Shown here: positions 1 to 53,448 of the stretch, in pieces
How positions within the stretch are numbered: the stretch's first letter is position 1
Layout of the letters: each line of letters starts with the position of its first letter
From: Acidobacteria bacterium RIFCSPLOWO2_12_FULL_68_19
GTDB taxonomy: Bacteria; Acidobacteriota; Vicinamibacteria; Vicinamibacterales; UBA2999
DNA length: 53,448 bases
Assembly (NCBI GenBank): GCA_001767525.1
Contig: MELF01000002.1
Location: 1 to 53,448 of the forward strand
Reading direction: 5' to 3'
Program-made: the position numbers and the translations under genes
The notes under the pieces: model-generated
What the model was told of the DNA's origin: nothing
Database searches by the model: none
The model's input: the letters and a program-made list of their open reading frames with translations, nothing else

Positions 1-165
1 CCTCGCACCGTCGCACCGTCGGACGCACCGGTGCACCCTCGCATCGTCGCACCCCCGACCGCGCACCCTCGCACCCTTGCACCGTCGAACGCGCACCCTC
101 GCACCGTCGCACCGTCGGACGCACCCTCGCACCCTCGCACCGTCGCCACCGTCGCACCTGCGCAG
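1..165. repeat. Octamer tandem repeat (CGCACCGT family)
   Basis: About twenty degenerate copies of an 8-nt unit (CGCACCGT, CGCACCCT), with occasional 4-6 nt interruptions such as CGGA. The same family recurs on the opposite strand at about 33618-33690 and 50298-50428. It is open in the reading frame of the downstream peptidase and reads as HPRTVAPS-like peptides. Confidence 0.85.
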
Positions 166-996
166 GGCGCCGTCAGGTTCGACAGCAGCCGCGCCTACGA
201 GGATTTGCGGCGGCAGGTCGGCTTCGGGCCCCGCCCCGCCGGCTCGGCGGCGCTCGCCCAGTGCCGGCAGTACCTGCTCGGCCAGCTCGAGGCGGCCGGC
301 ATCGCCGCCCGGGAACAGGCGTTCGACGCCGAGACCCCGGTCGGCCGGGTCCGCATGGTGAACATCATCGCGACCATTCCGGGCCGGCGGCAGGAGCGCG
401 TTGCCCTCGCCACGCACTACGACACGAAGCTGTACTCGCAGTTCCGGTTCGTCGGCGCCAGCGACGGCGCCTCCTCCACGGCGGCCGTTCTCGAGCTGGG
501 ACGCGTGCTGAAGGCGCGCCAGAACGACTACACGATCGAGCTGCTGTTCTTCGACGGCGAGGAAGCCGTCGTCGACTGGTACAGGAACAACGACAACACG
601 TACGGCAGCCGGCACTACGTGCAGGCGGCGCAGAAGGCGGGGACGCTCGGCGGCCTGAAGGCGCTCGTCCTGCTCGACATGATTGGGGATCGCAACCTGA
701 CGATCCGCCGCGACAGCAACTCGACGCGCTGGCTGACCGAGATCGTCTGGGCATCGGCGGCGACGCTCGGGTACCGGTCGTCTTTCCTCAACGAGGACAC
801 AACCATCGATGACGACCACATGTCGTTCCTGCGGGCCGGGGTGCCGGCGGTCGACGTCATCGACCTCGAGTACCCCGCGTGGCACACGCCGCAGGACACG
901 CTCGACGCCGTGAGCGCGCGCAGCCTCCAGATTGTCGGGGATGTCGTGCTCGACGCCCTGCCGCAGATCGAGAAGCGGCTGGCGGCGGCGCGGTAG
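31..996 (+). CDS. M28-family zinc peptidase, glutaminyl-peptide cyclotransferase-like
   Basis: The catalytic domain runs from about residue 48 to the end and has the zinc and acid residues of the M28/glutaminyl cyclase fold: ATHYD at 127-131, Asp145 in GASDG, Glu177-Glu178 in DGEEA, Asp216 in LLDMIGD, the DDDH stretch near 260 and His285 in WHT. Relatives are usually exported and either cyclise N-terminal glutamine or cleave peptides. No signal peptide is visible: the first ~43 residues are HPRTVAPS-type peptide encoded by the octamer repeat. The frame is open to the left edge of the window, so GTG at 31 is only a nominal start and the true 5' end may lie outside. It converges on the LeuA-like gene with a 15-nt gap. 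Family is confident; the exact reaction is not. Confidence 0.85.
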   Translation: MHPRIVAPPTAHPRTLAPSNAHPRTVAPSDAPSHPRTVATVAPAQGAVRFDSSRAYEDLRRQVGFGPRPAGSAALAQCRQYLLGQLEAAGIAAREQAFDAETPVGRVRMVNIIATIPGRRQERVALATHYDTKLYSQFRFVGASDGASSTAAVLELGRVLKARQNDYTIELLFFDGEEAVVDWYRNNDNTYGSRHYVQAAQKAGTLGGLKALVLLDMIGDRNLTIRRDSNSTRWLTEIVWASAATLGYRSSFLNEDTTIDDDHMSFLRAGVPAVDVIDLEYPAWHTPQDTLDAVSARSLQIVGDVVLDALPQIEKRLAAAR

Positions 997-1011
997 GGAG
1001 GGGTCTGGATT

Positions 1012-2253
1012 TCAGGCGTCGAGCCGCGTGAACGCCCGGGCGTGCTCGATCTCGGCGAGGATGTCCTCGTCCCGGAGCACGGTCCGGGACGACTTCGCGC
1101 GGCTGAAGAGCCGCTCCACCAGGTGCTCGTCCGCCTCGATGCCGTGGCGCTCCAGCCAGAACAGCACGTTCGACTTGCCCGACATGGGGCCGAGCTCGAT
1201 CTCCTGGTGGCGCCCGACCAGTCGCGCCGGCACGCCCGAGTACACCGCGTCGGTCAGTTCTGGATCGCCCTTGTGGAACGCCTTGATGACGGCGGCGGCG
1301 TGCACGCCCGTGGCGGTGCGGAACGCGTCTCGGCCGAACACCGGGTAGTTGTCCGGAATCGGCTCGCCCGTCGCCTGCGACACGGCGCGCACCAGCTCGT
1401 CGAGGCGCGTCAGGTCGCGCTCGAGCCACCCCATCAGCACGAGATTCACCATCAACAGGTCGAGCGGCGTATTGCCGACCCGCTCGCCGATGCCGAGGAC
1501 GGTGCCGTGCACGCGCGAGGCGCCCGCCTCGAGCGCGGCGAGACTGTTGATGGTCCCCATGTCGCGGTCGCGGTGGCCGTGCCAGTCGATGCCGATCTCG
1601 CTCGCCCCCGCGTCGTCGATCACGCGCCGGGCGTACCGCACGAGCGCCCGCGCGCCCGACGGCGTCGCATGGCCCACCGTGTCGGCAAGGCAGATGCGTG
1701 ACGCGCCCGCCCGGATCGCCGTGGTGAACAGCCGCCGCAGCGTCTCGGGATCCGACCGCGTCGTGTCCTCGGTGACGTACATCACCCGCAGCCCGTGCCG
1801 GACCGCGAAGCCGACCGCCTCCTCCGTGCAGCGCTGCAGGTGGTCGACGGTCCAGTCTTCCGCGTACCGCCGGATCGGGCTCGAGCCGATGAAGCAGCAG
1901 CACTCGAACGGCACGCCCGTGCGCTGCTGGATCTCGACAATCGGCTGGATGTCCGACACGACCGTTCGCGCCGCACACTGCGCGCCGATCCTCAGCCGGG
2001 CCTCCCCGATTTCACGGGCCAGCCGCTCGGCGTCGCGCACCACGTGTGCGCCGGCGCCCGGCAGGCCGATGTCGGTGGCGTCGACGCCGATGGCGTCGAG
2101 CAGATGCAGGATCCGGATCTTCTCGGCGACCTGCGGAGTTCGAACCGATGGCGACTGGAGGCCGTCGCGCAGCGTCTCGTCGTCGAGCATCACGACGGGC
2201 GGCCTGGGCGTGGGGGCGACCCGATTCCAGTCGTAGATCAGCCCGTCATTCAT
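1012..2253 (-). CDS. 2-isopropylmalate synthase/homocitrate synthase-family aldolase (LeuA-like)
   Basis: A 413-residue HMGL-like TIM-barrel protein. The start signature is DETLRDGLQSP near residue 25. The metal-site strand reads HGHRDRDMG and is followed by NSLAALEAGASRVHG and GIGERVGNTPLD, as in acetyl-CoA-dependent 2-oxoacid condensing enzymes. A C-terminal segment with VGRHQEIELGPMSGKSN resembles the LeuA/homocitrate synthase linker region. The regulatory LeuA domain of full-length leucine-feedback enzymes (over 500 residues) is missing. The usual HxHND motif is HGHRD here, so the substrate may differ from 2-oxoisovalerate. No leu gene is adjacent, and the gene appears to be transcribed alone from the 2254-2404 gap. 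Confidence 0.8.
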   Translation of the reverse strand: MNDGLIYDWNRVAPTPRPPVVMLDDETLRDGLQSPSVRTPQVAEKIRILHLLDAIGVDATDIGLPGAGAHVVRDAERLAREIGEARLRIGAQCAARTVVSDIQPIVEIQQRTGVPFECCCFIGSSPIRRYAEDWTVDHLQRCTEEAVGFAVRHGLRVMYVTEDTTRSDPETLRRLFTTAIRAGASRICLADTVGHATPSGARALVRYARRVIDDAGASEIGIDWHGHRDRDMGTINSLAALEAGASRVHGTVLGIGERVGNTPLDLLMVNLVLMGWLERDLTRLDELVRAVSQATGEPIPDNYPVFGRDAFRTATGVHAAAVIKAFHKGDPELTDAVYSGVPARLVGRHQEIELGPMSGKSNVLFWLERHGIEADEHLVERLFSRAKSSRTVLRDEDILAEIEHARAFTRLDA

Positions 2254-2349
2254 CGATGCCCCTCCGGGCCGCCACGACCACGAACGCGATGACCGCGGCG
2301 CGACCGACGCCAGCGGCGATCGCTCGGGCGCGTCGATCCGCCTGATTCG

Positions 2350-2355
2350 ATTATA
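2350..2355 (-). promoter_or_regulatory. Candidate -10 element for the LeuA-like gene
   Basis: On the minus strand a perfect TATAAT lies about 97 nt upstream of the LeuA-like ATG, in the 151-nt gap before the zinc-ribbon gene. No convincing -35 box is present at 16-18 nt spacing, so this is weak evidence. The rest of the gap shows no other structure. Confidence 0.35.
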
Positions 2356-2404
2356 CGGCTGGCCTCCGGCCTCGGTCCGGACTGGCGCCGGCGGCAGATC
2401 GCGG

Positions 2405-2623
2405 TCAGCCCTGCCGCGTGAGGAACCAGAGCAGCACGAGGGCCAGCAGCAGGATCAGGCTCAGCATCCCGAGCGGGCCGCGGCGGCGGCGCGGACGCTC
2501 GAAGAGCGAACCTCCCTCCGGCGGCTTCACGCGTGGGTCCGTCGTGGCACGGCCGCAGCGGTAGCAGATGAGCGCCTTGTCGGCGATGTCGGTGCCACAG
2601 TGCCGGCACGTCATGGACGCCAC
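2405..2623 (-). CDS. Small zinc-ribbon, single-pass membrane protein
   Basis: A 72-residue protein. An N-terminal zinc ribbon (CxxC at residues 6-9 and CxxC at 20-23) is followed by a Pro/Gly linker, a basic patch (RPRRRRG) and one hydrophobic helix at the extreme C terminus (MLSLILLLALVLLWFL). This layout suggests a tail-anchored cytoplasmic zinc ribbon. Proteins of this type are common and mostly uncharacterised. It is divergent from the STAS gene. The length, start and domain order are self-consistent; function is unknown. Confidence 0.75.
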   Translation of the reverse strand: MASMTCRHCGTDIADKALICYRCGRATTDPRVKPPEGGSLFERPRRRRGPLGMLSLILLLALVLLWFLTRQG

Positions 2624-2714
2624 AACTGTACTCCAGGGCGCCCGCCCTCCGGCCGCATCGACGTTCGATGTCTTCCCGGCCGTCGTTATACGGACAGGAG
2701 GTCATCCACCGACC

Positions 2715-3110
2715 ATGGCGATCGCGATGAGACCGCGGCTGCTGGACGGCACGGCGCTGCTCGACGTGTCCGGCTGTCTGGCCACGGGAGCGGAGAAGGT
2801 CGAACACGGCCACGGCCTGCAGACGGCGGTGGCCGAGCTGGCCGGGGCCGGCTGCGCGGAGATTGCGCTGAATCTCGCGGGACTCCGTGCGGCCGACGCC
2901 AGCGGGCTCGGCGAGCTCGTGCTGGCGCTTCGCGCGGCACGCGAGCGCGGAGCGCGGCTGACGCTCGTGGCGCCGCCGGCGCGCGTCAGGCGGATGCTGG
3001 CGATCACGCGGCTCGATACGGTGTTCGAGCTGTGCGGAAGCGAAGCGGAGCTGCGGACGTTCGGGCGTTGGAAACGTTCTCAGCCCTTCGGCTCGGCGCT
3101 GTCCGCCTGA
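2715..3110 (+). CDS. STAS-domain protein, anti-sigma-factor-antagonist-like
   Basis: A 131-residue single STAS domain similar in layout to SpoIIAA/RsbV. ATG 2715 is chosen because AGGAGG lies upstream at 2697-2702 and the domain starts there. The core reads IALNLAGLRAADASGLGEL at about residues 50-68 and aligns with the SpoIIAA phosphorylation segment. In SpoIIAA the residue after the conserved Asp is the phosphorylated Ser58; here that residue is Ala62 (D61-A62-S63-G64). Control by a classical anti-sigma kinase is therefore doubtful unless Ser63 substitutes. No anti-sigma kinase or phosphatase gene is nearby. Confidence 0.8.
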   Translation: MAIAMRPRLLDGTALLDVSGCLATGAEKVEHGHGLQTAVAELAGAGCAEIALNLAGLRAADASGLGELVLALRAARERGARLTLVAPPARVRRMLAITRLDTVFELCGSEAELRTFGRWKRSQPFGSALSA

Positions 3111-3214
3111 GATCCTCCAGTCCATCCTCAAGGTGTGCAGGAGCGGGATGACCTCCGGACGGCTCGGTACCAGCACCGGGCGGCGCTTGTCAGGTGCCCT
3201 GAGGCTGGGCTACT

Positions 3215-3768
3215 TCAATTCGCGGCGATTCGGCGCAGCTCGTCGAACCAGTTGAGCACGACCTGAATCTGGTTCGTCGGCGGGTCGGGATGGAGCGGCT
3301 GAACCATGAGGAAGCGGCCGTCCGGACCGATGTCGTAGCCGGTCACCCCGTTCGGGCTTGGCACGAAGCGGCCGTCGAACAGCATGCGCGATGGGCCGCC
3401 GCGAGCCCGTCGGCCGCCTGCACGGCAATCTGCAGCGCGTGGTCGAGCGGCAGCGCGCCCCGCTGCAGCCGCTCCTGGAGTGTCTCGCCCTCGAGATACT
3501 CCATCACCAGAAAATCGACGTCGTCCTGCCGCCCGACGTCGTGCAGCGTGCAGATATGGGGATGATTCAGCGCCGCGACCGTCCGCGCCTCGCGCTCGAA
3601 GCGCTCGCGCAACTCGCGGGTCGACGCCACGTCCGCCGGGAGCACCTTGATGGCGACGGTCCGTTCGAGGCGGGTATCACGCGCGCGATACACCTCTCCC
3701 ATGCCGCCGGCGCCGAGCAGCGAGACGACCTCGTAGGCGCCGAACCGGGTGCCGGGACTCAGTGGCAT
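3215..3768 (-). pseudogene. Ser/Thr protein kinase pseudogene with large internal deletion
   Basis: The 5' part encodes a Hanks-type kinase N-lobe: glycine loop LLGAGGMGEVYRARD at about 18-32, VAIK lysine near 41, an alpha-C helix with FEREARTVAALNHPHI and hinge VMEYLEG. At about residue 128 (GLAAAHR), just before the expected HRD catalytic loop, it jumps out of frame. Reading the other frame downstream of about 3383-3393 gives FDGRFVPSPNGVTGYD, FLMVQPLHPDPPTNQIQVV and NWFDELRRIAAN with a stop at 3215. That matches the usual C-terminal end of the TolB/WD40-like tail of acidobacterial kinases. The activation loop, C-lobe, membrane segment and propeller, roughly 2 kb, are gone. The N-terminal piece alone is open at 3343-3768, but no active kinase can be made. 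Confidence 0.8.
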
Positions 3769-3927
3769 GGAGTCAAGCAGGCCGAATTATAGATGTGAAT
3801 TTCTGCAACCGGACATCACGCTTGGCGTGGCAAGAAATGCAACCGTCACACAGCGGATCGCGGAATTCCGAGGATTCTTCGCATGGGCGCGTCGGCAGCC
3901 CGACTGCACCGGATGGGGAAGCAGACG

Positions 3928-4131
3928 ATGCTACGATTGACTCCGCGACGTCGAGCCGTCCTCGCCGCTGCGCTCCGCGAGGTCGCAGCCCTTATGGTCG
4001 GTGCCCTCGTGCTTGGCTGGTACATCGGCGACGCACCAGGCTCGGTGGCAGTGCCCCTCGTGGGTGTCGCAGCGTGGTTGGTACTGGTGGGCTTCGCAGT
4101 GGCGGTGACCAATGGAAAGTCCTCACGCTAG
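3928..4131 (+). CDS. Small two-helix membrane protein
   Basis: A 67-residue protein with a basic N terminus (MLRLTPRRR) and two hydrophobic stretches, EVAALMVGALVLGWYIG and VAVPLVGVAAWLVLVGFAVAV. It looks like a helical hairpin in the inner membrane. ATG 3928 has GGGGAAG about 7 nt upstream; in-frame ATGs at 3883 and 3913 are less well placed. The 3' end overlaps the next small gene by 20 nt. I do not recognise the family. Confidence 0.55.
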   Translation: MLRLTPRRRAVLAAALREVAALMVGALVLGWYIGDAPGSVAVPLVGVAAWLVLVGFAVAVTNGKSSR

Positions 4132-4237
4132 CGTATTCCTGCTGATCTGGGGGATCATCGCTGTGGCTTCCGTGATTGTGTTCCTGGACTGGCTGGAACG
4201 ACGAAAGGAAGGCCAGTCGAAGCGCCCCAGACCGTGA
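4112..4237 (+). CDS. Tiny single-pass membrane protein, partner of the upstream gene
   Basis: A 41-codon frame starting at ATG 4112, inside the last 20 nt of the preceding gene, and ending in TGA at 4237. After MESPHAS it has one hydrophobic helix (VFLLIWGIIAVASVIVFL), then a charged tail (DWLERRKEGQSKRPRP). The helix followed by a positive tail, and the overlap with another small membrane protein, argue that it is translated as part of a two-peptide unit. Function is unknown. Confidence 0.5.
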   Translation: MESPHASVFLLIWGIIAVASVIVFLDWLERRKEGQSKRPRP

Positions 4238-4259
4238 ATGGTCCAAACGCTCCGAACGC

Positions 4260-5210
4260 CTACGAGCGCTTCCGGATTTCCTGCGCGATCCTCGACAACT
4301 CGACGAGAATCCGCTCGAGCTCCGCCCGGTACTGCTCGTCGGTCATCGAGTTCCGGCGCGCCTTCAGCTCCTCGATCTGCTTCTCGAACGCGAGACGCTG
4401 TCGCTCGAGCGCGACGAGTGCCGGATCGCCGCCCGCCGCGCCGGGTTCCGGATCCAGATAGACCGCCCGGGCGATCGCGCCGTCTTCGCCCGGCGCCTCC
4501 GCGTCGCGCCCCTGGCCATCGCCATTGTCGTCGAGGAGCGGCCGCTCGGTTGCGAGCTGCCCGCGCTGCTCGTAGTGCCGCTTCACGCCGGCGCTCGTCG
4601 CCGCGAACGCTTCCCACAGCGAGATACGGCCGTTCTTGTCGAAATCGCTCGAGCGATCGGCCAGCGCGCGTGTGAAGTACTCCGGGAACACCGTCGAAAA
4701 CCGCTGGGCCGCCGAGTCGGTCGCCGTGATGACGATGCGGCCCGGGCGCGAGAGCCCCTCCAGGAACGGAAAGCTCGAAGCGGTGGTGTTCACGAGAACA
4801 ACGCGGCCGGGCAGCCCGTCGAGCGTAGTCTTCCACTCGGCGGCGCCGAGGTCGGGGCCGACCAGGTTGAACTTCGCGTCCGTCCCGTCGAAGGTCCCGT
4901 GCCCGAGGAAGACCACCATCAGCATGTCGTCGCTGGTCAGCCGCGTCCGCAGGTCGGCGAAGAGCCGCCTGAGGTTTACTGCCGTCGCACGGGAGCTGCC
5001 CTCGCTGGCCTCGTCGAGGATGACGACGTTCGCGTCGGAAAAGGCGAAGCCGGCGGTCAGGAACGCCGCGAGCTCCGACCGCCACTTCTGCTGCTGCGTG
5101 GCGTACGGTTCGCCTCCCGACACGCCTGACACGAGCACGGCGTACCGCTCGTCGGCGCCGGCGGCCGAGGTGATCGCCGCACACAGCAGCGTCAAGACGG
5201 CTCGCCTCAC
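4260..5210 (-). CDS. Exported caspase/legumain-fold protein lacking the catalytic cysteine, with EF-hand
   Basis: A 316-residue protein. GTG 5210 is chosen because it overlaps the upstream stop (GTGA) and begins a good signal peptide (VRRAVLTLLCAAITSAAGA). The mature part starts ADERYAVLVSG and resembles C13/caspase-like domains: strand LMVVFLGHGTFDG with the expected His104, then RVVLVNTTASS where the catalytic Cys would sit in a DACHSG-type motif. There is no Cys anywhere after the signal peptide, so it cannot be a cysteine protease. An EF-hand loop follows at 189-200 (DFDKNGRISLWE), then a second Asp-rich loop (DDNGDGQGRD) and a C-terminal coiled coil. It is last in the MoxR operon and is probably a periplasmic calcium-binding or scaffold module. 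Confidence 0.75.
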   Translation of the reverse strand: MRRAVLTLLCAAITSAAGADERYAVLVSGVSGGEPYATQQQKWRSELAAFLTAGFAFSDANVVILDEASEGSSRATAVNLRRLFADLRTRLTSDDMLMVVFLGHGTFDGTDAKFNLVGPDLGAAEWKTTLDGLPGRVVLVNTTASSFPFLEGLSRPGRIVITATDSAAQRFSTVFPEYFTRALADRSSDFDKNGRISLWEAFAATSAGVKRHYEQRGQLATERPLLDDNGDGQGRDAEAPGEDGAIARAVYLDPEPGAAGGDPALVALERQRLAFEKQIEELKARRNSMTDEQYRAELERILVELSRIAQEIRKRS

Positions 5211-7420
5211 CGCAATCCCCAACGGCGCCGCAGCATCCACTCGGAGGCGAGCAGTCCGACCAGCGCCACGAAGATCCACGCGTTGTGCCACAGCTCCTCG
5301 AGCTGCGGCGCGCCGGGCGCACCTGCCGCCGCCTTCAGGAGCGAGGAGAGCGCCGACGCCTCGGCCGCCGGGACGTATCCGCCGCCGCCCGCGAGCGCGA
5401 CACGGCGCAGCACCGCCTCGTTGAGCCGCGGATCGGCCATCTCCAGATCGGCGCCGCCTACGAGCACGGCCCGGCGGGCACGGCCGAGCGGCGCCCCCTC
5501 GCGCGTTGCCGCGGCGCTCACGTGGTAGATGCCCGGCTCGTCGAAGCGCAGATCGACGGCGTAACGACCCGTCTGCGCGTCGGCGAGCCTGGCGGCGACG
5601 TCCCTGCTCGTGCCGCCCGGACCGGCGACAGATACCCGCACGTCGGCGTCGACGATCGGCCGAAACGCCTCGCTGCGGACGTCCACGGCGATGGCCGCGC
5701 TCGCCCCCGGCGCGAGGCCGGGAAGTGGCACCACCGTCACCGGATCGGGAGCCGACGCGGAGACCCACCGGACCGCCTGACGCCAGAAGAGCTCGTGAGT
5801 ACGATTGGCGGACGGCAGCTGCATCCGCCAGCGCCATGACGCCTCGCCGGTGAACACCATCGAACGGCCCTGCCCGTAGCGCTGCACGACCACGAGCGGC
5901 CGCGGACCATCGGAGGCATGAACGAGCGCCAGCGCCTGCGCACCCGGCCGGAGCGCGCCGAGCGCCGCGACGCCCGAGAGCGGCGGCGCCATCCTCCAGC
6001 GCTGCTCCAGCGCGTCCGGCTCGTCGATTCGCATCACCGGGTGCACCCGGCCCTCCGCCGTGAGGTTCACCAGCAGCGACGACTCGGCGCGAATCGACGC
6101 GCGCATGACACCGCTGCCACGGCCGGTCAGTCCGACCGGCAGCACAGGTTCGAGGGAGGTTCCGGCAAACCCCTGCTGGGCGAACGACTTCGCGCCGAGC
6201 ACGAGCAGGCCCCCGCCGCGTTCGTCAACGAACCTGGCCAGCATCTCGAGCTGCGCCCGCGACAGCGCGTCCGCCTCCACGTTGGCGAGGATGACCGCGT
6301 CGTACTCGTAGAGTGCGGGCGGCTCCTGAGGGAATCCGGTGGTCAGGTGCGGCGCGCGGCGATCGGCCGCCTGCACGTAGTACGTGGAAGCGCCGCGGAC
6401 GTCCCGTCCCTTGCGGACGACGGAGTCGACCTCGATGCCGGGATCACCGGCCAGCGCGCGCTTGATGAATGCGTGCTCGAATCCAGGGGCCCCTTCGATC
6501 ATCAGCACGCGGCGGCGACGGCCCGGCGGCTCCACCAGCACGCTGCGGCGGTTGTTCTCGAGCGCCAGCTCGCCCGCCGACGAGGGGATCTCCACGGTGT
6601 AGAGGGTAGAAGTCTCCCGCGACGGCGACACGGTGAAGACCGCGCGCGCGGGACCGCCGCCCGAGGCGGGCGACACACGGCGGAGGTCGATCGGCCGGCC
6701 GTTCTCCAGCACGCGCAGGTCGAACGGCGCGGCGCTCCCGCGGTTCACGGCCTCCACGGTGAGATCGATCGAGGAATCCGCATGCGCTATCTCGCCGGCC
6801 GAGACATCGAGCACCTCGAAGTCGGCCGGCGGCTGCCCTGCGCCTACACCGATGGTGTACACGGGCACGGCGGCCGCATTCGCGGCGCCCGCCGCCTCCT
6901 CGGTGCCGGTGTCGCCGCCGTCGGAGATCACCACCACGGCCGCCACGCGCCGCTGCCGGTAGCGCTCGCGGACCTCGCGCAGCGCGCCCGAGAGATCGCT
7001 CCGCCGCGCGTTCGCCGCGAGCGCAGCCGTTTCCTTCACCGGCTCGAGCGCGTCGCCGAAACTCCAGAGCTCGCTGGCGAAACGACCCTCGAGCGCCGGC
7101 TGCACGTAGCGCTGGAGCAGGTCGCGGGCGACGGCGATGCGGCTCGCCCCGTCCATGTCGGTGAGGCGCATGCTCCGCGAGACGTCGACGAGTACGGGGA
7201 CGACGGCGTCGATGGCGACATCGGGCGGCACCACGCGAACCGGGCGCAGGAGGCAGGCGACGAGCGCGAGCAGCACGAGCGCCCGCAGGCCGACCAGCAC
7301 GGCGCGCCGCCGCGGCGGCAGCGGCACGATCGCGCCGGCGTAGAATCCCCACGCGGCCGCCACGGTGGCGGCGGCCACCAGGAGAAACGCCCACCAGGGA
7401 TAGGCGACGGCGAATTGCAC
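5207..7420 (-). CDS. VWA-domain membrane protein with glutamine-amidotransferase-like domain
   Basis: A 737-residue protein. GTG 7420 overlaps the upstream TAG by one base. Two N-terminal helices (about 8-30 and 38-58) precede a von Willebrand factor A domain with MIDAS residues D79-x-S81-x-S83 (LVDVSRSM) and a later SDGGDTG loop. A beta-rich region follows, then a class-I glutamine-amidotransferase-like fold (RVLMIEGAPGFEHAF ... RFVDERGGGLLVLGAK) and a last helix (NAWIFVALVGLLASEWML) with a basic tail. Proteins of this architecture accompany MoxR/DUF58/DUF4175 genes. The large middle portion is therefore periplasmic and held by helices at both ends. No enzymatic role can be assigned. Confidence 0.8.
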   Translation of the reverse strand: MQFAVAYPWWAFLLVAAATVAAAWGFYAGAIVPLPPRRRAVLVGLRALVLLALVACLLRPVRVVPPDVAIDAVVPVLVDVSRSMRLTDMDGASRIAVARDLLQRYVQPALEGRFASELWSFGDALEPVKETAALAANARRSDLSGALREVRERYRQRRVAAVVVISDGGDTGTEEAAGAANAAAVPVYTIGVGAGQPPADFEVLDVSAGEIAHADSSIDLTVEAVNRGSAAPFDLRVLENGRPIDLRRVSPASGGGPARAVFTVSPSRETSTLYTVEIPSSAGELALENNRRSVLVEPPGRRRRVLMIEGAPGFEHAFIKRALAGDPGIEVDSVVRKGRDVRGASTYYVQAADRRAPHLTTGFPQEPPALYEYDAVILANVEADALSRAQLEMLARFVDERGGGLLVLGAKSFAQQGFAGTSLEPVLPVGLTGRGSGVMRASIRAESSLLVNLTAEGRVHPVMRIDEPDALEQRWRMAPPLSGVAALGALRPGAQALALVHASDGPRPLVVVQRYGQGRSMVFTGEASWRWRMQLPSANRTHELFWRQAVRWVSASAPDPVTVVPLPGLAPGASAAIAVDVRSEAFRPIVDADVRVSVAGPGGTSRDVAARLADAQTGRYAVDLRFDEPGIYHVSAAATREGAPLGRARRAVLVGGADLEMADPRLNEAVLRRVALAGGGGYVPAAEASALSSLLKAAAGAPGAPQLEELWHNAWIFVALVGLLASEWMLRRRWGLR

Positions 7421-10400
7421 TATTTCCTTTCTCCGTCGGCCAGCGCGCGGTAGTAGCGCTCGACCAGCCGGCGGTACTGCTCCGGCACCGCCTGACTTCT
7501 TCCCGCGTTGAGACGGTCCCGCGACTGCCGATCGCGCACCCGATCGGCGGCCGTTCGCTCCGCGCGCTCGAGCGCGGCGGCGAGCTGGACCTTCAGCTCG
7601 TCCCACTTCGCGAAATCCTGCTTCCACGGCTCGGTGCCGGGGGCCGAGCGCCCGGGACTGAATCCCTCGGCGTCCGGCACGATGCCGAACTCCTGCAGCT
7701 CGTTCAGCAGATCCCGGGCGTCCTGCCAGGCGCCGGTGGCGTCGGCGTTCTGGCCGCCGCGCCCTCCTTCGGCGCCCTGGCCGCCCTGGCGCCCACTGCG
7801 ACCGCGCGCGGACTGGCCGGCGTTCTGGTCCTCTCCCCGGCCGCGCATGTCGCCGAGCTGCCGATCGAGCCGCGCCAGCTCCTCGCGCAACTGCCGCAGC
7901 CGTGACAACTCGTCGCCGGCCTGGTCGGACTCGCCGCTCTCGGTGCCCGCCGCGCCGAGCCGATCGGCCAACCGATCGAGCCCGCGCGCAATCTCCTCGC
8001 TCTCGCGCGGCGTCGGGGGCTCCTGCCCCCGCCCCCCACTCCCCTGCCCTCGTCCCCCTGGGCCCTGCCCCCGCCCTGCTGCGACCTGACGCTCGGCGCG
8101 GGCCGCGTCGCGCATCCGCTGGGCGGACCGGGACCGATCGAGCTCCCTGACCGCCTCGTCGAGCGCGTGCTGCCGACGCGCGTTCGCGCCAGCTTCCTGG
8201 TCGGCAAGCTGCCGCACCGACTGATCGAGCCGCTCGGCGCGGCCGGCGAGTCGCTCCTGCTCGGCCGCTCGGCGCCGCGCGCGGTCGGCGCGGTCGCCTT
8301 CCTCCGGGAGGCTGGCTGCCTCCTGTCCGAGCTGGCGCTCGGCGTCAGCCAACTGCTGGGACTCGAGCTGCAGCTCGCCGATGGCGCGGCGGCGGTCGTC
8401 GGGCTGGCTGCCCCGCATTCGCTGCTCCACGTCGCGCAGCCGCTCGGCCGCGCGGCTCCCGCGGGCGCTGGCCTGCTGCGGGTTGTCGCGCCGCAGCTCG
8501 CCGGCCGCGCCCTGCATCTCCTCGGCCGCCTGCTGCAGCTCGCGGCCGGCCTGCTGGCGGTCGCTCGCCGATCCGCCGCCTCCCTGTCCGCCACCGCCCT
8601 GCTGCCCGCGCTGCTGCCCCTGCTGCTGTCCTTGCTGCTCGCCCCGCCGCTGTCCCTGCTGGAGCTCCCGCGCCAGCTCCTCCGCCTGCCGCCGCAACTC
8701 CGTCTGCTCCCGGGTCAGCCGTTCGAGCTCGCGGCGGACCTCCTCCGGCGACGCCGCGTCGCGTCTCCGGGCCAGCTCCTGCTGACTGCGAGCGAGCGCG
8801 TCCTGCCGCCGCGCCAGCTCCTGGACTCGGTCGGCCACTTCATCCTGATTCCGCTCGTCGTCGCGCGACTCCCGGCTTGCCGGAGTCTCATAGTTGGTCT
8901 GCTGCTGCTTGGCGAGCTCGCGGTCGAACAGCGACGAGAGGTCCTGCTGCTGCCGGTTCGAGCCGCGCCCGCCGGTGCCACTCGCCTGCTGCTGCACCTG
9001 CCGCTGGCGGATTTCCGCCTGCGCCCGGAGCAACTCGTTGAGCGCGGTCATCTCGTGCGGCAGCGCCTCGGTGGTTCTGGCGGCCTGGAGCTGCTCATGG
9101 GCGCTCCCCATCGCCTGGACGGCCCTGCCGATGGCGTCGACCATCGGGTCGGCACCTGCCGGGCCGCCGCGGCCGCCCGGCAGCCGGCGACGCATGTTCC
9201 CCGCCCGCTGCATCTGCGCATGCAGCGCCGATGCCCGGCCGCGCAGGTCGCTCTCGGCCCGGGCCAGGGTTCGAATGTCGTCCTGCGATCGCGCACCAGA
9301 CTCCCGTCCGCGGCGGTCCAGGTTCCAGGTCGCCGTGATGATGTCCTTCTGCCCCCGGACGAGATCCTCGAGCGACTGCTCGCTGCCGCTGCCTCCGCCC
9401 ATCCCCTGGCTCTCGGCGGCCACGAACTCCTCTTCGAACGGCGTCACTTCGAGGAAGAAGATGTCGCTGCGCGCCTCGCTCGAGCGCTTGCCGCGGCTGA
9501 CGTCGCGGGCGCGGGCGTAGTAGGTCACGAAATCGCCGGGACGCACGCCGAGATCCTCGAGATACAGCATGCGACTGCCCGTCACCGCCGTGCCCGAGCC
9601 GCGGCGGTCGAAGGGGACCGCCTTCTCGGAGCGGCCCCGGACCGCGTACACCAGATCGAGCGCCGCGACGCCGAAATCGTCGTCGGCACGTGCGTCAATC
9701 GACACTTCCTCGACCGCGGTCACTTGCCGGTCGCTCGCCGGACGGACGATCCGCACGTCGGGTGGCCGGTCCTGCAGCGTGCGAATGAAATACTCCGTCT
9801 CGCCGGGGTTGGTCAGGCCGTCGGTGTCAGAAAGCGCCACACGGTAGGAGCTGTCTTCGGTGATGGTCAGCTCGCCCACCACCAGGCCGCCGCGTCCGGT
9901 GAGCGCGATCGGCTGGCCGCCCGCACGGTTGAGCGCCGCCGAGTGGACCGGCTTGTCGGTGTGAACGGTGACCTGGACGCGCGTGCCCGCCGGCCCGTAG
10001 ATGTCGCCGCCGTCCTCCTCGGTACGCGGCGCCATGCCGAACCCGGACGGATACTGGTAGCGCAGGTCGATGCGCTCGACGCGCGGGGGCCGGAGGACGG
10101 TCACGGCGTACGCCCGGCTCGTCACGCCGGCGGCCGCAACGAGGTACTGGAAATCGTCCTCGATCGCCTCGATGGTGAGGGCGAACCCGTCGGGTGCGGC
10201 GTCCATCCGGCGGTCGCGCCACGCCTCGCCGTCACGCACGCGGAGGACCGGCACGATCGCGGCGCCGGTGGCCAACCGGGCGACCACACGGAGCGACTCG
10301 CCCGCACGCACCCTGGCGTCGCCGGGCGACACCTCGAGCACCAGCCGTTCCGGAAACAGATAGACGCCGGCCGTCCGCGCCGCCGCCCGGGCCGGTCCGG

Positions 10401-10890
10401 CCGAAAACCCGATGCCCGTCAGCAGTGCGAGCGAGGCCGCCGCGGCGGCGAGCGCCGTGCGCTTCAACGCGCGCCGGCTGATGATCGCGTCGAGATCGAG
10501 GCGCCGCGCGCGCGCCGCCGCGTCGCTGACAACGGCCGCGGCCATGGCTGCCTCGGACGCCCCGGCCCCTCCGACCGCCGTCACGAGGGCGTCTTCCAGC
10601 TCGGGGCACCGCTCCTCGATGAAACGCGCGATCTGCAGGTCCCGGGGGACGCGGCGCATCGGCGCCATCGCCCGCAGCAGCACGCCGAGCACGAGGAGGC
10701 CGGCCGTGCCCCACAACGCGACGAGCGCCTCCCCTTCGGTCCGGAGCAGCCGGTGCGTGAGCAGGGCGAGCGCCAGCACGGCGGCCCCGAGCACCGACCC
10801 GGTCGTCCACGCGCGCAGCGCGGTCATCGCCCGCCACCGGTGTCGCACGCGGGCAACCAGCCGCGACAGTTCCAGGTACCGTTCGCCCAT
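7420..10890 (-). CDS. DUF4175-family membrane protein with long Gln/Arg-rich coiled coil
   Basis: An 1156-residue protein starting at ATG 10890, which shares one base with the stop of the BatA-like gene (TGATG). Helices near 25-75 and about 140-165 are followed by a beta-sandwich region (SPGDARVRAGESLRV ... DRPPDVRIVRPASDR) typical of DUF4175. From about residue 490 onward it is predicted helical and very rich in Gln, Arg, Glu and Gly. It includes a low-complexity GQQQGQQRGQQGGGG segment near 730 and Gly/Arg spacers, before a folded C-terminal end (ERYYRALADGERK). It is probably a periplasmic rod anchored in the inner membrane. Low complexity makes the central part hard to align, but there is one uninterrupted frame. 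Confidence 0.8.
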   Translation of the reverse strand: MGERYLELSRLVARVRHRWRAMTALRAWTTGSVLGAAVLALALLTHRLLRTEGEALVALWGTAGLLVLGVLLRAMAPMRRVPRDLQIARFIEERCPELEDALVTAVGGAGASEAAMAAAVVSDAAARARRLDLDAIISRRALKRTALAAAAASLALLTGIGFSAGPARAAARTAGVYLFPERLVLEVSPGDARVRAGESLRVVARLATGAAIVPVLRVRDGEAWRDRRMDAAPDGFALTIEAIEDDFQYLVAAAGVTSRAYAVTVLRPPRVERIDLRYQYPSGFGMAPRTEEDGGDIYGPAGTRVQVTVHTDKPVHSAALNRAGGQPIALTGRGGLVVGELTITEDSSYRVALSDTDGLTNPGETEYFIRTLQDRPPDVRIVRPASDRQVTAVEEVSIDARADDDFGVAALDLVYAVRGRSEKAVPFDRRGSGTAVTGSRMLYLEDLGVRPGDFVTYYARARDVSRGKRSSEARSDIFFLEVTPFEEEFVAAESQGMGGGSGSEQSLEDLVRGQKDIITATWNLDRRGRESGARSQDDIRTLARAESDLRGRASALHAQMQRAGNMRRRLPGGRGGPAGADPMVDAIGRAVQAMGSAHEQLQAARTTEALPHEMTALNELLRAQAEIRQRQVQQQASGTGGRGSNRQQQDLSSLFDRELAKQQQTNYETPASRESRDDERNQDEVADRVQELARRQDALARSQQELARRRDAASPEEVRRELERLTREQTELRRQAEELARELQQGQRRGEQQGQQQGQQRGQQGGGGQGGGGSASDRQQAGRELQQAAEEMQGAAGELRRDNPQQASARGSRAAERLRDVEQRMRGSQPDDRRRAIGELQLESQQLADAERQLGQEAASLPEEGDRADRARRRAAEQERLAGRAERLDQSVRQLADQEAGANARRQHALDEAVRELDRSRSAQRMRDAARAERQVAAGRGQGPGGRGQGSGGRGQEPPTPRESEEIARGLDRLADRLGAAGTESGESDQAGDELSRLRQLREELARLDRQLGDMRGRGEDQNAGQSARGRSGRQGGQGAEGGRGGQNADATGAWQDARDLLNELQEFGIVPDAEGFSPGRSAPGTEPWKQDFAKWDELKVQLAAALERAERTAADRVRDRQSRDRLNAGRSQAVPEQYRRLVERYYRALADGERK

Positions 10891-12776
10891 CACCCGAGCC
10901 TCCGGCCGAGGAGCCCCTCGGCCGCCAGACTGACGACCAGCAGGAGCAGGCCGTACCACCAGAGTCCCTGGGCATCCTCGTCGCGTCGCGCCTCAGTCCG
11001 TGCGGCCTGCGCGGAGGTCGCCTGCAGCCGAGAAATGCCCGTCTGGAACGCGTCGATCGACATCCGCCGCGGATCCGACTCACGCGGGTCGATGTTCACC
11101 GCCACGCGCCGGGTACGTTCGGCGCCGGGCCGACCCTGCCTCAGCTGCACGACGCCCGGCGTGGCGCCGGCGGCACCCGGCAACTCCCCAACCAGGTACT
11201 CGGACCGCGTCGCCCGCGGTGCGGCCAGGTAGCGGAGGGTCTCGTGGACGAACGGCACGAAGACCGGCTGCAGCGGAAAGTCGTTCCAGCGGTAATTGAG
11301 ATCCGACCCGAACAGGAGCACGCGGCCGGCGTCGGTGCGCTCTTCGACGAGCGCCGGCGTACCGTCGGTATACCGGGCCAGGATCCCGGCGGAGGCGGAC
11401 GGCTCGACCAGCGCCGCGCGCGTGAAGCCGACCTGGCCGAGCGCGCCGGCGCCGGCGAACGGCCGGAAGATCGGGTGGCGGCTGTCGGCCGGCGCGAAAC
11501 CGAGCGCCGCCGCCTCCCGGACGCGCCATGAGGTCGCCACGATTCCGGCGAGCGCCTGTGTGACGATTGCGGGATCGACGTCGGGACCCGCCGCCACCAG
11601 CAGGCCGCCCCCGGAGCGCACGAACCGCGCCAGCCGCCCGCGCCCGCGCTCGTCGAGCCCCTCGGTCGCCGCGATGACCATCACGTCGACGCCGTCGAGC
11701 GCTTCGCCGTCGAACGCGGAGAAGGCCGACGCGCGGATCGCGTGGAAGCGGAACCCGCCGGCGCCCTGGGCGACGGCCAGCGCGCGCTCGACATAGAGCG
11801 CCTCGGTCGGATGGCCCGACGCGGTCAGCGCCAACACCGACACGGCGCTCCCGCCGTCGAGTACCGCACGGCGGGCGTTGTCAGCGGCAAACCCGTCGCG
11901 GTCGCTGATCGATGCGACCAGTGCGCCGCGCGACGCCGGTGCGAGCGCGAGGCGCGCCTCGGCGATGCCGCCGGGCGCGAGCGCCACCGGTACCGCGCCG
12001 AGCCGGTGCTGCTCGTCCTGGAACACCACCTGGTCGGCGGCCGGACGCGACGAGAAGTTCTGCACGACGGCAACCGCTTCGTCTGCATCGACGCGCAGAG
12101 CCGTGACGGCGAGGTTCGCGTCAGGGCCGCCGATCTCCTCTACTTCGACGGCAACTCCCTCCGGGATCCCTCCGTCGCTGACGGCATCCCATCCGCTCTC
12201 CTGCAGGTCCGTCACGACGACGATCCGGCCGCCGCGGCCCCCGAGCGCCTCGCCGGCGCGAGCGAGCGCCGCGCGGTACCTGGTGGCGCCCGCCCCAGGC
12301 TCGAGCCGGGCAATCGCGGCGAGCGCGCCGGCACGGTCGGCCGACAGTGGAGCGATCACGTCCAGGGCGTGCGCGAAGGCGAGCACGGCCACGTCGTCGG
12401 TGGCCGGAGCCGCCCGGACGAGGCCGGCGGCCCGGGCGCGCGCCCGCTCGAACTGGCCAGGCGCCGACAGGCTGGCGGAGGTGTCGATGAGCACGACGGT
12501 GGCCGCTCCAGACGAGACGGCGGCGCCGGCCAGATACGGGCGCGCGAAGGCGCACGCCAGCAGCACGAGCGCGGTCACGCGAAGGGCCAGCAGCAGCAGT
12601 TCGCGCAGGCGCCGTCGCCGCGATTCCTCCACCGGCGCCTGCCGGAGATACCGCATCGCCGCGAAGTCGATCACCGGCTCCGCCCGGCGGTAGAACAGAT
12701 GGATGGCGATCGGGATGGCCGCCGCGGCGGCGCCAACCAGGAAGAGGGGCGAGAGGAACGACAGCCCGAACATCAT
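10890..12776 (-). CDS. BatA-like aerotolerance-type membrane protein with VWA domain
   Basis: A 628-residue protein. The start MMFGLSFLSPLFLVGAAAAA, then PIAIHLFYRR and a second helix (LLLLALRVTALVLLACAFARP), is the BatA/aerotolerance-regulator N-terminal domain. A VWA domain follows (TVVLIDTSASLS, MIDAS D-x-S-x-S). A glutamine-amidotransferase-like domain comes next (VMVIAATEGLDERGRG, RFVRSGGGLLVAAG), and one helix lies at the C terminus (LWWYGLLLLVVSLAAEGLL). The ATG overlaps the DUF58 stop by 4 nt. In Bat-type systems this protein is thought to act in the periplasm with MoxR; substrate unknown. Confidence 0.82.
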   Translation of the reverse strand: MMFGLSFLSPLFLVGAAAAAIPIAIHLFYRRAEPVIDFAAMRYLRQAPVEESRRRRLRELLLLALRVTALVLLACAFARPYLAGAAVSSGAATVVLIDTSASLSAPGQFERARARAAGLVRAAPATDDVAVLAFAHALDVIAPLSADRAGALAAIARLEPGAGATRYRAALARAGEALGGRGGRIVVVTDLQESGWDAVSDGGIPEGVAVEVEEIGGPDANLAVTALRVDADEAVAVVQNFSSRPAADQVVFQDEQHRLGAVPVALAPGGIAEARLALAPASRGALVASISDRDGFAADNARRAVLDGGSAVSVLALTASGHPTEALYVERALAVAQGAGGFRFHAIRASAFSAFDGEALDGVDVMVIAATEGLDERGRGRLARFVRSGGGLLVAAGPDVDPAIVTQALAGIVATSWRVREAAALGFAPADSRHPIFRPFAGAGALGQVGFTRAALVEPSASAGILARYTDGTPALVEERTDAGRVLLFGSDLNYRWNDFPLQPVFVPFVHETLRYLAAPRATRSEYLVGELPGAAGATPGVVQLRQGRPGAERTRRVAVNIDPRESDPRRMSIDAFQTGISRLQATSAQAARTEARRDEDAQGLWWYGLLLLVVSLAAEGLLGRRLG

Positions 12777-13687
12777 CGCCTCTTGACGCGCGTCGACAGG
12801 TACGCCATCAGCGCGAACTCGAGCGGCGTCGACGTGTCGACGAGCTGGTAGTCGACGCCGGCCGATCCGAGATCGCGCTTGTAGCCGTCGATGGCGCGCT
12901 GCAGCGCGTTCAGGTACTCCTCGCGCACGATCGACGGCACCGCCATCAGCTCGTCGCCAAGCTCGACGTCCCGGAACCTGGCGGCGCGCTCGAACGGGAA
13001 CGTCCGCTCGGCGGGATCGAGCAGGTGAAACACGATCACATCGTTTCCCCGGAACCGGAAATGCCGAAGCCCCTCGACCACCTGCGCGGGATCGTCGAGC
13101 AGGTCGGAAATGAGGATCACGACGCCCCGCTTCCCGATCGCGTCGGCCATGAGGTGCAGCGGCTTCGACACGTCGGTCTTCCGGCCGAGCGCGATTCGAT
13201 CGATCGTGACCAGCATCGACCGCAGGTGGCTCGGACGCGCGCTCGGCGGCAGCATCGTCACGATGGCCTCGTCGAAGGTGGTCAGCGCGACGGCGTCGCG
13301 CTGCCGGGTCATCAGGAACGCGAGCGCGGCCGCCAGCATCGACCCGTAGCGGAGCTTGGTGACGCCGCGCGATCCGTACCCCATCGACGCGCTGATATCC
13401 AGCAGCAGGTGGCAGTCGACGTTGGTCTCCTCCTCGAACTTCTTGACGTAGTACCGGTCGCTGCGCGCGTACACCTTCCAGTCGATGGTCGACAGGTCGT
13501 CGCCCGGCAGGTACTGGCGGTACTCGGCGAACTCGACGCTGAATCCCTTGAAGGGGCTGCGATGCAGGCCCGAGAGGAACCCTTCGACGACGGTCCGGGC
13601 CCTGAGCTCCAGCGTGCCGAGGCGCGCGAGGATCGCCGGGTCCAGGAACCGCAGCTCGGCGCCCCGCCCCGCCGCCTCGGCCGTCAT
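12773..13687 (-). CDS. DUF58-domain protein (MoxR partner)
   Basis: A 304-residue cytoplasmic protein. ATG 13687 overlaps the moxR stop (ATGA). It contains the DUF58 signature (GDDLSTIDWKVYARSDRYYVKKFEEE, about 62-87) running into a VWA-like fold with intact MIDAS D97-x-S99-x-S101 (LLLDISASMG). DUF58 proteins almost always sit next to MoxR AAA+ ATPases and are their presumed adaptor or target. Length is typical. Confidence 0.87.
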   Translation of the reverse strand: MTAEAAGRGAELRFLDPAILARLGTLELRARTVVEGFLSGLHRSPFKGFSVEFAEYRQYLPGDDLSTIDWKVYARSDRYYVKKFEEETNVDCHLLLDISASMGYGSRGVTKLRYGSMLAAALAFLMTRQRDAVALTTFDEAIVTMLPPSARPSHLRSMLVTIDRIALGRKTDVSKPLHLMADAIGKRGVVILISDLLDDPAQVVEGLRHFRFRGNDVIVFHLLDPAERTFPFERAARFRDVELGDELMAVPSIVREEYLNALQRAIDGYKRDLGSAGVDYQLVDTSTPLEFALMAYLSTRVKRR

Positions 13688-14697
13688 ACCGCCAGGCCGC
13701 TCCTCGGAACCGGCACGTGCTCGACGAGCCTCGCCGCGATGGCGTCGGCGTTCAGGTTCTCCGACTCCGCGTAGAAATTCGTGACGATCCGGTGGCGCAG
13801 GATCGGCGTCGCCAGCGCCTGGATGTCCTTGATCGACACGTGATGGCGGCCGTGCATGAGCGCCCGCGCCTTGCCGCCGAGAATCATCGCCTGCGAGGCG
13901 CGGAGCCCGGCGCCCCACTTCACGTACTTCTCGACGAACTCGGGCGCCCCGCCCTGGCCGGGACGCGACGCGGCGGCCAGCCGCACGGCGTACCGGGCGA
14001 TCTCCTCGCTCACGATCACCTGTCGAACCACGCGCTGGAACTCCAGGATGTCCTGTCCGGCGAGCACGCGCTCCACCGCCGGCACCTCGGTGCCCGTCGT
14101 CTCCGTCACGACGCGCACCTCCGCGTCCTCGGGCAGGTACGTCATGACGATGTTGAACATGAAGCGATCGAGCTGCGCCTCGGGCAGCGGATACGTTCCC
14201 TCGAGCTCGATCGGGTTCTGCGTCGCCAGCACGAAGAAGGGGCGCTCGAGCGGATAGGTGCGTCCCGCCGCCGTGACGTGGTACTCCTGCATCGCCTCGA
14301 GCAGCGCCGCCTGGGTCTTCGGCGGCGTCCGGTTGATCTCGTCGGCCAGGATGATCTGCGCGAAGATCGGCCCGTGCACGAACCGCAGCGTGCGGGCGCC
14401 GTGCTGCTCCTCGAGAATCTCGGTACCGGTGATGTCGGCCGGCATCAGGTCGGGGGTGAACTGAATCCGCTTGAAGCGGAGATCGAGGATCTCGGCGAGC
14501 GTCTTGATGAGGAGCGTCTTCGCGAGGCCGGGGACGCCGGTGATCAGGCAGTGGCCGCCGGTAAAGAGCGCGACGAGCACCTGATCGACGACCTCGTCCT
14601 GGCCGACGATGACGCGGCGCAACTGCGTGAGGATGCGTTCGCGCCCGTCCTGCACGCGCTCGGCGACATTGGGAATGGTGGCCGGAATCGAGGTCAT
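13684..14697 (-). CDS. MoxR-family AAA+ ATPase
   Basis: A 337-residue protein with Walker A GVPGLAKT at 54-61, Walker B IILADE at 115-120, the MoxR signature NRTPPKTQAALLEAMQE, a sensor motif ATQNP and the C-terminal lid (LRASQAMILGGKARALMHGR). MoxR ATPases are chaperone-like remodelling factors acting on VWA-containing partners, here the three VWA proteins encoded downstream. ATG 14697 is chosen as the first Met before the conserved domain. It lies 38 nt after the DUF4159 stop, the only real gap in the operon. Confidence 0.92.
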   Translation of the reverse strand: MTSIPATIPNVAERVQDGRERILTQLRRVIVGQDEVVDQVLVALFTGGHCLITGVPGLAKTLLIKTLAEILDLRFKRIQFTPDLMPADITGTEILEEQHGARTLRFVHGPIFAQIILADEINRTPPKTQAALLEAMQEYHVTAAGRTYPLERPFFVLATQNPIELEGTYPLPEAQLDRFMFNIVMTYLPEDAEVRVVTETTGTEVPAVERVLAGQDILEFQRVVRQVIVSEEIARYAVRLAAASRPGQGGAPEFVEKYVKWGAGLRASQAMILGGKARALMHGRHHVSIKDIQALATPILRHRIVTNFYAESENLNADAIAARLVEHVPVPRSGLAV

Positions 14698-14735
14698 GTG
14701 GTGTACGCGCGCCGTGCCGATGAGCGGACGGGGCG

Positions 14736-15557
14736 CTAATGCGTCAGGCTGTAGATAATCTCGTTGATGAACATGCGGTAGGCCTCCCCGGTGTGCTTGA
14801 TGTAGCCGGGATACTCCTCCGCATTCGACCACTCCACGCCGTCGCCCATATCCGTGTTCCAGTTCGCGAGCACCATCGGCCGTCCGCGGTCGTCGAGAAT
14901 CGAGCGCAGCCGCGCCACGAACCCGCCCTTCTCCCAGGTCCGGCCTGCAAAGAACGACCCGAGTCCGGCCACCTGCGGGTATGCGGCGATCGTGTAGAAG
15001 GACGAGAAGACGGGATGGGGCGGCTCCAGATCGACGATCTCGCGATCGGGAAAGACGCGCCTCATCTCCTTCGCAAAGTTGTCCCATTCGTACGGGCCGT
15101 GGAAATCGTCGAACGTGGCCGTGCCTCCCCGGAGCAGGAACTCGCGCAAGATCGGCACCTCCTCCTCCTTGAGACGCAGGTTGCCCGGCTCGACGAGATA
15201 GATCCACGCGTAGTCCCAGAGCTTCGGGTCCTCGAGGGTGAGCACGATCGGGTCGTTCACCTCGATCGCCGTCGCGGTCCTCAGGCGGCGCGACAAGTTC
15301 TGCTCGGCAGCGGGCGCGTCGATCGCCCACGGCTCGCCCCAGTAGTCGAGGCGGTACCGGTTGTCCACGGTGAACGCACTGTAGCGGATCCGCACGAAGG
15401 TCCACTGCAGCCCGGCGAAGCGCTGATCCTGCAGTTGCCTCACCTGCGCGATTGCCTCGGTGAGCCGCAGCGGCCCGACCAGCAGCAGCCCGGCGAGCAG
15501 GGCACTCACGGGCAGAGCCGGCGCGGCGGCGCGGACCCGCCGGCCAAGCCGCCTCAT
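14736..15557 (-). CDS. DUF4159-domain exported protein
   Basis: A 273-residue protein with an N-terminal membrane/signal segment (APALPVSALLAGLLLVGPL) and one folded domain (FVRIRYSAFTVDNRYRLDYW ... REFLLRGGTATFDDFHGPYEW ... YSLTH). The domain matches DUF4159, a ThuA-like, amidotransferase-related fold found in MoxR operons. The ATG overlaps the stop of the TPR gene by 4 nt. No catalytic triad is obvious. It is likely periplasmic. Confidence 0.82.
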   Translation of the reverse strand: MRRLGRRVRAAAPALPVSALLAGLLLVGPLRLTEAIAQVRQLQDQRFAGLQWTFVRIRYSAFTVDNRYRLDYWGEPWAIDAPAAEQNLSRRLRTATAIEVNDPIVLTLEDPKLWDYAWIYLVEPGNLRLKEEEVPILREFLLRGGTATFDDFHGPYEWDNFAKEMRRVFPDREIVDLEPPHPVFSSFYTIAAYPQVAGLGSFFAGRTWEKGGFVARLRSILDDRGRPMVLANWNTDMGDGVEWSNAEEYPGYIKHTGEAYRMFINEIIYSLTH

Positions 15558-18106
15558 CGCGCTCCTCCTGCGCCCGGCTGCGCGCCGACGATCGTCAGGA
15601 GCAAATCCTGCGCGCGCTCGAACGCCGGCGCGATTTCGAGCGCCGCGAGCGCTTCGCGCTTGGCGTCCCCGAGGCGGCCTGCCAGCAGATACGCCTCGGC
15701 CAGATCCGCGTGGGCGGCCGCCCTGTCAGACGGCCCCGCTGCCAGCGCGGCGCGCAGCGCGCGAACCGCCCGGCCGGCGTCCTTCCGCTGCAGCGCATGG
15801 CGGCCGACGACCGACTGCGCCTGCACGTCGAACGGGTCCAGCTCGGCGACACGCTCGTAGGCCGCGGCCGTGCGCGCCGGTTCGCCGAGCGGCGCGACGA
15901 GCGCAGCCAGCCGCCGCGCCGCCTCGACGTCGCTCGAATCGACTTTCACGACCGCCTCGAGCGCCGCAATCGCACGCGTGGTGTCCCCCTGCTTGGTGGC
16001 GATGGCCGCAATCAGTAGGTTCGGGTTCGCGTCGCCGCTGGCGCCGGGCAGGAGCTTCGAAGCGCGCTCGAGCGCCTGGATCGCGCCGCCCGCATCGCCT
16101 GCCTCTTGCAACGCCCGCGCCAGCGCCATCTGCACGCCGTAGCTCGTCGGATTGGCGGCCGCAAGCGTCTTGAGCTGGTCAACCGTCGCCTTCGGCGGGA
16201 TCTCCGGAGACTTCAGCGCCCGCCGCGCCTCGGCGTACTGGCGCTCGAGGCGCGCATCGAAGCTCGCCTGCACCTGGTCGAGGGTGACGCCAAAGGCTGC
16301 GGGGAACGCCGCCTCGGTCTCGAGCCCCTTGCCGTAGGCGCGCAGCAGGCGCCACCACGCCTGCTCGCCGTAGGTCTCGACGAGATGTTCCACGACGAGC
16401 GACGACTGGTGGTACACGAGCGCGATCAGACGCGGGTCGCTGAACCCTTCCTGGATGTCGCGCAGCTTCAGGAGCTTGCCGGCCTCGAGCGCCTGGGCGA
16501 AGGGGACCTCCATCTCGCGGCCCCACTCCGGCCGCGCCTGGCGCTCCTCGTAGACCGACATCCCCTCGGAGAGCCACCGCGGCACGCGGTTGTTCGACAT
16601 CTGCAGGCTGATGACATGCGCCATCTCGTGCCACAGCGTCGCCGCCCAACTGAACTCGCCCGGCTGCCGCGCGTGCGGTGAGTCGAGCGTGACGACGCGG
16701 CCGAAGCAGGCGCCGAGCGCGCCGATGAAGCCGGGCAGTCCGATGGTGCGGACCGCAAAATCGTCGTGCTTCGGGAACATCTCCACGAGGATCGGCCCCG
16801 TCGGCTCGAACTGGTAGCGTTTGGAGAGCGCCTCGAGCGCCTGGCGCGCGAGCGGCACGACATGCTCGCGCATCACGCCCGCCTCGTCCGGGTGCAGCCG
16901 CACGACCAGATCGCCGTCACGAATGGTTTCGAACTTGTCCACCGTGTCGAGCATCGCGAGCAGGTTGAACGTGACGACGTCGTACGGATCCGCCTTGAAG
17001 GCGGTCTCGAGCGCCTGCCGCGCACCCGCCTCGTCACCCGTGCGCAGCAGGTGCATGCCGAGGTCCGCGTGCGCCTGCGTGCTCGTCCTGTCGATGTCGA
17101 GGGCGCGGCGCGTCAACTCCACCGCCTCGTTGAAGCGGTAGTTGCGCGCGGCGTGATCCCCGGCGACGCGGTATACGTCGCCGTAGGCGGGATTCATCTC
17201 GAGCACGCCGCCGACGAGGGACTGGAACTCGGCGGTCCGTCCTTCGAGCAACGCCATCGCCGCCTCGAGCGACCGCGCCTCCAGGCTGTTCGGATTGACT
17301 TCGAGCGCCTTCCGGATCGAGGCTCGCGCCTCGGCGCGTTCGCGGTCGTCGAGCGCCATCTCGGCGAGGAGCAGGTGCGCGGCGGCGTAGTTCGGATTGA
17401 TCTTGAGCGCCGCCTCGATGGCCGACCGCGCCGCCGGAGGATTCCCCTCGATCGTGGCGCGCGCCAGGCCGATCTGGGCGGGCACGTAGTCGCCGGCGGC
17501 CTGGAGCGCCGCCTGGTACGACTTCACCGCGTCGGCGCGGTTGTACTTCTCGAGGAACAGGTCGCCCCACGCGGTGTTGATGACCGGATCGTCCGGCGCC
17601 CGCGCGCTGGCGGCGCGGAAGAAGCCGTTGGCGTCCTGGAAGCGCCCGAGCGCGCGCGCCGCAAGGCCAAGGCGCATCAGGTCGGCGGGCGTCCCCTCGG
17701 AGCCGCGCGTCAGGACCATCTGGAGCGTCCGGGCGCCCTCCGCCCGGCGGCCGAGATAGAGCTGCAACTGGCCGAGTTCCAGCGCGGCATCGCCGGCCGG
17801 GTTCGCTGCCGCGCGGCCCGCCAGGAGCTTTTCGGCCTCGGCGTACCGGCCACGCGCGAGGTGCGCCCTGGCACGCAGGACGATCGATCGCTCGTCAGCG
17901 GCCGCCGACAGCAGCTTCTCGACCTCGTCGTAGTGCCCGGTGTTGAGCGCCCGCGCGGCCAGCGCCAGGGGCGACGTGTCCGCGGGCAGCGTCTGCCCGG
18001 ACGAGGAGGCGCTGAGTGCAACGAGCAGCGCCATGCACACGGCGAGGAACCGCTGCCATGTCAGCGCCACAGCCGGCGGCGTCCACTCGTCGCGCACGTC
18101 TGTCAT
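15554..18106 (-). CDS. TPR-repeat protein with zinc metallopeptidase (gluzincin-like) domain
   Basis: An 850-residue, first-in-operon protein. The N terminus holds a hydrophobic export segment (FLAVCMALLVALSASSSGQ). TPR-type helical repeats fill about 45-390. A central peptidase-like domain has His493-Glu494-x-x-His497 (WHEMAH) and Glu514 in WLSEG, the HExxH...E set of gluzincin peptidases. More TPRs follow from about 630 to the end. It is probably a periplasmic TPR-scaffolded metallopeptidase. Start at ATG 18106; a later start would lose the export signal. Confidence 0.82.
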   Translation of the reverse strand: MTDVRDEWTPPAVALTWQRFLAVCMALLVALSASSSGQTLPADTSPLALAARALNTGHYDEVEKLLSAAADERSIVLRARAHLARGRYAEAEKLLAGRAAANPAGDAALELGQLQLYLGRRAEGARTLQMVLTRGSEGTPADLMRLGLAARALGRFQDANGFFRAASARAPDDPVINTAWGDLFLEKYNRADAVKSYQAALQAAGDYVPAQIGLARATIEGNPPAARSAIEAALKINPNYAAAHLLLAEMALDDRERAEARASIRKALEVNPNSLEARSLEAAMALLEGRTAEFQSLVGGVLEMNPAYGDVYRVAGDHAARNYRFNEAVELTRRALDIDRTSTQAHADLGMHLLRTGDEAGARQALETAFKADPYDVVTFNLLAMLDTVDKFETIRDGDLVVRLHPDEAGVMREHVVPLARQALEALSKRYQFEPTGPILVEMFPKHDDFAVRTIGLPGFIGALGACFGRVVTLDSPHARQPGEFSWAATLWHEMAHVISLQMSNNRVPRWLSEGMSVYEERQARPEWGREMEVPFAQALEAGKLLKLRDIQEGFSDPRLIALVYHQSSLVVEHLVETYGEQAWWRLLRAYGKGLETEAAFPAAFGVTLDQVQASFDARLERQYAEARRALKSPEIPPKATVDQLKTLAAANPTSYGVQMALARALQEAGDAGGAIQALERASKLLPGASGDANPNLLIAAIATKQGDTTRAIAALEAVVKVDSSDVEAARRLAALVAPLGEPARTAAAYERVAELDPFDVQAQSVVGRHALQRKDAGRAVRALRAALAAGPSDRAAAHADLAEAYLLAGRLGDAKREALAALEIAPAFERAQDLLLTIVGAQPGAGGAR

Positions 18107-18145
18107 CTCAGCTGTTTCAGCGTCTCAGTGTCGAGTTGTGCCGTA

Positions 18146-18151
18146 AGTATA
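18146..18151 (-). promoter_or_regulatory. Candidate -10 element of the MoxR-type operon
   Basis: TATACT on the minus strand, 40 nt upstream of the first ATG of the operon (18106). It overlaps the last codons and stop of the ICMT-like gene. No good -35 box is present at 16-18 nt, so strength or sigma type is uncertain. Confidence 0.4.
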
Positions 18152-18153
18152 GT

Positions 18154-18750
18154 TCACGTTCCGGCACTGCTTCGGGCGCAATGGGGACTCCGCAACGCGC
18201 CGTCTTCAACACGAATTCGCACGCGCAGGAGCAGGCTGAACAGCACGATCGTCGCCGGTCCGGTCAGCCGCGCGCCGACCAGCAGCGCCATGCCCAGCAA
18301 CTCGCCGACGACGGCGATGTAATTCGGATGGCGCGCCAGCGCGTAGGGGCCGCCAGTGACGAGCGGCGCGCCAGGCAGTACCAGCACGCGGTAGGTCCAG
18401 CGCGGCCCGAGCGTCGCCATCGCCCAGCACTTCAGCAGCTTCGACGCGGCGAGCACCACGACGCCCGCGATGGTCGCCGCTCCAGGCTCGGGTCCGAACA
18501 GGGCGCCCTCGAGCGCCATCAGCGCGAACGCGCCGGGGTACGTCCATCGCATCGCCCGGTAGACGTCGCCCGGCGGCTCCAGCGCACCCTGCGCGCGCAG
18601 CCGAACTTCGTTCCGGCGCGACACGAGCAGCTCCGCGCCCATCAGCAGCAGGACGGCGAGAAGCGACCCGGAGGCAACGAAGGGGGTCAGACCCCGGTGA
18701 TGGGGCGACTCAAGGTTGATCAGCGATTCGAGAACCTCGAGCCGCCCCAT
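18154..18750 (-). CDS. Isoprenylcysteine carboxyl methyltransferase-like integral membrane methyltransferase
   Basis: A 198-residue polytopic protein. The C-terminal half carries the ICMT signature: GPRWTYRVLVLPGAPLVT, GPYALARHPNYIAVVGE and a final hydrophobic pair, the SAM-binding region of this family. These enzymes methylate carboxylates, phenols or thiols at the membrane. The first 24 residues (MGRLEVLESLINLESPHHRG...) are encoded by the 18682-18768 inverted repeat and are not family-like. That element seems to have supplied a new start (ATG 18750, sharing a base with the flavoprotein stop). Third gene after the ketosynthase and flavoprotein, in the same transcript. Confidence 0.78.
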   Translation of the reverse strand: MGRLEVLESLINLESPHHRGLTPFVASGSLLAVLLLMGAELLVSRRNEVRLRAQGALEPPGDVYRAMRWTYPGAFALMALEGALFGPEPGAATIAGVVVLAASKLLKCWAMATLGPRWTYRVLVLPGAPLVTGGPYALARHPNYIAVVGELLGMALLVGARLTGPATIVLFSLLLRVRIRVEDGALRSPHCARSSAGT

Positions 18751-18768
18751 CACCGGGGTCTGACCCCC
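18682..18768. repeat. REP/BIME-like long inverted repeat with GGGGTCAGACCCC core
   Basis: Perfect 26-nt arms (18682-18707 and 18743-18768) contain GGGGTCAGACCCC, itself palindromic, and are separated by 35 nt whose ends are also partly complementary (AGGTT/AACCT). The element bridges the flavoprotein stop and the ICMT start and codes for parts of both proteins. The same core forms a second palindrome at 39126-39154. No transposase or RAYT gene is in the window. Confidence 0.85.
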
Positions 18769-19889
18769 ACGAGGCGCACGTCGCCGGCGGCGCCGATCAA
18801 CAGACGAAAGGGGGCGGGCCAGCGCGAGGCGAGGGCTGCGGCCGCCTGCACACCGCGCGGCGAGGCGACGAGCGTTCGCAGCGCGCGGTTGAACCGCCAC
18901 TTGGAGCCGAACTCCCGTTGAAACGCGCCCCGCAGCCCAGGATGCGCCGCGCGACCCGTGGCCAGCTCGAGGAGCGCGGCCTCGGCCGCCAGCTCGCCGC
19001 CGCGGAACGCGAAGCGCAAGCCGTCGCCGGTCATCGGATCGACGAATCCGGCGGCATCGCCGGCGAGCAGCAGCCCGGCGCATCCGGCGGCCGCTGCGTC
19101 AACGGCCAGCGGACCGAGCGCGACGATGGGCGATACGCGCCGGGCGCGGGAGAAACGCCCGCTCAGGCCCGGGTCGGCGCCGATGGCCGCCGCCACCACC
19201 GCCGGGCCAGCCGGGACGGGGCCGTGGCTAGCGTCGCGCACGACGCAGACATTCGCCAGGCCGTCTCCAAGCGGCGCGATACCGAGGTAGCCGTCGGTTC
19301 GGACGTGCATCTCCCCGTGCGCCGTGAGGCCGTCGACATCGGCGAAGTAGGCGCCGAATGCCCACCGCTTCGGCCACCGCGCAAAGCGGGTCAGACCGAG
19401 CGCCGCGCCCAGCCGCGAACCGCGCCCGTCGGCGGCAATGACGAGGCGCGCGCGCATCTCCGATTCACCCGCGGCCGAGCGGATGCGCACGCCCGCCACA
19501 CGGCCTTCGGCGTCTCTGACCGGCGCGAGCACGCGGATGCCCGGCGTGAAATCGACGCCCGTCCCGACGGCAGCCTCGAGCAGCAGGAGGTCGAGCACCC
19601 GCCGCTCGATGGCTCCGCCGACGAGACCGTTCGGATAATCAGCGGCGACCGCGGCGCCGCCGGGACCGGTCACGCGCATGCCCCGAATCGGTCGCGCCTG
19701 CGCCCGTACCGCGGCGCCGACGCCGAGCCGATCGAGGAGTGAGAGGGCGCCGGGGTTGACCGTGTCGCCGCAGAGCTTCGCGCGCGGGAACGACGCGCGG
19801 TCGACGAGACGTACGCGCGCGCCCCCGCGCGCAAGCGCGAGCGCAGCCACGCTGCCGGAGGGACCGGCGCCGACGACGAGCACCTCCAT
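18750..19889 (-). CDS. FAD-dependent oxidoreductase, geranylgeranyl-reductase/monooxygenase family
   Basis: A 379-residue flavoprotein. The N-terminal dinucleotide-binding motif is VVGAGPSGSVAALALARGG (4-22), followed by the family's CGDTVNPGAL segment near 45. Later motifs are ADGRGSRLGAALG (second FAD contact) and GDAAGFVDPMTGDGLRFAF, the GD box of group A flavin monooxygenases and geranylgeranyl reductases. ATG 19889 shares one base with the ketosynthase stop. The last residues (GVRPR) come from the REP-like element. The operon suggests it hydroxylates or reduces a ketosynthase product. Confidence 0.83.
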   Translation of the reverse strand: MEVLVVGAGPSGSVAALALARGGARVRLVDRASFPRAKLCGDTVNPGALSLLDRLGVGAAVRAQARPIRGMRVTGPGGAAVAADYPNGLVGGAIERRVLDLLLLEAAVGTGVDFTPGIRVLAPVRDAEGRVAGVRIRSAAGESEMRARLVIAADGRGSRLGAALGLTRFARWPKRWAFGAYFADVDGLTAHGEMHVRTDGYLGIAPLGDGLANVCVVRDASHGPVPAGPAVVAAAIGADPGLSGRFSRARRVSPIVALGPLAVDAAAAGCAGLLLAGDAAGFVDPMTGDGLRFAFRGGELAAEAALLELATGRAAHPGLRGAFQREFGSKWRFNRALRTLVASPRGVQAAAALASRWPAPFRLLIGAAGDVRLVGVRPR

Positions 19890-21157
19890 CACGGGACCCG
19901 ACCCAGGACGAGCACGCTGTTCTTCGACCCGAAGCCGAGGCAGTTGCAGAGCGCCGCCTCCACGTCGACCCGCCGCGCCTCGTTCGGAATGAAGTCCATG
20001 TCGCACGCCGGATCCTGATCGTCCAGGTTGATGGTCGGCGGCAGCACGCCCCGGCCGAGCGCCAACGCGGTAGTCACGACGCCGGCCGCGCCGCTGGCCC
20101 CCTGGGGGTGGCCGATCATCGACTTGGTCGAGGAGCCGGGCACCCGGTCCGCACTCGCGCCAAAGACGCGCCGCACCGAGCGCGATTCGACGACGTCGTT
20201 CAGCTGCGTCGACGTGCCGTGGTAGTTGATGTAGCCGATCTCGTCGGTACGCCGGCGCGCCCTGGCGAGCGCCGTCTCGATGCAGCGGACGATCTCGCCG
20301 CCGTCAGGGTCCATCTGCACCCGGTGATAGGCGTCGCACGTGGAGGCGTACCCCTCGACGCGCGCGTAGCGGCGGGCGCCCCGCGCGAGGGCCCGGTCCT
20401 CGCGTTCGAGCACGACCATCCAGGCGCCCTCGCCGAGGACGAAGCCGTCTCGCCCGCGATCGAACGGCCGCGACGCTTCGGCGGGCCGGTCGTTGTAATG
20501 CGTCGAAACGACGCGCATGCGGGAGAACCCGAAGATCATGCCGGGCAGCACGCACCCTTCGGTGCCGCCCGAGAGCAGCACGTCGTACTCGCCGGATCGG
20601 ATGAGGGATGCGCCATGGCCGATCGCGTCGGTCGAGCTGGTGCAGCCGCACGACAGCACGTGACTGAGGCCGCGCAACCGCAGGGCGATCGAAATCTCGC
20701 TCGACACCATCCCGCAGATGCCGATGGCGATGGCATACGGCGTGACGTGGCGGCCGCCGCTCGTGAAGAAATCCTCGTACTGCCTCTCGCCGACGTCGAT
20801 GCCGCCGCCGCCGCAGCCGATGATGACGCCGGCGCCCGGCTCGCCCGCCGGCAGCCCCGCGTCGCGCCAGGCCTCCCGGGCCGCAACCACGCCGAACAGC
20901 GCCGCGCGAGAATAGCGCTTCGGGTCCGCGCGGCCGTCGCCGTCCTCGCCGTCGAGCGGCGGCGCATCGTCAATCGAGACCGGCGGCACCCAGGCGGCGA
21001 CGCGGCACGGGTAGGAGGAGACGTCGAACTGCGTGATCGCCTTCGAACCGCTCCGGCCTCGGGTCACGTCCTCCCAGTACCGCTCGCGGCCGACACCGAA
21101 GGGCGACACGACGCCGATACCGGTGATGACAACGTTCGGGAATCCGCTCGATGGCAT
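19889..21157 (-). CDS. Beta-ketoacyl synthase, KAS II/FabF-like
   Basis: A 422-residue thiolase-fold condensing enzyme with a complete catalytic set: nucleophile Cys172 in GCTSSTDAIG, His313 in YHGTST, Lys345 and His350 in TKSMIGHPQGASG, and the C-terminal CNCLGFGSKNSVLVLG. GGAGG lies 8 nt upstream of ATG 21157. No acyl-carrier protein or other fab gene is adjacent. The next two genes encode a flavoprotein and a methyltransferase, so this KS more likely serves a specialised lipid or aromatic pathway than housekeeping fatty acid synthesis. Confidence 0.88.
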   Translation of the reverse strand: MPSSGFPNVVITGIGVVSPFGVGRERYWEDVTRGRSGSKAITQFDVSSYPCRVAAWVPPVSIDDAPPLDGEDGDGRADPKRYSRAALFGVVAAREAWRDAGLPAGEPGAGVIIGCGGGGIDVGERQYEDFFTSGGRHVTPYAIAIGICGMVSSEISIALRLRGLSHVLSCGCTSSTDAIGHGASLIRSGEYDVLLSGGTEGCVLPGMIFGFSRMRVVSTHYNDRPAEASRPFDRGRDGFVLGEGAWMVVLEREDRALARGARRYARVEGYASTCDAYHRVQMDPDGGEIVRCIETALARARRRTDEIGYINYHGTSTQLNDVVESRSVRRVFGASADRVPGSSTKSMIGHPQGASGAAGVVTTALALGRGVLPPTINLDDQDPACDMDFIPNEARRVDVEAALCNCLGFGSKNSVLVLGRVP

Positions 21158-21190
21158 GGCCGGCGCCTCCGCGCACTATATTATTGGCCC

Positions 21191-21892
21191 GTGTGCGCCA
21201 CCGCAGCGGGTCCCGCGCGCGTCTTCAGCTGGACCGGCGCGCTGCTCTTCGCCGTCTCTCTGACGTATTTCGTGTTCGCCTACCTCTGGGGATTCGGCGC
21301 GTCCGCCGACGGCGGCCGGGCCGCCCCGGCCGTGACATGGAACGTCGCGCTGTTCACCCTCTTCGCGCTCCATCACAGCATCTTCGCGCGGGAACCGGTC
21401 CGCGGGTGGGTCCGGCGCGTCGTGGCGCCGGACCTCGAGCGGTCGGTCTACGTCTGGCTCGCCAGCCTGCTCTTCCTCGCCGTCTGCCTGGGATGGCGGC
21501 CGGTGCCTGGAACCGCGTGGAGCCTGGACGGGGCCCCGGTGTGGCTGGTGCGAGCCGTCGGGATCGCGGCGCTGTGGCTCATGCTTCGCAGCGTGGCCGT
21601 CCTCGACGTCTGGACGCTCGCAGGCCTCAGGCTCCAGGCCCAGGGCCCCAGCGACTTCAAGACGACCGGGCCGTATGGGTGGGTGCGCCATCCCATCTAC
21701 GCAGGGTGGTGTCTCTTCGTGTTCGCCGCCACGCCGATGACGATGACGCGGCTGCTGTTCGCGGTCGTCAGTTGCGCCTACCTGCTCGTCGCGATTCCGC
21801 TGGAGGAACGCACCATGCGCGCGGCGTCGCCCGGCGCGTACGGACGCTACATGGCGCAGGTGCCATGGCGGCTCGTGCCTGGTGTGTACTAG
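21191..21892 (+). CDS. ICMT/NnrU-like membrane methyltransferase
   Basis: A 233-residue protein with five or so helices (FSWTGALLFAVSLTYFVFAYLWG, WNVALFTLFALHHS, YVWLASLLFLAVCLGW ...) and the conserved C-terminal block KTTGPYGWVRHPIYAGWCLF, then EERTM near the end. This is the RHPxY signature of ICMT-like and methanethiol S-methyltransferase-like enzymes. GTG 21191 lies only about 7 nt after an AT-rich -10-like stretch (TATATTAT, 21177-21184), so the mRNA may be nearly leaderless. It is divergent from the ketosynthase with a 33-nt shared promoter gap and may serve the same pathway. Confidence 0.78.
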   Translation: MCATAAGPARVFSWTGALLFAVSLTYFVFAYLWGFGASADGGRAAPAVTWNVALFTLFALHHSIFAREPVRGWVRRVVAPDLERSVYVWLASLLFLAVCLGWRPVPGTAWSLDGAPVWLVRAVGIAALWLMLRSVAVLDVWTLAGLRLQAQGPSDFKTTGPYGWVRHPIYAGWCLFVFAATPMTMTRLLFAVVSCAYLLVAIPLEERTMRAASPGAYGRYMAQVPWRLVPGVY

Positions 21893-21910
21893 CCCGCACT
21901 ATTCATGAAT

Positions 21911-21965
21911 CAGTCGTTCACGCTTCTCGGTGCTCGGTGCTCGGTTCGTGTTCAGGTTCGTCCGT
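21911..21965. repeat. Heptamer-type repeat (CTCGGTG family)
   Basis: GTCGTTCACGCTTCT followed by heptads CGGTGCT, CGGTGCT, CGGTTCG and TGTTCAGGTTCG. The same block, with an inverted second arm, occurs at 49144-49244. It fills the gap between the ICMT-like gene and the zinc-ribbon gene. Confidence 0.7.
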
Positions 21966-22280
21966 TCAGTGTTCCTCCTCCTCGTCGTCGTCGTTCGGCA
22001 ACCCTTCGAACTCTTCGAGGAAGATCAGCCCGCGATGCGAGGGGAACTCGAACCGCTTGCCGCAGACCTTGCACGTGACGTCGTTGTCGATACGGACGAG
22101 GTGATCCTTGACCTTGGCGAACATCGCCCGGTCGCGCTCATCGGCGCCCGAGGGGACCTGGGCCTTCTTCGTCCGCCGCATCCAGCGGATCGAGTAGTCG
22201 CCGGTACGGCGGCACCGGGGGCACTGCAGGCGTGCCGGGCGCTGCTCCGGCTTCTCGGTGAAGAACTGTCGCTCGTCCAT
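21966..22280 (-). CDS. Small zinc-ribbon protein with acidic tail
   Basis: A 104-residue soluble protein. Cys pairs CPRC (about 20-23) and CKVC (about 70-73) could bind one zinc. Between them is a charged helical segment (ADERDRAMFAKVKDHLVRID). The C terminus is almost entirely acidic (NDDDEEEEH). No known name; the two-ribbon layout suggests a nucleic-acid- or protein-binding role. Divergent from lon. Confidence 0.7.
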   Translation of the reverse strand: MDERQFFTEKPEQRPARLQCPRCRRTGDYSIRWMRRTKKAQVPSGADERDRAMFAKVKDHLVRIDNDVTCKVCGKRFEFPSHRGLIFLEEFEGLPNDDDEEEEH

Positions 22281-22322
22281 GAGGCTTCCGGCTTCGGGCG
22301 GCGTCGGGTGACTCGTCCTACA

Positions 22323-22364
22323 GCCTGGAGCCTAAAGTCTAAGGCCTGAAGCCTGAAGCCTGCT
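22323..22364. repeat. Heptamer tandem repeat (AGCCTGA family)
   Basis: Six consecutive 7-nt units: AGCCTGG, AGCCTAA, AGTCTAA, GGCCTGA, AGCCTGA, AGCCTGC. They lie in the lon upstream region, 21 nt before its ATG. A shorter copy lies at 28973-28999 across the nuoI stop codon. Confidence 0.8.
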
Positions 22365-22384
22365 GATAAACTGGCCGTGCCCCC

Positions 22385-24778
<2,394 letters not shown>

Positions 24779-24779
24779 C

Positions 24780-25952
24780 GTGGCAGCGGCGATCGTCTTC
24801 TACGTATCCGGCCACGGGTTCGGCCACGCCTCACGCGTCATCGAGGTCATCAACGCGATACTCGCCCGGCGACCCGACACGCGGATCGGCGTCCGCACAG
24901 CGGCGCCACGGTGGCTCTTCGACCTGACCGTCACGGGGAAAATTGCGTTCAGCACCCTCGAATGCGACACGGGCGTCGTCCAGTCGGACGCGCTCACGCT
25001 GGACGAGGCGGACACGATCCGCCGCGCCGCGGCGTTCCACAGCGATCTGGTGACGCGCGCCGCCAGCGAGACGCGCGTGCTGCGCGAACTCGGCGCCGGG
25101 CTGATTGTGGGCGACGTCCCGCCGCTCGCCTTCGCCGTCGGCGGCGCCGCGGCCGTGCCGTCGATTGCGCTCGGCAACTTCACCTGGGACTGGATCTACA
25201 GCGACTACCCGCGCGTGCGGCTGGCGCCGTCGCTGCTGCCCACCATCCGCGGCGCCTACGCCAAGGCGTCGATGGCGCTGCGCCTCCCGATGTCGGCCGG
25301 CTTCGAGAGCTTCTCCAACATCAAGGAGATCCCCTTCATCGCGCGGCACGCCACGCGCACGCGCGAAGAGGTCTGCAAGATCCTCAAGCTGCCGACCGAC
25401 AAGCCGTTCGTCCTGATGTCGTTCGGCGGCTACGGCTTGCCGGGGCTCGACACGGACCTGCTGGCGAAGTTCAAGAAGTACGTCGTGATCAACGCGGCCA
25501 GCAAGCCGGTCGGCCGGACGCGCAAGGAGGTGCCGCTCGCCGAGCGTCATGGGTCGCTCGTCACCGTGAACGAGGAGACGATGTACGAGGCCGGCGTCCG
25601 GTACGAAGACCTGGTTCACGCTTCCGAGGCGGTCGTCACCAAGCCGGGATACGGCATCATCGCCGAGGCGATTGCCAACGACGCCGCCGTGCTGTACACC
25701 TCGCGCGGCCACTTCCCCGAGTACGACGTCCTGGTCGAGGAGATGCCCAAGTATCTGCGCACCGCCTTCATCGGCCAGGAGGACCTGTTCGCCGGCAAGT
25801 GGGAGCCGCACCTCGACAAGCTGCTGGCGCAGCCGCGGTCGAAGAACAAGAAGCCCGACACGAGCGGCGCCGACGCCGCCGCCGACCTGCTGCTCAAGGC
25901 GCTCGACAAGCCGCCACGGAAGCCGCGCGGACGGCCGCGGGTGAAGCTCTGA
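24780..25952 (+). CDS. Glycosyltransferase-like protein (GT-B fold, arabinokinase-N-terminal type)
   Basis: A 390-residue protein starting at GTG 24780, one base after lon. The N-terminal loop VSGHGFGHASRVIEV matches the GT-B-like domain fused to plant L-arabinokinases and bacterial relatives. A C-terminal nucleotide-sugar site is suggested by KPGYGIIAEAIAND (about 284-297). The last residues are basic (KPPRKPRGRPRVKL) and include an RGRPR AT-hook-like motif. There is no membrane segment. The sugar donor and acceptor cannot be told from sequence. Confidence 0.65.
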   Translation: MAAAIVFYVSGHGFGHASRVIEVINAILARRPDTRIGVRTAAPRWLFDLTVTGKIAFSTLECDTGVVQSDALTLDEADTIRRAAAFHSDLVTRAASETRVLRELGAGLIVGDVPPLAFAVGGAAAVPSIALGNFTWDWIYSDYPRVRLAPSLLPTIRGAYAKASMALRLPMSAGFESFSNIKEIPFIARHATRTREEVCKILKLPTDKPFVLMSFGGYGLPGLDTDLLAKFKKYVVINAASKPVGRTRKEVPLAERHGSLVTVNEETMYEAGVRYEDLVHASEAVVTKPGYGIIAEAIANDAAVLYTSRGHFPEYDVLVEEMPKYLRTAFIGQEDLFAGKWEPHLDKLLAQPRSKNKKPDTSGADAAADLLLKALDKPPRKPRGRPRVKL

Positions 25953-26030
25953 ACAACTTGGTCGGGTGTTCGGGCGCTGAGCGCCCAACCGCGCCCGGGA
26001 GTCAGGACGTTCCGAGCGATCCGAAGGAGC

Positions 26031-26720
26031 TCAGTCCTTCCGGCAGATGACCAGCGACCACAGCCGCGGGACGCTGACCTTTTCGATCGACACCGGCTGC
26101 AGATCGGCCTGGGCGAGGAACCCCGGCAGATCCAGATCCGACTTGAACCCGATATGGACGGTGAGGGGGGAGAGCGCCCGGTCGAGGCGCGAGAGCACCG
26201 CGTTGTCGCTGCGAAAGTGGTTCAGGATGACGATCTTCCCACCCGGCCGGCAGACGCGACGCATCTCGCCGACGACCTTGATCGGATCGGGCACGCAGTT
26301 GACGACGTACGGCGCGTAGACGATGTCGAAGGACTCGTCCGGGAACTTCAGCGTCGCCGCGTCCATCTGCAGGAGGCGGATGTGCGTCAGCCCCTTGCGC
26401 CGCATGCGGCTTCGCGCCTTCTCCAGCATCGACGCCGAGAAGTCGATGCCGGTGACGTGGCAGTGGCGGGGATAGAGCGATGCGTTGATGCCGGTCCCCA
26501 CGCCGACTTCCAGTACGCGGTCGCCGGGACGGATGGCAATCCGATCGAAGGCGTACAGCCGCCCGGGGTGCAGGATCGGACCGAAGATCCAATCGTAGAC
26601 GCCGGCCAGCTTGTCGTAGACGCCCTCGACGAAGTCGTTCTCGATCGCGATGACCGAGAGCGCCTGGCCGCCCAGCTCTGTCCGGAACTTGTCGTCTTTG
26701 CGCTCGAAGAGCGTTATCAC
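26031..26720 (-). CDS. Class I SAM-dependent methyltransferase, PmtA-like
   Basis: A 229-residue protein. An N-terminal helix with VYDWIFGPILHPGR, then the SAM motif VLEVGVGTGINASLYP near 68-83 and the acidic loop GIDFSASMLEKAR, resembles the bacterial phosphatidylethanolamine N-methyltransferase PmtA. It may make phosphatidylcholine precursors, but other lipids or quinones are possible. It has its own promoter (26801-26829) and converges on the glycosyltransferase gene. The 78-nt gap between them contains a GGGCGC-TGA-GCGCCC hairpin at 25972-25986. Confidence 0.75.
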   Translation of the reverse strand: MITLFERKDDKFRTELGGQALSVIAIENDFVEGVYDKLAGVYDWIFGPILHPGRLYAFDRIAIRPGDRVLEVGVGTGINASLYPRHCHVTGIDFSASMLEKARSRMRRKGLTHIRLLQMDAATLKFPDESFDIVYAPYVVNCVPDPIKVVGEMRRVCRPGGKIVILNHFRSDNAVLSRLDRALSPLTVHIGFKSDLDLPGFLAQADLQPVSIEKVSVPRLWSLVICRKD

Positions 26721-26800
26721 CAGTGTCTCCGCCGCAACCTGCTGGGAAAACGCAGCTTGAGGCTCTCGGGCTTCAGGGGCCGTAACGGGACCGCCCCGGC

Positions 26801-26829
26801 ACTATACAACGACACGGGGCAAAGCCCAA
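26801..26829 (-). promoter_or_regulatory. Sigma-70-type promoter for the PmtA-like gene
   Basis: Minus strand: -35 TTGGGC (26829-26824), 17-nt spacer, -10 TATAGT (26806-26801). The start point would be near 26794, giving a leader of about 75 nt. The rest of the 26721-26872 gap shows nothing else. Confidence 0.55.
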
Positions 26830-26872
26830 GCGGCATGTGACGGGCGGCAGAATGCAGCCAGCCGCCCTGTCT

Positions 26873-28738
26873 CTACTGCAAGCCGTCGAGCACGTCGATG
26901 GCGGCCTCGACCCGCCCCGATGGTGCCGCCACGTGCACACCCTGCACGGCGCCTTTCAGGGCGCGGCCGACTTCGCGCGCGATGGCCACGCCCTCGGCGG
27001 CTGCCGCCTCCGGCGTCTCGAGACGGCGCATCCGCTCCAGGACCGCCTCGGGCACCCGAACGCCGGGCACCTCGTTGGCCATGAACTCGGCGTTCAGCAC
27101 GCTTTCAAACGGCCACAGACCGACGATGATCGGCACGCCGGCGGCGGAGATCCGGCGGTGAAGCCGCTCGAAGGTGGCAACATCGAACACCGGCTTGGTG
27201 ACGACGAACTCGGCGCCCGCCTCGACCTTGTACTCGAACCGATGGATTTCCTGGTCGAGGTCTTCGGCGCCGGGGTTGACCTGCACGCCGACGTGGAACG
27301 CCGTCGGTCCGCCGATCGGCTGTCCGCCGATGTCGACGCCGTGGTTCAGGCGCGCGACGACGTTGGTCAGGCCGATGGAGTCGACGTCGAAGACGGCGGT
27401 CGCATCCGGGTAATCGCCGACCGACCGGACGTCGCCGGTCACGATGATCAGGTTGCGGACGCCCATCGCATGGGCGCCGAGCAGATCCGACTGCATGCCG
27501 AGGAGATTCCTGTCGCGGCACGAGTACTGGAGGACGGTTTCGACCGACGCCTTCTGCTGCACGAGCACCGCCAGCGAGAGTGCGCTCATGCGGGCGCCCC
27601 TTTGCCCGTCGGGCACCAGCACGACATCGACGCCGTGCCGCTTCAGCGCGCGCGCCCGCTCGATGACGGCGTCGCTCGCGAACCCCTTCGGCGGGGTGAG
27701 CTGGACGATCGTGGCGAACCGGCCCTCGGCGAGCGTCCGGGCCAGCTGCGACCGCTCGGCGCGCGGCACGGCCGGCACCGCGAGATCGGAGACCCGGACC
27801 GCCGGCGGCGCCGGCACGTCGGCCCGCGCCCGCGTTGCGGCGCGCGCCGCCTCGGGCGCGTACTTCTTCACCGCAATCTTGATCTGGCGGATGTGCTCGG
27901 GCGTGGTGCCGCAGCAGCCACCGACGAGCCGTACGCCCTGGCTCATGAAGCGGCGCGCGTACGACGCCATGTACTCCGGGGACGACAGGTAGATGTTGCG
28001 CCCCTCGATGTCGCGCGGCCGGCCGGCGTTCGGCTGCGCCGAGAACCGCGCGCGCGTGACCGCCGCCATCCGCTCGATTGTTTCGAGCATCGGGGCCGGA
28101 CCGATGCTGCAGTTCACGCCGACCACGTCGGCGAACGGGGCGAGCGCCGGCGCGAACTGCTCGGGAGGCGTGCCGTCGAGCGTGTTGCCGTCCTCCTCGA
28201 TGGTCATCTGGGCGACGATGGGCAGCGCACAGACGCCGCGGATGGCGTCGATGGCCGCGCGCAGCTCGTTGACGTCGCGGAACGTCTCGAGAATCAACAG
28301 GTCGACGCCGCCGGCCACGAGCGCCTCCGCCTGTTCGCGGAAGAACGCCTCCGCCTCGTCGGTCCCGGTCTTGCCCCACGGCTCGATCCGGATGCCGAGC
28401 GGCCCAATCGCCCCGGCGACGTACACCTCGTCGCCGGCGGCGTGTCGGGCGAGCCGGGCGCCTTCGATGGTGATCTCGCGCAGGCGGTCGGCGAGGCCGA
28501 AGCCGCGGAGCTTCACGCGGTTGGCGCCGAAGGTGTTGGTCTCGATGACATCGGCGCCGGCGCGCACGTATTCCTGATGGACCTCGGCGACACGGGCGGG
28601 ATCGGTCAGATTCAGCGCGTCGAAGCAGCGGTTGATGAAGACGCCCTTCGCGTAGAGCATCGTCCCCATCGCCCCGTCGCAGACGAGCACACGATCGTCG
28701 ATCACCTCGAGGAACGGCTTCACGGGAGAGGGCTTCAT
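26873..28738 (-). CDS. Bifunctional homocysteine S-methyltransferase / 5,10-methylenetetrahydrofolate reductase
   Basis: A 621-residue fusion. Residues 1-300 are a BHMT/MetH-type homocysteine methyltransferase with the start motif VCDGAMGTMLY and zinc ligands Cys210, Cys275 and Cys276 (VGVNCSIG, GGCCGTTPEH). Residues about 330-621 are a MetF-type TIM barrel (RFATIVQLTPPKGF, NLIIVTGDVRSVGDYP). The fusion resembles Bacillus YitJ. The reductase forms 5-methyl-THF from methylene-THF, and the other half makes methionine from homocysteine. ATG 28738 is chosen at the start of the barrel. It stands next to a SAM-dependent methyltransferase gene but not in the same transcript. Confidence 0.9.
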   Translation of the reverse strand: MKPSPVKPFLEVIDDRVLVCDGAMGTMLYAKGVFINRCFDALNLTDPARVAEVHQEYVRAGADVIETNTFGANRVKLRGFGLADRLREITIEGARLARHAAGDEVYVAGAIGPLGIRIEPWGKTGTDEAEAFFREQAEALVAGGVDLLILETFRDVNELRAAIDAIRGVCALPIVAQMTIEEDGNTLDGTPPEQFAPALAPFADVVGVNCSIGPAPMLETIERMAAVTRARFSAQPNAGRPRDIEGRNIYLSSPEYMASYARRFMSQGVRLVGGCCGTTPEHIRQIKIAVKKYAPEAARAATRARADVPAPPAVRVSDLAVPAVPRAERSQLARTLAEGRFATIVQLTPPKGFASDAVIERARALKRHGVDVVLVPDGQRGARMSALSLAVLVQQKASVETVLQYSCRDRNLLGMQSDLLGAHAMGVRNLIIVTGDVRSVGDYPDATAVFDVDSIGLTNVVARLNHGVDIGGQPIGGPTAFHVGVQVNPGAEDLDQEIHRFEYKVEAGAEFVVTKPVFDVATFERLHRRISAAGVPIIVGLWPFESVLNAEFMANEVPGVRVPEAVLERMRRLETPEAAAAEGVAIAREVGRALKGAVQGVHVAAPSGRVEAAIDVLDGLQ

Positions 28739-28742
28739 TATC

Positions 28743-28895
28743 TCACGCCCTCTTGGGTACTCCTTTCGCAGACGAGCGCCGCGGCGTTGCCGACGCCGAT
28801 CCAGTAGGCACATCGGGATGGCGCCGCATCGCGCGGTAGAGGGCGTCGGAGTTGCCGTGGATGTCGGCGACCGCGCCGATGACAGTGATCGTCAA
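28743..28895 (-). pseudogene. Metallophosphoesterase 5' relic
   Basis: Between nuoI and the MetF fusion, the minus strand reads TVIGAVADIHGNSDALYRAM followed by RRHPDV. This looks like the first strand and DIHGN metal motif of a calcineurin-like phosphoesterase. One frame over it continues as YWIGVGNAA, the expected second strand (usually IGVGD). The original frame ends 50 codons after a nominal TTG start, and nothing of the remaining domain is found. I read it as a truncated, frameshifted remnant. Bases 28896-28972 hold no recognisable feature. Confidence 0.45.
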
Positions 28896-28972
28896 CCGGA
28901 CGGCGCTGCTGAACGAGTGAGAACGGCGCGTCGGGCATCGGGCGTTCGGCGTTGGTGTGTGGGCGCCGCCAA

Positions 28973-28999
28973 AAGCCTGAAGCCCAAGGCCTCAGGCCA
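28973..28999. repeat. Short heptamer repeat at the nuoI 3' end (AGCCTGA family)
   Basis: Degenerate units AAGCCTG, AAGCCCA, AGGCCTC and AGGCCAA run through the nuoI stop codon and code its last two residues. Same family as 22323-22364. Confidence 0.55.
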
Positions 29000-29435
29000 A
29001 TGCGGGCGCCTTCGCCTCGGCCGGCGCCGGCACGAGCAGGTCCTGCTTGTCCCAGATGAAATCGTCCTTGCTGTAGACGGCGAGCTCGTAGTCCTTCCCC
29101 ATGAAGATCGCCGACACGGGACAGGCTTCCTCGCAGTAGCCGCAGAAGATGCAGCGCGTCTTGTGAATCTGATAGACCTTCGCGTAGCGCGGGCCGGCGA
29201 GCACGGTGCCGTCGTTTTCCGCCGCCTCCAGGTAGATCGCGTCCGCGGGACACGCCACCGAGCAGAGGCCGCAGGCGACGCACTTCTCCAGCCCGTTCTC
29301 GTCGCGCATCAGCACCTGTTTGCCGCGGTACCTCGGGAACATCGGCACCTTCTCGTCGGGATAATCCACCGCCACCTTCTTCTTGAACATGTGCCGGAAG
29401 GTCGTGGCGAGCCCGACGAGGAACGGTCCAATCAT
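28992..29435 (-). CDS. nuoI: NADH-quinone oxidoreductase subunit I-like, two [4Fe-4S] ferredoxin
   Basis: A 147-residue protein with two cluster motifs, CVACGLCSVACP and CIFCGYCEEACP. The N-terminal helix (GLATTFRHMFKKKVAVDYPDEK) and the RYRGKQVLMRDENGLEKC lead are typical of NuoI, the complex I subunit that carries clusters N6a and N6b. ATG 29435 is chosen (MIGPFLVGL); an upstream ATG at 29459 abuts the divergent kinase. No other nuo gene is in the window, so it is an orphan copy or a displaced subunit. Confidence 0.88.
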   Translation of the reverse strand: MIGPFLVGLATTFRHMFKKKVAVDYPDEKVPMFPRYRGKQVLMRDENGLEKCVACGLCSVACPADAIYLEAAENDGTVLAGPRYAKVYQIHKTRCIFCGYCEEACPVSAIFMGKDYELAVYSKDDFIWDKQDLLVPAPAEAKAPALA

Positions 29436-29458
29436 GGAGAGATCATAACCCGGGTACA

Positions 29459-30790
29459 ATGGCTGGCGTGCTCGAGGAAGGGAAGGTCCTCCCGGCCGAC
29501 CAGTTCCTGCTGACCACCCTCATCGTCAAGCTCGCCGTGATGGCGGTGCTGGCGACGATGCTCGCGCGGTTCCGGCAGTTCCGGCACATCCTCATCTTCG
29601 AGCGCCGCGGCTGGAACGACCGCCTCGTGTTCGCGCTGGCGATCGGCGTGCCGCTCATGGCGGGGGTCGGCGCGCGGCTGCTGCTCAACTACAACGCCGC
29701 GGACCTCACGCTCGAAGGCGCGTTCCTCGCCGGGCTGATTGCCGGTCCGTACGCGGGCGCCACCGTCGGGCTGCTCGTCGCGCTGCCGGCGCTGGCGGCC
29801 GGCGAGTTCATCGCGCTGCCCTTCGCGATTGGCTGCGGCTTCGCCGGCGGCGGCCTGCGCGAGGCGTGTCCGAAAGAGGCGATCTGGCAGTTCACGCCGT
29901 TCGTGTTCGTCGACCTCCGCCGGCACGTGTGGCACGCCGTCCGCCGGCTGGAGCCGAACTGGCAGCTCGTCCTGCTGGCGGCGCCGGTGGCGCTCGAGCT
30001 GCTCCGCCAGACCCTCGGCCTCCGCTTCGGCGCCCACAGACTCTTCTACCCCGATCCGGTCTCACCGTGGATGACCGCGCTGGTCGTGCTGGCGACGGTG
30101 CTGGCCGTGGCCACGCCAATCAAGATCTGGAACAGCGCGCGGATCGAGCATCGGCTGCAGGAGCAGGAAAAGCTCCTGATGGCGGCGAAGATCGAAGCGC
30201 TGAAGAGCCAGATCAACCCCCACTTCCTCTTCAACACGCTGGCGTCCATCTCGTCGCTCATCCGCTCGCAGCCCGAGACCGCGCGCACGCTCATCATCAG
30301 GCTCTCAGGGCTGCTGCGGCGCCTGATCCGCAGCCACCAGCATTTCGTCACGCTGCGCGAGGAGCTCGACGCCATCGACGAGTACCTCGATATCGAGGCG
30401 GTCCGGTTCGGGTCGAAGCTGCAGATCCGAAAGGAGATCGGCCCCGACATGCTGGGGGTCGTCGTCCCGAGCATGATCCTGCAGCCGCTCGTCGAGAACT
30501 CGATCAAGCACGGGCTCACGCGCAAGGTGGGCGACGGGTCGATCGTCATCCGCAGCTGGCGCGAGCATGGACGGGCGATCATCGAGGTGGAAGACGACGG
30601 CGTCGGGTTCCGCGTCGACCGCCTGGACGAGCGCATCACCGACGGCATCGGCCTGGCCAACGTGCGCGAGCGGCTGCGCGTCATCTACGGCACCGCCTAT
30701 CAGCTCACGCTCAGCAGCGAACCTGGCGTCGGCACCCGCGCCCGCATCGAGATTCCTGAGCTGCTCGCCACCGAACAGATCACGGCATGA
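29459..30790 (+). CDS. LytS-type sensor histidine kinase
   Basis: A 443-residue protein. Residues 1-225 carry several transmembrane helices in the 5TMR-LYT style (LIVKLAVMAVLATMLARF, FALAIGVPLMAGVGARLLL, GAFLAGLIAGPYAGATVGLLVAL). A His_kinase domain follows, with phospho-acceptor His255 in QINPHFLFNTL, then an HATPase domain (VVPSMILQPLVENSIKHGL, VEDDGVGF, GIGLANVRERL). Such kinases phosphorylate LytTR regulators, and the adjacent regulator gene overlaps by 4 nt. The 23-nt gap to the divergent nuoI must hold or share both promoters. Confidence 0.9.
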   Translation: MAGVLEEGKVLPADQFLLTTLIVKLAVMAVLATMLARFRQFRHILIFERRGWNDRLVFALAIGVPLMAGVGARLLLNYNAADLTLEGAFLAGLIAGPYAGATVGLLVALPALAAGEFIALPFAIGCGFAGGGLREACPKEAIWQFTPFVFVDLRRHVWHAVRRLEPNWQLVLLAAPVALELLRQTLGLRFGAHRLFYPDPVSPWMTALVVLATVLAVATPIKIWNSARIEHRLQEQEKLLMAAKIEALKSQINPHFLFNTLASISSLIRSQPETARTLIIRLSGLLRRLIRSHQHFVTLREELDAIDEYLDIEAVRFGSKLQIRKEIGPDMLGVVVPSMILQPLVENSIKHGLTRKVGDGSIVIRSWREHGRAIIEVEDDGVGFRVDRLDERITDGIGLANVRERLRVIYGTAYQLTLSSEPGVGTRARIEIPELLATEQITA

Positions 30791-31569
30791 GCGACGCGTT
30801 GCGCGTGATGGTCGTCGACGACGAGCAACTGGCGCGCGACGAGCTGTGCTACCAGCTCGAGCGGCTCGGAGACGTGCAGATCGTGGCGCAGGCGGGCAAC
30901 GGGTTCGAAGCGCTGACGGCGGCCGACCGGTGCGACCCGGACCTCGTGTTCCTCGACATCCAGATGCCGGGATTGAGCGGCTTCGAGGTGGCCCGGCGCC
31001 TCCTCGAGCGCGAGAGCGAGACCCCCGCGCTGGTGTTCGTCACCGCCTTCGACCAGTACGCGATCGAGGCGTTCGAAGTGAACGCCGTCGACTACCTGCT
31101 CAAGCCGGTGGACGTCGGGCGCCTGGAGCAGGCGCTGGCGCGCGCCCGCCGGCGGTTGAGCCTGGAGCGGCCCTCGCCCCTGAACGACCAACTGGAGCGC
31201 ATCGTCAAGATGATGGCGAACCGCCAGGTCCGGCGCGACCAGGTCGCCGTCAAGGTCGGGGAACGGTTCCTGCTGGTCCGGGCCGACGAAATCATCTATG
31301 CGTCGCTGGCCGACGAGTCGATTAACATAGTGACAGGGCAGGTGTCGGGAACGTCCAATTACCGGACACTGGACGAACTGCAGGCGCGCCTCGACCCGGA
31401 GGTGTTCTGGCGCGTCCACCGCTCGCACCTGGTCAACATCAACAAGATCAAGGAGATAGTCCCTTGGTTCAGCAGGAACTACATCCTTCGGATGAAGGAC
31501 GCGAAGAGCACGGAGATCCCGGTCAGCCGGGCGCAGACCAAGCGCCTCCGGGAGTACCTGAAGCTCTGA
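30787..31569 (+). CDS. LytTR-family response regulator
   Basis: A 260-residue protein. The receiver domain has Asp57 (VFLDIQMPG), acid pocket DDE near 11-13, conserved Thr in FVTAFD and Lys in LLKPVD. A linker follows, then a LytTR DNA-binding domain (DEIIYASLADESINIVT ... FWRVHRSHLVNINKIKEI ... IPVSRAQTKRLREYL). The ATG overlaps the kinase stop (ATGA), so the pair is a two-component system. Targets are unknown; the next gene, signal peptidase I, starts 32 nt downstream and is likely co-transcribed. Confidence 0.93.
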   Translation: MSDALRVMVVDDEQLARDELCYQLERLGDVQIVAQAGNGFEALTAADRCDPDLVFLDIQMPGLSGFEVARRLLERESETPALVFVTAFDQYAIEAFEVNAVDYLLKPVDVGRLEQALARARRRLSLERPSPLNDQLERIVKMMANRQVRRDQVAVKVGERFLLVRADEIIYASLADESINIVTGQVSGTSNYRTLDELQARLDPEVFWRVHRSHLVNINKIKEIVPWFSRNYILRMKDAKSTEIPVSRAQTKRLREYLKL

Positions 31570-31601
31570 CGCCGCCGGACCCACTGGCGGAACCGGTGCT
31601 G

Positions 31602-32198
31602 ATGGCCGCCGCCGAGGCGGGGTTCACCCCCGACATGCGGCTCACGATCGACGACCGCCGGGCCGCCGTCCTCCGCCGTCTGGCCATCCTCAAGGACGAG
31701 GCGGTCGCCTGGGTCAGGACGCTCGCCTCGGCCGCCGTCTACGCCACGCTCATCGTGACGTTCGGGTTCCAGGTGGCGCGCGTTGAAGGCCAGAGCATGG
31801 CGCCAACCCTGTCGGATCAGGACCGGCTCATCGTCAACAAGCTGGCCTACCGGATGGGCGAGCCGCGGCGGGGCGATATCGTCATGCTCTACTACCCGCT
31901 CAACCCGGACAAGTCGTTCGTCAAGCGCGTCATCGCCGAAGAAGGCGATCAGGTGCGCATCGTCGACGGCCGCGTCTTCGTCAACGACGTGCCGATGCAG
32001 GACGACTTCGTGCCGCCGGAGTACCGCAGCCACGACGACTTCGGGCCCTCGGTGATTCCCGAGGGGTACTACTTCGTGATGGGCGACCACCGGAACAACA
32101 GCTCCGACAGCCGGCACTGGGGGTTCGTGCCGAAGAAGTACATCATCGGGAGGGTCCAGTTGCGTTGGTGGCCAATCCCGCACGCGCACCTGTTCTGA
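31602..32198 (+). CDS. lepB: Signal peptidase I
   Basis: A 198-residue protein. One N-terminal transmembrane helix (WVRTLASAAVYATLIVTFGFQV) is followed by the Ser/Lys dyad: Ser65 in VEGQSMAPTL and Lys108 in KSFVKRVIAEEGD. The box E motif MGDHRNNSSDSRHWG is present. It cleaves signal peptides at the outer face of the inner membrane. The start could be GTG 31596 or ATG 31602; ATG is preferred. The 3' end overlaps the CDF gene by 31 nt. Confidence 0.93.
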   Translation: MAAAEAGFTPDMRLTIDDRRAAVLRRLAILKDEAVAWVRTLASAAVYATLIVTFGFQVARVEGQSMAPTLSDQDRLIVNKLAYRMGEPRRGDIVMLYYPLNPDKSFVKRVIAEEGDQVRIVDGRVFVNDVPMQDDFVPPEYRSHDDFGPSVIPEGYYFVMGDHRNNSSDSRHWGFVPKKYIIGRVQLRWWPIPHAHLF

Positions 32199-33091
32199 CG
32201 GATAGATACGCCCAAGTCGTCCGGGTCCTCTATCGCGTCCTCGTCCTCAACCTCGCGGTCGCCGTCGTCAAGCTCGTCCTCGGGTACATGACGGGGGCGG
32301 TGTCGATCCTCTCCGAGGGGTTCCACTCGCTGACCGATTCGGCCTCGAACGTGGTGGGACTGGTCGGCGTGTCGATCGCCAAGCGCCCGCCCGACCAGGA
32401 GCATCCCTACGGCCATCGCAAGTACGAGACGATGGCGTCGCTCGGCATTCTCTTGTTCCTCGTCGTCGTGCTCGTGCAGGTGCTGACGGCCGCGTACGAC
32501 CGCCTCGTCTCCGGCACGGTGCCGCGGGTGTTTCCCGAAGGGATCGGCGTCATGGCGGCGACGCTCGTCGTCAACCTGCTGGTCGTCGCCTACGAGATGC
32601 GCGCGGCGCGCCAGCTCAACAGCGAGGTGCTGCAGGCCGACGCGATGCACACCCGCAGCGACGTCCTGACGTCGGTGACCGTGCTCGCCGCCCTGTTCGG
32701 CGTCTGGTGGGGCTACGGGTGGCTCGATCCGCTCGCCGCGCTCGTCGTGACGGTGTTCATCGGCCGCGCCGCATGGCGCATCGCCCAGGAGGGGTCGCGC
32801 ATCCTCAGCGATCAGATCGTCATCGCCGAAGAGGACGTGCGAGCCGTCGTGCGGACCGTGCCGGCGGTCCTCGGCTGCCACCACATCAGGACGCGCGGCT
32901 CGATCGACCACGTGTTCATGGACCTGCACGTCTGGCTCGACGGCCGCACGCCGCTCCAGGCGGCCCACGACACGTCACACCTGGTGAAGGACCGGCTGAT
33001 GAAACGGTTCCCGCATCTGGCCGACGTCGTCATCCACATCGAACCGCCGCCCGATCCGGGATCCGGGATCGGGGACCCGGGATCCGAATAG
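32168..33091 (+). CDS. Cation diffusion facilitator (CDF) family transporter
   Basis: A protein of about 307 residues with six helices and the two metal motifs: HSLTD in the second helix (ILSEGFHSLTDSASN) and HTRSD in the fifth (ADAMHTRSDVLTS). The cytoplasmic C-terminal domain (VRAVVRTVPAVLGCHHIRTRG ... VVIHIEP) binds metal and dimerises in CDF proteins. It probably exports zinc or iron/manganese by proton antiport. GTG 32168 follows GGGAGGG at a good distance; TTG 32165 is the alternative. The last residues (DPGSGIGDPGSE) are translated from the GGGATCC heptamer repeat and are not family-like. Confidence 0.87.
   Translation: MANPARAPVLTDRYAQVVRVLYRVLVLNLAVAVVKLVLGYMTGAVSILSEGFHSLTDSASNVVGLVGVSIAKRPPDQEHPYGHRKYETMASLGILLFLVVVLVQVLTAAYDRLVSGTVPRVFPEGIGVMAATLVVNLLVVAYEMRAARQLNSEVLQADAMHTRSDVLTSVTVLAALFGVWWGYGWLDPLAALVVTVFIGRAAWRIAQEGSRILSDQIVIAEEDVRAVVRTVPAVLGCHHIRTRGSIDHVFMDLHVWLDGRTPLQAAHDTSHLVKDRLMKRFPHLADVVIHIEPPPDPGSGIGDPGSE
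33053..33087. repeat. Heptamer tandem repeat (GATCCGG family) in the CDF 3' end
   Basis: Five back-to-back 7-nt units: GATCCGG, GATCCGG, GATCGGG, GACCCGG, GATCCGA. They encode the CDF tail and run to just before its stop. Related arrays lie at about 43689-43711, 43741-43769 and 52571-52598. Confidence 0.82.
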
Positions 33092-33103
33092 GACGACCCG
33101 GGT

Positions 33104-33185
33104 CGAGGTCCTCGAACGTTACGACCGGCTGGAACGAGCGCGACTGGAACGACCGGACCGATCCGAACGACCCGAGCGACGATAG
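33104..33185. repeat. Degenerate heptamer-like repeat (GGAACGAC/CCGAACGA family)
   Basis: Imperfect units such as CGAACGTTACGACC, GGAACGAGCGCGACT, GGAACGACCGGACC and CGAACGACCCGAGCGAC. They code the extra Arg/Ser-rich tail of MoaC on the minus strand. Similar short stretches occur at 4238-4262 and 26008-26030, again at gene 3' ends. Confidence 0.6.
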
Positions 33186-33700
33186 ATTCCGGATCTGCCT
33201 CCGCGTTTCTCGACGAGGCAGATGTCGCCGATGACCATTCCCTTGTCGACCGCCTTCACCATGTCGTAGACGGTGAGCGCCGCCACCGCCACGGCGACGA
33301 GCGCTTCCATCTCGACGCCGGTTCGTGCGCTCGTGCGCACGCGCGACTCGATCCGGTAGCCGTGTCTGGTCGGCGTCAGCTCCACGCCGACGTGGGTGAG
33401 TGAAAGCGGATGGCAGAGCGGAATGATCGCCGCCGTCTGCTTGGCCGCCATGATGCCGGCCAGGCGGGCGGCCTGCAGCGGATCGCCCTTGGCGACCCCG
33501 CCCCGACGGACGAGCCGCAGGGCGGCCGGCGCCATGGCGATCTCGCCGCGCGCCACCGCCTCGCGGCTCGTCACCGGCTTGTCGCCGACGTCGACCATCT
33601 TCACACGCCCGCGGCGGTCGACGTGCGACAGTGCGGGGTGCGACGGTGCGACGGTTCGTCCGGCGGCGCGGGGGTGCGCGGGTGCGCGCCGCCTAGCCAC
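33119..33700 (-). CDS. moaC: Cyclic pyranopterin monophosphate synthase
   Basis: MoaC converts the product of MoaA into cyclic pyranopterin phosphate in molybdenum cofactor synthesis. The core is intact: [20 protein letters not shown] at about 24-43, [26 protein letters not shown], then [21 protein letters not shown] with the catalytic Asp/Lys. Family proteins are about 160 residues; this frame has 193. The extra N-terminal ~23 residues come from the octamer repeat, and the extra ~20 C-terminal residues ([15 protein letters not shown]) come from the GGAACGAC repeat. GTG 33700 overlaps the rex stop; the true start may be internal. No other moa gene is nearby. Confidence 0.9.
33618..33690. repeat. 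Octamer tandem repeat (GTGCGACG family)
   Basis: Units GTGCGACA, GTGCGGG, GTGCGACG, GTGCGACG and GTTCGTCC, then a decayed GTGCGCGG stretch, lie between the rex stop and the MoaC core. Same family as 1-165 and 50298-50428. Confidence 0.7.
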
Positions 33701-34379
33701 CGTCCTCGTCCCCCTGCGCCAGGTAGAACGACAGGCTCTCGAGCGAGACGGTCAGATCGACGCTCTTGAGCTTCACTTCCCGCGGCACCTTCAGCGCCCC
33801 GGGCGAGAAGTTGAGAATCGCCTTGATACCCGCCTCGATTACCTGATCGACGACCGGCTGGGCGTGCGGCGCGGGGACGGCAATCACGGCGATATCGTAC
33901 CGTTCCCGGCGCGCCAGCCGTTTCAGGTCGTGGATGTCGTAGATCGGGACGCCGCAGCGCGACCCGTGCCCGATCTTCTCGTTGGCGGTGTCGAAGAGCG
34001 CCGCGATGTCGAAGCCCTCCTGCCGGAATCCGGGATAGTCGGCCAGCGCGAGGCCGAGATTGCCGGCGCCCATGATGACGACGCGCAGCCGCCGGTCGAG
34101 GCCGAGGATCTGGCGGAGGTGCCGCCGCAGCTCCTTGACGTAGTAGCCGACGCCGCGGACGCCGAATTCGCCGAAGTAGGCGAGGTCCTTCCGGATCTGC
34201 GCGGCGTTGAGCTGGAACTGCTCGGCGAGCGCCTGCGAGGAGATCGTCTGAACACCGGCGGCATCGAGTTCGTTGAGACACCGAAGGTACACCGACAGGC
34301 GGTTCGTCGTCAGCTCCGAGACCTGCTCGGCGAGCTGCCGGCGCTTGTTCGGACGATTCACAAGGTGCAATGCTACCAT
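33693..34379 (-). CDS. rex: Redox-sensing transcriptional repressor Rex
   Basis: A 228-residue protein. The N-terminal winged helix ([43 protein letters not shown]) is followed by a Rossmann domain with [18 protein letters not shown] that senses NADH/NAD+. A C-terminal swapped helix ([16 protein letters not shown]) completes the family layout. Rex represses fermentation and respiration genes when NADH is low. ATG 34379 is chosen at MVALHLV; the OPT gene starts only 8 nt away on the other strand, so their promoters overlap and Rex may act on both. Confidence 0.92.
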
Positions 34380-34387
34380 CTCGCGCC

Positions 34388-36331
34388 ATGGCCCAACTGA
34401 CGCCTCACGTGCCGCCAACCGAGTCGCCCGCGGAGTTCACCGCCAAGGCGATCGTGCTCGGCGTTGCGTTCGGTCTGCTGTTCGGCGCCTCGACCGTGTA
34501 CCTCGGGCTCCGGGCCGGACTGACGGTCAGCGCCTCGATTCCGATTGCCGTGCTCGCGATTTCCGTGCTCAAGCGGTTCGGCGGCTCGACGATTCTCGAG
34601 AACAACATCGTCCAGACGATCGGTTCCGCCGGCGAGTCGGTGGCGGGCGGGGTCGTCTTCACGATCCCGGCGCTCATCTTCCTCGTGCCGTTCGGACCGG
34701 GCTACTTCAACTACGTGCAGATCACGATGCTGACGCTCGCCGGCGGGATTCTCGGCGTGCTGATGATGGTGCCGCTGCGCCGGGCGCTCATCGTCAAGGA
34801 GCACGGGGTGCTTCCCTACCCTGAGGGAACGGCGTGCGCCGAAGTGCTGGTCGCGGGCGAACGAGGCGGCCGGCTCGCGGCGCTCGTCTTCGGCGGCCTG
34901 GGGATCGGCGCGCTCTGGAAGTCGCTGTCCTGGATCCTCGGCCTGTTCCGCACCGAGATCGGCTACGCGATGGCGCGGGACTCGCAGTTCCCGAACGCGA
35001 CCGTCGCCGTCGATATCTCGCCCGAGTACCTCGGCGTGGGGTACGTGATCGGCCCGCGCATCGCCGGCACGATGGTCGCCGGGGGCGTCCTGGCGTGGCT
35101 CGGCCTCCTGCCGCTCCTGTCGATTCTCGGCCAGCACATGACCGAGCCGTTCCCGCCGATTCACCCCAACTACGCGGTGAATCCAGCGACCGGCCGCCCG
35201 TTCCTGATTGCCGAGATGGAGCCGGGACAGCTGTGGAGCGCCTACATCCGCTACGTCGGCGCGGGGGCCGTGCTGGCGGCCGGCCTCATCACGCTCGCGC
35301 GGACGATCCCGACCATTGTCGCCTCGGCCCGCGGCAGCCTGCGCGACCTGACGGCGGTTGCCGGTGCGGCGGCCCGGGTGCGCACCGAGCGCGACATCCC
35401 GATGACGGCGGTGCTCGGCGGCAGTCTCCTGCTCGCCATCTTCCTGGCGGTCGCGCCCGGCCTGCCGACGCAGGGGAATTTCGTGGCGGCGGTGCTGATC
35501 CTCGTCTTCGGCTTCTTCTTCGCGACCGTGTCGTCCCGCATCACCGGGCTCATCGGATCCTCGTCGAACCCCATTTCCGGGATGACCATCGCCACGCTGA
35601 TCCTGACCTGCGTCCTGTTCGTCGCGCTCGGCTGGACGGGCGACATCTATGCGCCGATCGCCCTCTCGGTGGGCGCGATCGTCTGCATTGCCGCCGCCAA
35701 CGCGGGCACCACCTCGCAGGACTTGAAGACCGGCTTCATCGTCGGCGCGACGCCCGTGTACCAGCAGGTCGGCCTCATTGTTGGCGTGCTCACCTCGGGC
35801 CTCATCATCGGCATGACGACGCTCTACATGCACCAGGTGTTCGGGATCGGCTCCGCAGCGGTGCCGGCGCCGCAGGCCACGCTGATGTCGACGATCATCC
35901 GCGGCCTGCTCAACCAGAACCTCCCGTGGGGGCTCGTGCTGGTCGGAGTCTTCATCGTGGTCACGCTCGAGCTCTGCGGCGTCCATTCACTGTCGTTCGC
36001 CGTGGGGCTGTACCTGCCCATTGCGACCACGGCGCCGATCTTCGTCGGCGGACTCGCCCGCGCGTGGGTCGAGCGCAGGACGGGTCCGGCGGCCGAGAGC
36101 GACGTGAGCGCGGGCACGCTGTTCAGCTCGGGCCTCATCGCCGGGGGGTCCATCGCGGGAATCCTGTACGCCCTTCTCGTGGGCACCGGAACGATCGAGC
36201 CGTTTGCCGCAATCGGCGCGGCGTTCCCGCTCTTCCGTGACGAGACACTCCTCGGACAGGTGGCCAGCGCGGCGCTGTTCTTCGGCCTGGCCGGAATCGT
36301 GATCCGGATGGCGATCCGCAAAGTAGAATGA
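34388..36331 (+). CDS. OPT-family oligopeptide transporter
   Basis: A 647-residue integral membrane protein with about 14-16 helices. The OPT signature regions are present: [58 protein letters not shown] and the conserved [14 protein letters not shown]. It is of the bacterial OPT type related to YSL metal-chelate carriers; the substrate may be peptides or metal chelates. It is divergent from rex and followed after 4 nt by the secreted-protein gene. Confidence 0.9.
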
Positions 36332-36335
36332 CCGT

Positions 36336-37445
36336 GTGGGGGCTTCTCGCGCGCTCGCGGCGGCCGTCCTGGTTCTCGTCGCGAGCGGCGACGCGGCGAC
36401 CCAGGCTCCGGTTCGCCGTCTGACCACGGTGGCGGCGCTCCGCGAGTACCCCAGCTACTTCCACTTGCAGAACGTCCTGGTCCAGGGCGAATTCGTCGAC
36501 AACGGCGCGCAGATCGTCCTGCGCGGCGGAGCACGCGACATCCCGGTCGCGTTGAACGACGTGCCCGCCACCTCCGGCCTCGTGGAAGTGCGCGGCCATG
36601 TGATCGACGTCGGCCGACTCGAACCGGCCGACCCGCGTCTGGCCGGCTACCCTGCCGCGCGGGAATTCGACCCGTGGCCCCGGCCCGGCGAGGAGCTGGT
36701 GCTGCAGGTGACCAGCATCGCTCCCGCACCACTGGCGACCTCGCCCTCGGTGCGCGCGCTCGCGCTGCAGCCGTGGCGATTCGAGGGGCAGAAGGTCACG
36801 ATCGTGGGACAGTTCCGGGGACGCAACCTCTTCGGCGACCTGCCGAGCGCGCCCGCGAAGAGCCGCTACGACTTCGTGCTGCGGTCGGCGGACGCGGCCG
36901 TCTGGGTCACGGATCTGCGGCCGCGCGGGCGCGACTTCGAGCTGTCGGTCGATGCCCGGGTCGACACCGGACGTTGGCTGCAGGTGAACGGTACGGTGTC
37001 GCTCGAGCGCGGGCTGGTGACGGTGGCGGGCACGACGCTGGCCACCGCCGAAGCGCCAGAGATGCCGCGGGGCGACGACGAGGCGCCGCCACCGGCCCTG
37101 CCCGCCGAACCTGGCGAGGTCGTCTTCAGTTCACCGACCGAAGGCGAGGTCGATGTGCCGGCCGGCAGCCGAGTTCGCGTGCAATTCTCCCGCGGCCTCA
37201 ATCCGGCGTCGTTGACAGACCGGGTCAGGGTGACCTACGCCGGCTCGGCCCTCGGGAGCGGTGCGCTTCCACCGCCGCAATTCACCTTCGCCTACGAGGC
37301 CGGAACGCGGGCGCTGGAGATCCGCTTCGCCGCGCCGCTGGAAGCGTTTCGCACCGTGCGCATCGAGCTCGTCGATGGTATTCAGACCTTTGACGGCGCG
37401 CCCGTGCGGCCCTGGACGCTCACCTTCTCGGTCGCGGGAAACTGA
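36336..37445 (+). CDS. Secreted protein with OB-like region and Ig-like (Big_5-type) C-terminal domain
   Basis: A 369-residue protein. GTG 36336 gives a signal peptide (LAAAVLVLVASGDAATQA). The first two-thirds have two similar segments starting at about 38 (YFHLQNVLVQGEFVDNGAQIVLR) and about 150 (WRFEGQKVTIVGQFRGRNLFGDL), which look like tandem OB-type beta barrels. The C-terminal 100 residues (VVFSSPTEGEVDVPAGSRVRVQFSR ... IELVDGIQTFDGAPVRPWTLTFSV) match a bacterial Ig-like fold. Probably periplasmic. It sits 4 nt after the OPT gene, so likely co-transcribed. Function is unknown. Confidence 0.7.
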   Translation: MGASRALAAAVLVLVASGDAATQAPVRRLTTVAALREYPSYFHLQNVLVQGEFVDNGAQIVLRGGARDIPVALNDVPATSGLVEVRGHVIDVGRLEPADPRLAGYPAAREFDPWPRPGEELVLQVTSIAPAPLATSPSVRALALQPWRFEGQKVTIVGQFRGRNLFGDLPSAPAKSRYDFVLRSADAAVWVTDLRPRGRDFELSVDARVDTGRWLQVNGTVSLERGLVTVAGTTLATAEAPEMPRGDDEAPPPALPAEPGEVVFSSPTEGEVDVPAGSRVRVQFSRGLNPASLTDRVRVTYAGSALGSGALPPPQFTFAYEAGTRALEIRFAAPLEAFRTVRIELVDGIQTFDGAPVRPWTLTFSVAGN

Positions 37446-37484
37446 AGCGCAGATGCACCGCACACACCTACGTCGCGTCCGGCG

Positions 37485-38225
37485 TCAGACCTGAGCGTCC
37501 CACAGCGTTCCCTGACGGCGGAGTTGGTCGACTGCCGCACGCACCCGCTCGATGAGGTCGTCCCTGTCGTCGAGCGTCAGCCCCGCAGTCGGGATCGGCG
37601 CGCCGATCCGCACGCTGACGCGGACCGGCCGGACGAACGCGCTCCCCTTCCGCATCGCCGCGCGTCCCCCCTGGACGGCCACCGGGACGATCGGCGCCTG
37701 CGCCTGGATCGCCATGATGAACCCGCCTTTCTTGAACGGCAGGAGTTCCCCTGTACGGCTGCGGGTCCCCTCCGGGAAGATGAGGAAGGAGTTGCCCGCC
37801 CGGATCGACTCTGCACCCCTGGCGATCGATGCCATCGCCTTCTCACGATCGCTTCGCTCGATCGGCACGAAACCGCCGACGTCGAAGACGATTCCCATGA
37901 TTGGGAACTTGTGCAGTTCCGCCTTGTAGAGGATGTGCAGCTGCCGATGGAGGGCGCGGAAGAGCACCGGCGGATCGACGTTGCTCTCGTGGTTGGAGCA
38001 GAAGATCACGGCGGCCGGCGGCACGTGCTCCCGGCCCGCGACACGGTAGCGAATGCCTGCGAGCGTCAGCGCCAGCCAGACACCGCCGTGCCCGAGAGCG
38101 TACAGGCCGCGCTTCCATCTGAGTACGACGGCGATCGAGAGGCCGAGCGGCCCCGCCACGGCGATATAGGCAAGAATCGCCATGTAGGTGACGACAGACC
38201 GGATTGGAGCAACGAGGTCGGCCAC
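37485..38225 (-). CDS. plsC: 1-acyl-sn-glycerol-3-phosphate acyltransferase
   Basis: A 246-residue membrane-bound acyltransferase. It has two N-terminal hydrophobic segments, then the HX4D motif in CSNHESNVDPP, the GFVPIERSDR block, FPEGTRSRTGELLPFKKGG and a final PIVPVAVQGG strand. It acylates lysophosphatidic acid to phosphatidic acid. GTG 38225 is used; ATG 38183 would remove part of the first helix. It lies just downstream of the carD terminator, so it needs its own promoter, which I could not locate. Confidence 0.88.
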   Translation of the reverse strand: MADLVAPIRSVVTYMAILAYIAVAGPLGLSIAVVLRWKRGLYALGHGGVWLALTLAGIRYRVAGREHVPPAAVIFCSNHESNVDPPVLFRALHRQLHILYKAELHKFPIMGIVFDVGGFVPIERSDREKAMASIARGAESIRAGNSFLIFPEGTRSRTGELLPFKKGGFIMAIQAQAPIVPVAVQGGRAAMRKGSAFVRPVRVSVRIGAPIPTAGLTLDDRDDLIERVRAAVDQLRRQGTLWDAQV

Positions 38226-38242
38226 TCGGGGATTGACTGTAC

Positions 38243-38276
38243 AAAAAAACCGCCCAGGGGATGCGCCCCCGGGCGG
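38243..38276 (-). terminator. Intrinsic terminator after carD
   Basis: On the minus strand an 11-bp stem with one mismatch (CCGCCCGGGGG / CCCCTGGGCGG), loop CGCAT, followed by seven T. It lies 24 nt after the carD stop and ends 17 nt before the plsC start. Confidence 0.85.
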
Positions 38277-38299
38277 CAAAGCAGGCTGACGGGCGACGC

Positions 38300-38893
38300 T
38301 CAGGACGCGCGGGCAGTTCGCCGCGCGGCGACGATGACGGTCGCCTTGACGGCCTTGGCCACCTTGGCGCGTGCGGAGGCGCGGGCCATGTTGCGGGCCT
38401 TCACCATGAAGCACTTCTCGAGCGCACGGTCGACCTCCTGCTCGATCTCCGCCGCCTTCTGGCGCATCACTTCCGAAACCTCGGACACGATGAGCGCCCG
38501 GGCGCGGTCGAGCATCCGCTTTTCGCGGAACGACAGGCTCTTCGATTTGCTCAGGAACGTGAGGTTCTTGAGGACGTCGGCCATGTCATAGATGGAGCCG
38601 GTCCGCATCTTGTCGGAATTGTCCTTGAAGCGCCCCTTCCAGTTCTGGTGGTTATCAATCTTGCCGTCGCTCAGGAGCGTGAAGAGGCGCTCGACCTCCT
38701 CGTCACTGATGGCCTTGCGGAGGCCAACGCCCTCCACGTTGGACACCGGCACCAGAACGGTCGTGTCGTTCGAGACAATACGTAGGTGAAAGAAGCCGCA
38801 GGTGGTACCCAATATCGTCTTCTCTTCGACCCGTTCCACGATGCCGAGTCCGTGGTTCGGGTAGATGACCTTGTCGCCGACCTGGAATGTCAC
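38300..38893 (-). CDS. carD: CarD-family transcriptional regulator
   Basis: A 197-residue protein. The N-terminal Tudor-like RNA-polymerase-interaction domain (FQVGDKVIYPNHGLGIVERVEEK ... VLVPVSNVEGVGLRKAIS) is followed by a helical DNA-minor-groove domain (FREKRMLDRARALIVSEVSEVM). The C-terminal tail is rich in Lys/Ala (ARASARAKVAKAVKA). CarD proteins stabilise open complexes at rRNA and other promoters. GTG 38893 follows GGGGGAA. It has a clean promoter (38953-38981) and terminator (38243-38276), so it is a monocistronic unit. Confidence 0.92.
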   Translation of the reverse strand: MTFQVGDKVIYPNHGLGIVERVEEKTILGTTCGFFHLRIVSNDTTVLVPVSNVEGVGLRKAISDEEVERLFTLLSDGKIDNHQNWKGRFKDNSDKMRTGSIYDMADVLKNLTFLSKSKSLSFREKRMLDRARALIVSEVSEVMRQKAAEIEQEVDRALEKCFMVKARNMARASARAKVAKAVKATVIVAARRTARAS

Positions 38894-38952
38894 ATTTCCC
38901 CCGTTGGAAGGTTGGTGGTAGGAGCAGTCTCGCGCCGGGAACAGCACCCATA

Positions 38953-38981
38953 AGTATAGCGCACCGAACGCCTCCGATCAA
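38953..38981 (-). promoter_or_regulatory. Sigma-70-type promoter of carD
   Basis: Minus strand: -35 TTGATC (38981-38976), exactly 17-nt spacer, -10 TATACT (38958-38953). The start point is near 38946 with a leader of about 53 nt. It is one of the two best promoter matches in the window. Confidence 0.75.
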
Positions 38982-39125
38982 CGAAGATTGCCCAAAAACC
39001 GGCCATTTTGTGCAGTTCGCCCAACCGCTTCGCCCGTTGCCCGCCGAGGACGGACCACCCTGAAACCGATGAGCTGTGGCGGTAACTCGTTGGAGATCCG
39101 ACCAGTTCTGGACGCCCCGGCGTAT

Positions 39126-39154
39126 ATGGGGTCAGACCCGGGGTCTGACCCCAT
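39126..39154. repeat. Short REP-like palindrome with GGGGTCAGACCC core
   Basis: A 29-nt perfect palindrome around one central base (14-nt arms, ATGGGGTCAGACCC and its complement). It lies 15 nt before the ATG of the methyltransferase gene. It shares its core with the inverted repeat at 18682-18768. Confidence 0.85.
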
Positions 39155-39169
39155 GTTTACAATCGTCCG

Positions 39170-39703
39170 ATGCCCGGTCTGAAGGTTGCCACGGCGCTGG
39201 CGCTCGGACTCGCCGTCCAGAGCGCCCGCGCCCCGTTCGTCCCGACGCCGCCGGACGTCGTCGATCGGATGCTGGTGCTGGCGGGCGTGAGGGCCACCGA
39301 CGTGGTGTACGACCTGGGGTGCGGCGACGGCCGGATCGTGATTGCCGCGGCCCGCACGTGGGGCGCCCGGGGCGTCGGCGTCGATCTCGATCCGGCGCGC
39401 ATCGAGGAGGCGCGGCAGAACGCGCGCCGCGCGGGTGTCGAACATCTGGTGACGTTTCGCGTCGAAGACGCCCGCGACACCGACGTGTCGCGGGCGACGG
39501 TCGTCACGCTGTACCTGGTCGCCGCCCTGAACGCGCAACTACGCCCGCGCCTGGCCGCGCAACTCCGTCCAGGCGCGCGAATCGTGTCGCACAATTTCCC
39601 CATCGGCGACTGGGAACCGGACCGCGTCGAGGTGTTCAGGAGCGCCGACGGCCAGGCGCGAACGCTCTACTTGTGGAACGCCGTCGGCCGGGTCGGACCG
39701 TAG
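39170..39703 (+). CDS. Class I SAM-dependent methyltransferase with N-terminal signal-like segment
   Basis: A 177-residue protein. After a hydrophobic leader (MPGLKVATALALGLAVQSARA) the core starts with PFVPTPPDVVDRML and the SAM motif VVYDLGCGDGRIVIAAA (about 45-61), then GVDLDPARI and VSRATVVTLYLV. It is close in type to small DOT1-like or generic methyltransferases. The leader looks like a cleavable signal peptide, which is odd because SAM is cytoplasmic; a later start is not supported by any good ATG. The substrate is unknown. Confidence 0.72.
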   Translation: MPGLKVATALALGLAVQSARAPFVPTPPDVVDRMLVLAGVRATDVVYDLGCGDGRIVIAAARTWGARGVGVDLDPARIEEARQNARRAGVEHLVTFRVEDARDTDVSRATVVTLYLVAALNAQLRPRLAAQLRPGARIVSHNFPIGDWEPDRVEVFRSADGQARTLYLWNAVGRVGP

Positions 39704-39764
39704 CGTCGAGCCTTCTTGCCGGCCATGTTGTCGACTTGGATGACCCACCGAGACGGAGGCACGC

Positions 39765-40781
39765 TCATGCCCGCGCGAGTGCGAGCTCTACGATCTCCTC
39801 GACGAGCTGGGTGTAGGTGCGTCCCGACTTCCGCGCAGCCATGGCGAATTCGGCTCGTGAGGCCAGCCATGGGTTCGGATTGACCTCGATGACGTGCACG
39901 CGGCCGTCGGGCTGCAGCCGCATGTCCACCCGGCCGTAATCGCGCAGCTCCAGCGTCTGGTAGGCGGCGATAGCCGTCTGGTGGAGCTGCTGCACGGTCT
40001 CGTCCGGCAGGTCGGTGGCAATCGCCGACTTGGTGTCGCGGTAGGCGCTGGTTCCCTTTCCCCACTTGACCTCGGCGGCGGCAATCCGGGGAATCCCCTC
40101 TGGCAGTTTGGACAGGTCGAGCTCGATCACCGGCAGCGCCTCGGGCTTGTCGTTGCCGAGGATGCCGACGTACATCTCCCGCCCTTCGATGTACTCCTCG
40201 ATGAGGACCGGCGAGTCGAAATGGGTGTGCAGCCAGTCCATCCGCTCCATCAGCTCGCGGATGGAATTGACGACGGCGCTGAACTCGATGCCGATCGACC
40301 CGTCTTCACGCGCCGGCTTTACGATGACCGGGAACTGAAGGTCGTGTGAGAAGTCGAGCCGGCCGCGATAACACTTCGCGAACGTCGGCGTGTGAATGCC
40401 GTGGAATGCGAAGATCTTCTTGGCAATCGCCTTGTCCTGGGCCAGCATCAAGCCGTGCGTTCCCGACCCGGTGTATTTCTTCCCCACCAGATCGAGGAAC
40501 GCCGCAATCTTGAAGTCGGCGGTGTCGTCGTCGGCGAACGATTCGGCGAGGTTGAACACCAGGTCGCAATCGACGCGGGCGAGGCCGAGCAGGCTCTTCT
40601 GCGTCCCGTCCAGCTCGTACATCACCAGTTCGTGCCCGAGCTTCGTTAGCGCCTCTGCGACTTCACCCTCCACCTCCTTCTTGTCGAGCGTACGGACGAC
40701 AGGCGCGCGGTCGCCGCCCTGTTCCTCGCTGGCGTCGACGAACATGCGGTCGTAGAGCACGACGATCTTCAGCTTGCTCAT
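39765..40781 (-). CDS. D-alanine--D-alanine ligase-like ATP-grasp enzyme
   Basis: A 338-residue protein. The N-terminal Rossmann domain (KIVVLYDRMFVDASEEQGG) is followed by ATP-grasp motifs: FPVIVKPAREDGSIGIEF, VLIEEYIEGREMYVGILG and the Mg-binding end GRVDMRLQPDGRVHVIEVNPNPWL. These resemble D-Ala-D-Ala ligase, but the protein has a longer N-terminal region and is not in a mur/fts cluster. It may make another dipeptide or act on a peptide acceptor. ATG 40781 is chosen at MSKLKI. Confidence 0.75.
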   Translation of the reverse strand: MSKLKIVVLYDRMFVDASEEQGGDRAPVVRTLDKKEVEGEVAEALTKLGHELVMYELDGTQKSLLGLARVDCDLVFNLAESFADDDTADFKIAAFLDLVGKKYTGSGTHGLMLAQDKAIAKKIFAFHGIHTPTFAKCYRGRLDFSHDLQFPVIVKPAREDGSIGIEFSAVVNSIRELMERMDWLHTHFDSPVLIEEYIEGREMYVGILGNDKPEALPVIELDLSKLPEGIPRIAAAEVKWGKGTSAYRDTKSAIATDLPDETVQQLHQTAIAAYQTLELRDYGRVDMRLQPDGRVHVIEVNPNPWLASRAEFAMAARKSGRTYTQLVEEIVELALARA

Positions 40782-41094
40782 GGCACTGGCTGGCCGGTGG
40801 CCGTCGGTAGTATCAATCAGAACTTCGTCAACTACCAACTCCGAACCACACTATCACCGACCACCCATCAGCCACCAATCGAGTATCAGCACGATCGCGT
40901 GTAACACGATCCATCGCGCGCGCGTCGTCGCCAGCGCGGTCACTTCCACGAGGCAGACGGCCGCGGGATGGTGGCGGGAGAGGGAGCGGCGATCGGATGA
41001 TGCGACGGCAGCGAACGGTCTCGCGAACGCTCGATCGATCCGGTCGGCAGGCGGTAGTCGGTAGCGCGATCGGCTACCGGCTACCAGCTACCGG
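40782..41094. other. Gene-free gap with CGGCTAC heptamer repeat at its left-strand gene end
   Basis: This 313-nt gap separates the Ddl-like gene from the sulfite reductase stop. Near the Ddl start a weak -35/-10 pair can be read on the minus strand (TTGGTA, 18 nt, GATACT). At 41051-41099 heptamers CGGCTAC, CGGCTAC, CAGCTAC and CGGCTAG run straight into the reductase stop codon. The middle part (40830-41040) is lower in GC, with no convincing gene or RNA. Confidence 0.6.
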
Positions 41095-42924
41095 CTAGCT
41101 GGCGCACTCGCCGTCCATGACGACGGTTTCGAAGGTGTGCGTTTCGCCAAGATCGACCCAGTCATCCGCGGTCGTCTCGTCCTGGCGCAGCTCCGCCAGA
41201 TCCTTGAGCGCGTCGGTCGCGATGGCGGCCGGGATGCGCCGGAAGAACGCGCCGAGCGACTCGCCCGGCGTGCGCCGCTCCTGGTAGAGCGTCAGCAATC
41301 GATCGATGGCGGTCGTGAGCCGTCGGACGGGAATCTTGGAGACGACTCGTCCGAAGCTCGCGCCCGAATCGGTGCTCCCGCCGCCCACCAGCACGAAATA
41401 CTGCGGCAGTGCGCGGTCGCCCACTTTGCGGACGCTCCCCTGGAAGCCGATTGCCGCGATGTGGTGCTGGCCGCAGCCGTTCGGACAGCCGCTGATCTTG
41501 ATGTCGCCCTCATGGACGAGCGCGACGAACTCGGGGTGCCGGTCGAGATACTCCGTCAGGACTCGTCCAAGACCGCGCGACTGCGTCACGGCCAGGCGGC
41601 AGCTTTCCGCGCCGGGGCAGCTCACGACGTCCGCCACCGTATTCGCGCCGGCGGCGCCAAGGCCGGCCGCCTGCAGACGATGGTACAACTCCTGGAGCGA
41701 GCCGACCTTCACCCAGCGAAACAGCACGTTCTGCCCGATCGTGAGGCGAGCGGTGCCGTCGCCGTACGCCTCGGCGAGGTCGGCGAGCACCTCCATTTGC
41801 CCGGCGGTCATGTCGCCGAGGGGCAGTCGCACCGTCACGTGCACGAACCCCGCCTGCCGCTGCAGTCCAACGTTGGTATGCATCCAGGTGAGGTACGCAT
41901 CCGAGAAGGTCTGGAGCATGACGCTGTCCGGCATGACGCCCGGCCCGTGCGCCTTGACGCTCGACGCCTTGCGCTTCACGTCCTCGACCGCCGGCGCCGG
42001 CACCGGCGTCCAGTCGGGCGCCTCCTCGACCTCCGCCGCCGCGGCGTCGGAGCTGAAGGGCACGCCCCCCTCGGCGCGGACCTCGGCGAGCGCCCGCTCG
42101 AACTCGGCGCGCCACCGCTCCCATCCGAGCTGGCGGATCATGAACTTCATCCGGTTGCGCTGCCGGTGCTCGTAATCGCCAAACCGGTGGTACACGCGCA
42201 CGATGGCCTCGGCGACCTCGAGCATCTCGTCCGCCGGCAGGAAGTCGTAGACCAGCCAGCCGGAGGTCGGCAGGATGGACGTGCTCCCCCCGATCGTGAC
42301 CCGGAATCCGCGCTGCCCGTCCACGATACGGGCGTACCAGCCGATGTCGTTGATCGACGCCAGCGCGTGGTCGCGCGGGCACCCTTCGAAGGCCACCTTG
42401 AACTTGCGGGGGAGCGAACCCGAGAGCGGATGGCGCAGGAAATAACGCGTGAGCGCCTCGGCGTAGGGGATGACGTCGAAGATCTCGTCGTGCGCGATGC
42501 CGGCGTACGGGCAGGCCGTGACGTTGCGAACCGAGTTGCCGCACGCCTCGCGGGTGGTGAGCCCCGTATCGGCCAGCTCGCGCATGGCGCGCTCGGCGTC
42601 CTGGAGCAGGACGAAATGGAACTGCATGTTCTGGCGCGTGGTGATGTGCCCGAAACCGCGGGAGTACCGTGCCGCCGTGCGGCCGAGTGCGCGCAACTGG
42701 TCGCCGGTGACGATCCCCTGCGGGATCTTGATCCGCAGCATCTGGACGCCGTCCTGGCGCTGCCCGTAGGTGCCGCGCAGCAGCCGGAATCGCCGCCAGT
42801 CGTTGGCCGACACCTCCCCGCGCTCGTAGCGCCCCAGCATGTCGACGAACTCGTCGATGTCACGCTCGTCGGCGAACGACAGTCGCCCGCGCCCGAATGC
42901 CTGTACGTTATCGATGACGGCCAT
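41095..42924 (-). CDS. Siroheme-dependent nitrite/sulfite reductase, ferredoxin type
   Basis: A 609-residue protein with two ferredoxin-like/4Fe-4S siroheme halves. The N-terminal half has RIKIPQGIVTGDQLRALG, TTRQNMQFH and RNVTACPYAG. The C-terminal half carries the cluster cysteines Cys436, Cys442 (CPGAESC), Cys480 and Cys484 (CPNGC), almost the numbering of E. coli CysI. It reduces sulfite to sulfide or nitrite to ammonia using ferredoxin. Its operon makes siroheme and opens with a cysteine-rich leader, so the assimilatory sulfite role is favoured. It overlaps the SUMT gene by 17 nt. Confidence 0.9.
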   Translation of the reverse strand: MAVIDNVQAFGRGRLSFADERDIDEFVDMLGRYERGEVSANDWRRFRLLRGTYGQRQDGVQMLRIKIPQGIVTGDQLRALGRTAARYSRGFGHITTRQNMQFHFVLLQDAERAMRELADTGLTTREACGNSVRNVTACPYAGIAHDEIFDVIPYAEALTRYFLRHPLSGSLPRKFKVAFEGCPRDHALASINDIGWYARIVDGQRGFRVTIGGSTSILPTSGWLVYDFLPADEMLEVAEAIVRVYHRFGDYEHRQRNRMKFMIRQLGWERWRAEFERALAEVRAEGGVPFSSDAAAAEVEEAPDWTPVPAPAVEDVKRKASSVKAHGPGVMPDSVMLQTFSDAYLTWMHTNVGLQRQAGFVHVTVRLPLGDMTAGQMEVLADLAEAYGDGTARLTIGQNVLFRWVKVGSLQELYHRLQAAGLGAAGANTVADVVSCPGAESCRLAVTQSRGLGRVLTEYLDRHPEFVALVHEGDIKISGCPNGCGQHHIAAIGFQGSVRKVGDRALPQYFVLVGGGSTDSGASFGRVVSKIPVRRLTTAIDRLLTLYQERRTPGESLGAFFRRIPAAIATDALKDLAELRQDETTADDWVDLGETHTFETVVMDGECAS

Positions 42925-43789
42925 AGCTCACCTCGTTACCGGCTCCCCCCGATCCGACGGTCGCTCCAAGCAGATCTCGAACGCGCACCACCTCGCCGAC
43001 CACCAGCACACCGGCTACCCCGTCCGGCGGCTCGACCGCCGGCAACCGCGCCAGCGGTCCGCTCCACGTCCACTCGCTGGCGGTCGATGCCGCGCAGACG
43101 ACCGCCGCTGGCGTATCGGGCCTCCATCCGGCCGCGACCAGCCGTGCGGACAGCTCCGCCCGGGCCGACAGCCCCATCAGCACCACGAGCGAGGCGCTGT
43201 TCGGCGCCACCGAACGGATGCCGGAGTCGAACGCCTCCAGGGCATGTCCGGAAACGACGAGAAACGAGGACGCGATTCCGCGATGCGTCACCGGAATGCC
43301 CGCCAGCGCGGGAGCCGCGGTGGCCGAGCTGACGCCGGGCACCACCTCGAAGGCGATGCCGGCCATCGCCAGCGCCAGCGCTTCCTCGGCGCCGCGACCG
43401 AAGACGAACGGGTCGCCCCCCTTCAGCCGAACGACGCGCTTGCCCGCCTGGGCGGCGCGAATCATCACCCGGTTGATCGTGTCCTGGCGCACGCTGCGGT
43501 GGCCGGCGCGCTTGCCCACGCAGAAGCACTGAGCCGTGGTCACCGCGCGAAGCGCCCGCACATCGACCAAGGCATCGTAGAGGACGAGGTCGGCTTCTTC
43601 GAGCCGTCGAACGGCGCGCAAGGTCCACAACTCGGGATCGCCCGGCCCGGCGCCGACGAGCGAGACGCGAGCTCCGCGCTCGAGATCCGCGACCCGGGAT
43701 CCGGGATCCGACACGTATGGGGTTCGGTTTCCGGTCCCGCCGGATCCCGGATCCCGCATCCCGCATCCCGGTCTACTTTCGCTTCTCAT
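42908..43789 (-). CDS. cobA: Uroporphyrinogen-III C-methyltransferase (SUMT)
   Basis: The conserved enzyme begins at about residue 38 (RVSLVGAGPGDPELWTLRAVR) and holds the SUMT motifs: ADLVLYDALVD, VRLKGGDPFVFGRGAEE, FEVVPGVSSATAAPALAGIPVTHRG and VVLMGL. It makes precorrin-2, the siroheme precursor. The nominal start is ATG 43789, inside the end of the upstream gene; GTG 43714 is an alternative. Everything before the motif (DPGSGGTGNRT ... SDPGSRVADLERG) is coded by GGATCCC heptamers and is foreign to the family. Confidence 0.88.
   Translation of the reverse strand: MRSESRPGCGMRDPGSGGTGNRTPYVSDPGSRVADLERGARVSLVGAGPGDPELWTLRAVRRLEEADLVLYDALVDVRALRAVTTAQCFCVGKRAGHRSVRQDTINRVMIRAAQAGKRVVRLKGGDPFVFGRGAEEALALAMAGIAFEVVPGVSSATAAPALAGIPVTHRGIASSFLVVSGHALEAFDSGIRSVAPNSASLVVLMGLSARAELSARLVAAGWRPDTPAAVVCAASTASEWTWSGPLARLPAVEPPDGVAGVLVVGEVVRVRDLLGATVGSGGAGNEVSYGRHR
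43689..43769. repeat. GGATCCC-family heptamer arrays in the SUMT 5' end
   Basis: Two arrays, 43689-43711 (CGACCCG, GGATCCG, GGATCCG) and 43741-43769 (CGGATCC, CGGATCC, CGCATCC, CGCATCC), lie around a non-repeated stretch. They fill the space between the previous gene's stop and the SUMT core. Same family as 33053-33087 and 52571-52598. Confidence 0.8.
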
Positions 43790-44327
43790 ACAGTTCGATC
43801 AGCGTCTCCAGCAGCTGCGGCCGGCGCTCCTCCATCGGCACGCGCTCGGCCTTCCAGCGGCGGCGTACCGTGTCGGCCGCCGACAACCACTCGCCGAGGT
43901 CCGCCGGGAGCCACCCTTCGAGCGCCTCGCGCAGCAGGCCCGTCAGGGCCGGCGCGCGCCCGTCGGTGGAGATCGCTACGATCACTCCGTTCCGCCGGAC
44001 GACTCCGCCCAGGTACGCCGTGGCGTGCGCCGGATCGTCCACCGCGTTGACGAAGAGCTGCCGCGCCTCGGCGACCGCGAGCACCTGCCTGTTCACCTCT
44101 GTCGGCGCCGCCGCCACGACCCACCAGGCCCCGTCGAGATCCGCCGGTTCGAAGGGGCGACGCACCACCCTGACGTTCTGCCGAGCGATCTCCGGAACCA
44201 CCTCAGGCGACACGACCGTGACGTCGGCGCCAGCCTCGACGAGCGCATCGAGCTTCGACGCGGCTACAGGTCCGCCGCCGACGACCACCACCCGGCGCGA
44301 CCGGAGGTCCAGAAAGACTGGGAACAT
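43773..44327 (-). CDS. Precorrin-2 dehydrogenase / sirohydrochlorin ferrochelatase (Met8/CysG-N type)
   Basis: A 184-residue NAD-dependent enzyme. It has the Rossmann motif VVVVGGGPVAASKLDAL (13-29), VTVVSPE, WWVVAAAPTEVNRQV and the C-terminal dimerisation part (AISTDGRAPALTGLLREALEGWLP). It oxidises precorrin-2 and inserts iron to make siroheme, supplying the reductase encoded two genes downstream. ATG 44327 comes directly after the U-tract of an intrinsic terminator. No Shine-Dalgarno is adjacent; the nearest GGAG lies about 40 nt upstream, before the hairpin. The gene is the first enzyme of the attenuator-controlled operon. Confidence 0.9.
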   Translation of the reverse strand: MFPVFLDLRSRRVVVVGGGPVAASKLDALVEAGADVTVVSPEVVPEIARQNVRVVRRPFEPADLDGAWWVVAAAPTEVNRQVLAVAEARQLFVNAVDDPAHATAYLGGVVRRNGVIVAISTDGRAPALTGLLREALEGWLPADLGEWLSAADTVRRRWKAERVPMEERRPQLLETLIELYEKRK

Positions 44328-44361
44328 AAAAAAAGCCCGGGATTTTAAGCTCCCGGGCTTT
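44328..44361 (-). terminator. Attenuator terminator hairpin upstream of the siroheme/sulfite reductase operon
   Basis: Minus strand: perfect 11-bp stem AAAGCCCGGGA (44361-44351) / TCCCGGGCTTT (44342-44332), loop GCTTAAAA, then a run of seven T (44334-44328) ending on the ATG at 44327. The placement before the first gene, not after a gene, marks it as conditional. Its 5' arm can instead pair with TCCCGGCGCT (44424-44415) inside the leader frame. Confidence 0.88.
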
Positions 44362-44386
44362 CGGTCTCCTTCGTGCTGTGGGTTGG

Positions 44387-44479
44387 TTACAGGTGACCCG
44401 CACGGCGGAGCGAGAGCGCCGGGACCCTGGCGGTCCCCCTGCAACAACACGCGCACTCACACCCGCAGAGATGCAACAC
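44387..44479 (-). CDS. Cysteine-rich leader peptide (30 codons), putative attenuator
   Basis: GTG 44479 opens MLHLCGCECACCCRGT, then ARVPALSLRRAGHL and TAA at 44387. Six of the nine residues 5-13 are Cys (codons TGC, TGT, TGC, TGT, TGT, TGC). The GTG falls about 10 nt after a -10 box, so the transcript would be leaderless or have a ~3-nt leader. Downstream, GGGACC/GGTCCC (44437-44432 with 44426-44421) can form a first hairpin just after the Cys codons. The overlapping TCCCGGCGCT can act as anti-terminator. This is the classical logic of amino-acid attenuation; leaderless polycysteine leaders with similar roles are known in mycobacteria. Confidence 0.75.
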   Translation of the reverse strand: MLHLCGCECACCCRGTARVPALSLRRAGHL

Positions 44480-44489
44480 GATGCGCGGA

Positions 44490-44519
44490 ATTTTACACGG
44501 AACAGGCGCAGGGGGGCAA
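44490..44519 (-). promoter_or_regulatory. Promoter of the Cys leader and siroheme/sulfite reductase operon
   Basis: Minus strand: -35 TTGCCC (44519-44514), 18-nt spacer, -10 TAAAAT (44495-44490). Expected start near A44482, three bases before the GTG of the leader peptide. The gap from here to the thrC stop (44520-44605) is C/G-rich and shows no clear terminator. Confidence 0.7.
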
Positions 44520-44605
44520 GGGAGATCTGGGGGCAAGATAGCGGTCTAGACCCCTACCGGGGCAAGGAAACAGCGAAGGGCGATACCCCTCCTGTCCCCT
44601 CACTC

Positions 44606-45868
44606 TCACCCCCTCCCCCCTGCGGTGACTGCCTGCTGGGCGGCCTGCGCCCCGAGCGCCCGCTCGAAGTCGGCGATCCCGCGTCCGATCCGGGTGGGAG
44701 CCGCAACGCGGTCGAACATCACGTCGGCGGTCTTGTACCCGTTGCCGGTGATGCAGATGACCACCGAATCGTTCGGCTTGATCACCCCGCGCCGCACGAG
44801 GGTGCGAGTGACGGCAAGCGTCGTCCCGCCTGCCGGCTCCGTGAAGATGCCCTCGGTCCGCGCGAGCAACTGCACTGCGTCCAGAATCTCGTCGTCGGTG
44901 GCCATGGCGCCGGTGGCGCCGGTCTCCTTGACGACGCGCACCACCTGAAACCCGTCGGCGGGATTGCCAATCGCCAGCGACTTGGCGATCGTGTCGGGCT
45001 TGACCGGGTCCGGGAATTCGAGTCCGTCCTCGAGCGCCTTGATGACGGGGGCCGACCCGGCCGGCTGCGCCGCGTGAATCTTCGGCAGCGTGCCGCTCAC
45101 CAGTCCGACATCGCGCAGCTCACGGAACGCCTTGTGGATCCGCGGCAGCAGCGTCCCGCCCGCAACCGGCGAAACGACGTGGTCCGGGAAGCGCCATCCG
45201 AGCTGCTCGGCAATCTCGAAGCCCATCGTCTTGGCGCCCTCGGCGTAGTAGGCGCGCAGGTTGATGTTGGCGAATCCCCATCCGTAGCGATCCACGATCT
45301 GCGTGCACAGCCGGTTCACGTCGTCGTAGTTGCCCTCGACGGCTACGACGTGGGGCTCGTAGATCGCCGCGCCAAGCACCTTGGCCGGCTCCAGATCGTG
45401 GGGAATGAAGACGTAGCACGCCAGGCCGAGACGCGCGGCGTGGGCGGCGACGCTGCCCGCCAGATTGCCGGTCGAGGCGCAGCCGAAGACCTGGAACCCG
45501 AGCTCCACGGCGCGCGAGGCCGCGACCGACACGACGCGGTCCTTGTACGAGAACGTCGGATGGTTGACCGAGTCGTCCTTGAGGTACAGCTCGGACAACC
45601 CCAGCTCCCTGGCCAGCCGCGTGGCACGCACGAGCGGCGTGAACCCGGAGTGAAAACCGGTGCGGGGCTCCTCGACGGGGAGCAGTTCGAGATAGCGCCA
45701 GAGCGAGCGCGGCCGCGATTCGATCACGCTGCGGCTGATGACGCCGCGGATGGCCGCGTAGTCGTACGACACTTCGAGCGGACCGAGGCACTCGGTGCAG
45801 ACCCACGAGGGTCCGGCCGGATACGTCGCGCCGCAGAGATGGCACGTCAATCCCGCGACGAATCTCAT
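44606..45868 (-). CDS. thrC: Threonine synthase
   Basis: A 420-residue PLP enzyme that turns O-phosphohomoserine into threonine. It has an N-terminal zinc ribbon (Cys9, Cys12, Cys24, Cys27), PLP lysine Lys109 in FSYKDRV, the phosphate-binding ASTGNLAGS loop and the TGNGYKTADV end. This is the shorter, archaeal/plant-like threonine synthase class, which in plants is SAM-activated. It is last in hom-thrB-thrC; the ATG overlaps the thrB stop by 4 nt. Confidence 0.93.
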   Translation of the reverse strand: MRFVAGLTCHLCGATYPAGPSWVCTECLGPLEVSYDYAAIRGVISRSVIESRPRSLWRYLELLPVEEPRTGFHSGFTPLVRATRLARELGLSELYLKDDSVNHPTFSYKDRVVSVAASRAVELGFQVFGCASTGNLAGSVAAHAARLGLACYVFIPHDLEPAKVLGAAIYEPHVVAVEGNYDDVNRLCTQIVDRYGWGFANINLRAYYAEGAKTMGFEIAEQLGWRFPDHVVSPVAGGTLLPRIHKAFRELRDVGLVSGTLPKIHAAQPAGSAPVIKALEDGLEFPDPVKPDTIAKSLAIGNPADGFQVVRVVKETGATGAMATDDEILDAVQLLARTEGIFTEPAGGTTLAVTRTLVRRGVIKPNDSVVICITGNGYKTADVMFDRVAAPTRIGRGIADFERALGAQAAQQAVTAGGRG

Positions 45869-46839
45869 ATGGTCTTCCCCCAGGCCCCTCGACCCGGCGC
45901 GGGACCGGCAGCCGCGACCTTCTCGCGCACCGAGTCGACGCCCTGATGCACGCCGAGCGTGCGAACCGTCACGGCACAGCCGGCGCGGTCGTAGACCGAC
46001 TTCACGAGCTGCTCGAGACGGGTGAAATCGCGGCGCGCGATGAGTGCCACCGACGGCCCGGCGCCCGACAGGAACGCTCCGAGGATCTCCGGGTCTTCGA
46101 GCGCCAGCACCGACGCCAGCTGGGGTACGAGCGCGCTCCGCGCCGACTGGTGCAGACGGTCCTGGACGGCCTCGCGCAGGCGACCGTAGTCACGGGCCTC
46201 CAGCGCATGCACGAGCGACAGCACCCGCTGGATGTTGAACACCGCGTCTGGTCGCGGCACCGCCTCGGGAAGCGCCGCGCGCGCTGTCGCCGTGGCGAGA
46301 CCGGCGGCAGGCGTCGCGACGACGAGCCGCAATTCCTCCGGCCACCGCCATCCCAGCGCCACCGGGTCCCGCCCCTCGCGTTCGACGACCGACGTCAGGC
46401 CTCCGTGAAGCGCCGCAGCGGCATTGTCGGCGTGTCCCTCGAGCGACGCGGCCACCGCCAGCAGGACGCCCTCCGGCACGCCGGGACCTTCGGCGACACC
46501 TTCGAAGACCCGAAGCCCCGCGACGGCGGCGGCGGCACTGCTCCCGAGGCCGGCGGCCATCGGAATGTCGCTTTCGACCTCCACCGACACCGACGGCGCC
46601 TTCCGGCCGGTCCGGCGCGCGAGCGCCTCGAACGCCCGCTCGACGGCGTTTCGTCCCCTCACGGCCGGCGTGCTCCGAACGACGGTGAGCATCGTCCGGC
46701 CGTCCTCACGCACGTCCACGATGCGGACGCGCAGGAAGAGCTGCACGGCCACCGCCAGGGTGTCGAAGCCACCGCCAAGGTTGGCCACCGACGCCGGCAC
46801 GACCACGTCCGGGAACTCGCCGCTGTCCTTAAGTAACAC
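45865..46839 (-). CDS. thrB: Homoserine kinase
   Basis: A 324-residue GHMP-family kinase. The ATP loop is DIPMAAGLGSSAAAAVAG (about 91-108); the N-terminal VVVPASVANLGGGFDTLAVAV and the C-terminal GAFLSGAGPSVALIA are typical. It phosphorylates homoserine. The start GTG 46839 lies 15 nt after the homoserine dehydrogenase stop. Confidence 0.92.
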   Translation of the reverse strand: MLLKDSGEFPDVVVPASVANLGGGFDTLAVAVQLFLRVRIVDVREDGRTMLTVVRSTPAVRGRNAVERAFEALARRTGRKAPSVSVEVESDIPMAAGLGSSAAAAVAGLRVFEGVAEGPGVPEGVLLAVAASLEGHADNAAAALHGGLTSVVEREGRDPVALGWRWPEELRLVVATPAAGLATATARAALPEAVPRPDAVFNIQRVLSLVHALEARDYGRLREAVQDRLHQSARSALVPQLASVLALEDPEILGAFLSGAGPSVALIARRDFTRLEQLVKSVYDRAGCAVTVRTLGVHQGVDSVREKVAAAGPAPGRGAWGKTI

Positions 46840-46854
46840 GAACTACTGAAGATA

Positions 46855-48165
46855 TCACGGCCGCTCCCGGTCGCCCAACAGCATGGGCAGCGCCAAGGGA
46901 CTCTCGGCGTGAACGTCCGATTTCGCAATCTCGTCGAGCGCCGCCCTGAGGGATGCCGCCTCGCACGCCTCCACGGTGATGACGAACGGGAGCGCGTCCT
47001 TCGGATAGCCCGGTTCCTGGAGGACGGCGTCGAGGTTGATCCGCTGCCGCGCCAGCGATGCCGCGATGGAGGCGAGGATGCCCGGACGGTCCCGTACGAC
47101 GAACCGCAGGTAGTACGGACGCGCGGGCGGAGGCGCGACACGCGCCGACGGCCACTCCTCCCCACGCTCGTGCGTCCTTTGGGTAAGCGACAGCAGGTCG
47201 GACACGACTGCCACGGCGGTCGCCGGACCGCCCGCACCGGCGCCGCTGAAACTGTTCTCTCCCCCGTAGTGTCCGGCGATGGTCACCACGTTGTTCGCGT
47301 CCGCGTTGAGGCCGAAATGCGACCCGCACAACACGAGGGCGGGGCCGACGAACGCATGAAAGCCTTCGCTCGCCGCGAGATCCTCGACCGGTACGCCTGC
47401 GCGTTGGTGTGGCTTTTCCACCATCGCGATCTGCCGGATCGTGCAGCCGAGCCGCTGCGCGTACCGGAAGTCGGCGCTCGAGACCGGCCGGATCGACTGC
47501 CGCGGAATGTCCGACAGGCGCAGGTGGCGCCGGAACGCAATGCCCGCCAGGACCACGAGCTTCGCCGCCGCATCATCGCCGTCGACGTCGGCGCTCGGGT
47601 CGGCTTCCGCATAGCCCAGCTTTCGCGCCTCGTCGAGCACCAGGCTCATCGGCTCGCCGCTGTCGGCCATCCGGCTCAGGACGTAGTTCGACGTGCCGTT
47701 GAGGATTCCGGCGACGCGCGTCAGGCGGTCGCCCGCCAGCCCTTCGCGCACGCCGTGGATGAGCGGGACACCGCCAGCCACTGCCGCCTCGAAGCGGAGC
47801 TGGACGCCGTTGGTGGCCGCCAGGTGCAGCAGCTCCGGCGCGTGCGCCGCAAGCAGCATCTTGTTGGCGGTGACAACGGAGACCCCCTGCGTCAAGGCTC
47901 GACGCACCCAGGAACCTGCGGGCTCGACGCCGCCGACGACCTCGACGACGGCGTCGGGCTGTGCCGCGAACAGCTCATCGATGCTGTCGGTCCATCCGAC
48001 CGAGGCCGGCACCCAGCTCGCGCGCTTTCGCGCCACGTCGCGGTTGAAGATGTGCGTGAGCTGGACGTGAACGCCGAGTTCGGGCCGTTCGACCAGGATG
48101 CGGGCGACCGAGCTCCCCACGGTGCCGAACCCGAGGAGCGCCACGCGCAGCGGTTTTCTGTTCAT
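46855..48165 (-). CDS. hom: Homoserine dehydrogenase with C-terminal ACT domain
   Basis: A 436-residue protein. NAD(P) motif VALLGFGTVGSSVARIL near 8-24; catalytic region with GILNGTSNYVLSRM and LGYAEADPSADVDGDDAAAKL; a C-terminal ACT domain (YYLRFVVRDRPGILASIAASLA) that in relatives gives threonine feedback. It reduces aspartate semialdehyde to homoserine. ATG 48165 (MNRKPLRVALLGFG) is preferred over ATG 48189. It heads hom-thrB-thrC and is divergent from aguB with a 58-nt gap. Confidence 0.94.
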   Translation of the reverse strand: MNRKPLRVALLGFGTVGSSVARILVERPELGVHVQLTHIFNRDVARKRASWVPASVGWTDSIDELFAAQPDAVVEVVGGVEPAGSWVRRALTQGVSVVTANKMLLAAHAPELLHLAATNGVQLRFEAAVAGGVPLIHGVREGLAGDRLTRVAGILNGTSNYVLSRMADSGEPMSLVLDEARKLGYAEADPSADVDGDDAAAKLVVLAGIAFRRHLRLSDIPRQSIRPVSSADFRYAQRLGCTIRQIAMVEKPHQRAGVPVEDLAASEGFHAFVGPALVLCGSHFGLNADANNVVTIAGHYGGENSFSGAGAGGPATAVAVVSDLLSLTQRTHERGEEWPSARVAPPPARPYYLRFVVRDRPGILASIAASLARQRINLDAVLQEPGYPKDALPFVITVEACEAASLRAALDEIAKSDVHAESPLALPMLLGDRERP

Positions 48166-48223
48166 CAGACGATTCAGCAAGGCTAGCATAGGTGGCCGGA
48201 GGCCTCGAGCCCCGGACCGACGC

Positions 48224-49141
48224 ATGTTCACCATCGGCATCATCCAGGACCACGCCGGCGCCGACGTGCCGGGCAACCTCGCGCGCGCCGAACGGCTCGT
48301 GCGCGATGCCGCGCGCCGGGGGGCGCAGATCGTCTGCCTGAAGGAGCTGTTCAACACGCCGTACTTCTGCAAGTCGCAGGCGTCCGAGCGTTTCGACCTG
48401 GCGGAGCCGATCCCCGGGCCGACGACCGAACGGATGCAGCAAGTCGCGCGGGAGCTCGCCGTCGTGCTCATCGTGCCGATCTTCGAACGCCAGGCGGCGG
48501 GCATCTACCGGAATTCAGCCGCGGTGATCGACGCCGACGGCACCCTCCTCGGCGTCTACCGGAAGATGCACATTCCAGACGACCCGCTCTTCTACGAGAA
48601 GTACTACTTCACCCCCGGTGACGGCCACGTCGACGACCACGGCGAGCAGCCGGGTGATGCCGCCGGTTTCAAGGTGTGGAAGACCCGCTACGCGACGTTC
48701 GGCGTCTTGATCTGCTGGGACCAGTGGTATCCCGAGGCGGCGCGGATTACGGCGCTCATGGGCGCGCAGGTGCTGTTCTATCCGACCGCGATCGGCTGGC
48801 ATCCGGCGGAGAAGGACGAGTGGGGGCAGGCGCAGGTCGACGCGTGGCGCACGATGCAACGCGCCCACGCCATTGCCAACGGGGTCTACGTCGCCTCGCC
48901 GAATCGCGTCGGCCACGAGGACGAGCCGGGAACGAAGGGGGTCACGTTCTTCGGTCGTTCGTTCGTCGCCGACCCGTTCGGGCGCTACGTCGCCGAGGCG
49001 GGCGAGGGCGAAGAGATCCTCGTCGCCCGGTGCGACCCGGGACTCATCGAGAGCGTGCGCCGCAACTGGCCGTTTCTGCGCGACCGGCGCGTCGACGCGT
49101 ACGGACCGATCCTGAAGCGATACATTGGCGAAGGCGGGTGA
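48224..49141 (+). CDS. aguB: N-carbamoylputrescine amidase
   Basis: A 305-residue nitrilase-family enzyme with catalytic triad Glu41 (CLKELFNTPYF), Lys114 (YRKMHIPDD) and Cys164 (LICWDQWYPE). The sequence FYEKYYFTPGD and the overall length are typical of AguB, which hydrolyses N-carbamoylputrescine to putrescine, CO2 and ammonia. ATG 48224 is the first Met of the conserved domain. aguA follows 93 nt downstream on the same strand, so the pair gives the two-step agmatine route to putrescine. Confidence 0.92.
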   Translation: MFTIGIIQDHAGADVPGNLARAERLVRDAARRGAQIVCLKELFNTPYFCKSQASERFDLAEPIPGPTTERMQQVARELAVVLIVPIFERQAAGIYRNSAAVIDADGTLLGVYRKMHIPDDPLFYEKYYFTPGDGHVDDHGEQPGDAAGFKVWKTRYATFGVLICWDQWYPEAARITALMGAQVLFYPTAIGWHPAEKDEWGQAQVDAWRTMQRAHAIANGVYVASPNRVGHEDEPGTKGVTFFGRSFVADPFGRYVAEAGEGEEILVARCDPGLIESVRRNWPFLRDRRVDAYGPILKRYIGEGG

Positions 49142-49143
49142 CA

Positions 49144-49244
49144 TGTCGTTCACGCTTCTGGGTTCTACGTTCTCGGTTCGTGTTCAGGTTCGGTGCTGCC
49201 CAGAACACGAACCACGAACCGAGAAGGTAGAAGCGTGAACGACA
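49144..49244. repeat. Long inverted repeat between aguB and aguA
   Basis: A 16-nt perfect outer arm TGTCGTTCACGCTTCT (49144-49159) pairs with 49229-49244. An inner arm TTCTCGGTTCGTG is also repeated inverted. The left half matches the repeat at 21911-21965. The GTG start of aguA (49235) lies inside the right outer arm. Confidence 0.8.
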
Positions 49245-50308
49245 GACACCCTGCTCGGTACCGCATGCCTGCCGAGTGGGAGCCGCATCGCGCGACCTGG
49301 GTCGCCTGGCCGCATCACGAACCCGACTGGCCCGGCAAGCTCGCGGCGATTCCATGGGTGTACGCGGAGATCGTGCGCGTGCTCGCCGACCACGAGAGGG
49401 TCGAAATCCTCTGCCAGAACAGCGGAGTGGTCGAGAGCGCGCGTGTGGCGCTCGAGGCGCACGGCGTGCGGCGCGACCGCATCACGCTGCATCAGGTGCG
49501 GACCGACCGCGTCTGGCTGCGCGACTCGGCGCCCACCGGCGTCATCGACGCGGCCGGAGATGTGGTGCTCCTGGACTGGGCGTTCAACGGCTGGGCCAAG
49601 TACGCCAACTGGGAGCAGGATGTGCGGGTCGGCGCAGCGCTGGCGCGGCTGACGATGCTCGGGCGCATCGAGCCGACGCGCCCGGATACTGGAGCGCGGA
49701 TCGTCCTCGAGGGCGGCGGCATCGACGTCAACGGCGCGGGACTGCTGCTCGTCACCGAGGAATGGCTGCTGAGCGACGTGCAGGTGCGAAACCCGGGGCT
49801 CGGCCGCGAGCAGTACGAACGCATCTTCGAGGAGTGGCTCGGCGCCCGCCGGACGATCTGGCTCGGCGAGGGATGCGTCGGCGACGACACGCACGGCCAC
49901 GTCGACGATGTCGCGCGGTTCGTCGCTCCGCATACCATCGTCGTCGCCGTCGAAGACGATCCAGCCGACCAGAACCATACGCGCTCGGCCGATAATGTCG
50001 GTCGCCTCGAGGCGGCCGCCCGCAGTCCCGACATCGGACCGCTCCGGATCGTTCCGCTGCCATTTCCGCGGCCGGTCATCATGGACGGGGTGCGGCTGCC
50101 GGCCAGCTACATGAACTTCTACATCGCGAACGGCGTGGTCCTGGTACCGACATTCAACGACCCCAACGACCGAATCGCGCTCAACACCCTGGCCGGCGTG
50201 CTGCCGGACCGGCGTGTGGTTGGCATTCACGCCGTGGATCTGGTGTGGGGGCTCGGCACGATTCACTGCCTCACGCAGCAGGAGCCTGCGCCGGCAACGG
50301 TGCGATAG
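49235..50308 (+). CDS. aguA: Agmatine deiminase
   Basis: A 357-residue peptidylarginine-deiminase-family enzyme with family blocks RMPAEWEPHRATWVAWPHHEPDW, RTDRVWLRDSAPTGV, LEGGGIDVNG, GHVDDVARFVA and the nucleophile Cys345 in GTIHCLTQQEPA. It converts agmatine into N-carbamoylputrescine. GTG 49235 gives a canonical N terminus (MNDRHPARYRMPAEW). The last three residues (TVR) and the TAG come from the first unit of the octamer repeat. Confidence 0.93.
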   Translation: MNDRHPARYRMPAEWEPHRATWVAWPHHEPDWPGKLAAIPWVYAEIVRVLADHERVEILCQNSGVVESARVALEAHGVRRDRITLHQVRTDRVWLRDSAPTGVIDAAGDVVLLDWAFNGWAKYANWEQDVRVGAALARLTMLGRIEPTRPDTGARIVLEGGGIDVNGAGLLLVTEEWLLSDVQVRNPGLGREQYERIFEEWLGARRTIWLGEGCVGDDTHGHVDDVARFVAPHTIVVAVEDDPADQNHTRSADNVGRLEAAARSPDIGPLRIVPLPFPRPVIMDGVRLPASYMNFYIANGVVLVPTFNDPNDRIALNTLAGVLPDRRVVGIHAVDLVWGLGTIHCLTQQEPAPATVR

Positions 50309-50428
50309 TGCGACGGTGCGAGGGTGCGACGGTGCGTCCGACGGTGCGAGGGTGCGATGGTGCCGGGGTGCGAGGGTGCGATGGTGCCGGGGTGCGAGGG
50401 TGCGATGGTGCCGGGGTGCGATGCTTCG
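50298..50428. repeat. Octamer tandem repeat (GTGCGACG / GTGCGAGG / GTGCCGGG)
   Basis: About sixteen 8-nt units with a higher-order 24-nt period near the end (GTGCGAGG, GTGCGATG, GTGCCGGG repeated three times). It fills the gap between the aguA end and the TonB-receptor stop. No terminator is seen in it. Confidence 0.88.
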
Positions 50429-50435
50429 ACGTGCG

Positions 50436-52223
50436 TTATCGCCCGAAGGCGAGCGACAGAGTGACGGCCCGTCCGGGCATCGCCACGCCGAGCACTTCCT
50501 GATAGTCGGTGTCGCCGAGGTTGGTGCCGTCCACCTGCAACTCGTACAGGCCGAATCGGCGGCTGACGCGCACATCGACGACGGCGTAGTCACTGGTCCC
50601 GGTCGAGCGCGTGCGGTGGCGATATTCGACGCGTGGCGCCACCTGCACGTCCACCGGCAGCGTGACCGAGGCGGCAACCGCGAGGCTGTGCGGCGCGTAG
50701 TCGAGCACGTACTTGGAGAGCCCGGTCACCTTCGCGGCTCGCACGTCCAGACCGGTATACCCTGCCTGCACGAACCACCCGCTCGCCAGCGCCTTCCGCG
50801 CCGAGAGCTCGAGGCCGAGCGTATCGACATCGCGAATGTTGTAGGTCCGCCACCGATCCGCCGCCGTCGGGCGTAGCCAGTCGATGACGTCCTCGTCCTG
50901 GCGGAGGAACACGGTGGAGGTCACCGTCCAGGCCCCGGGCAGGAGCACGTCCGCTCCAATCTCGCCCGCCCGGGCCGTCTCCGCACCAATCTCCGACCGC
51001 GCCAGGTGCGCCGGGTCGCTGTAGTAGCGCTCGGTAAACGTCGGGACACGGAACGCCCGACCGGTCGACCCGCGGAGGCGGAGCGCAGACGAGGGCCACC
51101 AGCCGACGCCGACGGCAGGACTCCACGCCGTGCCGAACTCGGTGTAGCGATCGACGCGCAGACTGGCGTCGAGCTGCGTGCTGGCCGCCAGCGCGTGGCG
51201 CCATTCGCCGAACGCGCTGACGCGTTGGGTGTCGTGGTCCCCGAGATTGCTCGACCGGATCCAGTCGGCGCCCCCTTCCATCCCCGTGGTCAGCGACCCG
51301 CGCGTCCCGATGCCACGTGACGCGCGCAGCGCACCGAGCACGGCGTGGGTCCGATGCCGGTTCTCCGCCACGCCCGGTTGGTGCACGTTCCAGAGGAAAT
51401 GGTCGCCGTGGGTGCGGTACGACAGCGTCGAGCCGAGCCGCCAGCCGACGCGGACACCCAGATTTCGATCGGCGGCCAGGAGCGTCTGATTCGTCCACTC
51501 ATGAGAGGGGGAATTGCCGTAGAAGCCGTTGGCGCCGAAGTCCTTCCAGAGATACGAGGCCAGGAGCCCCCCGCGCTCGCCGAATCTCGTCCGCGCGCTC
51601 ACGCCAGCGGTCAGGAAACCGCGCTCGACCATGAACCCGGAGGATCGGTTCACCTCCGCGGCCAGCAGCTGCCGGAGGTCGCCCCGCGCCAGCCCCACCT
51701 GCCCGCGTCCGGCCGCCAGCCCGAAGCTCCCGGTCCCGACGACGGCCGACGCCGGCGCCTCTCGGCGTGTAATCACGTTGACCGTGCCGCCGAAGGCGTC
51801 GGCGCCGAACAGAGACGACCCGGGGCCGTGCAACACCTCGATCCGCTCCACCGCGTCGAGCGGGACCGGGATGTCGCCGTTGTGATGCCCCGACTGCGCG
51901 TCGTTGAGGCGCACGCCGTCGACCAGTACGAGCATCTGGCCGAAGTGGGCGCCTCGGATTGCGAAGTCGGTCTGCACGCCGCGCTCGCCGCGCGCGCGGA
52001 CGTCGACCAGGCCGGTCAGACGCAGCACGTCGGCGATGCTGTGGACCGGCAGACGCGCGATCTCCTCCCTGGTGATCACCGTCAGCGTACGCGTGACGGT
52101 GCCGAGCTCGACGGGAGTGGCCGCCGCCGTCACCACCACCTCCTGGCGGTACGGCCCCTGCGCGGCTGCCTGAGCGGCCGAGGAGAAGAGCAGCGCGATT
52201 GTGAGCAGTCGTTGCGTGGTCAT
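50436..52223 (-). CDS. TonB-dependent outer-membrane receptor, BtuB-like
   Basis: A 595-residue protein. Signal peptide (LLTIALLFSSAAQAAAQ), TonB box EVVVTA at about 28-33, plug domain (IADVLRLTGLVDVRARGERG ... QMLVLVDGVRLND ... RIEVLHGPGSSLFGADAFGGTVNVITR), then a beta-barrel ending in TLSLAFGR with terminal Phe-Gly-Arg. It takes up a ligand such as cobalamin, a siderophore or another cofactor. Homology in the plug is to BtuB-type receptors, but no cobalamin riboswitch box was found upstream. No transport partners are next to it. Confidence 0.88.
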   Translation of the reverse strand: MTTQRLLTIALLFSSAAQAAAQGPYRQEVVVTAAATPVELGTVTRTLTVITREEIARLPVHSIADVLRLTGLVDVRARGERGVQTDFAIRGAHFGQMLVLVDGVRLNDAQSGHHNGDIPVPLDAVERIEVLHGPGSSLFGADAFGGTVNVITRREAPASAVVGTGSFGLAAGRGQVGLARGDLRQLLAAEVNRSSGFMVERGFLTAGVSARTRFGERGGLLASYLWKDFGANGFYGNSPSHEWTNQTLLAADRNLGVRVGWRLGSTLSYRTHGDHFLWNVHQPGVAENRHRTHAVLGALRASRGIGTRGSLTTGMEGGADWIRSSNLGDHDTQRVSAFGEWRHALAASTQLDASLRVDRYTEFGTAWSPAVGVGWWPSSALRLRGSTGRAFRVPTFTERYYSDPAHLARSEIGAETARAGEIGADVLLPGAWTVTSTVFLRQDEDVIDWLRPTAADRWRTYNIRDVDTLGLELSARKALASGWFVQAGYTGLDVRAAKVTGLSKYVLDYAPHSLAVAASVTLPVDVQVAPRVEYRHRTRSTGTSDYAVVDVRVSRRFGLYELQVDGTNLGDTDYQEVLGVAMPGRAVTLSLAFGR

Positions 52224-52231
52224 CGCTGTCG

Positions 52232-52249
52232 GTCCGGCAAGAGCCGGAC
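52232..52249 (-). promoter_or_regulatory. Hairpin in the leader of the TonB receptor gene
   Basis: Perfect 7-bp stem GTCCGGC / GCCGGAC with a four-base loop, 8 nt upstream of the ATG. It could affect ribosome access. It has no U-tract. Its role is unproven. Confidence 0.35.
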
Positions 52250-52333
52250 GAGCGATTCTATCGCCAGCGGAGCGGCTTCGGTTGCCTGGCCGGGGGAACC
52301 AGGCGGCCGCGGTGGTACGCTTGCCGCGCTCCG

Positions 52334-53125
52334 GTGCCCGCTCCGCTGACGTTCGAAGCGCTCGCGATCACGTTCTTCGTCGGCACGGCTGCGTCGGCGT
52401 GGCTCACCCGCGCGCCGATCCACCGGCGGCACCGGGTCGCGCGGCTGTCGCTCCTCGCCGCCGCCGCGGTCGTCGTCGCATCGTTCGTACTACCCATCGC
52501 CGCCCGGCTCTGGCTGGCCCACGCCTACCTGGTGGCGGGATACCACTTGCCGGCGCTGCTGGTGCAGTGGGACCCGGGATCCCGGATCCCCGATCCCGAA
52601 TCCTTCGAGGCCTGGCTCATTCGTGCCGACGAGCGTTGCTTCTCCGATCCGTTTCCGCTGCCCGCCTGGGCCGCCGCCGCCCTGGAACTGTCGTACCTCT
52701 TCTGCTACCTGCTGGTGCCCGCGGCGTTCGTGTTCGTCTGGACTCGGTCGACGGTCGGCGCCGCCGGCCACTTCTGGACCACGGTGCTGCTGGCGGGCTT
52801 TGCGTGCTACGGACTGCTGCCGTGGCTCGTCAGCCCCCCGCCGCGCGCTCGACTCAGCGAATCATCCGACTCTTCCCGTATCCGGCACCTGAACCTGCTC
52901 ATCCTGGAACGCGTCAGCCACGGCTTCAACACGTTTCCGAGCGGCCACGTGGCCGTGTCGGTCGCCGCCGCGCTCGAAGTGCTGTCGCTCTCCACCTCGG
53001 CCGGCCTGGTCGCCCTCACGCTCGCGCTCGCCATCGCCGCCGGCGCGGTGGCGGGCCGCTATCACTACGTCATCGATGTCGTGGTCGGCGGGGCCGTAGG
53101 AGTTGCGGCATGGTTGCTGACCTGA
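52334..53125 (+). CDS. PAP2-superfamily membrane phosphatase
   Basis: A 263-residue polytopic protein starting at GTG 52334. The PAP2 motifs are in the C-terminal half: the SHGFNTFPSGHVAVS block (conserved Ser-Gly-His) and GRYHYVIDVVVG (His and Asp). It may act on a lipid phosphate or inositol lipid. Between helices 3 and 4 it has the peptide WDPGSRIPDPES, encoded by the GATCCCG heptamer repeat, an insertion that family members should lack. It overlaps the nhaA 3' end by 56 nt, converging. Confidence 0.78.
   Translation: MPAPLTFEALAITFFVGTAASAWLTRAPIHRRHRVARLSLLAAAAVVVASFVLPIAARLWLAHAYLVAGYHLPALLVQWDPGSRIPDPESFEAWLIRADERCFSDPFPLPAWAAAALELSYLFCYLLVPAAFVFVWTRSTVGAAGHFWTTVLLAGFACYGLLPWLVSPPPRARLSESSDSSRIRHLNLLILERVSHGFNTFPSGHVAVSVAAALEVLSLSTSAGLVALTLALAIAAGAVAGRYHYVIDVVVGGAVGVAAWLLT
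52571..52598. repeat. GATCCCG-family heptamer array inside the PAP2 gene
   Basis: Four units (GACCCGG, GATCCCG, GATCCCC, GATCCCG) form part of an otherwise normal coding region. Same family as 33053-33087 and 43689-43769. Confidence 0.75.
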
Positions 53126-53448
53126 TGTACGCGGCAATGAGGGCGAGGAGCGAGGCCGAGAAACTGAGAAGCGCGCCCATCTTCGTCTGATCGAGCAGAT
53201 GGCCGGGCGGGAAGGCGGCCGTGGCGAAGAACAACGCCACGGTGAAGCCGATGCCGCAGATGATCCCGACGATCGTCAGGTCGCCCCAGGTGACACCGGC
53301 CGGCATGTGCAGCCCAGCCCACACGCAGATCGCCGTCGAGAGCACGATGCCGAGCGGCTTGCCAAGGAGGATAGCCGCCGTATCGCGCCATGGTAAGTGT
53401 TACCGAAGGAAAGGTCGTCGCGCCAAAACTCATGTTACCGAAGCCGGT
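53070..53448 (-). pseudogene. nhaA: NhaA Na+/H+ antiporter, 3' part, frameshifted at the window edge
   Basis: The minus-strand frame to stop 53070 reads LPWRDTAAILLGKPLGIV, then TWGDLTIVGIICGIGFTVAL and FPPGHLLDQTKMGALLSF, the last helices of NhaA. Reading upstream in that frame hits TAA at about 53405. The upstream NhaA-like sequence TGFGNMSFGATTFPSVTLT lies one frame over, so a single-base shift occurs at about 53390-53400. The rest of the gene is beyond the window. The shift could be a true mutation or an assembly error at a contig end. Confidence 0.7.

Follow-up and report, generated by a model that had tools for sequence, protein, structure and literature searches.

Predicted leaderless cysteine attenuators with intrinsic terminators precede sulfur-assimilation operons in Acidobacteriota

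Introduction

Attenuators of the classical trp, his and leu type combine a leader peptide with RNA arms that pair as 1:2, 2:3 and 3:4. A leaderless representative is trpL of Sinorhizobium meliloti where, according to the sections consulted, the attenuator RNA starts with the trpL ATG (PMC7298713). With regard to cysteine, leaderless poly-Cys short open reading frames of Mycobacterium smegmatis are described as acting on translation (Canestrari et al., 2020, Mol Microbiol 114:93, as summarized in PMC9031893, PMC9094748, and PMC13236596). Cysteine leader peptides without obvious terminators are reported for Mycobacterium and other Actinobacteria in the excerpted account of PMC1262725, where a comparison detected no conserved terminator hairpins in Mycobacterium. 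In the Rhodobacterales, the uORFC-8-2 motif has been predicted, in the portion of the source available, to be a ribosome-mediated cysteine attenuator with an intrinsic terminator that is located exclusively before cysS (PMC8632094). The mechanism is thus textbook, cysteine attenuators have been predicted earlier in Actinobacteria and Rhodobacterales and, as uORFC-8-2 is among them, cysteine-sensing transcription attenuation as such is not new. The Acidobacteriota constitute a large, poorly studied phylum whose members are hard to grow, and a literature search beyond whose reach most subscription papers lay returned no description of such an element in this phylum.

Here, we analyze a stretch of 53,448 nucleotides (the window) on contig MELF01000002.1 of Acidobacteria bacterium RIFCSPLOWO2_12_FULL_68_19 (GCA_001767525.1). 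An earlier note on this DNA, made from the sequence alone, had read the region before a siroheme/sulfite reductase operon as a cysteine-responsive attenuator. This reading gains support from the recurrence of the element in relatives, from covariation and from the presence of the same leader before other cysteine-pathway operons; the response itself we infer. The element in the window is very probably a leaderless, cysteine-responsive, ribosome-mediated transcription attenuator, a member of a family governing a regulon for sulfur assimilation in Acidobacteriota. Sequence comparison, detailed below, documents the parts and how they are conserved, covariation between the alternative pairs, and the target genes.

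Like the mycobacterial poly-Cys frames, as far as these are portrayed in the citing papers, the leaders are short frames (here predicted to be leaderless) with contiguous Cys codons before cysteine-related operons, and ribosome speed would be set by cysteine; unlike those frames, for which the citing papers give translation attenuation, they possess a terminator and a covarying antiterminator. Tandem Cys codons, an intrinsic terminator and predicted ribosome-mediated attenuation are shared with uORFC-8-2 as excerpted (PMC8632094). The same text describes two Cys codons with UGC dominant, a conserved AUG start and a rarely found third pairing for that motif (PMC8632094), whereas the acidobacterial leaders have last Cys runs of up to seven codons, are rich in TGT, precede many biosynthetic and transport targets and belong to another phylum. 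The location before cysS does not recur either: the target in the window is a siroheme gene, and for 101 of 103 leaders a different first gene was assigned, on the basis of a reference set that itself lacks cysS. With the trp/his/leu-type attenuators the leaders have in common a leader peptide and the arms 2:3 and 3:4, to which a putative 1:2 pairing is added; from these and, going by the sections consulted, from S. meliloti trpL they differ in the amino acid sensed, the gene set and the phylum. What is new is the phylum, the use across a regulon, the predicted leaderless design in combination with an intrinsic terminator, and the support that sequence comparison gives to the alternative pairings.

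Results and Discussion

Architecture of the Leader Element

The whole element, comprising promoter, Cys frame, pairings and terminator, is located on the minus strand of the window (Table 1). Its promoter is the only sigma-70-like site between 44000 and 44700, where shuffled sequences let 0.1 be expected, and the GTG of the leader frame lies 10 nt downstream of the -10 box. Promoter, GTG, 30-codon frame and the Cys cluster CGCECACCC at residues 5-13, with its six Cys codons in frame, were all found as the earlier note had described them. A second, weaker terminator-like site is present upstream (44591-44575).

Table 1. Features of the leader element and neighboring genes in the window.
Feature	Position	Strand	Details
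Threonine synthase, upstream of leader	44606-45868	-	
Sigma-70-like promoter TTGCCC-18-TAAAAT	44490..44519	-	TTGCCC 44519-44514, TAAAAT 44495-44490
Leader ORF MLHLCGCECACCCRGTARVPALSLRRAGHL	44387..44479	-	30 codons, GTG 44479-44477, stop TAA 44389-44387; predicted leaderless or nearly so
Sensor codons	44441..44467	-	Six Cys, residues 5, 7, 9, 11, 12, 13; last three contiguous
Hairpin 1	44421..44437	-	Arm 1 GGGACC 44437-44432 and start of arm 2 GGTCCC 44426-44421
Antiterminator	44352..44423	-	Arm 2 pairs with a stretch including most of the terminator 5' arm
Intrinsic terminator hairpin	44331..44362	-	Arm 3 44362-44351, arm 4 44342-44331, then T to 44328
sirC (name used here), precorrin-2 dehydrogenase / siroheme synthase N-terminal type, first controlled gene	43773..44327	-	184 aa; Pfam NAD_binding_7 1.4e-27
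Uroporphyrinogen-III C-methyltransferase (cobA / cysG C-terminal type)	42908..43789	-	NCBIfam TIGR01469 6.8e-74, over cut-off
Nitrite/sulfite reductase hemoprotein	41095..42924	-	Pfam NIR_SIR 5.7e-53

Hairpin 1, which the note had placed directly after the Cys codons, starts 3 nt past the last of them; its fold (-12.8 kcal/mol) is unexceptional, 77 of 200 shuffles being as good. The antiterminator carries the leader stop codon within its apical loop. An alternative partner for the terminator 5' arm had been proposed and is indeed present, but it extends further than thought, 44423-44352 forming one fold; the piece 44427-44352 reaches -33.8 kcal/mol (3/200 shuffles as good), and the arm 2/arm 3 duplex beats 200 of 200 shuffles. 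The terminator piece (-22.4 kcal/mol; 0/200 shuffles as good) has the hairpin, the seven T and the position originally given, with a stem of 12 pairs instead of 11, and its T tract directly abuts the ATG (44327-44325) of the siroheme gene. Folded alone, the RNA 44328-44484 yields a z of -3.55. A strict terminator pattern run on the window's own genome gave zero matches, missing even the window's copy.

The sirC product scores 22.8 bits against Sirohm_synth_M, slightly under the cut-off of 25. As the reductase hemoprotein stays below the cut-off of every NCBIfam model listed for it, sulfite is assigned as the substrate on the basis of the neighboring genes. Sulfite reductase uses siroheme as its cofactor, and cysteine synthesis draws on sulfide; cysteine is therefore the expected signal. 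Ahead of the siroheme operon, the minus strand between 44606 and 48504 carries threonine synthase as well as homoserine-kinase-like and homoserine-dehydrogenase-like frames, the latter two recognized by eye.

Occurrence of the Leader in Related Genomes

A siroheme protein match was obtained in 24 of 43 genomes of the same family. A matching leader precedes the siroheme gene in the window and six relatives (peptides e.g., MCGCECACCCTGTQVPALSVRRAGSE); in nine other family loci (L008, L009, L011-L017) threonine synthase ends right next to the siroheme gene, and inspection by eye revealed no leader there. Two genomes, G027 and G031, have the leader before the methyltransferase gene instead of the siroheme gene. 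The same probably applies to G017, in which the leader is found behind sirC, 48 bases before the end of the contig.

Covariance model R1, derived from the seven siroheme-operon leaders, matched 28/43 genomes of the family and 78/162 of the order at E<=0.01. Model R2 was built from 63 R1 matches and hence depends on R1. With 14 candidates scored per genome, R2 left 57 of the 193 class genomes without a match at E<=1e-3; 136 had matches at this threshold and 106 at E<=1e-7 (counted by hand). In a phylum-wide draw, R2 matched 122 of 396 genomes at E<=1e-3, and nine genomes outside the class reached 2e-7. Phylum-wide matches between about 1e-6 and 1e-3 were left uncounted because short or partial coordinates suggested bare terminators, those outside the class being judged by coordinates alone. 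In L229 (E 5.3e-7), the inspected match closest to this range, a nine-codon stretch with three Cys is followed by a cysH-like gene, and real members may therefore hide among those judged by coordinates.

We inspected 110 matches, 82 from the R1 searches of family and order (mostly E<=2e-4) and 28 chosen for spread from the R2 searches of class and phylum; they form part of all matches and cover the 106 class genomes at E<=1e-7 in part. At least three Cys in nine codons occur in 105 of them, translation itself being predicted from sequence, a hairpin followed by at least five T in eight nucleotides in 106, and Cys frame as well as terminator in 103. The Cys frame is missing from L053, L111, L113, L226, and L238, the terminator, by rule, from L046 (contig end), L052, L053, and L113; L052 has the Cys frame and, by eye, a terminator. 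The 103 leaders with both parts stem from 90 genomes, 11 of which hold more than one. L055, one of the 103, may be false, since its downstream gene is unassigned and a second count gave only two Cys in 12 codons.

At least five Cys in 12 codons are present in 60 of the 82 model matches vs. 0.12% of 14424 control positions in the same loci, an excess that is partly built in because the model contains Cys codons. A model-free motif scan of both strands of 80 named loci surrounding siroheme genes yielded 37 Cys-rich frames, spread over 36 loci; 36 of the frames lie on the strand of the siroheme gene, and some, e.g., in L114, L115, and L135, are far from that gene and probably represent noise. In these 80 loci R2 had 48 matches at E<=1e-9, every one of them on the gene's strand, many of these contigs also being a source of R2. 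The element is not a chance finding. The earlier note had proposed to compare homologous upstream regions for conserved Cys codons and stem covariation: Cys codons, alternative arms, terminator and promoter-to-start spacing all recur in relatives, and arms 2, 3 and 4 covary.

Seven of the nine genomes outside the class that reach 2e-7 belong to one family of another class, f35. Six of these seven were inspected, and all six leaders (L220, L223, L224, L225, L227, and L228) have six or seven Cys per nine-codon window and precede a cysH-like gene. Terminators and arms are wholly different in sequence from those of the class leaders; by eye, the leader segment GGCAGCGGG can pair with the terminator 5' arm CCCACTGCC with one mismatch. 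Either deep descent or convergence may account for the f35 leaders. Also outside the class, five Cys precede a cysH-like gene in G321, and G406 was rejected as a false positive as it has no Cys frame. A frame reading MCACACCCRP was seen just before a siroheme gene in a record titled Myxococcales (L131:2842), a genome without an R2 match at E<=1e-3. The R2 matches in L169, a record titled Bifidobacterium breve, coincide in their coordinates with those in G062 from the order of the window, and the title of this record is therefore probably wrong.

Covariation of the Alternative Pairings

Arm 3 is common to terminator and antiterminator, so that both of its partners are expected to track its changes. 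Between arms 2 and 3, 52 leaders could be scored (51 of 103 were unscorable), and 44 of these have T-A (24) or C-G (20), the other eight being distributed over T-G (1, a wobble), C-A (2), G-G (4), and A-A (1), all cells consisting of related sequences; by eye, the T-G case (L090) is a pattern artefact. Among the 47 leaders with T or C in arm 2 the link has a Fisher p of 4.6e-10, a value to which we give no weight because relatedness is ignored. T-A and C-G types both occur within each of the families f1, f3, and f14, and the link between arms 2 and 3 therefore does not go back to one inherited change. Between arms 3 and 4, scored in 92 leaders, the pairs are A-T (45), G-C (35), and the wobble G-T (12).

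Structures were counted in 101 leaders, two of the 103 having a distance between Cys codons and stop outside 25-90 nt. The antiterminator duplex of arms 2 and 3 beats 95% of dinucleotide shuffles in 70 of them (mean z -2.27), and 31 have no antiterminator above this level. A total of 53 distinct arm pairs was recorded, including short stems of 3-4 bp that may be due to chance. A perfect hairpin 1 stem of at least 5 bp is found in 61/101 leaders vs. 17.7% of shuffles. Hairpin 1 has no excess stability over shuffles, 6/101 leaders lying within the best 5%, and its stability, considered as support for an attenuator, failed this comparison here as it did in the window.

Transcription Start and Codon Choice

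Promoter scores of at least 7 were obtained for 88 of 103 upstream regions vs. 20 of 103 shuffled ones, leaving 15 leaders without such a score. In the 88, the first in-frame start codon follows the end of the -10 box at a median distance of 9 nt (6-10 nt in 69; the values of 0-2 nt in eight are probably wrong), GTG is the start codon in 57, and a Shine-Dalgarno-like motif is present in nine. Transcription normally begins about 7 nt past the -10 box. The start codon is thus near the usual transcription start, and the leader frame is predicted to be leaderless or nearly so. For three acidobacterial genomes, an average of 13.3% leaderless genes has been estimated in the part of the study consulted (PMC3160421).

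Sensor codons prefer TGT and downstream genes prefer TGC: the ratio TGT:TGC is 335:178 in the sensor windows and 56:450 in downstream coding DNA when frames are set by homology. A previous count of 34:185, obtained with frames chosen by third-position GC, was discarded because that choice favors GC-ending codons.

Proposed Mechanism and Folding Analysis

Start site, ribosome stalling and direction of the response are elements that we infer, the last of them from the architecture and by analogy with known attenuators. RNA polymerase would start at the GTG or no more than a few bases away, with a ribosome trailing behind. When Cys-tRNA is plentiful, the ribosome would pass the Cys codons and arm 2 and reach the stop codon; arm 2 would then be covered or engaged in hairpin 1, arms 3 and 4 would pair, and transcription would stop just before the siroheme gene. 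When Cys-tRNA is short, the ribosome would halt in the Cys run and cover arm 1, arm 2 would pair with arm 3, no terminator would form, and sirC, cobA and the sulfite reductase gene would be transcribed.

We computed the probability that arm 3 is sequestered with the ribosome footprint masked. Averages are 0.75 for a ribosome at the last Cys codon, 0.70 at the first Cys codon of the run, 0.56 at the stop codon and 0.62 without ribosome, vs. 0.54, 0.56, 0.51, and 0.51, respectively, with shuffled tails. Stalling exceeds the stop-codon state by more than 0.2 in 44/101 leaders for the last and in 38/101 for the first Cys codon, and the order is reversed in 3/101. Equilibrium folding accordingly favors the expected direction, with a moderate separation of the stalled from the stop-codon state. 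In the window the values are 0.89 (last Cys), 0.80 (first Cys), 0.32 (stop codon), and 0.74 without ribosome, so that equilibrium folding fails to explain the untranslated state; co-transcriptional folding of hairpin 1 would have to account for it.

Genes Behind the Leaders

Sorted by first gene, the 103 leaders precede sirC (25), cysD (23), cysH (19), a TauE/SafE permease (11), DUF2061 (8, with cysH behind in 8/8), a cysteine synthase type gene (cysK, 4), a YeiH-like exporter (3), cobA (2), the aliphatic sulfonate binding protein SsuA (1), an ATP-grasp protein (3), and a redoxin-domain protein (2), with none assigned in two. The first nine of these classes, i.e., genes for siroheme, sulfate reduction, sulfur transport or cysteine synthesis, stand behind 96/103 leaders, or 89/96 when the seven training leaders are left out. 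Since R1 was built from siroheme leaders only, its remaining targets emerged from the search and had not been put into the model. The reference proteins came from the matches' own downstream genes and served for sorting only, names being taken from domain searches; the cysteine synthase name derives from Pfam PALP for one reference (L107) and additionally leans on known motifs. In L234, one of the cysH cases, only the end of the gene is visible. Similarity of the first gene begins at varying distances behind the terminator (median 40 nt). Calling downstream genes as the longest open reading frames gave wrong frames in this GC-rich DNA and was replaced by a choice based on third-position GC.

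The window's own genome contains three copies of the leader, one in the window and one each on contigs C27 and C6. The C27 copy is followed by TauE and CysD in one frame and then by CysN, the C6 copy by a YeiH-like gene whose NCBIfam score is under the cut-off.

Alternative Explanations

In a translation-level attenuation in the style of the mycobacterial poly-Cys frames, the Cys leader would alter the RNA structure near the beginning of the first gene, and the hairpin would affect translation instead of terminating transcription. In the window, hairpin and T tract touch the sirC ATG, and an AAGGAG precedes the hairpin, which could bring this motif near the ATG. AAGGAG is, however, not conserved in the six aligned relatives, and the idea that the hairpin joins a Shine-Dalgarno sequence to the start codon was dropped for this reason. 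Taken together with the hairpin and T tract retained in 106 of 110 matches and the varying distance to the first gene, as expected of a terminator, this makes a purely translational mode unlikely. The hairpin might also be nothing but the terminator of the threonine synthase gene, which lies upstream on the same strand and whose end, by eye, abuts sirC in the nine family loci mentioned above, the Cys frame then being incidental. Yet promoter and Cys frame separate threonine synthase from the hairpin, and the unit of promoter, leader and terminator also stands before cysD, cysH, TauE, cysK, and other genes, so that we regard this explanation as very improbable.

Equally little probability attaches to the proposal that the frame encodes a functional Cys-rich small protein, e.g., for metal binding, or a precursor peptide. 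Its C-terminal VPALSVRR is conserved within the family, but this part overlaps arm 2; another family shares the Cys run only and has the tail RPTRPTGGSG instead, and the frame stops before the terminator in 101/103 leaders. Known riboswitches and T-boxes are often found before sulfur genes, and one of them might control the operon; the window had no Rfam 15 family at gathering score, however, and in the six relatives, searched with a lax threshold, the sole match above gathering score was a SAM riboswitch about 3.4 kb downstream in L102. The chance that such an element controls the operon is close to negligible.

Possible Extent of the Regulon and Additional Targets

For the transcription attenuator, a wider reading has about an even chance of being right: one leaderless poly-Cys family would be the chief regulator of cysteine supply in a large part of the Acidobacteriota, tying several operons per genome to Cys-tRNA charging with UGU as sensor codon; the arms would have been fully rewritten, with the logic kept, in one family from another class. 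If this is true, an entire biosynthetic regulon would be under attenuation instead of a protein regulator. The predicted attenuator is a system with clear input, clear logic and many targets. The covariance models can be used to annotate the regulon, and genes of unclear role, namely those for the ATP-grasp protein, the redoxin-domain protein and the YeiH-like exporters, are placed under predicted cysteine control. A simple question is raised by the codon choice: is UGU a better starvation sensor than UGC in GC-rich genomes?

The ATP-grasp protein behind the leader in L047, L054, and L096 is weakly similar to RimK-type ligases and is a candidate for the formation of a cysteine-containing small thiol or peptide. 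In L230 and L231 (the latter assigned by similarity) the leader stands before a gene whose product carries an AhpC/TSA-redoxin domain and which may be a target beyond assimilation. On C27 of the window's own genome (L076:588-2186), the TauE/SafE permease and CysD form a single frame of 533 aa, and in a sister genome (L078) they are separate frames; the single frame may be either a natural fusion or an assembly error. In L102, a SAM riboswitch cut by the locus end (3993-4045) is located behind the sulfite reductase gene, about 3.4 kb downstream of the Cys attenuator, so that cysteine- and SAM-sensing RNAs are neighbors in this locus.
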